Source of the DNA: Nitratireductor indicus C115
GTDB lineage: Bacteria; Pseudomonadota; Alphaproteobacteria; Rhizobiales; Rhizobiaceae
DNA length: 39,527 nucleotides
Direction: 5' to 3'
NCBI RefSeq assembly: GCF_000300515.1
Contig: NZ_AMSI01000021.1
Location: 1-39,527, forward strand
Part shown: piece by piece, positions 1 to 39,527 of the stretch
How the letters are laid out: every line of letters begins with the position of its first letter
Position numbering within the stretch: the first letter of the stretch is position 1
The notes under the pieces: generated by a model
Databases searched by the model: none
The model's input: the letters and a program-made list of their open reading frames with translations, nothing else
Told to the model about the DNA's origin: nothing
Position numbers and translations under genes: made by a program

Positions 1-175
1 CCAGAAATGAGCTCTCCGAAGACGAATCCTCTGCCTCTTTGCACGGCAACCCTGTCATCCGATTTCGGTACCGTCTATTGAAGCACCTCGCCAACCCAGC
101 CTCACTGTCGCACCCGACGATCAGCAGCCACCCGCGCGCCATGCCATGTCGCTTGGCAAGAATGGTTGGCGCGAG

Positions 176-868
176 ATGTCTCAAATGCCGCAGCGTTTGA
201 CATTCCTACGCCAATGGCTCGCCCATCCCCTGAGGGTAGGGTCGGTGCTCCCCTCAGGAACGTCTCTGGCCCACTTGATGACAAAGGCAATCGACCGCAA
301 CACGGAGTCAGTTCTCGAACTTGGACCCGGCACCGGCGTCTTCACCGAGGCTCTCGTAAAACGTGGCTTGGTGCCGGAACAGCTGACGCTGGTCGAACTG
401 GACGAGAGATTTGCTTACTTGCTCACGCGCCGGTTTCCGGGCGCTCGAATTGTCCAGGGCAGTGCGGCTCGCTTATCAGGGGCGGGCATCGGGAGCGATG
501 TCGCATACGGTGCGGTTATCAGCGGGTTGCCGCTCCTTTCGATGCCCTCGCGCACGGTATTTCGCATTGTTGAGGGCGTGGCGCGCAGACTCGGGCCCAG
601 CGGCAATCTCTATCAATTCACCTATGGCGCTCGGTGCCCGGTTGCGCACGCCATACTTGAGAGGCTGGGCCTGGAGGCGCATTTGCTCGGGACCGTCATA
701 TGGAACCTGCCGCCGGCGTCGGTCTATCGGATTTCACGTACTCGGGTTGATCCGAAGGTGACATCAGCGTCCGAACCGCATGTGACGTCAGACGCCCATA
801 CAGCTCTCATCCATAAGCAAAACCCGACCGTGATGTGTTGGGAAGGGGAACGGGTTTCCCGTCAATAG
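176..868 (+). CDS. PmtA-like SAM-dependent methyltransferase
   Basis: This is probably a phospholipid N-methyltransferase-like or rRNA-dimethylase-fold class I methyltransferase of about 230 residues. The SAM-binding motif I is clear (VLELGPGTGVFTEAL), followed by the acidic end of strand 2 (LVELDERFA). The N-terminus FLRQWLAHPLRVGSVLPSG is typical of the PmtA-like group in rhizobia, which methylates phosphatidylethanolamine at the membrane. The ATG at 176 places the conserved FLRQWL block near the start; an ATG at 146 is in frame but has no visible ribosome binding site. The pseudoazurin gene begins 19 bases downstream, so the two are probably co-transcribed. The substrate (lipid or other) is inferred from family resemblance only. 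Confidence 0.75.
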   Translation: MSQMPQRLTFLRQWLAHPLRVGSVLPSGTSLAHLMTKAIDRNTESVLELGPGTGVFTEALVKRGLVPEQLTLVELDERFAYLLTRRFPGARIVQGSAARLSGAGIGSDVAYGAVISGLPLLSMPSRTVFRIVEGVARRLGPSGNLYQFTYGARCPVAHAILERLGLEAHLLGTVIWNLPPASVYRISRTRVDPKVTSASEPHVTSDAHTALIHKQNPTVMCWEGERVSRQ

Positions 869-887
869 AAAGAGCAAGGAGTTCGAT

Positions 888-1343
888 ATGTTCACGAGAC
901 GCGAGATGCTGGCCGGCACAACGGCATTTGCAGTCCTCGCGGCACTGCCCGCGCGAGCACAGACCGGTGTCAACCATAAAGTCCAGATGCTGAACAAAGG
1001 GAAGAAGGGCGCAATGGTTTACGAGCCGGACTTCGTGGCTGCTTCCCCCGGCGATACCATAACCTTCTTTCCAACCGACAAGTCCCACAACGCCGAGAGC
1101 ATAAAAGGGATGCTGCCGGAAAATGCGCTCCCGTTCAAAGGCAAGCTGAATGAACAGATCACCATCACCATCGAGAAGGAGGGCGTCTATGGCGTAAAAT
1201 GTGTCCCGCACTACGGAATGGGGATGGTGATGCTTATCGCCGTAGGGACGCCAAGCAACCTGGATGAAGCCGGGGCAGTCAAGCATCCGCCAAAAGCAAA
1301 AAAGCGGTTCGACGAGCTGCTTTCTGAAGTTCCCGCGGCTTGA
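888..1343 (+). CDS. Pseudoazurin (type 1 blue copper protein)
   Basis: A 151-residue periplasmic cupredoxin that shuttles electrons, classically to nitrite or nitrous oxide reductase or a cytochrome peroxidase. The N-terminus (MFTRREMLAGTTAFAVLAALPARA) is a signal peptide with a twin-arginine-like FTRREML start. The copper site is complete: the first His lies in DKSHNAES, and Cys, His and Met follow in CVPHYGMGM, the pseudoazurin spacing. A good Shine-Dalgarno (AAGGAG) precedes the ATG. It follows the methyltransferase gene by 19 bases and converges on the flavoprotein gene. No denitrification reductase is visible, so its partner here is unknown; the copper-handling neighbours make a metal-homeostasis link plausible. 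Confidence 0.93.
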   Translation: MFTRREMLAGTTAFAVLAALPARAQTGVNHKVQMLNKGKKGAMVYEPDFVAASPGDTITFFPTDKSHNAESIKGMLPENALPFKGKLNEQITITIEKEGVYGVKCVPHYGMGMVMLIAVGTPSNLDEAGAVKHPPKAKKRFDELLSEVPAA

Positions 1344-1423
1344 TCCATTCCGGATTGCGCCAGTAACTGTGGATGGCAGCGTACGAACACCCGGTGACGA
1401 AATTGCATGCTGCCATCTCTGGG

Positions 1424-1466
1424 AAGAAAAGCGTCGAAACCCCTTGAATACGATGTTTCGACGCTT
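1424..1466 (-). terminator. Hairpin terminator ending the leftward envelope operon
   Basis: A perfect 12-bp inverted repeat, AAGCGTCGAAAC at 1429-1440 and GTTTCGACGCTT at 1455-1466, encloses a 14-base loop. Read leftward the stem runs into TTTTCTTCC, the layout of a rho-independent terminator. It lies just beyond the stop codon of the leftward flavoprotein gene (1472) and between two convergent genes, so it may also serve the pseudoazurin transcript. Confidence 0.75.
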
Positions 1467-1471
1467 GACGA

Positions 1472-2530
1472 CTATGGCTTCGCTCTGTCCGACAGCAATC
1501 GCTGGACAACAATCTCGCCGTCTGGTCCCGCACCCATGATGAGCGCCGATGCTCGATTGCTTTGCCAAGGCCGGCCGACAAAGTAGATGCCTTTCACCGG
1601 CGAGATACCGGCTTCGTGCAGGAATGCTCCGTCATGCGCCTTGGCGCCTTCGATATCGAGCCATGTTGTGTCGTCCCGATAGCCGACCGCCCATATGACC
1701 GTCCGGATGTCCGCCGACGTACCGTCGGCAAACCGGGCCACTTGACCGCTTGCTTCAGTAAGGCGTGGCAGCACGCGGATGCCTCGCTTGGCCAGGCTTT
1801 CGATGCTCCGGTCACGATCAGGAAACGCATCGGATTGTCTAAGCTTTCTGCCAATCCGCGACTCCGCGGGGGCTCTCAGTACGCCAAACAGGTTGAGCCA
1901 CCACCAGATGGACTTGCCAAGCACTCGCTCGGGAAAGAGCTTGCGAGGCTTGCTCGTCGCCAGCATGACGGACTGCCTTTGTCGCGCTTCCACAGCGATA
2001 TCCCGGCCGCTTGCTCCATCTCCGACCACCAGGACCGGACCGTCAGGCAGCTGGTTCGGATTGCGGTAGGTTTCGGTGGTCAGCTGGAGCACCTCGTGTC
2101 CGAACTGCGCGGCCACCTTCGGCACAAGCGCGACCTGGAATGCTCCGGTCGCGACGATCACCTCGCTGGCGTTGATACGCGACCCGTCATCCAATGCAGC
2201 TTCAAAACCGTCGTCTCCAGCCTTCGAGAGGCGGGTCAGACGTAGACCAAGCCGGATCGGCAGTCGGAAGCGTGTAGCATATGCTTCAAGATAGTCGGCG
2301 AACTCGTCGCGGCTCGCATAAAGTTCCCGGTTTCCCGCCAGGTCCAGTCCCGGTAGGGCGCTGAACTGACGTGGCGTGAACAAAGTGAGCGAGTCGTACC
2401 GGACACGCCAGTTGTCGCCCACCCGCCGATGGCTGTCGACGATGGTGAACTGCAGACCAGCCTCCTTGAGATAGTACCCGGTCGCGAGACCGGCCTGGCC
2501 GGCCCCAACGACAAGGACGCGCTTTTCCAT
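1472..2530 (-). CDS. CzcO-like FAD/NAD(P)-dependent oxidoreductase
   Basis: A flavin-containing monooxygenase-like protein of about 352 residues. It has the N-terminal FAD-binding Rossmann motif (VVGAGQAGLATGYYL), a second dinucleotide motif (VVGDGASGRD) and an ATGAFQ-type linker (VIVATGAF). The family includes CzcO-like proteins often found in metal-resistance clusters, but no reaction can be assigned. Its ATG overlaps the stop of the upstream L,D-transpeptidase gene (TGATG), so it is translationally coupled as the last gene of the leftward operon; a GTG at 2533 is an alternative start. A close paralogue begins at 38959, at the other end of the window, and the N-terminal halves align without gaps over most of their length. 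Confidence 0.88.
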   Translation of the reverse strand: MEKRVLVVGAGQAGLATGYYLKEAGLQFTIVDSHRRVGDNWRVRYDSLTLFTPRQFSALPGLDLAGNRELYASRDEFADYLEAYATRFRLPIRLGLRLTRLSKAGDDGFEAALDDGSRINASEVIVATGAFQVALVPKVAAQFGHEVLQLTTETYRNPNQLPDGPVLVVGDGASGRDIAVEARQRQSVMLATSKPRKLFPERVLGKSIWWWLNLFGVLRAPAESRIGRKLRQSDAFPDRDRSIESLAKRGIRVLPRLTEASGQVARFADGTSADIRTVIWAVGYRDDTTWLDIEGAKAHDGAFLHEAGISPVKGIYFVGRPWQSNRASALIMGAGPDGEIVVQRLLSDRAKP

Positions 2531-3135
2531 CACACCACGACGACTCTGGCTCCTACGGGCACACGCTCATAAAGATCCTCGACATGCTCGTTCACCATCC
2601 TGATGCAGCCATTGGAAACAGACTTGCCGATGGTCCAGGGCTCCGTCGTTCCGTGGATACGGTACAGTGTGTCGTGATTATTCCGGTAAAGGTAGAGAGC
2701 TCGGGATCCCAACGGGTTGTTGGGTCCGCCGGGGACACCGCTTGCGTAGCGGGCATATTTCCCCGGATCTCGGCGGATCATGTTGTCCGTCGGGCGCCAG
2801 GGCGGCCATTTTGCCTTCCTGCCGATCACGGCCGAGCCGGTAAAGGCAAGTCCCGCCTTGCCGACACCGATGCCGTATCGTCGGGCAGAGCCTGCACCAC
2901 CGACAAGGTACAGATATTTCTCGCGTGGAACCACCACGATCGTTCCTGCCGGGTAGTCATATGGCGATCTTACGTTCTGTGGCAGGAAGCGTTCTTCCAG
3001 CACGAACTTGCGCCTTGCGGTGTGTGCAAGGGCCTGACCGGGCACCGCGAGCAGCGCGAACATCCCGAGGACGAGCATTCGCCTGTCAATCCGTCCCAAC
3101 GAACCATCATCAATTCTTTTCGGCTCAGTGTTCAT
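2530..3135 (-). CDS. L,D-transpeptidase (YkuD domain), secreted
   Basis: About 201 residues with an N-terminal hydrophobic export segment (RMLVLGMFALLAVPGQALA). The YkuD catalytic signature is complete: HGTTEPWTIGKSVSNGCIRM, in which the SNGC cysteine is the nucleophile. This family forms 3-3 crosslinks in peptidoglycan or anchors proteins to it, acting in the periplasm. The ATG at 3135 has a GAGGAC ribosome binding site; a GTG at 3147 is in frame. The gene overlaps the end of the parvulin gene by 11 bases and the start of the flavoprotein gene. It is one of three L,D-transpeptidase-family genes within 4.4 kb. Confidence 0.92.
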   Translation of the reverse strand: MNTEPKRIDDGSLGRIDRRMLVLGMFALLAVPGQALAHTARRKFVLEERFLPQNVRSPYDYPAGTIVVVPREKYLYLVGGAGSARRYGIGVGKAGLAFTGSAVIGRKAKWPPWRPTDNMIRRDPGKYARYASGVPGGPNNPLGSRALYLYRNNHDTLYRIHGTTEPWTIGKSVSNGCIRMVNEHVEDLYERVPVGARVVVV

Positions 3136-4003
3136 GACCGTCCTCACCCTGGGGAGGAGCGACGTCGGGAACGAGCTTTTCTATCTTCGCACCTTCCTTG
3201 AGTTCAGCAATGATCCGCCTCTCCTCGGCGGCTTTCAGAGCTTGTCGTATCTGCGGCGCCACGGATTCGAAGGACGGGGCAGGACGATTTCGGGTTTCCT
3301 CGAGCAGAACGACATGAAATCCGAAGGCGCTTGCAACCGGCGTCTGCGTGTATTCACCAGGCTGTAGAGTCGCGGCCGCCGCATCGATCTCCGGCAAGAC
3401 CTGGCCTTCCGCCACAAAGCCGAGGTCTCCGCCCTTGACCCTGGAGACTTCGTCGGCCGAGCGCTCCTGCGCCAGCTCCACGAACGCCTTTCCCCCCTTC
3501 AGCGCCTCAATGACCTCGACGGCATCGCCCTCGCTGCCAAGCAAGATATGGCGAAGCCGACGCTCGGTAACCGGCGGAATCCTTGCCGCCTGTTCGTCAT
3601 AGGTAGCCCTGACGACGCTGTCGGTCACCGCTTCTTCCACCTGTTGTTCCAGGAAAAGGGTGCGCAGCGTCTGATCTTCCAGAAACGCCAGCTGCCTCTT
3701 GTAGGCGTCCTGCCCGGTAACGTTTGCCGCACGGGCAGCGGCTGACACGATCTTCATGTCGATCAGTGCGTCGACCAGGATGGAACGCCTCGCATCAGGC
3801 GGCATCTGGGCGAGCTGCGGCCCGTACATCTGCTCGGCGAGGGCAAGGTCGTCTGCCGTGATATCCTGGCCATTCACACGACCGACGACATCTGTGTCCT
3901 GAGCCAGAGCCGAAGATCCGAGCGGAAAAGACAGCGTCAGGATCATCGCGCCGACGAGAAGGCCGGCATTGCTCCGTCTCCGGTTCCCGATCGTGCTATT
4001 CAT
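3125..4003 (-). CDS. Periplasmic peptidyl-prolyl isomerase (parvulin, PpiC/SurA type)
   Basis: 292 residues with a Sec-type signal peptide ending SSALA. A SurA/PpiC-like N-terminal chaperone segment (GRVNGQDITADDLALAEQ, roughly 40-130) is followed by one parvulin domain (about 140-245) with RRLRHILLGSE, KGGDLGFVAEG and AFGFHVVLLEE. It should assist folding of exported proteins. The tail is His- and Glu-rich (GEDGHEH). The start has a strong ribosome binding site (AGGAGG, 6 bases before ATG) and overlaps the end of the upstream DsbA-like gene by 8 bases. Its position between a thiol oxidoreductase and a cysteine-nucleophile transpeptidase suggests help in folding those enzymes; that link is inference. 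Confidence 0.9.
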   Translation of the reverse strand: MNSTIGNRRRSNAGLLVGAMILTLSFPLGSSALAQDTDVVGRVNGQDITADDLALAEQMYGPQLAQMPPDARRSILVDALIDMKIVSAAARAANVTGQDAYKRQLAFLEDQTLRTLFLEQQVEEAVTDSVVRATYDEQAARIPPVTERRLRHILLGSEGDAVEVIEALKGGKAFVELAQERSADEVSRVKGGDLGFVAEGQVLPEIDAAAATLQPGEYTQTPVASAFGFHVVLLEETRNRPAPSFESVAPQIRQALKAAEERRIIAELKEGAKIEKLVPDVAPPQGEDGHEH

Positions 4004-4646
4004 CGGAGCCTCCTTGCTGTTTCGCGGCGGTAACGAGCGGATCGATAATCTCGCTGAACCGCTCGATGCTCAGTGCGCCTTTTTGCATCTGGCCATTGAT
4101 GAAGAAGGTCGGCGTCGAGTCCACTCCAAACGACTTGCCTGCCTCGGCAACGGCAGAGACCTGATCCAGCAACTCCTGGTCCTTGAGGCATTTCTCGAAA
4201 TCGGCGGTGCTCATCCCCGTCATGCCCATCACTGACTTGAGCGCCTCGGTCCCGTCGGCAACCCGTGCCCAGTTGTCCTGCGTGCGGTAAAGCAGATCGA
4301 TGGTGGGATACCATTTGTCATCGCCCATGCACCGCGCCAACATGAATCCGGCCGAGGACCGCGGATCGAACGGAAACTCCCGCATGATGAAGCGGACCTG
4401 ACCCGTATCGACATATTTTTTCTTGAGCTCGGGCCACACATTTACATGGAAGGTGCGGCAATGGGGGCAGGTCAGAGACGCGTATTCGATGATCGTTACC
4501 GGCGCGTCCTCAGGCCCGAAGCTCTTTTCCGGCAGTGGCCCTGGGGCCAGCAGCGCGTCGGTTGACGGTTGCGCTAACAGGAGGGCGGGATAAGTCGCGA
4601 CCATCCCGGTCGCAGCCATGCCAAAAATCAGATTGCGGCGTTTCAT
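3996..4646 (-). CDS. DsbA-family thiol:disulfide oxidoreductase
   Basis: 216 residues with a signal peptide (MKRRNLIFGMAATGMVATYPALLLAQ). The thioredoxin-fold active site is CPHC (YASLTCPHCRTFH) and the cis-proline loop is STPTFFING. This is the DsbA/Com1-like subgroup that oxidises or isomerises periplasmic cysteines. The ATG at 4646 is chosen because AAAGGA lies 6 bases upstream; an in-frame start at 4679 has no such support. The gene is translationally coupled to the parvulin gene. Likely clients in the operon are the transpeptidases, whose active-site Cys must stay reduced, and Cox11 or the PCuAC-like proteins, but this is inferred from context. Confidence 0.9.
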   Translation of the reverse strand: MKRRNLIFGMAATGMVATYPALLLAQPSTDALLAPGPLPEKSFGPEDAPVTIIEYASLTCPHCRTFHVNVWPELKKKYVDTGQVRFIMREFPFDPRSSAGFMLARCMGDDKWYPTIDLLYRTQDNWARVADGTEALKSVMGMTGMSTADFEKCLKDQELLDQVSAVAEAGKSFGVDSTPTFFINGQMQKGALSIERFSEIIDPLVTAAKQQGGSDE

Positions 4647-4682
4647 TTCAGGTCCTTTCGTGAGGACGGTTTTATGCAAGCT

Positions 4683-4710
4683 CTAGCCCCTTGAGAGGCA
4701 AGGGGGCTCT
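4683..4710 (-). terminator. Intra-operonic hairpin between transpeptidase and dsbA-like genes
   Basis: AGCCCCTTG and CAAGGGGGCT form a GC-rich stem with one bulge and a 5-base loop at 4685-4708. It sits between the stop of the upstream L,D-transpeptidase gene (4713) and the dsbA-like gene. There is no U-run after it in the leftward direction, so it could be an attenuator or an mRNA-stability element rather than a full terminator. Confidence 0.35.
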
Positions 4711-4712
4711 CG

Positions 4713-5453
4713 CTAGAAAAGTGCACTTGTTTGGGCTCGAACGATGATGGGGGCCGGCGTTGCGACGCGGTCGTACAAGTCGATGATGTCCTGATTCATC
4801 AACCGGACGCAGCCGCTCGAAACCGCCTTGCCGATGGTCCAGAATTCGGGCGTTCCGTGAAGACGGTAAAGTGTGTCTTCGCCATTCTGGAATATGTACA
4901 GCGCTCGCGCGCCAAGCGGATTGTTGAGGCCAGGCGGTTGACCGCCGTTTTCCGCGCTCCACTTTTCCAGTTCCGGCTGGCGTGCAATCATCTCGGCGGG
5001 AGGTGTCCATTTCGGCCACCGCTGCTTCCACTGGATCACGCCGTCACCCGACCATTCGAACCCCTGACGGCCGAGGCCAACGCCGTAGCGCATCGCCTTG
5101 CCACCCGGCCGGACGAGATAGAGAAAGAAATTTCTCGTATCCACGACGATTGTGCCGGGGCGCTCACCGGTGGGGTCGTCGACCAGCTGCCTGTAGAAGC
5201 GCTTGTTGACCTTGGACAGGTCAACGGCCGGGATCGGGAAATCTTCTTCCGGCATGGCGCGATACATGGAAAGGTAGGATCGATCTTCCGCAGGTTTGAT
5301 CTGCACCGGCTCTGCCGGCTCGTTGCCGGTGGTCGAGCAGGCAGGCAGGACGAACCCACCGGCTGCCGCCGCGCCGAGCCTGAGAAACTGCCGCCGGGAA
5401 AACTGTACGCGTAGTTGTGTCTGGGTCACTTGTTGTGCTCGCAATAATATCAT
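4713..5453 (-). CDS. L,D-transpeptidase (YkuD), Tat-exported lipoprotein
   Basis: About 246 residues from the ATG at 5453. The N-terminus has a twin-arginine motif (SRRQFLR), a hydrophobic stretch and a lipobox (VLPAC), predicting a Tat-exported lipoprotein. The YkuD catalytic block is intact (HGTPEFWTIGKAVSSGCVRLMNQD). The reaction would be 3-3 crosslinking or protein anchoring of peptidoglycan. The open frame continues upstream to 5765, but that segment overlaps the frame of a small predicted gene and lacks conserved sequence, so the start that gives the Tat signal is preferred. No strong ribosome binding site is visible before it. It lies about 120 bases downstream of the small secreted protein gene. 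Confidence 0.88.
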   Translation of the reverse strand: MILLRAQQVTQTQLRVQFSRRQFLRLGAAAAGGFVLPACSTTGNEPAEPVQIKPAEDRSYLSMYRAMPEEDFPIPAVDLSKVNKRFYRQLVDDPTGERPGTIVVDTRNFFLYLVRPGGKAMRYGVGLGRQGFEWSGDGVIQWKQRWPKWTPPAEMIARQPELEKWSAENGGQPPGLNNPLGARALYIFQNGEDTLYRLHGTPEFWTIGKAVSSGCVRLMNQDIIDLYDRVATPAPIIVRAQTSALF

Positions 5454-5571
5454 CAGGGTCGAGCGCCTGCCGTGCAGACGCTGCTCATATGAAGCAACGA
5501 CCCATCGAGCACACCACGCCGGCGGAACTGCCGGATGGTGCGACGGCGATCGTTTTCGCCTCTTCGTGAGT

Positions 5572-5892
5572 CTATCGGGGAGGGGGGACGACCAGGGCAA
5601 CAATCCCGGGAGGAACAGTGCCGGCAGATCTCTCCAGAGGAGAAGCATGTGTCTCGCAAAAAGCAGGAGCGTGCCATGCGGCAAGCCAGCTGCAGCCATC
5701 ATGACACTTCGCGGCAGCCACAAGCGAAGCGGGAGCGCCATCGTCGCCGGTGTCAGTCTCGACATATGTCAGGACTGAGCCCCGCTTGAACGGCTCCCCC
5801 TCGCCCGCCGCCGCCGTCGTCAGCGCAGCGTGGAGACTAATGAAACATAGCATCAGGAGAGCGAGCAGTGTCCGTCCCATCGCGTCACTCAT
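5572..5892 (-). CDS. Small secreted hypothetical protein
   Basis: 106 residues, not recognised. It begins with a plausible signal peptide (MGRTLLALLMLCFISLHAALTTAAA from the second Met). Three later cysteines and several histidines lie in KCHDGCSWLAAWHAPAFCETH, which could bind metal or form disulfides. The C-terminus is Pro/Val-rich. Its ATG overlaps the stop of the upstream YafK-like gene (ATGAGTGA), which supports translation, but codon choice is not decisive and no family can be named. It could be a decayed gene. Confidence 0.4.
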   Translation of the reverse strand: MSDAMGRTLLALLMLCFISLHAALTTAAAGEGEPFKRGSVLTYVETDTGDDGAPASLVAAAKCHDGCSWLAAWHAPAFCETHASPLERSAGTVPPGIVALVVPPPR

Positions 5893-6892
5893 TTGGCGAG
5901 TGAGGGTCGGCCAGTGCGGCCTCGGGACGGCTGATCGGCACCGATGTCAGCGAGGTCCGCTTGGCGAGAGAAGCCTGTCCGCCGCGTTCCAGCAGCTTGC
6001 GGAAGCTCGGATGCATGCCTCCATCGGAATAGGCATGTGCCGAAAGCACGCTGCCGGTCGAAAGAAGATCGTCCATAGCGACGCGATCGGATTGCTGCCG
6101 TCCGGCGACCAACGGATCAGCAGCATTCAGTGCCGGCGGACATGACGCCAAAGGATCCCGTGGCTCTCCACCTTCGAACTCCCTGTCGAAGACGTAGCGT
6201 CCTTCGCAATAGGAGACCTTCGGTTGCCGACGTGTGACCTCGAAAATGTCGTAGCCCAGCTTCAGGTCCGACCAGAACGAAAAGTTTGGATCGTTCCTGT
6301 ATTTAGCCATGTTCTGGGGCGTCATCCGAAACGGAAACGCCTGGACCTGGAACGTCCCTTGGCCACCTTTCAGGGCCTCGCGCGCGACGGCATAGATCTC
6401 GGCCACGCCTTCGTCCGTCAGTGCGAAACACCCGGACGACGAGCAGGCGCCATGGACCATGAGCGCCTCCCCCGTATAGCCGAGTGCTGCTTCAAGCGTG
6501 TTCGGATAACCAAGATTGAAGGACAGATAGTATTGGGAGTTCGGGTTCAGCATTCCCGCGGACACATGATAGAACCCTTCAGGAGCCTGACGGTCCCCAT
6601 CCCGCTTTTTCGGGCCGAGCTTTCCGGACCAGCGACACATCGGGTAGGCCTTGAGAAGGGCGTATCTGCCGCTGCGATCCCGTTTCCATATCTCAAGCTC
6701 GCTTTCCTGCTTGAAAATCCGTACGAGGATCGGCGCGGAAGCCGACATGGATTTGCGCGACATTTCCGCCACGAGTGCCGCCGGGATCGCCTGGGTAGCC
6801 TTGCCGTCAACGTCGAGAACGGTCGAAACGCATGCGCTCAAAAAGAGCGCAAGCAGCACAATCCCCCCTGTTCTGACGGCTGTAAACATCAT
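5885..6892 (-). CDS. YafK/LdtF-type L,D-transpeptidase-family lipoprotein
   Basis: 335 residues. The N-terminus is a lipoprotein signal (GGIVLLALFLSAC). The catalytic region reads MVHGACSSSGCFALTDEGV, the arrangement of the YafK (DpaA/LdtF) branch of YkuD proteins, in which E. coli YafK is reported to release Braun lipoprotein from peptidoglycan rather than crosslink it. Further family blocks are APEGFYHVSAGMLNPNSQYYLSFNLGYPN. About 110 residues beyond the catalytic domain look low-complexity and may be disordered. It is followed by the small secreted protein gene with an 8-base overlap. Presence beside two ordinary L,D-transpeptidases suggests a balanced make/break set for peptidoglycan links (inference). 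Confidence 0.88.
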   Translation of the reverse strand: MMFTAVRTGGIVLLALFLSACVSTVLDVDGKATQAIPAALVAEMSRKSMSASAPILVRIFKQESELEIWKRDRSGRYALLKAYPMCRWSGKLGPKKRDGDRQAPEGFYHVSAGMLNPNSQYYLSFNLGYPNTLEAALGYTGEALMVHGACSSSGCFALTDEGVAEIYAVAREALKGGQGTFQVQAFPFRMTPQNMAKYRNDPNFSFWSDLKLGYDIFEVTRRQPKVSYCEGRYVFDREFEGGEPRDPLASCPPALNAADPLVAGRQQSDRVAMDDLLSTGSVLSAHAYSDGGMHPSFRKLLERGGQASLAKRTSLTSVPISRPEAALADPHSPNE

Positions 6893-7108
6893 CGATAACC
6901 ATATTCATCTGCACGCACCCATTCCGGCAGCGCTTCGCAGAGTCAGGCCATCATAGTTAAAATGGCGTTTCCGCCAACGAATTTCCGCGCGGCAAAGAAT
7001 CACAGGAATGAGAGGTTGCCCGCGAGAGACAACGTATCGGTGAATGTGGCGATATACTACAGACGGTAATAAGTCTGCGCGCTGGCGATATCCTGTTCGC
7101 CAACCGGT

Positions 7109-7645
7109 TTAGTGGCCAGCCTCGTCCTCGACAATAACCATTGTATCGATTTTTCCCTTTTCTCCGAAATCAAGCCTTAGTTGAAACGTGTCGCCGGGCC
7201 GTAGCGGCTTCTTCAGTCCGGAAATCCAGATATGCTCGCGCCATGGGGCAAGACCCAGCGGCTTGCCTGGGCTGAGCGTTATGCGGGAGGGCCAACGTTC
7301 CGCGCCGTCCGCATCGACACGGAACCTGACAGTCTCGGCGACGGATGATTCCGCCCCTGTCAATTGTGCTTCTGCCGTCCCCTGATTGAGAAGGGCGCCA
7401 TACACCGGTACGCCGTCGTCTCCTTCCGCCGGCGGCGGTGACCAGACGTGGCCGATCGAAATCTGGCCCAGCTTATAGCTGTGGGCGGACGCGCCACTTG
7501 CGGCGAAAACCGCCAGAAAGACGCCTGAAGCCAGCGACCTGCCGATCCGCGGCCAGGGCTCGAACGCCGATGCCGCGTTTGACCAACCCCGTTCCCGGCG
7601 CTGAGATGGTTGTGCTTCTATCGGACTATCTTCTCGGCGCGTCAT
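7109..7645 (-). CDS. PCuAC-like periplasmic copper chaperone with altered ligand motif
   Basis: 178 residues with a membrane or signal segment (SLASGVFLAVFAASGASAHS) after an unusually long, charged N-terminus of about 30 residues. The mature part follows the PCu(A)C fold (ISIGHVWSPPPAEGDDGVPVYGALLNQG, GLKKPLRPGDTFQLRLDF). In canonical PCu(A)C proteins Cu(I) is bound by H-x10-M-x21/22-H-x-M. Here the first His is replaced (VRFRV), the Met by Trp (AERW), and HxM by HIW, so only one His remains. A good AGGAG before the ATG, placed inside the end of cox11, supports this start and translational coupling with cox11. It may be a non-copper or regulatory relative, or use other ligands such as the C-terminal EAGH. 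Confidence 0.8.
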   Translation of the reverse strand: MTRREDSPIEAQPSQRRERGWSNAASAFEPWPRIGRSLASGVFLAVFAASGASAHSYKLGQISIGHVWSPPPAEGDDGVPVYGALLNQGTAEAQLTGAESSVAETVRFRVDADGAERWPSRITLSPGKPLGLAPWREHIWISGLKKPLRPGDTFQLRLDFGEKGKIDTMVIVEDEAGH

Positions 7646-8276
7646 TATCGAACTCCTGGGTCGAGGAGGTCGTCAGGCGTTCGTCCGTCTCGTCGGATCC
7701 CTTCGAAAGATTCCGTGCTGCTTCGATCTCCTGCGGTGACAGGTTCTTCTGTCGAAAGAAGGTATAGGACAGCGTCACTTCACGGAAATTCCGGGCATCC
7801 TTATCCTTCAGCATTTGCTCGTCGAGATACAGAACCAGGGGCATCCGGGCACTCTGGCCCGGCCCCAATTTCTCTTCCGTGAAACAGAAGCACTCGATTT
7901 TGAAGAAGAAAGGGGCCGTCTGATACGGCGTGACGTTGAATGTGGCCCGTGCGACGACGGTTTCATCAGAAACATTTTTTGCGTAGTAATAGACCTTGGT
8001 GGGTACGCCGAATTTTGTCTCTATGCTTCGTTGCTCAGGGCGAAACTCCCAGGGAAGGTCTGGCGCGACATTTGCATCGAAAAGCACTTTAACCGTCTCG
8101 TTGCTCGTCGCGGTCGGCATCGATCCGTCGACCGATCGTTGGACCGTCCCGCCATAACCTGTCAGGTCGCAAAACATTCGATAGAGGGTAGGTGAATATG
8201 CGACGAGACCTGTCATGGCGACCAATATCCCGGCGCTGGCCATCACGGGCCAGCGTTTGCGCGAGCGATGTTCCAT
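7626..8276 (-). CDS. ctaG: Cox11/CtaG cytochrome c oxidase copper-insertion protein
   Basis: 216 residues with one N-terminal membrane helix (ASAGILVAMTGLVAYSPTLYRMFCDLTGYGG) and a periplasmic domain carrying the CuB-delivery motif CFC (FFFKIECFCFTEEKLGPGQ). Family blocks FRPEQRS, YYYAKNVSD and TPYQTAPFFFKIECFCF are present. It inserts copper into the CuB centre of aa3-type oxidase. No oxidase subunit genes are in view, so this may be an accessory copy. A perfect AGGAGG ribosome binding site lies 9 bases upstream and can pair with a CCTCCTC element further upstream. The last 20 bases overlap the PCuAC-like gene. Confidence 0.93.
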   Translation of the reverse strand: MEHRSRKRWPVMASAGILVAMTGLVAYSPTLYRMFCDLTGYGGTVQRSVDGSMPTATSNETVKVLFDANVAPDLPWEFRPEQRSIETKFGVPTKVYYYAKNVSDETVVARATFNVTPYQTAPFFFKIECFCFTEEKLGPGQSARMPLVLYLDEQMLKDKDARNFREVTLSYTFFRQKNLSPQEIEAARNLSKGSDETDERLTTSSTQEFDNDAPRR

Positions 8277-8285
8277 GGGTCACGA

Positions 8286-8313
8286 CCTCCTCTGATCCTC
8301 TTGGCCGAGGAGG
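8286..8313 (-). promoter_or_regulatory. Hairpin able to sequester the cox11 ribosome binding site
   Basis: A perfect 7-bp inverted repeat (CCTCCTC at 8286-8292 and GAGGAGG at 8307-8313, loop 14 bases) lies just before the cox11 start. In the leftward RNA the GAGGAGG that pairs is exactly the Shine-Dalgarno, so folding would hide it. This may tune translation; regulation is inferred only. Confidence 0.4.
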
Positions 8314-8495
8314 TTGTTTTATGATCAACGATCTGACAACGTGACATCAAGGCGCGGGGGCTCGATGCGCTGCCTCCTATCATTTGGTATCGGCAAGCGT
8401 CAAAGCACCGCACCGGGTAAAGCTCGTCTGCCTGTTGAATAACGTTCTGGCGTGGAGGAAACTCACTTCGGTTACAAAGAGAAGCAGACATAGCC

Positions 8496-8699
8496 ATGCC
8501 GGAAGCACTGGAATGCCTTCCCTCCCACGAGTCGCTGCTCCTTGCGCGCAAAAGACGGCGTATGAACTGGGTGCTGTGCGTGCTTCTGGTAACGTTCGTC
8601 GTTGCCGTGTACTGGATAAGTTTCAGTCACGTTCGGACTGAGACGAACGAAACTCAATCGTCCTCCGAACTGGGTAACGGTCCAATCACTCACGCTTGA
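8496..8699 (+). CDS. Small single-pass membrane protein
   Basis: 67 residues, not recognised. One clear membrane helix (MNWVLCVLLVTFVVAVYWISF, about residues 23-43) follows a basic RKRRR segment, predicting an N-in orientation, and a short polar tail. It reads away from cox11 on the opposite strand. Small membrane proteins of this size occur near cytochrome oxidase assembly genes in rhizobia, but I see no sequence signature that makes this one of them. The start has only a weak ribosome binding site (AGAGAAG, distant). Confidence 0.45.
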   Translation: MPEALECLPSHESLLLARKRRRMNWVLCVLLVTFVVAVYWISFSHVRTETNETQSSSELGNGPITHA

Positions 8700-8764
8700 G
8701 TGGCCGATCGCCGTTATCGGTGAGAAGGTGGACCGTCTTGACGTCCAATTCGGTCCATTTCTCG

Positions 8765-9022
8765 ATGATTTTTCGCTTGGCCTGCTTTACGTTAATCGTA
8801 CCGATCGCCTACTTGGTACTGTCTTCGGTGTTCCGACTGGTGTGCGTCGGGCTCGGTCATAACAATCTTGAGATGCTATACGGCGGCACTGCGGTCTATC
8901 TGTTTACGCTGGCGGCCGCCGCGGAAGGCGCGTACTTCCTGCCTGAGGACATAAGAAGCTCGTCCTCATTCACCAGGCTGACCCAGCGATTCAGGTCTTC
9001 TCCAGACTGGCGCTTAAGATAG
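8765..9022 (+). CDS. Possible small membrane protein overlapping an antisense gene
   Basis: Starting near the ATG at 8765 the frame encodes two likely membrane helices (MIFRLACFTLIVPIAYLVLSSVFRLV and LYGGTAVYLFTLAAAAEGAYF) followed by a polar tail. The last 127 bases overlap the end of the convergent cysteine-peptidase gene, so the tail is probably not authentic or the gene is a remnant whose 3' end was lost. Not recognised; reported with low confidence because the hydrophobic segments are coherent. Confidence 0.25.
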   Translation: MIFRLACFTLIVPIAYLVLSSVFRLVCVGLGHNNLEMLYGGTAVYLFTLAAAAEGAYFLPEDIRSSSSFTRLTQRFRSSPDWRLR

Positions 9023-9552
9023 TAGATTTCCGTGTCCTTCCACAGCAGGACCTTCTGCTCCAGATTGTCCAGGATGAAGTCCCCGAGATTCGTGACCACT
9101 GTCAGGACCGCGTGTCCTCCGCCCTTTGCGTCGCGGGCAACCGTCATCAGCAGAGCACCCAAAGGGTAGCCGAGTTCGTTCAGGCGCTTGCGTTTCTCAA
9201 GAGCGTAGTCCTCGCAATCTCCCACGGTGGTCGGGTATTCCCATCGCTCTTCTACGCCGAAGATCTCCATGTCGGTAAGCGGAGCGACCGCAGCGTTCAC
9301 ATCCGCGTTGATCGAGACGATCTCCCGCCATCTCGGCTTCGTAAGCTTGATCATCGAGCCTTCCGGTGACCGGGCACACTCGCTCCGGTAGCGCCTGCAG
9401 TACTCGTAGTATCCGACCGGCATAGTGGTCGTCCCGAATGTAAGCATATTGCTGGCTCGGATGGGCTGTGTGGGGTTGAAGTGAAAGGCATTGGCTGACG
9501 CCATGACGCATGACATTCCGAGCGCCAGGGCGCAAACAACAAAGCGTATCAT
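8896..9552 (-). CDS. BTLCP-type transglutaminase-like cysteine peptidase
   Basis: 218 residues with a signal peptide (MIRFVVCALALGMSCVMASANA). It belongs to the bacterial transglutaminase-like cysteine proteinase family: catalytic Cys in VGDCEDYALEKRKRL, His in GGGHAVLTVVT, and Asp in FILDNLEQKV. These proteins are common in rhizobia; LapG, a relative, cleaves a surface adhesin, but others have no known substrate. The ribosome binding site GGGGAGA precedes the ATG. No adhesin or secretion gene is seen nearby, so its target is unknown. Confidence 0.9.
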   Translation of the reverse strand: MIRFVVCALALGMSCVMASANAFHFNPTQPIRASNMLTFGTTTMPVGYYEYCRRYRSECARSPEGSMIKLTKPRWREIVSINADVNAAVAPLTDMEIFGVEERWEYPTTVGDCEDYALEKRKRLNELGYPLGALLMTVARDAKGGGHAVLTVVTNLGDFILDNLEQKVLLWKDTEIYYLKRQSGEDLNRWVSLVNEDELLMSSGRKYAPSAAAASVNR

Positions 9553-9699
9553 TGAACCGTCTCCCCGTAGTGTTGGGAAGCAGATACAGGATAAGCCTCA
9601 AAACGATGGAAAATCAGTTGGTTAAATTAAGGGAGAACTATCTGAAAATTTTATGCGGTGCTTCAATATTTGATTCACCGATGGTGACCGCATACGCGG

Positions 9700-10212
9700 T
9701 CAGTCAACGGCGACGTCTCCCTGGCCGTGATGATGTACCGTCAACTGATCGCGTGATTGGACGACATTGGCGGTAACTTCCAGTTCCTGCCCGCCTTCGA
9801 AGACCAGCGTAAGGCGGCTGTCAGACAACCTGTCAGTTCGGGACAGGGGATCCTCCAGGAGCAAGCGAATGCCGCTAGGGCGCATCGTCAATTCGGCGTG
9901 ACCCGGCACAGGAACAATTCCTTCCACTGGCCCGGTGCTGGTCCGGCCCGAACTCATTTCGGTTCGCAAGATGGAAATCTTGCCGAATGCATCGCTTCGG
10001 ATCGCCTCCAGGCTGATCTGCTGATTGGTGCCATTCCAGATTGTGAGATAGCCTTCAACGCCGTCGTCCTCGTTCTCTGTCACCAGGATCTCCGCGTGCT
10101 CGACCGTCAAAATCGGCGGCGGCTTGCCATGATCTTGTACGCCGTTGGATGCCTCCACCTGCGTGGCCAAGACGAAGATTGCCAGCCCCGCTGTCAAAAG
10201 TTCTCTATTCAC
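9700..10212 (-). CDS. PCuAC-like secreted protein lacking copper ligands
   Basis: About 170 residues from a GTG at 10212 that has GAGAGAGGA nine bases upstream; a longer TTG start at 10290 has no such signal. A signal peptide (ELLTAGLAIFVLATQVEAS) is followed by a PCu(A)C-like beta domain (VEHAEILVTENEDDGVEGYLTIWNG; VPGHAELTMRPSGIRLLLEDP). The block that normally reads PGGxHxM is PSGIRLL, and the upstream His and Met ligands are absent. A C-terminal HHHGQGD could offer metal contacts. It is divergent from the MerR-type regulator gene, an arrangement typical of a regulated target, with a small palindrome (GCCCAATCTGGGC at 10251-10263) between them. Not assignable to a known function. Confidence 0.7.
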   Translation of the reverse strand: MNRELLTAGLAIFVLATQVEASNGVQDHGKPPPILTVEHAEILVTENEDDGVEGYLTIWNGTNQQISLEAIRSDAFGKISILRTEMSSGRTSTGPVEGIVPVPGHAELTMRPSGIRLLLEDPLSRTDRLSDSRLTLVFEGGQELEVTANVVQSRDQLTVHHHGQGDVAVD

Positions 10213-10358
10213 AAGCAAATGTCCTCTCTCCAGTGCCTGCCCTTGGTTGAGCCCAATCTGGGCAAACCTATGATCAATGCTGCCAGACAATGCGGCAATT
10301 GAACGCGTTTGCAGGGAGAAATCCTAAGTCATAATAGCTATAGATACTGGAGGAACAG

Positions 10359-10781
10359 ATGCTGACGATTGGAGAACTGTCGCGGGCAACCGGCGTCAAA
10401 ATTCCTACGATACGGTACTATGAGCAGATGGGATTGATGGCTGTTGCCGAACGTTCCGGGGGCAACCAGCGGCGATATGAATCACATGATCGAGAGCGCC
10501 TGTCGTTTATCAAGCATGCTCGGGATTTGGGGTTCACAATCGAGGCCATCAGGGAACTCCTGGAACTGAGCGCTCATCCCGACCGTCCTTGCGTGGATGC
10601 CGATGAAATCGCCGTTCGGCAGCTTCAGGCCGTTCGCAACAAGATCGCCAAGCTCCGTCTTCTCGAGAAGGAGCTTGATCGCATGACGTCACGAAACCAC
10701 GACGATCAGGTTAAACACTGCTACGTGCTGCAGTCTCTCGCCAACCACGACATGTGCGTGAGCGAACACCAGCGACCTTAG
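10359..10781 (+). CDS. MerR-family metal-type transcriptional regulator
   Basis: 140 residues. The N-terminal winged helix is typical (MLTIGELSRATGVKIPTIRYYEQMGL, then RRYESHDRERLSFIKHARDLGF). The dimerisation helix begins with the Cys position used by metal sensors (PCVDADEIA), and two further Cys lie in KHCYVLQ and HDMC near the C-terminus. This pattern suggests a thiol metal sensor but not a clear CueR or ZntR signature, so the inducer is open. GGAGGA precedes the ATG. It is divergent from the PCuAC-like gene and upstream of mntH. The upstream region contains the palindrome ATAGCTAT, possibly part of its own operator. Confidence 0.88.
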   Translation: MLTIGELSRATGVKIPTIRYYEQMGLMAVAERSGGNQRRYESHDRERLSFIKHARDLGFTIEAIRELLELSAHPDRPCVDADEIAVRQLQAVRNKIAKLRLLEKELDRMTSRNHDDQVKHCYVLQSLANHDMCVSEHQRP

Positions 10782-10885
10782 CGAGGAGCCAAGCGTCGGC
10801 TTCTCGCACGATCCCCGAAAGATTTCTGAATTGCGGCGCGACGTCAGCCAGCACGTCTTGCCAAATGCAATTTCATTGCTTTAAA

Positions 10886-10900
10886 TGCAAATAGGTTGCA
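10886..10900 (+). promoter_or_regulatory. Mur-box-like palindrome upstream of mntH
   Basis: The sequence TGCAAATAGGTTGCA is a 5-bp inverted repeat (TGCAA/TTGCA) with a 5-base spacer, 22 bases before the mntH start. It resembles the sites bound by Mur, the manganese-responsive Fur-family regulator of rhizobia and Brucella. Additional TGCAA half-sites occur at 10866-10870 and GCAAAT at 10904-10909, so several units may cluster here. Confidence 0.6.
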
Positions 10901-10922
10901 ACTGCAAATCCGAGGGATCGAG

Positions 10923-12269
10923 ATGACCGAGCCGACGTCGGACGTCGCCAACGGCTGGAGGGGCAGGTCGCGTGCCCCTTCAATGTCCGATGTGCACCGG
11001 TCAGTGCCCGTGCAGGGCATGCACTCGTCCTGGCGCCGGGCCGCCGCCTTCATCGGCCCGGGCTATCTTGTTGCCGTCGGCTACATGGATCCCGGCAACT
11101 GGGCGACGTCGATCGCAGGCGGATCGCGCTTCGGATACACCCTGCTCGTGGTGGCCCTGATCTCAAACATCATGGCGATCATCCTCCAATCCCTTTGCGC
11201 GCGACTCGCCATCGCGTCCGGCAGGGACCTGGCGCAGGCTTGCAAGGATGCGTATCCAAAGTCCGTGTCGCGTACCCTGTGGGGGCTCGCGGAGGTCGCG
11301 ATCATCGCGACCGACATCGCCGAGGTCATCGGTACGGCCATCGGCTTGAACCTGCTCTTTGGCATCCCGCTGGAAATTGGCGTCGTGATCACCGCGCTTG
11401 ACGTCTTCCTCATTCTCTATCTGCAAAGGCTTGGCTTCCGCTGGGTCGAAGCACTGGTGATCGCGCTGCTTGCCGTAATTGCCGTCTGCTTCGTGCTTCA
11501 GATTGCCCTGGCGGATCCGAACTGGGGCGACGTCATCCGCGGGTTCGCCCCGACCACCGAGATCGTCACCAATCCCGAAATGCTCTACCTCGCCCTTGGC
11601 ATCCTCGGCGCGACGGTGATGCCGCATAACCTCTATCTCCACTCCGGGATCGTGCAGACGAGGAATTATGGCGACAGCCTGCCGGAAAAGCGCGAAGCGC
11701 TGAAGTTCGCCACGATCGACTCAACGGTCGCACTGATGTTCGCGCTCTGCGTGAATGCGTCGATCCTCATCCTTGCCGCCGCCACGTTCAACACGACCGG
11801 GAGGACGGAAATCGCCGAATTGGGCGAGGCCCACAGCTTGCTGGCACCGATGCTCGGCGCGGCCATCGCGCCGACCTTGTTCGGAATCGCGCTCCTGTGC
11901 TGTGGCATAAACTCGACGGTGACGGCGACCCTTGCAGGACAGATCGTTATGGAAGGGTTCCTGGATATCAAGCTGCCCCCCTGGCTTCGCCGGCTCATCA
12001 CGCGGGCGATCGCCATCATTCCAGCCGCGGCGATCACCATCTGGTACGGAGAGAGCGGCACCGCCCAGCTCCTGATTTTGACCCAGGTGATCCTCAGCCT
12101 TCAGCTGTCTTTCGCGGTGTTTCCCCTGGTGATGTTCACGGCCGACCGGAAAAAGATGGGTGAACTGGTGGCGCCCCGTGCGCTGGTCGCCATCGCCTTC
12201 TTTATCGCCTTTGCCATCGCTGCCCTGAACGTCAAGCTGCTCTTCGACTTTCTTGCGTCCGCAGCTTGA
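10923..12269 (+). CDS. mntH: Nramp-family Mn(II)/divalent metal transporter
   Basis: 448 residues with about 11 membrane helices. The two signature metal-binding segments are present: DPGN in helix 1 ([20 protein letters not shown]) and MPHN in helix 6 ([18 protein letters not shown]), whose Asp, Asn and Met contact Mn2+. It imports manganese with protons. The ATG at 10923 has GAGGGAT upstream; an in-frame TTG at 10896 lies inside the operator-like palindrome and is rejected. Regulation by Mur is inferred from that palindrome. It converges on a leftward gene 12 bases beyond its stop. Confidence 0.95.
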
Positions 12270-12281
12270 TCCCCGGCGTCC

Positions 12282-12779
12282 TCACGCCTCCGTGTCGTCC
12301 TCGAACCGGCAGAAATAGGTCACCCTATCGGCGGCGCCATTGGATGAAGGAACGTTGCGCAGAACGACCTTGACGACCGAACTGCCCGCAGGCGCAATGA
12401 TATTCCCGGCAATCGTCTCCGTCGGATGGTCATCGGGGATGAGCTCGAAGACGGTCTCGTCCCCGCGGGTCTGGCCGAAACGGACCGACCCTGTATCGTA
12501 GTCGCCCTCCGCGGCATAGGTCGTCTCCATCCTCCTTTGATCCAGGAACAGATAGTATTCCATGTCCGAACCGAACGGCACTCGGCCCCAAAGCAATGCG
12601 TCGGCCTTCTCACGGGACGGCCTGATGCGGCGCACGAGCGCATCACAGTCCGCGGAGGAAGGTACTGCTCCTTGGTCTGGGAACCACAGGAACACGCCCG
12701 TCGGCGGTTCTGCCAAAGCCGGTAGAATGCCGGCAAGCGATGCCGCAAGCAAAACGCCGATTGTCTGCCTTAGCCGCAT
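12282..12779 (-). CDS. Secreted hypothetical protein
   Basis: 165 residues, not recognised. A clear signal peptide (MRLRQTIGVLLAASLAGILPALA) is followed by a soluble domain with two cysteines, in SADCDALV near the start and VTYFCRFED near the end, which probably form one disulfide. GGAAGG stands before the ATG. It is separated by 70 bases from the upstream endonuclease-family gene on the same strand and may be co-transcribed with it. No function can be assigned. Confidence 0.65.
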   Translation of the reverse strand: MRLRQTIGVLLAASLAGILPALAEPPTGVFLWFPDQGAVPSSADCDALVRRIRPSREKADALLWGRVPFGSDMEYYLFLDQRRMETTYAAEGDYDTGSVRFGQTRGDETVFELIPDDHPTETIAGNIIAPAGSSVVKVVLRNVPSSNGAADRVTYFCRFEDDTEA

Positions 12780-12849
12780 GCCCGCCTTCCGATCCGCGCG
12801 TCTTGATGCATCCGTTCACCGTGCCTGAAGTTGGGATCGATGGCCTGAC

Positions 12850-13830
12850 CTACGGAAGTGTGAGCCTCGCAATGACTGGAAGGTGATTTGACCCGAATTT
12901 TGGCCCCATCGCCAAGCTGTCCAATCCCACCGCTGGCGACAGCACGATGCGATCAATTGGTGTCCCGAGCTGCGTCCACGATCCGAACCTTATGCTGAAT
13001 CGGGTCGGCAGGGGCCACCATCGGGATTCAGTCGTCCTGTAACCCGTGGAGGACAACAGGTCTTTGAAGAAAGGAGACCACGAGGCGGTGTTCCAGTCAC
13101 CCGCGACGACAACGGGAGTGTCCTGCCGTTCCGACAGGAGCGCCTGCGCAAGATCACGCAGATAGGCCGACCGCTCGCGCCACATGCGTGGACTTCTCGG
13201 CGTCTGCGGATGAACCGCATAGACGATGAGGGCCCGGCCTCCCACAAGCAGTTCATATCGGACGGCAAACCTCCCGCCCGTGTCGGCGCTCTCGGGAGAC
13301 ACGGTTCTCGCGGTCAGGATCGGAAATCGGCTGAATAGCTTCATGTCCGTGTTGGCGTGCAGGTCGCGACTGCTCTCGAATGGCCAGATGCCGCTGGCTG
13401 CCAACGCATCCTGCCATCGCGGCGTCATCTCCTGGAGCACCAGGATGTCGGCGGTCGCGATTGATGGAAGTGAGAGAAAGTCCGCCGGATCGGGGTTGTC
13501 GACATAGACATTAGCGGTCACCACCGTAAGTGGTGCGCCGATCTGCGAAGAAGCAGGCAGTGGTAGGAAAAAGAACGGGAACACACCGCTTAGCAGCGCT
13601 AGTGTCCCGAAAAGTGCCACGATGACGTGGCGGAAGGTCAAACTAAGAACAAACAGGCATGTCGCGAGGAGCAAAAGATGCGGGCGAAGGAAGTTTGCGA
13701 GGTCAGCAATCCACATGTTTGTCGCGAGAGCCATCGATCCCAACGATGCTGCGGAAAACCCTGCGCACAGGACTGCCATTGCGACGATGCCGGCTCTATG
13801 AAGCTTACTTTTTGAAAGCGTAACGAGCAT
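12850..13830 (-). CDS. Membrane-anchored endonuclease/exonuclease/phosphatase-family protein
   Basis: 326 residues. About 100 N-terminal residues form three membrane helices (IVAMAVLCAGFSAASLGSMA, LLLATCLFVLSLTF, VIVALFGTLALLSGVFPFFFLP). The rest is an EEP (DNase I-like) domain with its metal and catalytic residues: TANVYVDNPD, LVLQEM (Glu), GDWNTASWSP (Asp, Asn) and the terminal GSNHLPV His. The catalytic domain should face the periplasm. Similar proteins are widespread in Proteobacteria, and the substrate (DNA, lipid or phosphoester) is not known. It is divergent from the two-component system. Confidence 0.88.
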   Translation of the reverse strand: MLVTLSKSKLHRAGIVAMAVLCAGFSAASLGSMALATNMWIADLANFLRPHLLLLATCLFVLSLTFRHVIVALFGTLALLSGVFPFFFLPLPASSQIGAPLTVVTANVYVDNPDPADFLSLPSIATADILVLQEMTPRWQDALAASGIWPFESSRDLHANTDMKLFSRFPILTARTVSPESADTGGRFAVRYELLVGGRALIVYAVHPQTPRSPRMWRERSAYLRDLAQALLSERQDTPVVVAGDWNTASWSPFFKDLLSSTGYRTTESRWWPLPTRFSIRFGSWTQLGTPIDRIVLSPAVGLDSLAMGPKFGSNHLPVIARLTLP

Positions 13831-14044
13831 TCTGCAGTCGCAAGACGGTCGGGATGATGAAGGAATAGTCCCTCCTCCTCGCTCTTACCAGTGAGTCAAA
13901 CTAACGCGGCGACCGACGTCAGAGGCCTCTTGAATCTCTAGCAGCATGAGATTGTACGCTATGCTGGAGCGAGACTTATCGATCGGCCGAGACAGGAAGC
14001 CCGCAAACGTCGCTCACCCTGTGCTAGCGATCGGGGAGTGACCT

Positions 14045-14773
14045 GTGTCAGTGGATGTTTTGAACGGTCATATCCTGGTGGTTGATGACCATCAGGATAT
14101 TCGAGACCTGGTCGCCGGGCTGCTCGCCAAAGAAGGATATCGCGTCAGCGCTGCAGCGGATGGACGACAAATGCGGCGGCAGCTCATCGAAAGCAGCGTC
14201 GACCTTGTCGTTCTCGATCTCATGTTGCCAGGAGAGGACGGGCTCACCCTTTGTCGCGATCTCAGAGCCACGACCAACATTCCAGTTGTCATGCTCACCG
14301 CGAAAGGCGACGAATTTGATCGTGTCCTCGGTCTCGAGATGGGCGCTGACGACTATCTGACAAAGCCTTTCGGCGGCAGGGAACTCGTGGCCCGAATCCG
14401 CGCGGTCCTCAGAAGGACGCGATCCGTTCCCGCAGGAACGCGAAGCAAAACTGCGTGCGTGTGGCGGTTCGACCGCTGGACATTCGACACGGCGACACGC
14501 TCTCTGAAGTCGATAGATAATGCATTGCTTTCCTTGAGCACTGCCGAATTTAACCTGATGAAAGTATTCGTTGAGCGGCCGCAGATCGTGCTCACGCGGG
14601 ATCAACTCCTCGATTTGACCCGGGGCCGTGAGTCCGAATTCATTGATCGCAGCATCGACACCCGGATCAGCAGGTTGCGGCGGAAGATCGAGGAGGATCC
14701 CCAAAACCCACAAATCCTCAAGACCGTGTGGGGCGACGGCTATGTATTTGCAGCCGACGTGTCGCGTGGATGA
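14045..14773 (+). CDS. OmpR-family response regulator
   Basis: 242 residues. The receiver domain has the acidic pocket (VVDDHQD), phospho-acceptor Asp58 (VVLDLMLPGEDG), the switch Thr (MLTAKG) and Lys (YLTKPFG). A C-terminal winged helix follows (STAEFNLMKVFVERPQIVLTRDQLL ... DRSIDTRISRLRRKIEEDP). The start is GTG with GGGGAG upstream. Its stop overlaps the kinase start (ATGA), so the pair is one unit. Upstream lies an inverted repeat, CAGCAT at 13942-13947 and ATGCTG at 13961-13966, which could be a self-regulatory site. The stimulus and targets are unknown; neighbouring envelope and metal genes are candidates. Confidence 0.95.
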   Translation: MSVDVLNGHILVVDDHQDIRDLVAGLLAKEGYRVSAAADGRQMRRQLIESSVDLVVLDLMLPGEDGLTLCRDLRATTNIPVVMLTAKGDEFDRVLGLEMGADDYLTKPFGGRELVARIRAVLRRTRSVPAGTRSKTACVWRFDRWTFDTATRSLKSIDNALLSLSTAEFNLMKVFVERPQIVLTRDQLLDLTRGRESEFIDRSIDTRISRLRRKIEEDPQNPQILKTVWGDGYVFAADVSRG

Positions 14774-16227
14774 TCGGTTTGCTGCCGAAAAGCCTGAGTG
14801 GCCGAACAGTCGTCATTCTTGTGACGGGCCTTGTTGCGACGCATATGGTCACCCTGCTCGTACTGTCGGAAGATCGAGTTGAGTCGTTGACGCGCACAGA
14901 AGAGCAACACATCGCCCAGCATATTGCGTCTATTGCGAATATTGTTTCAGACGTTCCAAGCGAATGGAGGGATCGGATCGTTCGTTCCTCTGATGGCCAC
15001 CTGTTCAACGTCAGAATAACGCAGGACGATACCAACAACACGATTGAACCTATTGGCACCAGCAACAGCACGCTGGCCGACCTGTTGTTACGACAGGTTC
15101 GACCGGGCACGAGCGAACCGATATCGGTGGACATAAGCGACGCTAACCCCGGCAATACGCCGCTTGCGCCAGATAGCTGGCGGCGGTGGCTGGGTTCGCG
15201 GATCAGTCGCCTCGCCTATGGGCACGACCGCGACCAGGCTGTGCTGGTCTCGGTTCCGCTGTCAGAGGGTCAAAGGCTCAATTTCTCGACGTCGATGCCG
15301 CTGGCTTCGGCACCTGGATGGGAGCGACAACTGGCGGTTACCGGTACCTTCTTGGTTATCGTATTGGCGCTTTCCCTGTGGGCCATCAGGAAGATGTCGA
15401 GCCCACTGGCACTGTTTGCACACGCCGCCACCGCTTTCGCTCGAAATGTCTATGCGCCGTCCTTGCCCGAGACAGGTCCGAGTGAAGTCCGGGAAGCCGC
15501 CCGGGCGTTCAACAACATGCAGAAGCGGGTCCTTCAGACGATCGAAGGGCGAGCCCAAATGCTCGGGGCTATCTCCCACGATTTGCGTACACCGCTAACG
15601 ACAATTCGACTTCGGGCGGAGAGTTTGGGCGATTCCGAGGTCCGGCATCGGATCCTCGCGGCGATCGAGGAGATGGACGCGATGCTTGCCTCCACGCTGG
15701 CTTTTGCCAGAGAGGGAACCGCGCAGGAGGAACCGCAGGCAACGGATATCGGATCCATGTTGGAGGCGATCTGCAGCGATTTCTCGGACATCGGGCACGA
15801 CGTCAGCTTTGTTCCTTGCGGCACAATCGTCGCTGCATGCCGCCCACTGGCTTTGAAGCGAGCATTGTCCAATCTCATCGACAACGCGGTCAAATATGGG
15901 GAGCGCGCTCATGTGGTTGCCAAGGTCAGGGAAGGGATGATCGACATTAGCATCACCGATCAGGGTCCTGGAGTCCCGGACGAAGAGTTGGAGCGCATAT
16001 TCCAACCATTCTACCGCATTGAAAGCTCAAGGAACCGCAACACCGGTGGCGCGGGTCTTGGACTGGCCATCGCCCAGATGGCTCTGGACATGCACGGCGG
16101 ATCGATCCAGCTGGAAAACCGCGGCGAAGCTGGCGGTCTTTGCGTACGGGTCCTGATGCCAGTAGGGACAAACGTCGCCAATCGCGGGGCCGCCCCAAGG
16201 CATCGATCTCGCCAGCCACGCAAGTAG
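14770..16227 (+). CDS. Sensor histidine kinase (EnvZ type)
   Basis: 485 residues. Two membrane helices (about 11-31 and 190-212) bracket a periplasmic domain of about 150 residues, then a HAMP segment (RKMSSPLALFAHAATAFARN). The H-box is GAISHDLRTPLTTIRLRAES with His270, the N-box LIDNAVKYGE, G1 DQGPGVPDEE and G2 GGAGLGLAIAQ. It should phosphorylate the preceding response regulator. The start ATG overlaps the regulator stop by 4 bases. The sensory domain shows no recognised ligand motif. The C-terminal tail is Arg-rich. Confidence 0.95.
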   Translation: MIGLLPKSLSGRTVVILVTGLVATHMVTLLVLSEDRVESLTRTEEQHIAQHIASIANIVSDVPSEWRDRIVRSSDGHLFNVRITQDDTNNTIEPIGTSNSTLADLLLRQVRPGTSEPISVDISDANPGNTPLAPDSWRRWLGSRISRLAYGHDRDQAVLVSVPLSEGQRLNFSTSMPLASAPGWERQLAVTGTFLVIVLALSLWAIRKMSSPLALFAHAATAFARNVYAPSLPETGPSEVREAARAFNNMQKRVLQTIEGRAQMLGAISHDLRTPLTTIRLRAESLGDSEVRHRILAAIEEMDAMLASTLAFAREGTAQEEPQATDIGSMLEAICSDFSDIGHDVSFVPCGTIVAACRPLALKRALSNLIDNAVKYGERAHVVAKVREGMIDISITDQGPGVPDEELERIFQPFYRIESSRNRNTGGAGLGLAIAQMALDMHGGSIQLENRGEAGGLCVRVLMPVGTNVANRGAAPRHRSRQPRK

Positions 16228-16555
16228 CCGGCTTCAATGCGCCGGTGACTGACGGATCGGAATGTTCGCTTCCGCGTCAGCTGAGGGGCGACGCTTTAGA
16301 AAAGTGTTGCAGAATGTGTCAGAAGTCCGGTGCTGACACAAGCCGCCATGTCCGGGCGAGGTTACGACGAACTCCTGTAAATTCTGTCGTGTATGTGCAG
16401 CGCAGCACCGTAGCTCTCCGTTCGGTTGTGAACAAAGGGAGATGTCGTCAGCCGCTCTCCGACGCTGTTGACCCAGCCCCCTTTGTCGCGCCCTTTCCCC
16501 CGAAGGAGCGTCGCGGCCGCCGAAGCTGTTTCCATTTCGCGAGAGTCGACAGACG
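16228..16555. other. Non-coding gap before the SPFH cluster, with inverted repeats
   Basis: 328 bases with no convincing gene. It contains a short GC stem directly after the kinase stop (CCGGC/GCCGG with an 8-base loop) and a perfect 8-bp inverted repeat, TGTGTCAG at 16315-16322 and CTGACACA at 16333-16340, spaced by 10 bases. The second is a candidate operator for the SPFH operon, perhaps for the adjacent response regulator. I could not place a clear sigma-70 promoter. Confidence 0.45.
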
Positions 16556-18103
16556 ATGGATCGTAAAGAGCGCACCGTATTCGTCACGATCCTCATCAAC
16601 GGCCTTCTGATCCTTTTCAAGTTCTGGTTGTCAGCAGCTTCCGGAAGCCTGGCGCTCCGGTCCAGCGCCATTCATTCCCTCGCGGATCTCGCGATCGGCG
16701 TGTTCGTTCTGATAGGTCTGTTCCTGAGCCGTACGAAGCTAGCGGCAGCCGCGCAAAACGGGGCTCGTGCCGTGGAAAATTGGGTGGCGCTGCTTGTTTC
16801 GGCAGCGATCTTCTATGTTGGGCTGGACATTGTCGGGGAGGTCCTTGCAGGAGAGCCTCCAGATTTGAGGAACCTTGGGCCTATCACCCTGGCCTCTCTC
16901 GTTACCGTCGTGGTCGCCTACGTCATTGCCCGCTACAAGCTCTATGTGGGCCGCCAGACAGATTCCCCGGCATTGATTGCCAGCGGCTACCACTCTCAAG
17001 TCGACATATATGCGTCGATTGTCGTTGTGGCCGGCTTGGGAGGAGCCGCTCTCGGCCTGGAGAACCTGGACACGGCTGCAGCGGCCATCGTCGTCGTCAT
17101 GATTTTTCTCTCTGGATTCGAGATCGCCGCTGCTGCGATCACTGCGCTGCGGCATCGTGAGCAGCTGCAAGTGGAAGCCGAGGACGCACACGGTCACCTC
17201 CATAGCCACGGCTGGTTTCGCATTTATGCTCCTATCGCATCGCTCGCCTTGATAGCTCTCTATTTCTTGACCGGCATCTACACGGTCCAGCCTGGGGAAG
17301 TGGCGGTGGTGAGGCGCTTCGGAAAGGTGATCGAAGAGGCGGAGCCTGGAATGCACTATCGCTGGCCAAGCCCGATCGAGACCGTCGACGTGGTTGCGCT
17401 CGATCTGGTGAGACGAATCGAGACCGGCCCTCTCCAGATGCTGACGGGCGACGAGAACCTCATCTCTGTCCGGGCGAGCGTTCAGTTCTCAGTCGGCGAC
17501 GCTTCGGCATTCGTTCTCAATGTATCCGCGCCGGACGACCTCGTCCTCCAGGCCGGCGTGGGAGCCCTGCGCCAGAGCGTTGGTGAGGACGCGGTTGACG
17601 CTGTCCTCACGGTCGACAAGACCGCCATACAGGAAAAAGCCGCGAAGGCTGCCCAGGCGTCGCTCGACCGGAGTGCAGCGGGGATCCGGATCGTCGGCGT
17701 GCAATTGCTCGAGAGCGCGCCGCCTCCCGAAGTGGCTGATGCATTTCGCGACGTCGCGAGCGCGCGGGAAGATCGCAACACCTTCGTCAACGAGGCGCTC
17801 GCCTACCGCAACGAGGTTCTTCCGACCGCGCGCGGCGACGCCGACACCGCGCGGCAGGCTGCGCGAGCCTATGCCGCTGAAAAGCTCGCCTCATCCGCTG
17901 GAGATGCCGCGAATTTCGAAGCGCGGCGACAAGCCTACGCGGCGGCGCCGGATATCACCCGCCAGCGCCTCTACCTCGAGGCCGTGGAGAAATCGCTGGC
18001 TGGTGCCAAGAAATTCGTGATGGACCCGACGATCATCCCGCAATCGACGGATCTTTGGATAACACAACCGGGCAAGGCTCAACTGCTGCCCCCAATGCAA
18101 TAG
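16556..18103 (+). CDS. Fusion of a CDF metal-transporter membrane domain with an HflK-like SPFH domain
   Basis: 515 residues in one uninterrupted frame. Residues 1-200 are a cation diffusion facilitator transmembrane domain. The transport-site ligands are all in place as two HxxxD motifs: His40/Asp44 (IHSLAD) in helix 2 and His146/Asp150 (GYHSQVD) in helix 5, matching site A of YiiP-type Zn exporters. The usual cytosolic CDF dimerisation domain is missing. Instead a linker with a His cluster (HGHLHSHGW, 212-220) leads to a further membrane helix (about 222-242) and an SPFH/band-7 domain (VQPGEVAVVRRFG, PGMHYRWPSPIE) with an Ala/Arg-rich helical tail to 515. The SPFH half resembles the HflK-like protein encoded at 19074. 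The next SPFH gene follows after 23 bases. It presumably couples Zn/Cd transport to an SPFH membrane scaffold (inference). Confidence 0.88.
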   Translation: MDRKERTVFVTILINGLLILFKFWLSAASGSLALRSSAIHSLADLAIGVFVLIGLFLSRTKLAAAAQNGARAVENWVALLVSAAIFYVGLDIVGEVLAGEPPDLRNLGPITLASLVTVVVAYVIARYKLYVGRQTDSPALIASGYHSQVDIYASIVVVAGLGGAALGLENLDTAAAAIVVVMIFLSGFEIAAAAITALRHREQLQVEAEDAHGHLHSHGWFRIYAPIASLALIALYFLTGIYTVQPGEVAVVRRFGKVIEEAEPGMHYRWPSPIETVDVVALDLVRRIETGPLQMLTGDENLISVRASVQFSVGDASAFVLNVSAPDDLVLQAGVGALRQSVGEDAVDAVLTVDKTAIQEKAAKAAQASLDRSAAGIRIVGVQLLESAPPPEVADAFRDVASAREDRNTFVNEALAYRNEVLPTARGDADTARQAARAYAAEKLASSAGDAANFEARRQAYAAAPDITRQRLYLEAVEKSLAGAKKFVMDPTIIPQSTDLWITQPGKAQLLPPMQ

Positions 18104-18126
18104 GGACAGGCGAGGACGATTACGAC

Positions 18127-19077
18127 ATGAAACCAGTTCGAATTGCCGCTCTTGGCGTCTTGGGCCTTGCCTTCCTGGGAGCAACATTGACCCTCTATCA
18201 GGTCGACACCACCGAGTACGCGATCGTGACGCAGTTTGGGCGGCCCGTTCGCGTGCTCAGTGACCCTGGTCTCTACATCAAAGCGCCCGACCCCATTCAA
18301 AGTGTCCTAAAAATCAGCAAGCAAATTCAAGTCTACAACCTACCGAAAACGGAATTCCTGAGTAGCGACAAGAAGAACATCATGGTGGAGGCCTATGCCA
18401 CCTGGCAAGTAACGGATGCGCTGGCGTTTCTGAAGAACGTCAACAGCCTGCGCGGCGCCAGCACACAGCTCAACGATATTATCAAAGCTGAGCTCGGAGC
18501 GGCATTGGGACAGGTCGAGCTCGGAAATCTCGTCACAGTCGATACCTCACAGGCGAGCCTTCCAGACACCTTGAATGCCGTGAAGGAGAGGGCTGCAGCC
18601 CGCACGGGTGCTTATGGCTTCACGGTCACAGATATCCAGCTCAAGGAGCTCACGTTCCCGGAGGCCAACCTCACAAGCGTTTTCCAGCGCATGCGCTCGG
18701 AGCGCGAGGCGATCGCACGCCAGTTTCGCTCGGAAGGCGCGGAAGAAGCAGCCAGCATACGAGCGGAAGCCGATACCGAGAAGGCGAAGATTCTCGCCAC
18801 CGCGAGCCGCGAATCCGCAGAGATCCGTGGGACAGCCGATGCTGAAGCGATTGCGATCTATGCGGGCTCCTTCGGCAGGGACAAGGATTTTTACCGCTTC
18901 TCCAGAACGCTCGAAGCCTACGACAAGTTCATTGATGAAGGCACGACGTTGATTTTGCCCGCCGATTCCGAACTGCTTCAGTATCTGGATCCACGAAACG
19001 CTCTGAAACTTCCTCCATCGTCGACCGCGACTGCCGGATCGCCCAAGGTGACCGCGGATTCGGAGCGCGACAGATGA
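18127..19077 (+). CDS. HflC-like SPFH membrane protein
   Basis: About 316 residues. A single N-terminal helix (IAALGVLGLAFLGATLTLYQV) is followed by an SPFH domain (EYAIVTQFGRPVRVLSDPGLYIKAPDPIQSV) and the HflC-type coiled-coil region (FQRMRSEREAIARQFRSEGAEEAASIRAEADTEKAKILA), then YRFSRTLEAYDKF, a hallmark of HflC. In E. coli HflC pairs with HflK in a cage around FtsH. The ATG at 18127 has GCGAGGAC upstream; a TTG at 18055 overlapping the previous gene would add 24 polar residues. It is translationally coupled (ATGA) to the next SPFH gene. No ftsH is in the window. Confidence 0.9.
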   Translation: MKPVRIAALGVLGLAFLGATLTLYQVDTTEYAIVTQFGRPVRVLSDPGLYIKAPDPIQSVLKISKQIQVYNLPKTEFLSSDKKNIMVEAYATWQVTDALAFLKNVNSLRGASTQLNDIIKAELGAALGQVELGNLVTVDTSQASLPDTLNAVKERAAARTGAYGFTVTDIQLKELTFPEANLTSVFQRMRSEREAIARQFRSEGAEEAASIRAEADTEKAKILATASRESAEIRGTADAEAIAIYAGSFGRDKDFYRFSRTLEAYDKFIDEGTTLILPADSELLQYLDPRNALKLPPSSTATAGSPKVTADSERDR

Positions 19078-20201
19078 TGGACGAGGATGTGGCAGAATCA
19101 CCAAAGTCCCCGTCGACGGCGGACGATGGCAGCGGAAAAATTGCCCGCGACGTCGCGATCAAATCGAAACTCCTTGTTCGCGCCATTGCGGAGGGTGGGC
19201 GGTTCGCATTTGCAGACTTCAAGGTCGCTCTCGGCCACCTAAGGCCTGGCCCTCTGCTTGCGGGTGCGGTGATGCTGATCGCTATCGGCTATGCTTTGAC
19301 CGGCGTCTATTCGGTCGCGCCTGGAGAAGCCGCGGTTGTGCGCCGCTTTGGTGCCATTGTCCAACCCAGTGTTGAACCGGGACTCCACTATCGGCTACCG
19401 TGGCCGATCGACCGCGTGGATATCGTCGATGTTACCAGTGTCCGACGTGAGCAAGTGGGCATAAGCGCTCCCGAGGAAGAGCACATACATCCTGAACCTC
19501 CGGCGAAACTTCAGACGCTCTCCGGCGATACCAATGTTGTCGATGTAGAAGTCATCGTGCAGTATCAGGTGCGCGAGCCAGCCAACTACATACTCAACGT
19601 CGAATACGCTCCATATCGCATCGTCCGAGACGCGCTCCGGGCATCGGTCACCGGGCTGGTAACACGTCTTCCGGTCGATGCATTGCTAACCAGCGGACGG
19701 CAGTCCTTGCAACAAGCCATCCGCGAGGAGACACAATCGCGTCTGGATCAGTATCGGACCGGCCTCGTTATCGTCGGCGTTGACCTGCAGAAAGCGTTCC
19801 CTCCTGCCAGCGTCGCGGATGCCTTCACAGGCGTCAATACCGCGCGCGAGGAAAAGGCCCGTCTGATCAATGAGGCACGAGGATATGCGAACAGCCTCGT
19901 CCCGGAAGCTAGAGGTCAGGCACAGCAACTGAAGGCACAGGCTGCCGCTTACCGATCCGCCGTTCTGGCGCGCGCAAGCGGAACGGCACGCGCGTTCGAT
20001 CTTCTTTGGGACGAGTATCGAAAGAATGCAGAAGCCTACGGCGAAGATGTGACCCGATATCGGATGTATCTTGAGACCATCGAGAAAATCATGCCTCGCG
20101 TGCAGGTTTATGCTCTGGATACCGCGAAAGGCGGCAGCTTCAACCTGAGACTGTATGGCACTCAGAATGGCGTACCAACTAACGGTGAGGCGGCGCGCTA
20201 G
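19074..20201 (+). CDS. HflK-like SPFH membrane protein
   Basis: 375 residues. A cytosolic N-terminus of about 55 residues, one membrane helix (about 60-78) and an SPFH domain (VAPGEAAVVRRFG, PGLHYRLPWPIDRVDIV, KLQTLSGDTNVVDVEVIVQYQV) are followed by the helical FPPASVADAFTGVNTAREEKARLINEA region typical of HflK. The gene overlaps the HflC-like gene by 4 bases and lies two bases before the chaperone gene. Block-by-block similarity to the SPFH half of the fusion protein suggests that one arose from the other by duplication. It probably forms hetero-oligomers with the HflC-like protein in the membrane. Confidence 0.9.
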   Translation: MMDEDVAESPKSPSTADDGSGKIARDVAIKSKLLVRAIAEGGRFAFADFKVALGHLRPGPLLAGAVMLIAIGYALTGVYSVAPGEAAVVRRFGAIVQPSVEPGLHYRLPWPIDRVDIVDVTSVRREQVGISAPEEEHIHPEPPAKLQTLSGDTNVVDVEVIVQYQVREPANYILNVEYAPYRIVRDALRASVTGLVTRLPVDALLTSGRQSLQQAIREETQSRLDQYRTGLVIVGVDLQKAFPPASVADAFTGVNTAREEKARLINEARGYANSLVPEARGQAQQLKAQAAAYRSAVLARASGTARAFDLLWDEYRKNAEAYGEDVTRYRMYLETIEKIMPRVQVYALDTAKGGSFNLRLYGTQNGVPTNGEAAR

Positions 20202-20203
20202 CC

Positions 20204-22369
20204 ATGGCGGATGGTTGGCGTCAGATCTGGTCCGATTTTCGCAATAGCCTCAGCGGAAAGCCATCGAATCCGGACAGCGATCGCACGGTCGAACCTCCAG
20301 AATCGGCTGACAACCACGCTACTATCGCATCCGGTCCACCAATTGCCACTGCCTCACCAGAACCTCCTGGGTCCGATCCGGCCGCAGCGGAGTCGATGCC
20401 CGATGACTCGGGGCAGCTCACGGAAAGCCCACCGTCAGAGGCAGAATCGACGGCTGACTCAGATCAGGCTCAGCCGGCGCCAGCACGGCGACCGACACTG
20501 GGTCAGTATGTGGCGAGCATTTTCGCGATCACGACCATTCCCGCCGCGCTCGTCTTCTTCACTTCGGACTATTTCGCCGACATGGCACTCCCATCTCCTC
20601 CGGCCCCCAACGTCGTCGCGACATTCGAGGGGGGACAGATAACCCTTGAAGACATCGAATCTCACCTGAATGTGCTCTCCTCGTCCACCAGCAGCCCTGG
20701 TCCCATGTCGCAAGAAGCACTTCTTGAGACGGTTGAAGATCTTATTTCGGATCAACTGATTCTCCGATGGGCAGCAAATCGAAAGCCGGAAGCCGACGAG
20801 AGCTTCCAACATGCGATCAAGCACATAAATGAAAATCTCAATCTCGAATCCTTCGCGGACCAGCTTCATACCGAACGCATCTCAATCTCCGAAAGCAGCA
20901 TCCGCGATTACTACGATAAGAACAAAACGCGCTATGAAGGACGTCGCTTTACCGAAGTGCGCGATGAGATACGGCGGACCCTGGTTGCCGAGCAGGAACC
21001 CGCTTTTGTCGAAGATTATTTGGAGAAGTTGCGAACAAGCGGATCGATCACTCGTAGTTTCGATCTCCTGGACGTGCCTGCTCCGAGCCAGGAGGAGCTT
21101 GAGACCTACTACCGACAGAACATCGACCAATTCAAATTGCCACGCCGCGCCATTGCTGATGAACTGGAGTTCAGTGCATCACAATTCGGCCCGAAGGCCC
21201 AACAAGAGGCGGCCAGCGCCTTACTGAGCATCCAGGGCGGCGCAACATTCCAGGCGACAGCAGAGCGATACTCGAAGGCACGTTTTTCATCCCGGGCGGA
21301 GGTGCCCGAAGGCAGCAAGAACCCCGATTGGGACAAAAACGTCTTCGCACTGGTTCCCGGGGAACTGGCGAGCGTGTTTCAGGCAGGCGGATCGTATTAT
21401 GTCGTCCGCCTTCAGGAGGTCATGCCCGCGGGCGCAAAGAGCTTAGTCGAAGTCCGCCCGACGATCATGACAACCGTACGCGCGCAAAAGGAACAGCAAT
21501 GGTTCGCGGAGAACGGCGAAAAGACGCTCTTCACGATCAAGGGACAGCGCTACAGCCTTCGCGATTTCTACAAGGAATATGAGGAAGCGTCACTTCGCGA
21601 CCAGTTCGAAGGCGCAGAGGGTCTCAAACGTTTGGCAGACGCGCTAATTGATCGCATGCTCCTGGTATCGGACACCTATGACAAGTTGCTCGACGTCGCA
21701 AACAAACCCCTTGCCGACGAAACGCGACTTCGTTTGCTGCGGCAAATGATGGAGCAGGAGGAGGTGGACGACCGGATCGATGTCACCGACGAGCAAATTC
21801 AAGCATTCTACTCCGACAATCGCGATCGCCTTGTGAGTCCTCCGATGTCGAGAATCCGTTATGTCCGTATCGGTCTTGGCTCGAGCGAGGCGGACGCGAG
21901 TCGTGCACGCGAACGTTCAGACGAAGCCTATCGGAAGCTGACAGGAGCAGTCCCGGGGTCGGACTTTGCCTCGGTAGCGCAGGAGTATTCCGAGGATGTC
22001 GAAACAGCTTCAAAGGGTGGCGAGTTCCCTGGTTGGATCGGCGAAAGCGGGGATCCACTAGGCGAACTGATGAGCCACCCATTCCATGAAGCGATTCAAG
22101 ACATGGAGCCGGGAAAAGTTGGCAAACCTTTCGAGTTGGGAGGCAGCATCTACATCGTGGAAGTGACGGAACGAACCTCGCCGCAACAGTTAATTCTTGA
22201 CGAGGCAAAGCCCTTTATCGAGGAGTACCTGACCAACCAACAGCATCGCTCCATGGCCGATGAATTGCAGAGGCGGCAACTCCAAGAAGCCAAGGTGCAG
22301 TTGTATCCGCAGGTTCTGGAAAAATATCTCACGCGCGCGGCCTCTCGCGAACAACCGCCATCGCCGTAG
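20204..22369 (+). CDS. Membrane-anchored PpiD/SurA-like chaperone with two parvulin domains
   Basis: 721 residues. Residues 1-100 form a Pro/Ser/Glu-rich cytosolic tail, then one membrane helix (about 101-120). The periplasmic part starts with a SurA-type N-terminal segment (ATFEGGQITLEDIESHL, from about 138). Two parvulin-like domains follow at about 310-405 (RRAIADELEFSASQF ... PGELASVFQAGGSYYVVRL) and 545-650 (MSRIRYVRIGL ... GGEFPGWIGESGDPL ... GKPFELGGSIYIVEV). The layout matches PpiD, which works at the Sec translocon exit, but with an extra isomerase domain and a longer cytosolic tail. It starts two bases after the HflK-like stop with no intervening promoter. The whole SPFH-PpiD block is therefore one transcript. 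Confidence 0.88.
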   Translation: MADGWRQIWSDFRNSLSGKPSNPDSDRTVEPPESADNHATIASGPPIATASPEPPGSDPAAAESMPDDSGQLTESPPSEAESTADSDQAQPAPARRPTLGQYVASIFAITTIPAALVFFTSDYFADMALPSPPAPNVVATFEGGQITLEDIESHLNVLSSSTSSPGPMSQEALLETVEDLISDQLILRWAANRKPEADESFQHAIKHINENLNLESFADQLHTERISISESSIRDYYDKNKTRYEGRRFTEVRDEIRRTLVAEQEPAFVEDYLEKLRTSGSITRSFDLLDVPAPSQEELETYYRQNIDQFKLPRRAIADELEFSASQFGPKAQQEAASALLSIQGGATFQATAERYSKARFSSRAEVPEGSKNPDWDKNVFALVPGELASVFQAGGSYYVVRLQEVMPAGAKSLVEVRPTIMTTVRAQKEQQWFAENGEKTLFTIKGQRYSLRDFYKEYEEASLRDQFEGAEGLKRLADALIDRMLLVSDTYDKLLDVANKPLADETRLRLLRQMMEQEEVDDRIDVTDEQIQAFYSDNRDRLVSPPMSRIRYVRIGLGSSEADASRARERSDEAYRKLTGAVPGSDFASVAQEYSEDVETASKGGEFPGWIGESGDPLGELMSHPFHEAIQDMEPGKVGKPFELGGSIYIVEVTERTSPQQLILDEAKPFIEEYLTNQQHRSMADELQRRQLQEAKVQLYPQVLEKYLTRAASREQPPSP

Positions 22370-22390
22370 CGAAGAAACTCTTAAAGCCCC

Positions 22391-22421
22391 TTGACCCTCT
22401 AGCTGCTATAGGTCCTATGAC
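22391..22421 (+). promoter_or_regulatory. MerR-type promoter/operator before the first P1B ATPase
   Basis: A -35 box TTGACC (22391-22396) and a -10 box TATGAC (22416-22421) are separated by 19 bases, the long spacer that MerR-family activators correct by DNA distortion. The spacer holds an imperfect dyad (CCTCTAG-N4-CTATAGG). It resembles CadR/PbrR/ZntR sites and the more symmetrical copies at 33641 and 33741. It would be induced by a divalent soft metal. Confidence 0.7.
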
Positions 22422-22450
22422 GTAGTCCCTGCGAGACAGGAGACATCGAG

Positions 22451-25222
22451 ATGAACGCTGCAGCACGCCGCACCCGCTTTCGGGTTGAAGGCATGGATTG
22501 CGCAAGTTGCGCCGCCAAGATCGACAAAGCGGTCCGACGAATACCGGATGTCACAGATGTGAACGTGTCGGTTGTTGCTGGCACCGTGAGCGTTGAACAC
22601 GGAGACAAGCTCGATCTCGACACACTGGCCCAAAAGGTCAACCGGCTAGGCTATAAGGCCACACGCCTTGGTGCGGTGAAGAAGTCGAAGGCTGCGGAGA
22701 CCGCCCACGGTCAAGGCCGAAAATCCAACCATGCGGACCATGATCACGAGCACGTCGATCACGATCATTCGGGTCATGACCATGCCGGTCATGCGCATGG
22801 GCCGAAATGCAACCATGATCATCCTCCCCATGACCACGGCGATCACGATCATACGAGGCACGATCATTCCGCACATGTTCATGGTGCGGACTGCAAGCAC
22901 GACCATGCTGATCGCGATCACGCGGGGGACAGTCATTCAGGCGAAGATCGCGCTGCGAGTAGTTTTATCGAGGAGACTACGTCGGCAGGCGCGCATCAGA
23001 CCCGCTTTCGCGTCGCCGGCATGGATTGCGCGAGCTGCGCGGCCAAGATCGACACCGCAGTGCGTCGAATGCCGGATGTTACCGACGTGAAGGTTTCGGT
23101 GGTCGCCGGGACCATGACCGTTACGCATGAAAGCAATGCCGACATTGAAGGTCTCGCCCGCAAAGTCACCAGCCTTGGCTACAAGGCCGTGCCGATTCCG
23201 GCTTCCGGCCAGAAGTCAGGCTCTCCGGCTGCGGATCATGTCCACGGCCCGGATTGCCGTCACGAGCAGGATTCAAAGGCGGGCGGCAGTGGTGCCGGAA
23301 CCCCTGACGCGCTGGAAGGCATGCATGGCCATGATCACGGTCCCCAGGATGGACCATGGTGGAAAACATCCAAGGCGCAATTGACTGTCGTCTGCGGCAT
23401 TGCGCTGGCTGTCGCCTTCGTGCTGTCCAAATTGTTCCCGCAAACGCAGCCCTGGGGCTTCATCGCCGCCATGGCGGTCGGGCTGATCCCGATCTCCCGG
23501 CGTGCCCTGTTCGGCGCGGTCAATGGAAGTCCGTTCACCATCGAGACATTGATGACGGTCGCCGCGGTCGGGGCTGTCATCATCGACGCGGCCGAAGAGG
23601 CGGCGGTCGTGGTTTTCCTGTTCCTTGTCGGCGAGCTGCTCGAAGGCATCGCAACGGGCCGTGCCCGCGCCAGCATCCGGGCATTGGCGACACTGATGCC
23701 GAAAACGGCCTTGCTGGAGCGCGATGGCACGACGCAGACAGTTCCGGCGGAGAGCCTGTCTATCGACGCGGTGGTGCTTGTGCGGCCCGGTGACCGGGTG
23801 CCGGCGGACGGAGACGTCATTTCCGGCGAAAGCGCGGTCGACGAGGCGCCGGTAACCGGCGAGTCGGTGCCCAAGCGCAAGGAACCGGGAGACAAGGTTT
23901 TTGCGGGCACGGTGAATCAGGAAGGCGTGCTCAGGGTTCGCGTGACCGCCGCCGCCGAGGACAACACCATCTCGCGGATCATCGCCCTGGTCGAGGAGGC
24001 TCAGGAGTCGAAGGCTCCCACCGAACGGTTTATCGACCGCTTCTCTAAATACTACACGCCGGCGGTGATGGTCGTGGCCGCCCTGATCGCGATCCTGCCG
24101 CCGCTTCTTGCCGGTGCGGAATGGAACACCTGGATCTATCGCGGCCTTGCGGTGCTGCTGATCGGCTGCCCCTGCGCGCTCGTCATTTCAACGCCTGCAG
24201 CGATTGCCGCGGCTCTTTCCGCGGGCGCGCGCCGGGGCCTGCTCATGAAGGGCGGGGCGGTGCTGGAAAATCTCGGCAAGGTCGATTACGTCGCGCTCGA
24301 CAAGACGGGAACCTTGACGGAAGGCAAGCCGAAGGTCACCGATATTGTCGGCATCTCGCGTGACGAACGCGAAGTGCTGCGGCTTGCCGCCGCGCTTGAG
24401 GCCGGATCGAGCCATCCGCTGGCGACTGCGATCCTTGCCAGAGCGGAAGCCGAGGACGTCACGATCGTCGCGGCCAGCAATGCCGGCGCCATCGGCGGCA
24501 AGGGCGTTACCGGCACGGTGGATGGCGTCAAGCTGTTCCTGGCGTCTCCGAAAGCCGCAGCCGAGGAGGTTTCGCTCGACGCGGAACTGCAATCCCGCAT
24601 TGCCGCACTGAACGACGAAGGCAAGACGGTTTCGGTGCTGCTTGCGGGCGACGAGGTGGCGGGTCTGTTCGCCATTCGCGACGAACCGCGGGACGATGCA
24701 AAAACCGGCATAGCCGCCCTTCACGATCTCGGGGCCGGCACTGTGATGCTGACCGGCGACAACCGGCGCACCGCTGAAGCCATCGCGGCCTCGCTCGGCA
24801 TGGAGGCCCGCGCCGAGTTGATGCCGCAGGACAAGCAGAAGATTGTCGGTGAGCTTCGCGGCACAGGAAAGTTCGTGGCCAAGGTCGGCGACGGGATTAA
24901 TGATGCGCCAGCGCTCGCCGCCGCCGACATCGGCATCGCCATGGGCAGCGGTACGGACGTGGCGCTGGAAACGGCTGATGCCGCCGTCCTGCATGGCCGC
25001 GTCAGGGACGTCGCCAACATGATCTTGCTGTCGCGTCTCACAATGCGCAACATCCTCCAGAATATCACGCTTTCACTTGGCCTGAAGGTGGTGTTCCTGG
25101 TGACTACGGTTCTCGGCATCACCGGGCTTTGGCCCGCCATCCTGGCCGACACCGGCGCGACGGTGCTGGTCACGGCCAATGCGATGCGGCTGCTGGCCTG
25201 GAAGGGACTGCGCGACGCATGA
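22451..25222 (+). CDS. P1B-type Zn/Cd/Pb-exporting ATPase with two HMA domains and His-rich linkers
   Basis: 923 residues, longer than the usual 700-750. Two N-terminal heavy-metal-associated domains each carry GMDCASC (Cys17/Cys20 and Cys193/Cys196). Between them, and again after the second, lie linkers dense in His and Asp (about 82-160 and 250-295). The pump core has the TGES actuator loop, the transmembrane CPC (573-575), DKTGTL with phosphorylated Asp617, and GDGINDAPAL. The last helices carry NxxxxLxLK and DTGATVLVTANAMRLL, the P1B-2 (Zn2+/Cd2+/Pb2+) signature. It exports these metals from the cytosol. It has its own MerR-type promoter but sits directly behind the SPFH operon. Its substrate is inferred from subgroup motifs. 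Confidence 0.95.
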   Translation: MNAAARRTRFRVEGMDCASCAAKIDKAVRRIPDVTDVNVSVVAGTVSVEHGDKLDLDTLAQKVNRLGYKATRLGAVKKSKAAETAHGQGRKSNHADHDHEHVDHDHSGHDHAGHAHGPKCNHDHPPHDHGDHDHTRHDHSAHVHGADCKHDHADRDHAGDSHSGEDRAASSFIEETTSAGAHQTRFRVAGMDCASCAAKIDTAVRRMPDVTDVKVSVVAGTMTVTHESNADIEGLARKVTSLGYKAVPIPASGQKSGSPAADHVHGPDCRHEQDSKAGGSGAGTPDALEGMHGHDHGPQDGPWWKTSKAQLTVVCGIALAVAFVLSKLFPQTQPWGFIAAMAVGLIPISRRALFGAVNGSPFTIETLMTVAAVGAVIIDAAEEAAVVVFLFLVGELLEGIATGRARASIRALATLMPKTALLERDGTTQTVPAESLSIDAVVLVRPGDRVPADGDVISGESAVDEAPVTGESVPKRKEPGDKVFAGTVNQEGVLRVRVTAAAEDNTISRIIALVEEAQESKAPTERFIDRFSKYYTPAVMVVAALIAILPPLLAGAEWNTWIYRGLAVLLIGCPCALVISTPAAIAAALSAGARRGLLMKGGAVLENLGKVDYVALDKTGTLTEGKPKVTDIVGISRDEREVLRLAAALEAGSSHPLATAILARAEAEDVTIVAASNAGAIGGKGVTGTVDGVKLFLASPKAAAEEVSLDAELQSRIAALNDEGKTVSVLLAGDEVAGLFAIRDEPRDDAKTGIAALHDLGAGTVMLTGDNRRTAEAIAASLGMEARAELMPQDKQKIVGELRGTGKFVAKVGDGINDAPALAAADIGIAMGSGTDVALETADAAVLHGRVRDVANMILLSRLTMRNILQNITLSLGLKVVFLVTTVLGITGLWPAILADTGATVLVTANAMRLLAWKGLRDA

Positions 25223-25265
25223 GGGCGCGGCATTCGGAGACCCTAGCGAGTGCGATGTCGCGATC

Positions 25266-26063
25266 ATGCGGTCTGACTGCCCCGGCGGCCGTGCTGTCGG
25301 TCGGCAACGCGTCGGTCCGGGTGAGGTGACCGCATTGGCTCACGGTCAGCGCATCGCAGCGGTCGACATCGCGCGCGGTCTCGCGATCGCAGGGGTCGTT
25401 CTTTTCCATATCGTCTGGGATCTGGAGTTCACCGGGATCATCAGCGGAGTGGCCCGGCACCCGGCCTGGCTGGCTTTCGGGCGAAGCCTTGCCGGGACGT
25501 TCATGTTTCTCGTCGGGATCAGCCTCGTCCTCGCCCACCATGCTGCCGTGGATAAGGGGGCGTTTGCCCGCCGGCTTCTGACCATAGTGGTCGCCGCCGG
25601 CGCCATCACTGTCGTTACCTGGTTCGTCTTTCCCGAGAGCTTCATCTATTTCGGGATCTTGCACGCAATCGCGGCCGCCACGCTTGTCGGCGCAGCATTC
25701 CTGCGCGCCGGCGCTCCACTTTGCCTGGGTGCCGCGGTTGCTGTTGTGCTGCTTCCATTCTTCGTTCAATCGCCGGTTTTCGACACACGATGGCTGGCCT
25801 GGATCGGATTCGCCGAGAACCCACTCCCCAGCAACGACTTTGTTCCCGTTTTCCCGTGGGTCGGTATAACGCTTTTCGGCATGGCTACGGCGAAGCTGCT
25901 CCGACTTGGCTCCAATCGAAGTCCTTCCTCGAAGGCCCCTCCCCGAGGCGGATCGGCTGCCGCATTGATCTGGATGGGGAAACAGAGCCTGCCGATCTAC
26001 CTTCTGCACCAGCCGCTTCTCCTGGCTTTCATCATTCCTCTTTCGTGGGCTCTTTCGAATTGA
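25266..26063 (+). CDS. DUF1624 (heparan-alpha-glucosaminide acetyltransferase-like) membrane protein
   Basis: About 265 residues with seven or eight membrane helices. The opening RIAAVDIARGLAIAGVVLFHIVWDLEF is characteristic of the DUF1624/acyltransferase-3-related group, and the end (MGKQSLPIYLLHQPLLLAFI) matches it. These proteins are thought to move acyl groups across membranes, and bacterial functions are largely unknown. The start is uncertain: ATG at 25266 lacks a clear ribosome binding site, while GTG at 25326, just before TALAHGQRIAAVD, has GGTGAG too close. Its relation to the preceding ATPase gene is only positional. Confidence 0.8.
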   Translation: MRSDCPGGRAVGRQRVGPGEVTALAHGQRIAAVDIARGLAIAGVVLFHIVWDLEFTGIISGVARHPAWLAFGRSLAGTFMFLVGISLVLAHHAAVDKGAFARRLLTIVVAAGAITVVTWFVFPESFIYFGILHAIAAATLVGAAFLRAGAPLCLGAAVAVVLLPFFVQSPVFDTRWLAWIGFAENPLPSNDFVPVFPWVGITLFGMATAKLLRLGSNRSPSSKAPPRGGSAAALIWMGKQSLPIYLLHQPLLLAFIIPLSWALSN

Positions 26064-26171
26064 TGACTACTTCGTGTGACGGGACAATCTCCTGTCCGAA
26101 CCAGTTCCCACGAACAACATTGGCGAGAAGCAGCCATAGCGAGCCGCATATTCAGGGAGGAGTGACCTTGG

Positions 26172-26885
26172 ATGCATGAGGACCTGCCAGACGCGCCAAG
26201 CTCGGAGAACGGACAGGTAAACAAGACGGGACAGGTCTATGGCCGCCTCAAATCGCTTATCGTCATGCAGAAGCTGCCGCCACGCACCTCCCTGGAGATG
26301 AAGAACATCGCTGACCGATTTGGGGTCAGCATCACGCCAGTACGCGAAGCCCTCATCCTGCTCGCGAATGAAGGGATCATCGCGAAGGATGGCAGCCGGA
26401 GCTACATGACCCGACCCTTGACCGTCAACGAGGTTTCCGCCGACTACGAAACAGCATTCATGATCGCACAATATTGCCTGCAAAACGGCGTGTTCCAGTT
26501 CTCGGCAAGAGGATTGCGATTGGTCGAGCTCGACCTGGCTATCAGGCAGCCCGCATCCGACAGTGCTGGAGCTGCAGCACTCGCGATCGAAGCAGTCTAT
26601 GAGCGTATCGCCGGCTTGACCGACAATCTGCGGATGGTACGCCTGATGCTGGAATTCAATGACCGAACGACTTTCATTCGGCAGCTCGACATGAAGAACG
26701 AGGCGAGGCTCCACGAGACGATTGCCGCAATGACGGAATTTCTTGCCGCTCTCGACAAAGGCAGCATCAACGATGCACTTCGCAACCTTGAAGAGCAATA
26801 CGAGCGGAAGAGGGAATTTATCCCTGATCTCGTCCGGAAAGGAAACCTTTACGCCCTCGAGGCCGTTGATATCTTCACTCAGTAG
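26172..26885 (+). CDS. GntR-family transcriptional regulator (FadR/FCD-like)
   Basis: 237 residues. The winged helix is clear (QVYGRLKSLIVMQKLPPRTSLEMKNIADRFGVSITPVREALILLANEGII). A helical effector domain of about 140 residues follows, resembling FCD domains but without an obvious set of metal-binding His. The ribosome binding region is AGGGAGGAG, somewhat upstream. A second gene 51 bases downstream encodes a similar-sized helical domain without the DNA-binding half. The effector and targets are unknown; alaX and the DUF1624 gene are neighbours. Confidence 0.88.
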   Translation: MHEDLPDAPSSENGQVNKTGQVYGRLKSLIVMQKLPPRTSLEMKNIADRFGVSITPVREALILLANEGIIAKDGSRSYMTRPLTVNEVSADYETAFMIAQYCLQNGVFQFSARGLRLVELDLAIRQPASDSAGAAALAIEAVYERIAGLTDNLRMVRLMLEFNDRTTFIRQLDMKNEARLHETIAAMTEFLAALDKGSINDALRNLEEQYERKREFIPDLVRKGNLYALEAVDIFTQ

Positions 26886-26936
26886 CGGCGATGCAAGGAT
26901 GGATATCAATAGACAAACGGGCACCCGAAAACAGCG

Positions 26937-27434
26937 ATGAACACCTTGATTGACCACAGCCCGGCTAGTGCAGCCAATGCTATGCGCGACGAGTTTGGAA
27001 TGGCACGTGCCATCTTGGAATACAGTATTCGCGAGAATATTGCCGGTTTCACTTTGTCCGGATTAAAGATCCCCCGCGTTATCCAATGCTGGGGTCCGGG
27101 CACCTCGTTGCCGGAATCCGCAGATTTCGTGCTTGAGGTGGCCATCTTTCAGGAGCATCTCGCAGACAGGATCACTGCCCTCTCCCAAAATCGGAAGCTA
27201 CTCGAAGAGATTTGGCGATTCAACGAGGTCTCGCGCAGATTCCGGGAGCACGAGTTGACGATCCCTGAAGCAGCAAGTGACATTCTTGATCAACTGGCCA
27301 ACCTAGTGAATGCGCTCTTCGCGCAGGATGTCGACGCGGCACTTGCTGTTCTTCAACACTGCCACCTCCGACGCTTCGATCTCGCCGATGCAATCGTGCC
27401 GAGAATTTCGCAGCGCCAAGCCGAGATCGCCTAA
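26937..27434 (+). CDS. Stand-alone helical domain resembling a GntR effector domain
   Basis: 165 residues, mainly helical and soluble, with no winged helix. The pattern (FVLEVAIFQEHLADRITALSQNRKLLEEIWRFNEVSRRFREHELTIPEA ... LFAQDVDAALAVLQHCHLRRFDLADAIVP) resembles the C-terminal FCD-like region of GntR regulators such as its neighbour. It could be a partner that modulates the regulator, or the remnant of a duplicated regulator. It is convergent with alaX, with stop codons 7 bases apart. The family assignment is tentative. Confidence 0.6.
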   Translation: MNTLIDHSPASAANAMRDEFGMARAILEYSIRENIAGFTLSGLKIPRVIQCWGPGTSLPESADFVLEVAIFQEHLADRITALSQNRKLLEEIWRFNEVSRRFREHELTIPEAASDILDQLANLVNALFAQDVDAALAVLQHCHLRRFDLADAIVPRISQRQAEIA

Positions 27435-27441
27435 TGTCGGC

Positions 27442-28191
27442 CTATGTCGATGGGTGCGGGGAGGCATGGGCGAGAAACGGGAACGACTCCATTTCCGTCA
27501 ACGACATCTTCACCCGCACCTGGTCGTTACCCATCGGGACAATTCCGTTGATCGTAACATTCCCGATTTCGGATGTGTTGCGTACGTGGAGCCCGTCGCA
27601 GGCTTGAACCTCGAAATTGCCGAGGCCGACAACACGAATGGCGTCGCGGGCCTGGGGCCACGTGAACTGTTCCACCCGTTCATCGCTGGCCAATTTGGTC
27701 GGTTCGCGCCAGCCGACATCGACTGGCAGGTCCTGTGTCGCCAGCCTGTGAACCTGATGCTGCAGCAAGGTAGTGCTCATGGCCGTGTGATCGACCTTGA
27801 AATCAATGTGGCCACGCCCCGGCCCCACCTGGCCCCCAACGATGGCGAACGGGAAAGCGAGCGCGATGATGTGCAGCGCGGTGTGCGTTCTCATGCGCAG
27901 ATAGCGCTGCATCGAGTCGACCTTCACGGTCACCTCGTCGCCAATCGCTAAGCGGCCAGCATTGATGTCAACACGATGGCCCAGCCTCCCATGCTCGAGC
28001 CAGACGCCACCAAGAACGCCAAGTCGTGTTCCGTCGTCGAGAAGCAGAGACCCGCAATCAGGCGACGAAACGCCGATCCCAGGATAATAGACGGTCCGGT
28101 CGACGACGAGGATGTCGCCACGCATGTCGAGAACCCTCGCAACAGTGTCAGTCCTATAGGGCCTCTGTGCATTATCGGGACATAGATTCAC
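27442..28191 (-). CDS. alaX: Alanyl-tRNA editing protein (AlaX-like)
   Basis: About 249 residues from a GTG at 28191. The zinc/catalytic motifs of the AlaRS editing domain are present: HxxxH in RTHTALHII and CxxxH in CDGLHVRNTSEIG. The N-terminal barrel has VVDRTVYYPGIGVSSPDCGSL in place of the usual DRTxFYPxGGGQPxDxG, so its glycine loop is altered. It should hydrolyse Ser- or Gly-mischarged tRNA-Ala. The first codons overlap the last 20 bases of the transposase gene on the same strand, so the natural 5' end and promoter may have been replaced by transposon sequence; the start is uncertain. Confidence 0.82.
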   Translation of the reverse strand: MNLCPDNAQRPYRTDTVARVLDMRGDILVVDRTVYYPGIGVSSPDCGSLLLDDGTRLGVLGGVWLEHGRLGHRVDINAGRLAIGDEVTVKVDSMQRYLRMRTHTALHIIALAFPFAIVGGQVGPGRGHIDFKVDHTAMSTTLLQHQVHRLATQDLPVDVGWREPTKLASDERVEQFTWPQARDAIRVVGLGNFEVQACDGLHVRNTSEIGNVTINGIVPMGNDQVRVKMSLTEMESFPFLAHASPHPST

Positions 28192-31135
28192 GGTAGCTAT
28201 CGGGGATTCGAAGGGGCATGAGTCCGTCGGCATCGAGTTCAATGCCGTCTGACCAGACATAATCGCCGGTGAGGTTGATCCGGTCCCAGCCCAAAGGTGA
28301 AAGCTGCGAGAGTAGAGCGGGATCAATTTTCACTCCGCGACTTCCAAGTTCACTCACGGCGCGGTCGAGATAGCGGCAGTTGAACAGGATGATTGCGGCG
28401 GTGACGAGATTGAGTGCTGCCGCTCGCATTTGCTGATTTTCGATACCGCGATCCCGGAAGCGGCCGAGCCGGTGGAACGCAACCGCGCGCGCCAGACTGT
28501 TTCGCGCTTCGCCCTTATTGAGTTCACCCGTGACAAGCTGGCGAAGCGCCGGATCCTTGAACCATCGCAATGTGAAGAGTGTGCGCTCGATACGGCCGAC
28601 CTCGCGAAGGGCAGCGGCAAGGCTGTTTTGTTGCCGGTAGGCTGAGAGCTTTTTCAGGATCAGCGATGGGGTGATGGTTCGGTCGCGCATCGCCCTAATG
28701 ACGCGATGAATGTCGGGCCAGTGATTGACGATCAGATCGCGGTTGAGCCTGTTCCCGAACAGCGGCGCGAGGCGTCCGTAACGCTTGGGCGGCTCGAAGG
28801 AATAGAGGCGGCGATCGGAGAGGCGCGGAATACGTGGCTCAAAATCAAGCCCGAGCAGGTCCATGACCGCAAACACGATATCGGAGACGCCGCCGCCATC
28901 GACGTGCAGCGCGGAAAGGTTGGCGTTGCTTTCGTGGCCGAGAATGCCGTCGAGGGCATGGATCGCTTCGCCGGCAGTGCCCGCGATCACGGTTTGATGG
29001 AGCGGTGCGTAGCGGTCGGTGATGGTGGTGTAGATTTTGACGATCGGGTCGCGGCCGTAATGCGCGTTGACCTGACCGCCAGCCTCCCCGGCGCCACCAA
29101 GATAATAAGCCTGCCCATCGGCAGAGGCGCGCCAGCCCTCACCGAACCAGGCCGCCATTGGTTCGGCCTGTATGGCGTCGGTCAGACAGCCGAGCGCGGC
29201 GCGAAACGTCTCTTCACGCATGTGCCACGTCTGCATGCGCAGGAGCGTGCGCCGCGATGCCACGCCGCAGACCTCAGCCATCCGTGACAGGCCGAGGTTC
29301 GTCGCTTCCGCAATCATAGCTGCGAGAAAGGATCGTTCATCGCTGGGCGGCAACCCGGTCGAGACATGACCGAAATGGCTGGTGAAACCGGTCCAACGTT
29401 CGACCTGAGACAAAACATCGGTGATGCGCGTCGTCGGCACGAGATTGTAGCAGGTCCGGACGAACTGTCTGCCATCGTCGCGTTCGGCAAGATCGGTTTT
29501 CGGCTCTTTCGGAAACCGCAGTCGGTCACCGGAAAACAGCGCGGGATCGCCGCTGGTCAGCCCCCCTGATACCTTGAGCAGCGCAGTATCCAGTTCGGCC
29601 GCGCGGGCATCGAGCCACACATGAGGATCAGGAATATCGGAGACCTGTGCCGGGACCGGATCCGTACTCGGTGAAAGCAGCGTTTCCAGAGAGCGGTGCA
29701 GTCGGGAGGTTGGCACCCAGATGTCGCCCGCCGCCAGTGCTCCAGCCAACGCGGAATAGGTCGCCAGCTCCCAATGGGTTCGGTCGATCTTGTCGTCCGT
29801 GACGACATAGCGCTGCCATCGCCGCTCGATATGCCCGAGCGGCAAGCCATCAGGGAGCGCCGTGCGCCAGTCGCCATCGAGTTCGGCCAGGATCGCCATC
29901 GCTGCACGGAGCGGCGCGGTACCCTTGCGACCCTCGAACGTGAACGCTTTCAGGAAGCGCGGCCCCGCCCGCTTGAACGTCCGATATTCTGGCCCGATTT
30001 CACTGATGGCATTATCTCGTCCCGGCCTCGTGGTTCGCCGGAGAAGAGCAGCGTCGGCATCGATCGTATCGAGCGAGGCGACCGCTGCGACCGCTGCTGC
30101 AATATCGCCGCCGGCGCGTGCGGCTTTGCTGACCGCCTCAAGCACGTCGGCGACACGGATTAATCGGTCGCGGCCCTGGTCGGCAGAAGCGGCAACCGTC
30201 TGTTCAAGGCGTTTGCGGGCACGCAGATGCGCTCGCCCGATGAGCGAGTCGAACATACCGATAGCTGTGTCAGTCAGCGTGGCCTCAAACTCGCGCAGCG
30301 TCGCCACAAGAATAACATGCCGCCGCGCCGACCCCATCTGCTGGAATGCCTGCGCGGTGTAGCGGACCCCTTCGCGCGCAAATTGCTCCATTCGGGGTTC
30401 GTATCGTCTATCGATGGCGGGCGTCCTGATGCCGCGAACCAGTGCGATCTTGTCAAGAATACCGACGAGCGAGGCAGAGGCGACGCGCGGGGTGGGTTCC
30501 CGTAGCCAGGAAAATCGGCTTTGCCTATCGTGCGTTTTCTCGGCGATAAGCGCGTCAAGTCGGCTATGGGTGGCCGGATCGAGACGATTGTCGATGTCGG
30601 CGATGATCCGGTTTTCGGCCGCGTGCATCGCTTCGGCGGCCATGCGCTCGACCACGGTGATTCCGGAAATGACTATCTTACGGAAGCGCAGTTCGTCGAG
30701 GAAGTTGCCCAACAAGACGCGTCCGTTGGTCAGGCCGACAGCTTCGGCTTCCAGCCACGCTCGAAGCGTTGCGCGCATCGGCTTGGTGAGGTCGGTGAAC
30801 CCGAAACGCGCCTTGATCGCGAGAAGCTGATCGTAGCGTGTGGGCGTCCGTCGTGCGAAACCGCCGATCACTTCTGCATCGATCCCGATCTGCTCAGCGA
30901 TATGGTCGAGCATGACAGCGGGCAGCAATTCGCCGCGTCGGAGATGCCTCCCCGGATAACGCAGACAGCAAAGCTGCAAAGCATAGCCAAGCCGGGTCTC
31001 AGGCGTGCGGGCGCTGTTGATGGCAGCTAGGTCGTTTACGTCCAGACTGTGATGGCGGACGACCGTCGTCTCGTCTTCGGGCAGCGCCAACAAAGCGTCG
31101 CGCTGAGGGCCGGTCATGTAAATGCGTGCTGGCAT
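28172..31135 (-). CDS. tnpA: Tn3-family transposase
   Basis: 987 residues, the normal length for the family, with no internal stop. The N-terminal DUF4158-like DNA-binding region (LALPEDETTVVRHHSLDVNDLAAIN, RTPETRLGYALQLCCLRYPGR) and the C-terminal DDE Tnp_Tn3 domain (HVDGGGVSDIVFAVMDLLGLDFEPRIPRLSDRRLY ... LNLVTAAIILFNCRYLDRAV) are both clear. It catalyses cointegrate transposition. AAGGGA precedes the ATG. Its stop lies inside the beginning of alaX. Confidence 0.96.
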   Translation of the reverse strand: MPARIYMTGPQRDALLALPEDETTVVRHHSLDVNDLAAINSARTPETRLGYALQLCCLRYPGRHLRRGELLPAVMLDHIAEQIGIDAEVIGGFARRTPTRYDQLLAIKARFGFTDLTKPMRATLRAWLEAEAVGLTNGRVLLGNFLDELRFRKIVISGITVVERMAAEAMHAAENRIIADIDNRLDPATHSRLDALIAEKTHDRQSRFSWLREPTPRVASASLVGILDKIALVRGIRTPAIDRRYEPRMEQFAREGVRYTAQAFQQMGSARRHVILVATLREFEATLTDTAIGMFDSLIGRAHLRARKRLEQTVAASADQGRDRLIRVADVLEAVSKAARAGGDIAAAVAAVASLDTIDADAALLRRTTRPGRDNAISEIGPEYRTFKRAGPRFLKAFTFEGRKGTAPLRAAMAILAELDGDWRTALPDGLPLGHIERRWQRYVVTDDKIDRTHWELATYSALAGALAAGDIWVPTSRLHRSLETLLSPSTDPVPAQVSDIPDPHVWLDARAAELDTALLKVSGGLTSGDPALFSGDRLRFPKEPKTDLAERDDGRQFVRTCYNLVPTTRITDVLSQVERWTGFTSHFGHVSTGLPPSDERSFLAAMIAEATNLGLSRMAEVCGVASRRTLLRMQTWHMREETFRAALGCLTDAIQAEPMAAWFGEGWRASADGQAYYLGGAGEAGGQVNAHYGRDPIVKIYTTITDRYAPLHQTVIAGTAGEAIHALDGILGHESNANLSALHVDGGGVSDIVFAVMDLLGLDFEPRIPRLSDRRLYSFEPPKRYGRLAPLFGNRLNRDLIVNHWPDIHRVIRAMRDRTITPSLILKKLSAYRQQNSLAAALREVGRIERTLFTLRWFKDPALRQLVTGELNKGEARNSLARAVAFHRLGRFRDRGIENQQMRAAALNLVTAAIILFNCRYLDRAVSELGSRGVKIDPALLSQLSPLGWDRINLTGDYVWSDGIELDADGLMPLRIPDSYRESMSR

Positions 31136-31264
31136 CGGTTATCCCTTTCAAAAATCACTTGCCTTTTGATACAGTTTTGCAAGAGGATTGTGAAAGGCAT
31201 TGAGCCTTGATTTGCGGTCATGGTCATCCTGCTTCCGTAGACGGCCGTTTGTGAAAGGATCGAA
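31136..31264. promoter_or_regulatory. Probable res region between tnpA and tnpR
   Basis: 129 bases separating the divergent transposase and resolvase genes, the usual place for the resolution site and both promoters. TGAAAGG occurs twice in direct orientation (31191-31197 and 31252-31258) and once inverted (31144-31150). The outer copies coincide with the ribosome binding sites of the two genes. No further res subsites could be resolved by eye. Confidence 0.5.
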
Positions 31265-31864
31265 TTGAGCACCGCACCTTATTTGATCGGCTATGCTCGC
31301 GTGTCGAAGGGGGACGACCAGTCGAACGCAGCACAGTTGCGCGCGCTGACGGCAGCGGGTTGTAAACGCGTCTTCGAAGAATCCGCCAGCGGCGGGCGAT
31401 GGGACCGGCCGAGGCTCCAGGAGATGATCGGCCAGCTACGGGATGGCGATGTCGTTGTTGTCTGGAAGCTCGACCGGCTTTCGCGAAGCCTGAAAGACCT
31501 GCTGCACTTGATGGAAAAGATCGAAGCGGCGGGGGCCGGCTTCCGGTCGCTGACCGAAGCGATCGACACGACGACACCGGCAGGCCGCATGATGATGCAG
31601 ATGGTCGGCTCATTCGCCGAGTTCGAGCGCGCCATGATCCGCGAGCGGACTAGCGCAGGGCTAGCGCAGGCGCGGTTGGAAGGGCGGCTCGGTGGTCGGC
31701 GGCGCAAACTTGACGATAAGAAACGGCGTGAGATCGCCGAATCCGTTGTTGCGGGGCGCAAGTCCGGCGCCGAGATGGCGCGGCTCTATGACGTGAGCGA
31801 GCCAACCGTCTCAAGAATCGTTGCCGAATATCGTCAGCGGGAAGCCCATGAGGCCTTGGCATGA
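31265..31864 (+). CDS. tnpR: Serine resolvase of the Tn3-family element
   Basis: 199 residues. The resolvase/invertase catalytic domain is intact (IGYARVSKGDDQSNAAQ with the nucleophile Ser, VVVVWKLDRLSRSLKDLL, and GRMMMQMVGSFAEFERAMIRERT), followed by a C-terminal Hin-type helix-turn-helix (GRKSGAEMARLYDVSEPTVSRIVAEY). It resolves transposition cointegrates at res. The start is TTG with AAAGGA upstream. Confidence 0.93.
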   Translation: MSTAPYLIGYARVSKGDDQSNAAQLRALTAAGCKRVFEESASGGRWDRPRLQEMIGQLRDGDVVVVWKLDRLSRSLKDLLHLMEKIEAAGAGFRSLTEAIDTTTPAGRMMMQMVGSFAEFERAMIRERTSAGLAQARLEGRLGGRRRKLDDKKRREIAESVVAGRKSGAEMARLYDVSEPTVSRIVAEYRQREAHEALA

Positions 31865-31891
31865 CTTGGATCCGATGACCTCCATGGGGTG

Positions 31892-31912
31892 GAAAGCGGA
31901 AAGGCCGCTTTC
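31892..31912 (+). terminator. Hairpin after the resolvase gene
   Basis: A perfect 8-bp stem, GAAAGCGG and CCGCTTTC, with a 5-base loop lies 28 bases after the resolvase stop. It has no T-run in either direction, so termination is uncertain. Confidence 0.35.
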
Positions 31913-32006
31913 AGCAGCCAACCCTTCCAAGCGGAAGATGTCGAACGACCTACCAATTGCAGTCGATCAAGACATGGATCGTCGGCAAAGCTGCATGGAC
32001 CTCCGA

Positions 32007-32411
32007 TCATTTCGGCGACAGGGTTTCAATGATCCGGCAATCGTCGACGATGCCGCACTCGCACTGGTCGATCATTCTGTCGAGTTCGGCCTTGAGCGCC
32101 ATGAGATCAGTGATCTTCTTTTCGACCTCTGCACGATGTTCGCTAGCGATGGCATCAACTGCTGCGCAGGATTGTCCGCGATTGTCGGATAGCGTGAGAA
32201 GCGCTCTGATCTGGTCGAGCGAGAAGCCCAGGTCACGTGCCCGGCGGATAAAGCTCAGCCGGTTCAGATGGTCTGGCTCGTACGCCCGATAATTGCCTTC
32301 GGTACGCGAGGGCTCGGGCAGTAGACCGTTCTTCTCGTAAAAGCGGATCGTTTCGACCTTGGTACCGGTTTGCCTTGCAAGATGACCGATCGTCAGAATT
32401 GAAGAGTTCAT
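32007..32411 (-). CDS. MerR-family Cd/Pb/Zn-type regulator (CadR/PbrR-like)
   Basis: 134 residues. The N-terminal winged helix is typical (LTIGHLARQTGTKVETIRFYEKNGLL, YRAYEPDHLNRLSFIRRARDLGF). The metal-binding Cys at the start of the dimerisation helix is in QSCAAVDAIA, and the C-terminus has Cys residues in QCECGIVDDCRII, the layout of CadR/PbrR/ZntR sensors rather than CueR. It would activate efflux genes in response to Cd2+, Pb2+ or Zn2+. A matching operator lies directly before its own start, and further copies lie before dsbB, the 33.8-kb ATPase and the 22.4-kb ATPase. Confidence 0.92.
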   Translation of the reverse strand: MNSSILTIGHLARQTGTKVETIRFYEKNGLLPEPSRTEGNYRAYEPDHLNRLSFIRRARDLGFSLDQIRALLTLSDNRGQSCAAVDAIASEHRAEVEKKITDLMALKAELDRMIDQCECGIVDDCRIIETLSPK

Positions 32412-32416
32412 TTTAT

Positions 32417-32439
32417 GACCCTATAGCGTATACAGGGTC
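32417..32439 (-). promoter_or_regulatory. MerR-type operator at the merR gene start
   Basis: A near-perfect dyad, GACCCTATA and TACAGGGTC separated by 5 bases, ends only five bases before the merR start codon. It matches the half-sites at 33641 and 33741. Its closeness to the ATG means bound regulator would probably repress its own gene, or that the transcript is nearly leaderless. Confidence 0.75.
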
Positions 32440-32481
32440 ATGTAGGTTCTATTTGGACGTTTGTCGATCTCGATGGCTCGC

Positions 32482-33141
32482 CTAGTGCGCCGCTCTGGCG
32501 CTCTCCACCTCTTCACGCACCAGGTCGTGGAGTTGCTGCGGTCCGAAGGATTCCAGCGGCCTGCCATTCACGAAAAAGGTCGGTGTCTGGCGCACATTAT
32601 TGCTCTGAACATCGGCCATATCCTGCTCAAGAACGGCGTCAATCTCGGCCGAGGACATCTCACGCCGTGCCTGCTCAACATCCAACCCAGCCGCCGCCAC
32701 GATTTCCCAGGCTTTCTCGAGATCGGGTGCACCATGCACGGCCCATTCCGGCTGTCGCGCCAGCAGGGCTTCCAGTATCGGTTCGTATCTGTCCTGAAGA
32801 CGGGCTGTTTCCAGAATCCTGACGGCTTCGTCAGATCCGTCATGGAAGGGCGCGTATCGGATGACCAGGCGCGTCTCGGCAGGGAAATTCGCCATGATCT
32901 GCTTAACGGCTGGATAGAAAGCTCGGCACGCCTCGCAGGACGGATCAAAGAATTCCACGATCGTCACCGGCGCATCCGCTGGGCCGATTACGGGTGAATG
33001 CGCCCTGACCAACGCATCACCTTGCGCCGGTGCAACGGGCTGTGCCGAGAGGCCGTCGTACCGGTCGTAGATAAAGGCACCGCCTGCAAAGACAATCAGT
33101 GCGACAAGGCCAGTGAGAAGTACGATGGACCGTCTGGTCAT
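32482..33141 (-). CDS. DsbA-family thiol:disulfide oxidoreductase
   Basis: 219 residues from the ATG at 33141, with an N-terminal membrane/signal helix (SIVLLTGLVALIVFAGGAFIYDRY). The active site is CEAC (FFDPSCEACRAFYP), unlike the CPHC of the homologue encoded at 3996-4646, and the cis-Pro loop is QTPTFFVNG. The start overlaps the dsbB stop (ATGA), so the two form an oxidising pair. It probably makes disulfides in exported proteins. The pair is preceded by a MerR-type operator, suggesting induction by metal. Confidence 0.9.
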   Translation of the reverse strand: MTRRSIVLLTGLVALIVFAGGAFIYDRYDGLSAQPVAPAQGDALVRAHSPVIGPADAPVTIVEFFDPSCEACRAFYPAVKQIMANFPAETRLVIRYAPFHDGSDEAVRILETARLQDRYEPILEALLARQPEWAVHGAPDLEKAWEIVAAAGLDVEQARREMSSAEIDAVLEQDMADVQSNNVRQTPTFFVNGRPLESFGPQQLHDLVREEVESARAAH

Positions 33142-33578
33142 GTTGAACGTCTCCGGTGCGCGAGAACGAGAAGAAGAGCGATGCTCCCAAAGGCGGCGAG
33201 CGATAGGTAAGGGAGCGGCAAAATGCCAAGGACCGTCATCTCGACGCCAGAACATGACGGGCCGTCTTGTGTACAAGGCTCGATGGCTGCTGGAAGGATC
33301 CTCGCATAAAGGAGGGAGTGGAATGCAGCGATGGCGGCACCTAGGGCAGCCAGTGGAAGTCCGTACCGGGAAACGCTGGCATCACCTCGAAAGCTAGCGA
33401 CAGCCAGAATGACCGCCAGCGGAAACATGAAAGCGCGCTGATGCCAGCACAGATTGCACGGCGTCTGTCCCATGACCTCACCAATGAAGAGAGCGCTGAG
33501 CGAGGCGGCAAGCGCAATGAGCCATGCCGAGAAGACGAACGCCCAGGTATTTGCAGTCGTGCCCGCCCCGGTGGTCAT
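33138..33578 (-). CDS. dsbB: DsbB-like disulfide-forming quinone oxidoreductase
   Basis: About 146 residues with four membrane helices. Both periplasmic Cys pairs of DsbB are present: CNLC (GQTPCNLCWHQRAF) and the second loop (EPCTQDGPSCSG). It reoxidises the DsbA-like partner encoded next and passes electrons to quinone. The ATG at 33578 has AAAGGGAG at good spacing; earlier in-frame ATGs at 33596 and 33614 are alternatives. The transcript starts downstream of the MerR-type operator at 33641. Confidence 0.92.
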   Translation of the reverse strand: MTTGAGTTANTWAFVFSAWLIALAASLSALFIGEVMGQTPCNLCWHQRAFMFPLAVILAVASFRGDASVSRYGLPLAALGAAIAAFHSLLYARILPAAIEPCTQDGPSCSGVEMTVLGILPLPYLSLAAFGSIALLLVLAHRRRST

Positions 33579-33640
33579 AGCACTCCCTTTCGCCATCGTT
33601 TCGCTTCGCTCCATTTACCTTTGCATTCAACTATTTCTGC

Positions 33641-33664
33641 ACCCTGTACCCACTACAGGGTCAA
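33641..33664 (-). promoter_or_regulatory. MerR-type promoter/operator for dsbB-dsbA
   Basis: Perfect 8-bp half-sites ACCCTGTA and TACAGGGT with a 5-base centre (33641-33661). Read leftward, a TTGACC -35 box (33664-33659) overlaps the first half-site; the -10 box at 19-bp spacing is weak (CAGAAA). The orientation points to dsbB. Confidence 0.72.
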
Positions 33665-33737
33665 GGCTCCTTAATGAAGTTGTACCGCGAATTTGCACGT
33701 GGATCGCAGCGCGAAATCAAATAAACGAAGTCCACTC

Positions 33738-33768
33738 TTGACCCTATAGTTGCTACAGGGTCTATCTG
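33738..33768 (+). promoter_or_regulatory. MerR-type promoter/operator for the second P1B ATPase
   Basis: TTGACC (33738-33743) and TATCTG (33763-33768) are 19 bases apart. Between them lies the dyad ACCCTATA-N5-TACAGGGT (33741-33761), very close to known CadR/PbrR/ZntR operators. It lies about 30 bases before the ATPase start and back-to-back with the dsbB promoter. Confidence 0.85.
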
Positions 33769-33799
33769 CGGTGTCACATTAAACCATCGAGGTGACACC

Positions 33800-35932
33800 A
33801 TGGCGGCAGCGAGCCCTTACAGACTGCGTATAGAAGGCATGGACTGCGCCTCGTGCGCATTGAAAATCGAGACGGCGATGCAACGCCTGCCGGGCGTTAG
33901 CGACATCAATGTCAGCTACGCCAACGAGACGCTAGCATTGCAACTCGATGAAGACCGGACGGCCCTCGGCACTATTGAGCAAAAGATCCGAGCGCTCGGG
34001 TACACGCCAGTGATCGAGCAGGCTGAGACGAAGGGGGGTCCGCCTCGGAAGCGCATCACAGAGGCGTGGTGGAAAGGCAGCAAGGGTCGGCTTGTACTGC
34101 TGACCGGCGCACTGTTCATGCTTGCCTTCGCCATTGCGCGTATCCTGCCGGATTGGGAGCAATGGCTCTATTCAGGTGCGGCCCTGATCAGCGTTATCCC
34201 GTTCGCGCGGCGGGCGGTCGCCGGTGCGATGTCCGGCTCACCCTTCACCATCGAGACGTTGATGACGGTCGCGGCACTCGGCGCGGTCGCCATCGGCGAG
34301 GCCGAAGAAGCTGCTGTCGTGATCTTCCTGTTCGCAGTGGGCGAGCTGCTTGAAACCGTGGCGGCAGGCCGTGCGCGGGCAGGCATTGAAGCGCTGATCG
34401 ATCTCGTGCCCCGGGTCGCGTTCCGCGAGCGTGATGGTGTCATTGAGCAGGTCGCTGCCGAAGAGTTGGCTATTGGTGATGTCGTCGTTGTTCGGCCTGG
34501 GGACCGTGTGCCGTCTGACGGCACGGTGATTGATGGTGCATCTGAGGTCGATGAGGCGCCCGTGACAGGCGAATCCATGCCCGTGCTTAAAGAAGCCGGC
34601 GCAAACGTCTATGCCGGCAGCATCAATGCAAATGGCGAGTTGCGAGTGTCGATCAGTCATGTCGCGGCCGACAATACCATTGCCCGCATCATCCACATGG
34701 TCGAGGAAGCTCAGGAATCAAAGGCCCCGACGGCGCGTATGATCGACCGTTTCAGCCGCTGGTATACGCCTGGCGCTATGGTCGTCGCGGCTCTGATCGT
34801 CGTGGTGCCGCCGCTCGCCTTCGGCGGTGACTGGATGACATGGGTATATCGGGGTCTTGCGACGTTGCTGATTGCTTGCCCCTGCGCGCTCGTGATTTCC
34901 ACGCCGGCGGCTATTGCCTCGGGTCTTGCCGCCGGCGCGCGTCAGGGATTGCTGATTAAGGGGGGCGCGGCACTGGAAATACTCGGTAAGGTCGTAACTG
35001 TTGCCTTCGACAAGACAGGAACGCTGACGCGTGGCCATCCCCAGGTGACGGACATTGTGCCGATCAATGGGGACGAGAACGCCGTCCTTGCCATTGCAGC
35101 GGCCGTCGAGCGCAGCACCAGCCATCCTCTCGGGGTTGCAATCGTGGAGGCGGCAAAAGTGCGGGGGCTCGAACTGCCCGTCACCTTCGGGGGCGGCGTT
35201 GCCACACCCGGCAAAGCGGTCACAGCGCGGTTGAAGGACGGCTTCGCTTCGGTCGGGTCTCCCCGTCATGCCGCCGAACAGGCTGCCCTCGAAGAGAACA
35301 TTGCCGAGACGATCACCACACTGGAGAGCCAGGGCAAGACGGTCGTCGTGCTTATAAAGGGCAAGACCATCGAGGGATTGATCGCGTTGCGCGACGAACC
35401 GCGCGACGACGCTATCGAAGGTGTGAAGCGGCTGACAGATCGAGGTGTGCGGCCACTGATGCTGACCGGCGACAACAAGCGCACGGCCGACGCCATTGCG
35501 GCCCATCTTGGCCTTGAGGCAAGCGCCGAATTGTTGCCCGACGCCAAGCTCGCCGAGATCGGTCGCCTCAAAGCTAATGGCCCGATCGCCATGGTGGGAG
35601 ACGGTATCAATGACGCGCCGGCGCTCGCAGCCGCTTCCGTTGGCGTTGCCATGGGTGCAGGCACCGACGTTGCTCTGGAGACCGCAGATGCCGCGCTGCT
35701 CAGAAACCGGGTGACGGGTGTTGCCGATCTCATCGGGTTGTCACAGGCGACACTCGGCAATATTTGGCAAAATATCGCCATAGCGCTTGGTCTGAAGGCC
35801 GTCTTCCTCGTGACGACTCTATTCGGCATTACCACGCTCTGGATGGCGATTCTCGCCGATACGGGCGCTACGGTCCTCGTTACAGCCAATGCGCTGCGCC
35901 TGCTGACCTGGCGCGGCACCCGCGACAAATGA
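33800..35932 (+). CDS. P1B-type Cd/Zn/Pb-exporting ATPase
   Basis: 710 residues. One N-terminal HMA domain carries GMDCASC (Cys16/Cys19). The core has TGES, transmembrane CPC (360-362), DKTGTL with Asp404, GDGINDAPAL, and the P1B-2 C-terminal signature (LGLK ... DTGATVLVTANALRLL). It exports soft divalent metals. Compared with the ATPase at 22451 it lacks the second HMA domain and the His-rich linkers but is otherwise closely similar along the core, so the two are paralogues. It is controlled by the MerR-type promoter just upstream and heads a long rightward operon. Confidence 0.95.
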   Translation: MAAASPYRLRIEGMDCASCALKIETAMQRLPGVSDINVSYANETLALQLDEDRTALGTIEQKIRALGYTPVIEQAETKGGPPRKRITEAWWKGSKGRLVLLTGALFMLAFAIARILPDWEQWLYSGAALISVIPFARRAVAGAMSGSPFTIETLMTVAALGAVAIGEAEEAAVVIFLFAVGELLETVAAGRARAGIEALIDLVPRVAFRERDGVIEQVAAEELAIGDVVVVRPGDRVPSDGTVIDGASEVDEAPVTGESMPVLKEAGANVYAGSINANGELRVSISHVAADNTIARIIHMVEEAQESKAPTARMIDRFSRWYTPGAMVVAALIVVVPPLAFGGDWMTWVYRGLATLLIACPCALVISTPAAIASGLAAGARQGLLIKGGAALEILGKVVTVAFDKTGTLTRGHPQVTDIVPINGDENAVLAIAAAVERSTSHPLGVAIVEAAKVRGLELPVTFGGGVATPGKAVTARLKDGFASVGSPRHAAEQAALEENIAETITTLESQGKTVVVLIKGKTIEGLIALRDEPRDDAIEGVKRLTDRGVRPLMLTGDNKRTADAIAAHLGLEASAELLPDAKLAEIGRLKANGPIAMVGDGINDAPALAAASVGVAMGAGTDVALETADAALLRNRVTGVADLIGLSQATLGNIWQNIAIALGLKAVFLVTTLFGITTLWMAILADTGATVLVTANALRLLTWRGTRDK

Positions 35933-35998
35933 GCCCAAGCAGTGCGCGAAGGCAGGTCGCGGCTTCCACTTCTCGCCAAGAAAGCCGAGGTGTAATTT

Positions 35999-36616
35999 AT
36001 GAGTAATCAGTCCAAGGGCAGTGCCACTTCATCCGAGAAGAGCGAACAATGGGCGCTCGCATGGGTGCTTGCGATCAATACGGCCCAGGCAGCCATTGTG
36101 GGGGGATTAGGGTGGTGGGCTCAGTCAACAGGATTGATGGGCTCTGCACTCGATAATCTTGGCGATGCCGGTGTCTACGCTATTAGCCTTTTCGTCGTAG
36201 GTCGCGGTTTGGCGGCGAAGGTTCGAGTTGCCCGGCTGTCGGGTATCCTTCTGATGGTTTTCGCTGGTCTTCTTCTATTTGAAGTCGGTCGTCGCTTCTT
36301 CACTGGCTCCGATCCGATAGGGCCGGTCATGATTGCCGTGGCAATCGCGAGCGCGCTTACGAATATGATCTGCATGTGGTTCCTGAATTCTCATCGGGAA
36401 GGCGGCGTGCATCTGCAAGCCTCATGGATTTTCACGACAAACGACATGCTCGTGAACTCAGCCATCGCGCTTTCGGGTCTGGCCGTAATCCTTTTCAATT
36501 CGCCCTACCCGGATCTGATCATCGGCCTGGGCGTGGTTGTTGTCGTTGTCAGAAGCGGCTTGGAAATTCTTGAAAAGGCCGGGGAAGCTGGAGAGAAAGT
36601 TAATCAACATGATTAG
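35999..36616 (+). CDS. Short CDF-type cation transporter
   Basis: 205 residues with about six membrane helices and no cytosolic C-terminal CDF domain. In helix 2 the ligand pair is Asp52/Asp56 (DNLGDAGVYAISL). In helix 5 the usual HxxxD is FTTND (Phe145, Asp149), so the His is missing; the WxxxxND pattern appears typical of this short subgroup often placed beside Cd/Zn ATPases. GAGGTG precedes the ATG. The stop overlaps the PCuAC gene by 8 bases. It probably assists efflux, though the substrate is not known. Confidence 0.82.
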   Translation: MSNQSKGSATSSEKSEQWALAWVLAINTAQAAIVGGLGWWAQSTGLMGSALDNLGDAGVYAISLFVVGRGLAAKVRVARLSGILLMVFAGLLLFEVGRRFFTGSDPIGPVMIAVAIASALTNMICMWFLNSHREGGVHLQASWIFTTNDMLVNSAIALSGLAVILFNSPYPDLIIGLGVVVVVVRSGLEILEKAGEAGEKVNQHD

Positions 36617-37112
36617 TTCACGAGCCCTATCCGCCGCCTTCCTTACCCTTGCGGTATTGATCTCTCCTGCCGTTGGTCACGACTTCCAAGCCGGTTCGAT
36701 CACCATCAATCATCCGTGGTCGCGCGCGACTCCGCCGGTCGCGCCGGTAGCCGGCGGCTATCTGACGCTAACGAACGATGGCGGTATGGCCGACCGTCTG
36801 GTTTCGATCTCATCACCTCTGTCAGAACGGGCGGAAATCCACGAGTCGACCGTGATCGACGGGGTTGCCAGCATGAGGCCGGTGCAAAATGGCATCGAAA
36901 TTGGGGCTGGCAAGACGGTCGAACTTCAACCTGGCGGTATACACATCATGTTTTTGAAGCCATCGCGTCCTTTGAAGGAAGGGGAGCGGTTTGCCGCAAC
37001 ACTGGTGTTCGAGCAGGCCGGTACCATCGACGTTGAGTTCGCTGTGCAGAACATGGGTGCTCGTCCGGAATTTGCGAACGAACATGACGGGCACGGAGAG
37101 GCTGTCCAATGA
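36609..37112 (+). CDS. PCu(A)C-type periplasmic copper chaperone
   Basis: 168 residues with a signal peptide (ALSAAFLTLAVLISPAVGH). The Cu(I) motif is complete: His in EIHESTVIDGVASM with the Met 11 positions later, then HIM (GGIHIMFLKP). PCu(A)C proteins hand Cu(I) to Sco and to the CuA site of cytochrome oxidase. It is followed with a 4-base overlap by sco1, its usual partner. A His-rich tail (NEHDGHGEAVQ) may add metal sites. It is the only one of three PCu(A)C-fold proteins in the window that keeps the ligands. Confidence 0.93.
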   Translation: MISSRALSAAFLTLAVLISPAVGHDFQAGSITINHPWSRATPPVAPVAGGYLTLTNDGGMADRLVSISSPLSERAEIHESTVIDGVASMRPVQNGIEIGAGKTVELQPGGIHIMFLKPSRPLKEGERFAATLVFEQAGTIDVEFAVQNMGARPEFANEHDGHGEAVQ

Positions 37113-37729
37113 GCGGCGTCAAACTTTTCCGTCTTGTTGCATGGGTTGCCGTCGCCGCTGTCGGTGGGCTTTTCATCGGCTTGTCAGTGTCCAAGCCTTG
37201 GCAGCAGCAAAATGCGGCGGTCGCGTCTTCGACAGGCATCGCAGCTATCGGCGGCCCGTTCCAGCTCACATCGCATCAAGGCGGGACGATCGACAATGCC
37301 GCGCTTGCTGGAAAGCCTTATCTCGCCTTCTTCGGCTTCACCCATTGTCCCGATGTGTGTCCGACGACGCTCTACGAACTCAGCGATCTCATGAACGAGC
37401 TCGGGCCGGTGGCCGACCAGTTCAACGTACTGTTCTTCACCGTCGATCCCGAACGAGACAGCCAAGAGCTGCTGGCTCAATACATGACAGCCTTTGATGA
37501 TCGCATCCTCGCATTGCGGGGAAATCGACAGGAAACGGACGCCGTGGTGAAGGCCTTTGCGGCCTACGCGCGAAAAGTGCCTCTGGAGGGGGGCGAATAC
37601 ACGATGGATCACACCGCAGGCGTCTACATGATGGATGCCGAGAGCCAATTCGTCGGCACGCTCGACATGCACGAGCCGCGTGAGATTCGCTTGCAGAAGC
37701 TCCGCCGTCTAGTGGGCGAGATTGGCTGA
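37109..37729 (+). CDS. Sco1/SenC-type copper chaperone and thiol oxidoreductase
   Basis: 206 residues with an N-terminal membrane helix (LVAWVAVAAVGGLFIGLSV). The thioredoxin fold carries CxxxC (THCPDVCPTTL) and the third copper ligand His (YTMDHTAGVYMMD), with the DPERDS loop. It delivers copper to, or reduces, the CuA site of cytochrome oxidase. It is coupled to the PCu(A)C gene upstream (ATGA) and overlaps ccdA by one base downstream. GAGAGG precedes the ATG. Confidence 0.95.
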   Translation: MSGVKLFRLVAWVAVAAVGGLFIGLSVSKPWQQQNAAVASSTGIAAIGGPFQLTSHQGGTIDNAALAGKPYLAFFGFTHCPDVCPTTLYELSDLMNELGPVADQFNVLFFTVDPERDSQELLAQYMTAFDDRILALRGNRQETDAVVKAFAAYARKVPLEGGEYTMDHTAGVYMMDAESQFVGTLDMHEPREIRLQKLRRLVGEIG

Positions 37730-38472
37730 TGGAGTTCTCCAGTATCGGAATGGCGACGGCTTTCGCCGCTGGCGTTATATCCTTCCTGTCGCCCTGCGTT
37801 CTGCCGCTGGTGCCGGGCTATATTTCCTACGTTGCAGGCCGCACGATTAGCCCGGACGGAATTGCGGCCGATACAGAATTCAGGGCAGCGGGCCGAACTC
37901 TCGGCCTCAGCCTCTGCTTCGTGCTCGGCTTCACGACCGTGTTTGTCATCCTTGGGGCCAGCGCCACCGTGTTGAGCCGGCTCTTGCGCATGTATCTTTT
38001 CGAAGCGAACCTGATTGGCGGAGGGATCGTTATCGTCTTCGGCCTATTCACGACCGGCCTCGTACCAATGCCCTGGCTCAATCGTGAAGCCCGGTTCCAT
38101 GCCAATCCGGGCAGCGGAAGCGCTGGGGCCGCTTATCTCCTGGGTCTCGCTTTTGCGTTCGGCTGGACTCCCTGCATCGGACCAGTGCTAGGTGCGATTC
38201 TGACCCTCTCCGCTGCCAACGCCACGGTTGCAAGCGGAACGACGCTGCTCGCCGTCTATTCCCTGGGCCTTGGCCTCCCTTTCATCTTGGCGGCTTTATT
38301 CATGCGCGGGTTCATGGCGCGGATGATGTCGATGCGCCGCACCGGCCGGGTGCTCAAAATCGTCGCTGGTGGGGTGATGGTGGTGATGGGCATCGCCATG
38401 ATCACCGGCCATCTCTCTAGCTTTGCAATATGGCTGCTCCAGACGTTCCCGGCCCTCGGTCGGATCGGCTAA
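37729..38472 (+). CDS. ccdA: CcdA-like thiol-reductant transporter
   Basis: 247 residues, six membrane helices. Conserved Cys are in SPCVLPLVPGY (helix 1) and FGWTPCIGPVLG (helix 4), the electron-passing pair of CcdA/DsbD membrane domains. It carries reducing equivalents from cytosolic thioredoxin to periplasmic thiol proteins, here plausibly Sco, whose cysteines must be reduced to bind copper. Its ATG overlaps the sco1 stop (TGATG). Confidence 0.93.
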   Translation: MEFSSIGMATAFAAGVISFLSPCVLPLVPGYISYVAGRTISPDGIAADTEFRAAGRTLGLSLCFVLGFTTVFVILGASATVLSRLLRMYLFEANLIGGGIVIVFGLFTTGLVPMPWLNREARFHANPGSGSAGAAYLLGLAFAFGWTPCIGPVLGAILTLSAANATVASGTTLLAVYSLGLGLPFILAALFMRGFMARMMSMRRTGRVLKIVAGGVMVVMGIAMITGHLSSFAIWLLQTFPALGRIG

Positions 38473-38497
38473 GCCGGAGTTTAAAGGACATTCGGAC

Positions 38498-38962
38498 ATG
38501 CTCAGGCTCGGCCTTCCACTCGCCCTTGGCGGGTTTTTCATTGATCAGGCGACGAAGTGGTGGGTCATGGACCATGTTATGAATCCACCTCAGGTCATTC
38601 CCGTCACCGGCTTCTTTAATCTCGTGCTCGGCTTTAACACCGGCGTGAGCTTCGGATTGTTCGGCCAGGCGCCGGTTTGGCTCCTGATGGCGTTCCCGCT
38701 CGCTATAGTCGCCGGCCTCCTTATCTGGATCCATCGAAGCGACAGCCGCCTGACGGCATCCGCCCTCGGGCTCGTGGTTGGGGGGGCGCTCGGCAATCTG
38801 CTCGACCGGCTCCGGCAGGGTGCCGTGACGGATTTCCTGGATTTTTACATCGGCAGCTATCATTGGCCCGCCTTCAATCTTGCCGACGTGGCGATTGTCT
38901 GTGGGGTAGGGCTTTTGCTGATGGAGAGCATTCTGGTAAAAGGCAAAGCAAAGGCTGCATGA
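38498..38962 (+). CDS. lspA: Lipoprotein signal peptidase II
   Basis: About 154 residues with four membrane helices. The catalytic Asp motifs are present: GNLLDRL and FNLADVAI, as is the FNTGVSFGL block. It cleaves prolipoprotein signal peptides. A second lspA inside heavy-metal operons is known from the lead-resistance gene pbrC of Cupriavidus, so this may be an accessory copy. The ATG at 38498 has AAAGGA upstream; an in-frame ATG at 38423 would overlap ccdA and is not supported. It overlaps the flavoprotein gene by four bases. Confidence 0.92.
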   Translation: MLRLGLPLALGGFFIDQATKWWVMDHVMNPPQVIPVTGFFNLVLGFNTGVSFGLFGQAPVWLLMAFPLAIVAGLLIWIHRSDSRLTASALGLVVGGALGNLLDRLRQGAVTDFLDFYIGSYHWPAFNLADVAIVCGVGLLLMESILVKGKAKAA

Positions 38963-39527
38963 ACAGAAGCCCTCGCCAGCTATCCGTGAGCCATGGTTCG
39001 GAGGAAATAGACGTTCTAGTGATCGGCGCGGGTCAAGCGGGACTCGCAGCCGGCTATTATCTTGCCCGACCAGAGCTTTCATTCCAAATCGTCGATCGCC
39101 ATGCCCGCGTCGGCGACAGTTGGCGCCATCGCTACGATTCCCTGACCCTGTTCACTCCGCGCGCATTTAGTTCGCTGCCTGGTCTTGCGCTCGATGGGGA
39201 CCCAGAAGGCTATCCAACGCGAGACGAGTTTGCGAATTATCTCGAAACCTACGCCAGCCATTTCGACCTACCGGTGCATTCCGGAAATGGTGTGGCTCGG
39301 CTCGAACGCCGGGCCGATGAGCGGTTCGCCGCGCAACTCGACGATGGCAGGTACATAGTAGCGAAGGCAGTGATCGTCGCGACGGGTGCGTTTCAGAAAC
39401 CGATAATCCCAACGATTGCTGCCGGCTTCGACAGCGCAGTCAAGCAACTAACACCGGAAAGTTATCACAATCCCAGTGATCTCCCGCTTGGCATGGTCCT
39501 TATTGTCGGAGATGGAGCAAGCGGACG
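38959..39527 (+). CDS. CzcO-like FAD-dependent oxidoreductase (3' end outside window)
   Basis: The visible part reads 189 residues without a stop and is cut by the window end. It has the FAD motif (VIGAGQAGLAAGYYL), VGDSWRHRYDSLTLFTPR, VIVATGAFQKP and the second dinucleotide motif (IVGDGASGR). It closely resembles the complete paralogue at 1472-2530. The start overlaps the lspA stop by four bases (ATGA). It belongs to the metal operon, but its substrate is unknown. Confidence 0.88.
   Translation, partial: MNRSPRQLSVSHGSEEIDVLVIGAGQAGLAAGYYLARPELSFQIVDRHARVGDSWRHRYDSLTLFTPRAFSSLPGLALDGDPEGYPTRDEFANYLETYASHFDLPVHSGNGVARLERRADERFAAQLDDGRYIVAKAVIVATGAFQKPIIPTIAAGFDSAVKQLTPESYHNPSDLPLGMVLIVGDGASG

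Follow-up and report, generated by a model that had tools for sequence, protein, structure and literature searches.

In the window analysed here, a 39,527-nucleotide stretch of Nitratireductor indicus C115 DNA (contig NZ_AMSI01000021.1, forward strand), a single open frame joins the transmembrane domain of a CDF metal transporter to an HflK-type SPFH protein. Twelve full-length copies of this fusion were found, the window's included, down to 37% identity. The favoured reading, plausible but tentative, makes the protein a subunit of an HflK/HflC-type membrane dome and at the same time a CDF efflux transporter coupled to protons or metal, with assembly and transport both inferred. Its most likely use, put forward with equal caution, would be to export Zn/Cd-type ions from grouped and stabilised units when the envelope is under stress. 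The features on which the argument draws are as follows.

14045..14773, forward strand: OmpR-type response regulator (Response_reg, Trans_reg_C)
14728..16227, forward strand: sensor histidine kinase (HAMP, HisKA, HATPase_c); the true start may be downstream of 14728
16556..18103, forward strand: CDF::HflK fusion gene, 515 aa (open frame with ATG start; Pfam and NCBIfam matches; 11 further full-length copies)
16577..17149, forward strand: CDF transmembrane domain, residues 8-198
16673-16675, 16685-16687, 16991-16993 and 17003-17005, forward strand: site A codons for H40, D44, H146 and D150, respectively
17156..17230, forward strand: variable linker, residues 201-225, predicted to be cytosolic (low identity, dN/dS, pLDDT)
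17222..17278, forward strand: seventh transmembrane helix, equivalent to the HflK helix, residues 223-241 (hydropathy; E. coli HflK alignment; model helix)
17282..17797, forward strand: SPFH (Band_7) domain, residues 243-414, with a long helix after it that runs to about residue 463
18127..19077, forward strand: HflC-like partner, 316 aa (Band_7; hflC TIGR01932, 175.7 bits, cut-off 134.4; start codon)
19074..20201, forward strand: HflK2, a second, unfused HflK, 375 aa (hflK TIGR01933, 220.4 bits, cut-off 159.4; gene order)
20204..22369, forward strand: membrane-anchored PpiC-type peptidyl-prolyl isomerase (PPIase), 721 aa (Rotamase_2 in two stretches, Rotamase_3; hydrophobic segment at residues 103-121)
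22451..25222, forward strand: P-type ATPase with two HMA domains, Zn/Cd/Pb type by profile (Pfam; NCBIfam)

Two Domains in One Frame

Both halves of the protein were recognised by domain profiles. In Pfam, Cation_efflux matched residues 8-198 (E 1.1e-25, 91 bits, cut-off 26.6) and Band_7 matched residues 243-414 (E 1.6e-21). In NCBIfam, CDF TIGR01297 scored 88.2 bits (cut-off 82.35) and HflK TIGR01933 scored 216.6 bits (cut-off 159.4), with the longer HflK model PRK10930 at 177.4 bits, below its cut-off of 660. A search for these two domains had been suggested in a first-pass annotation of the window, and its description of a continuous frame encoding one polypeptide is upheld by the open frame and by both domains scoring above the profile cut-offs. 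The CDF match stops at residue 198 and the match to E. coli HflK starts at residue 226, extending to 489 with 35-36% identity in this region (E 6.8e-47). The annotation had listed a complete SPFH domain, an absent cytosolic CDF domain and an extra membrane helix; the first two stand, but the helix is the normal N-terminal helix of HflK, as the start of the E. coli match indicates.

The linker between the halves has 25% identity to that of L008 and 19% to that of L063 (4/21 positions), two of the more divergent copies described below. It had been described as His-rich, which does not hold as a feature of the fusion: residues 199-225 contain five, three, one and no His across four aligned copies. 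A His-rich linker acting as a general metal relay was ruled out because the His count is not conserved, and on these alignments the His-rich linker is a local feature. The linker also bears on the possibility of two products, in which an internal start in or near it would yield free HflK besides the fusion and leave few CDF units per ring. Among the 11 copies considered (L063 excluded), all nine of the window group have an in-frame GTG as codon 206, and L008 and L009 have one as codon 213, but the two positions are not homologous, codons 191-250 contain no ATG except in L007 (at 241), and the operon already provides an unfused HflK. Two products are therefore considered very unlikely.

Copies of the Fusion and Their Divergence

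A scan of genome contigs, which used exact peptides of the window's protein and is biased to close relatives, identified ten loci: L010 and nine others with full-length copies at 65-98% identity. L003 and L004 encode identical proteins, and those of L008 and L009 are almost identical. L010 (7600-8427) matches residues 1-229 only and continues with 20 residues of unrelated sequence about 140 bases before the contig end, which suggests that this end is rearranged or chimeric. A further copy, 96.7% identical, is carried by the finished Aquibium oceanicum plasmid NZ_CP018172.1, which is typed as conjugative (L017); among 61 plasmid records with a match, one covers at least 80% of the protein. RefSeq calls the plasmid fusion just "FtsH protease activity modulator HflK", a name that makes the transporter half easy to miss in the deposited annotation.

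Viral contigs returned nothing when the fusion or its CDF half was used as a direct query. The HflK half retrieved one contig, with a whole-length copy that is 37% identical (L063; Cation_efflux 8.6e-18 and Band_7 1.1e-25 in Pfam). A rescan of the viral contigs with the L063 copy in the alignment gave the same contig and no other, and neither of the two phage records matching this copy covers the CDF half. Contig IMGVR_UViG_2751185592_000002 (L081, L082) carries phage terminase, portal and capsid genes with the whole module, together with ArsR and P-type ATPase genes and a transglutaminase-like gene on the other strand.

The survey for the same fusion that had been proposed at the outset thus yielded 11 further full-length copies, with the halves joined in each. 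An artefact, in which an assembly error or frameshift at 17150-17250 joined two genes, was rejected and has a negligible probability. Nothing spoke for it except L010, where similarity to the family stops at residue 229 near a contig end; against it, the same architecture occurs in the other copies, one of them on a finished plasmid, and there is purifying selection on both sides of the junction. In comparisons with L006, L007 and L008, dN/dS was 0.03, 0.03 and 0.10 for the CDF half, 0.06, 0.10 and 0.14 for the SPFH half, and 0.13, 0.10 and 0.83 for the linker, values that are rough because dS is near or above 1. The closer pairs with L001, L017 and L004 gave 0.01-0.12 and 0.17-0.30 from few changes. 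Both halves are under purifying selection.

The halves have also diverged together. At the deepest split, with L063, identity is 39% for each (78/199 in the CDF half and 103/264 in the HflK half); to L008 it is 74% for the CDF half versus 65% for the HflK half. In a tree built from 56 HflK stretches, six of them from fusions and six from HflK2, the fusions formed one clade (100/96) and the HflK2 proteins another (100/99), and in both L063 branched first, then L008, then the rest; the L063 rows were flagged as long branches, and the tree carried a warning of one doubtful join. The simplest reading of these sequences would be one fusion event followed by joint inheritance.

Surveys of 385, 397, 398, 341 and 219 genomes (overlapping sets), in which at most the best 3, 7, 7, 8 and 6 candidates per genome, respectively, were scored, revealed no further fusion. 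With a full-length alignment, 302/385 genomes of the class sample matched at E <= 1e-40; among the matches listed, only that of the own genome spans residues 1-515, and the next row (E 1.2e-68) starts at residue 224. The 37%-identical copy scores 2.6e-116 with the same alignment, so a similar copy in the class sample should have topped the list. The CDF half matched 1/397 genomes in the order sample (the own genome), 3/398 in the phylum sample (the own genome and two CDFs without HflK) and 1/341 in the order of the L009 genome (the L009 genome itself). A deeper alignment matched 27/219 genomes of the phylum sample at E <= 1e-70, where only the own match is whole-length and the other 26 begin at residue 214 or later. 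Within the sampled genomes, the fusion is rare.

Long CDF frames in two genomes, G804 and G861 (L055, L056), were considered as fusions on account of their length and rejected, as a full CDF is followed by other sequence and the HflK matches lie on other contigs. These CDF genes encode 453-470 aa with a long non-HflK C-terminal extension and, by eye, lie next to a sigma-54-type regulator-like gene. No CDF was found near the HflK of G338 (L025), the best unfused match among those listed; in L057, the window's proteins matched HflK and HflC and nothing else.

The CDF Half

Site A residues H40, D44, H146 and D150 are identical in 4/4 aligned rows (the window, L006, L008 and L063, the last at about 38% identity), and the four intact ligands lie where the first-pass annotation had placed them. 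They align with site A of YiiP, in helices 2 and 5. An HDHD site A is usual in zinc-type CDFs; YiiP/FieF, the solved CDF type, differs in having Asp at the first ligand, where the fusion has His. Two further elements of YiiP (PMC4995437) set it apart: site B (D68, H71, H75) is not recognisable in the fusion, which also lacks the C-terminal cytosolic domain and its site C.

This cytosolic dimerisation domain, missing from the fusion, is usual but not universal in CDFs. A CDF without a cytoplasmic domain is on record (Russell and Soulimane 2012, as referenced in PMC4995437), and MmCDF3 is described in the same source as a transmembrane domain without a cytosolic domain, like the CDF half of the fusion. 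A second CDF in the window (35999-36616, 205 aa) likewise has a transmembrane domain and no cytosolic domain; it differs from the fusion in having no SPFH part and in lacking the conserved TM5 His. A missing cytosolic domain is thus nothing unusual by itself. The small CDF gene sits between a P-type ATPase gene and PCu(A)C, SCO1 and DsbD-like genes. For the fusion, a Zn/Cd-type metal is a guess from site A and the neighbouring genes, several of which are copper genes.

Topology and Structure Prediction

Membrane topology was predicted from hydropathy and the positive-inside rule. The window's protein has seven hydrophobic segments, with K+R counts of 3/3/3/3 in loops 0, 2, 4 and 6 versus 1/1/0 in loops 1, 3 and 5; the corresponding counts for L008 are 3/4/3/5 versus 1/1/1. 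For L063, a plain hydropathy scan picked up six segments and overlooked that of the TM4 region. The predicted arrangement has the N terminus inside, six CDF helices, a cytosolic linker, a seventh helix running from inside to outside, and a periplasmic SPFH domain. Six helices thus precede the HflK-type helix of the fusion; HflK itself has one N-terminal helix before SPFH.

The first-pass annotation had proposed that SPFH replaces the cytosolic CDF domain, an idea rejected on this prediction, which places SPFH on the opposite face of the membrane. Its related proposal, that the SPFH oligomer takes over assembly, survives in part: many transport units in one assembly are plausible, but in-place substitution for the lost domain conflicts with the predicted topology.

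Structure prediction of the fusion alone, also suggested earlier, was informative for the halves but not for how they are placed. The first model had a pLDDT of 59.4 and a pTM of 0.35, and a second, with L063 added, had a pLDDT of 69.8 and a pTM of 0.36. The modelled halves match YiiP and HflK, and a helix is predicted at residues 221-238, with pLDDT < 50 at residues 200-222. At a pTM of 0.36, the relative placing of the CDF and HflK halves is not determined by the model.

Operon and Genomic Context

The fusion, HflC, HflK2 and PPIase genes are closely spaced, with 23 bases after the fusion stop codon, a 4-base overlap and 2 bases between successive genes. Their order is the same in nine loci besides the window (L001, L002, L004-L009 and L017), with the PPIase of L017 reading in two overlapping pieces; the L003 contig ends inside HflC. 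The L063 contig has the same four genes, and its HflC and HflK2 are 52% and 45% identical to the window's. In the window group and on the L063 contig, the response regulator and kinase genes precede the operon and share its direction; in L008 and L009 they are divergent. The window's kinase scores best in NCBIfam with EnvZ, CpxA and heavy-metal sensor models, none of these scores reaching the cut-off.

The P-type ATPase gene downstream of the window's operon scores 530.8 bits with TIGR01512 (cut-off 313.5) and 845 bits with NF008262, below the cut-off of 1005. Such a gene follows the operon in the window, L001, L002, L004-L007 and L017, and on the L063 contig it comes after an ArsR gene; none was found in the stretches fetched for L008 and L009. 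The L008 neighbourhood contains ZIP, SCO1 and two Caa3_CtaG genes. At each locus the neighbours are thus metal genes, with zinc and copper types represented overall. A Tn3-type transposase and a resolvase are encoded at 28172-31864 of the window, between the operon and a second P-type ATPase gene, in keeping with a mobile metal island. The wider window also contains DsbA-like, PPIase and L,D-transpeptidase genes.

Comparison with HflK/HflC of E. coli

In E. coli, HflK/C is periplasmic, with 24 alternating subunits around FtsH, and controls access to this protease; HflK Arg191 is said to contact FtsH (PMC12048511). The HflK half of the fusion resembles this cage protein, with the helix, SPFH domain and long helix matching by predicted fold, and the fusion system likewise has an HflC partner in the operon and a predicted periplasmic SPFH domain. 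The cytosolic N-terminal tail of HflK is exchanged for the six-helix CDF domain. Compared with E. coli, the fusion operon adds a second, unfused HflK and a PPIase, and there is no FtsH alongside: the own genome has two FtsH, neither on the window's contig. Canonical HflK is also kept, as three HflK proteins score above the cut-off in 9/9 fusion genomes (those behind L001-L009).

These comparisons allow two other accounts. In one, the CDF half would be an ordinary exporter, working as a dimer or through crowding in the ring, and the HflK half would do its ordinary FtsH job, with the fusion securing only equal amounts and a common place. The CDFs that exist without a cytosolic domain (35999-36616 and the reference in PMC4995437), the unconstrained linker sequence and the two FtsH in the own genome, which could partner any HflK, are all in line with such loose coupling. 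It is nevertheless judged unlikely, because the junction is still fused at 37% identity with both halves diverging at the same rate, and because equal dosage alone does not explain the second, unfused HflK in the operon.

The other account treats the CDF half mainly as a sensor: metal at site A would alter the HflK/C ring and hence FtsH access, or would mark metal-damaged membrane proteins for FtsH, with the isomerase serving the periplasmic side. The role of HflK/C in governing FtsH access in E. coli (PMC12048511) is in its favour, as are the membrane-anchored PPIase of the operon and the DsbA-like, PPIase and L,D-transpeptidase genes of the wider window. The contig carries no FtsH gene, however, and the four intact ligands, together with a CDF half that is the more conserved against L008, suit a transporter at least equally; this account is distinctly unlikely.

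Discussion

Under the favoured dome model, HflC and the two HflK proteins would co-assemble into a ring, with the CDF units attached where the HflK helices begin, on the cytosolic side, and lying in the membrane plane around or inside the ring. Zn/Cd-type ions would pass from the cytosol to the periplasmic side and exit under the SPFH dome, which would hold the transport units together and keep them stable without the cytosolic dimer domain, and which could retain or pass along the exported metal. The isomerase would aid envelope protein folding under metal stress, and the two-component system would turn the operon on. If units are held by the ring, the missing cytosolic dimer domain would be explained without SPFH standing in its place. 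Against this model, a CDF may need to be a dimer, which puts the pairing of ring neighbours in question.

Stomatin forms an SPFH dome that is cytosolic. This dome encloses aquaporin-1 and urea transporter-B, and the authors of that work call such domes membrane-bound microcompartments (PMC12407830). Their "membrane-encapsulin" idea, a transport protein within SPFH-enclosed membrane, is what is proposed here for the fusion by analogy (PMC12407830). The two differ in that the stomatin cargo is a separate protein, whereas the fusion's subunit would itself include the transporter and form a periplasmic dome. On this comparison, the best reading of the fusion would be a covalent version of the stomatin/aquaporin-1 enclosure.

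Plasmid-borne hflK-hflC pairs offer a further hint. Fourteen such regions were drawn from the 61 plasmid records, for which the plasmid gene table is incomplete. A cation/proton antiporter lies within about 6 kb in 6/14 (L065, L066, L067, L069, L074 and L077), a raw count, and no cation/proton antiporter was found in the other 8/14 with flanks of 6 to 9 kb. These counts hint that mobile HflK/C pairs may often serve ion transporters. A bolder extension of the dome model, somewhat doubtful, is a self-loading enclosure, in which each fused HflK would bring its own exporter and many exporters would empty into a common periplasmic chamber. Toxic metal would be confined there or passed on, with no need for the CDF dimer domain, and the four-protein unit, controlled by a two-component system of its own, would have moved between bacteria on plasmids and a phage-like element.

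A CDF and HflK in one chain was not described in the open-licence literature searched, which agrees with the first-pass statement that no characterised protein has this architecture and is no proof that it is undescribed. The words "cation", "transport" and "fused" are absent from the accessible part of a survey of prokaryotic SPFH proteins (PMC2636767).

How SPFH rings affect the transporters within them is an open question; stomatin was reported in 2025 to enclose aquaporin-1 and UT-B, for a purpose not yet known. In a natural fusion, the identity of the ring's transporter is set, and so is the number that can be present, which makes the purpose testable in one small operon through metal tolerance, site A changes and structure. 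For CDFs, the fusion tests whether the cytosolic dimer domain is dispensable when another assembly holds the units. The joined form and its partner genes persist in bacteria that are distant from one another, which suggests a transporter with an enclosure of its own.
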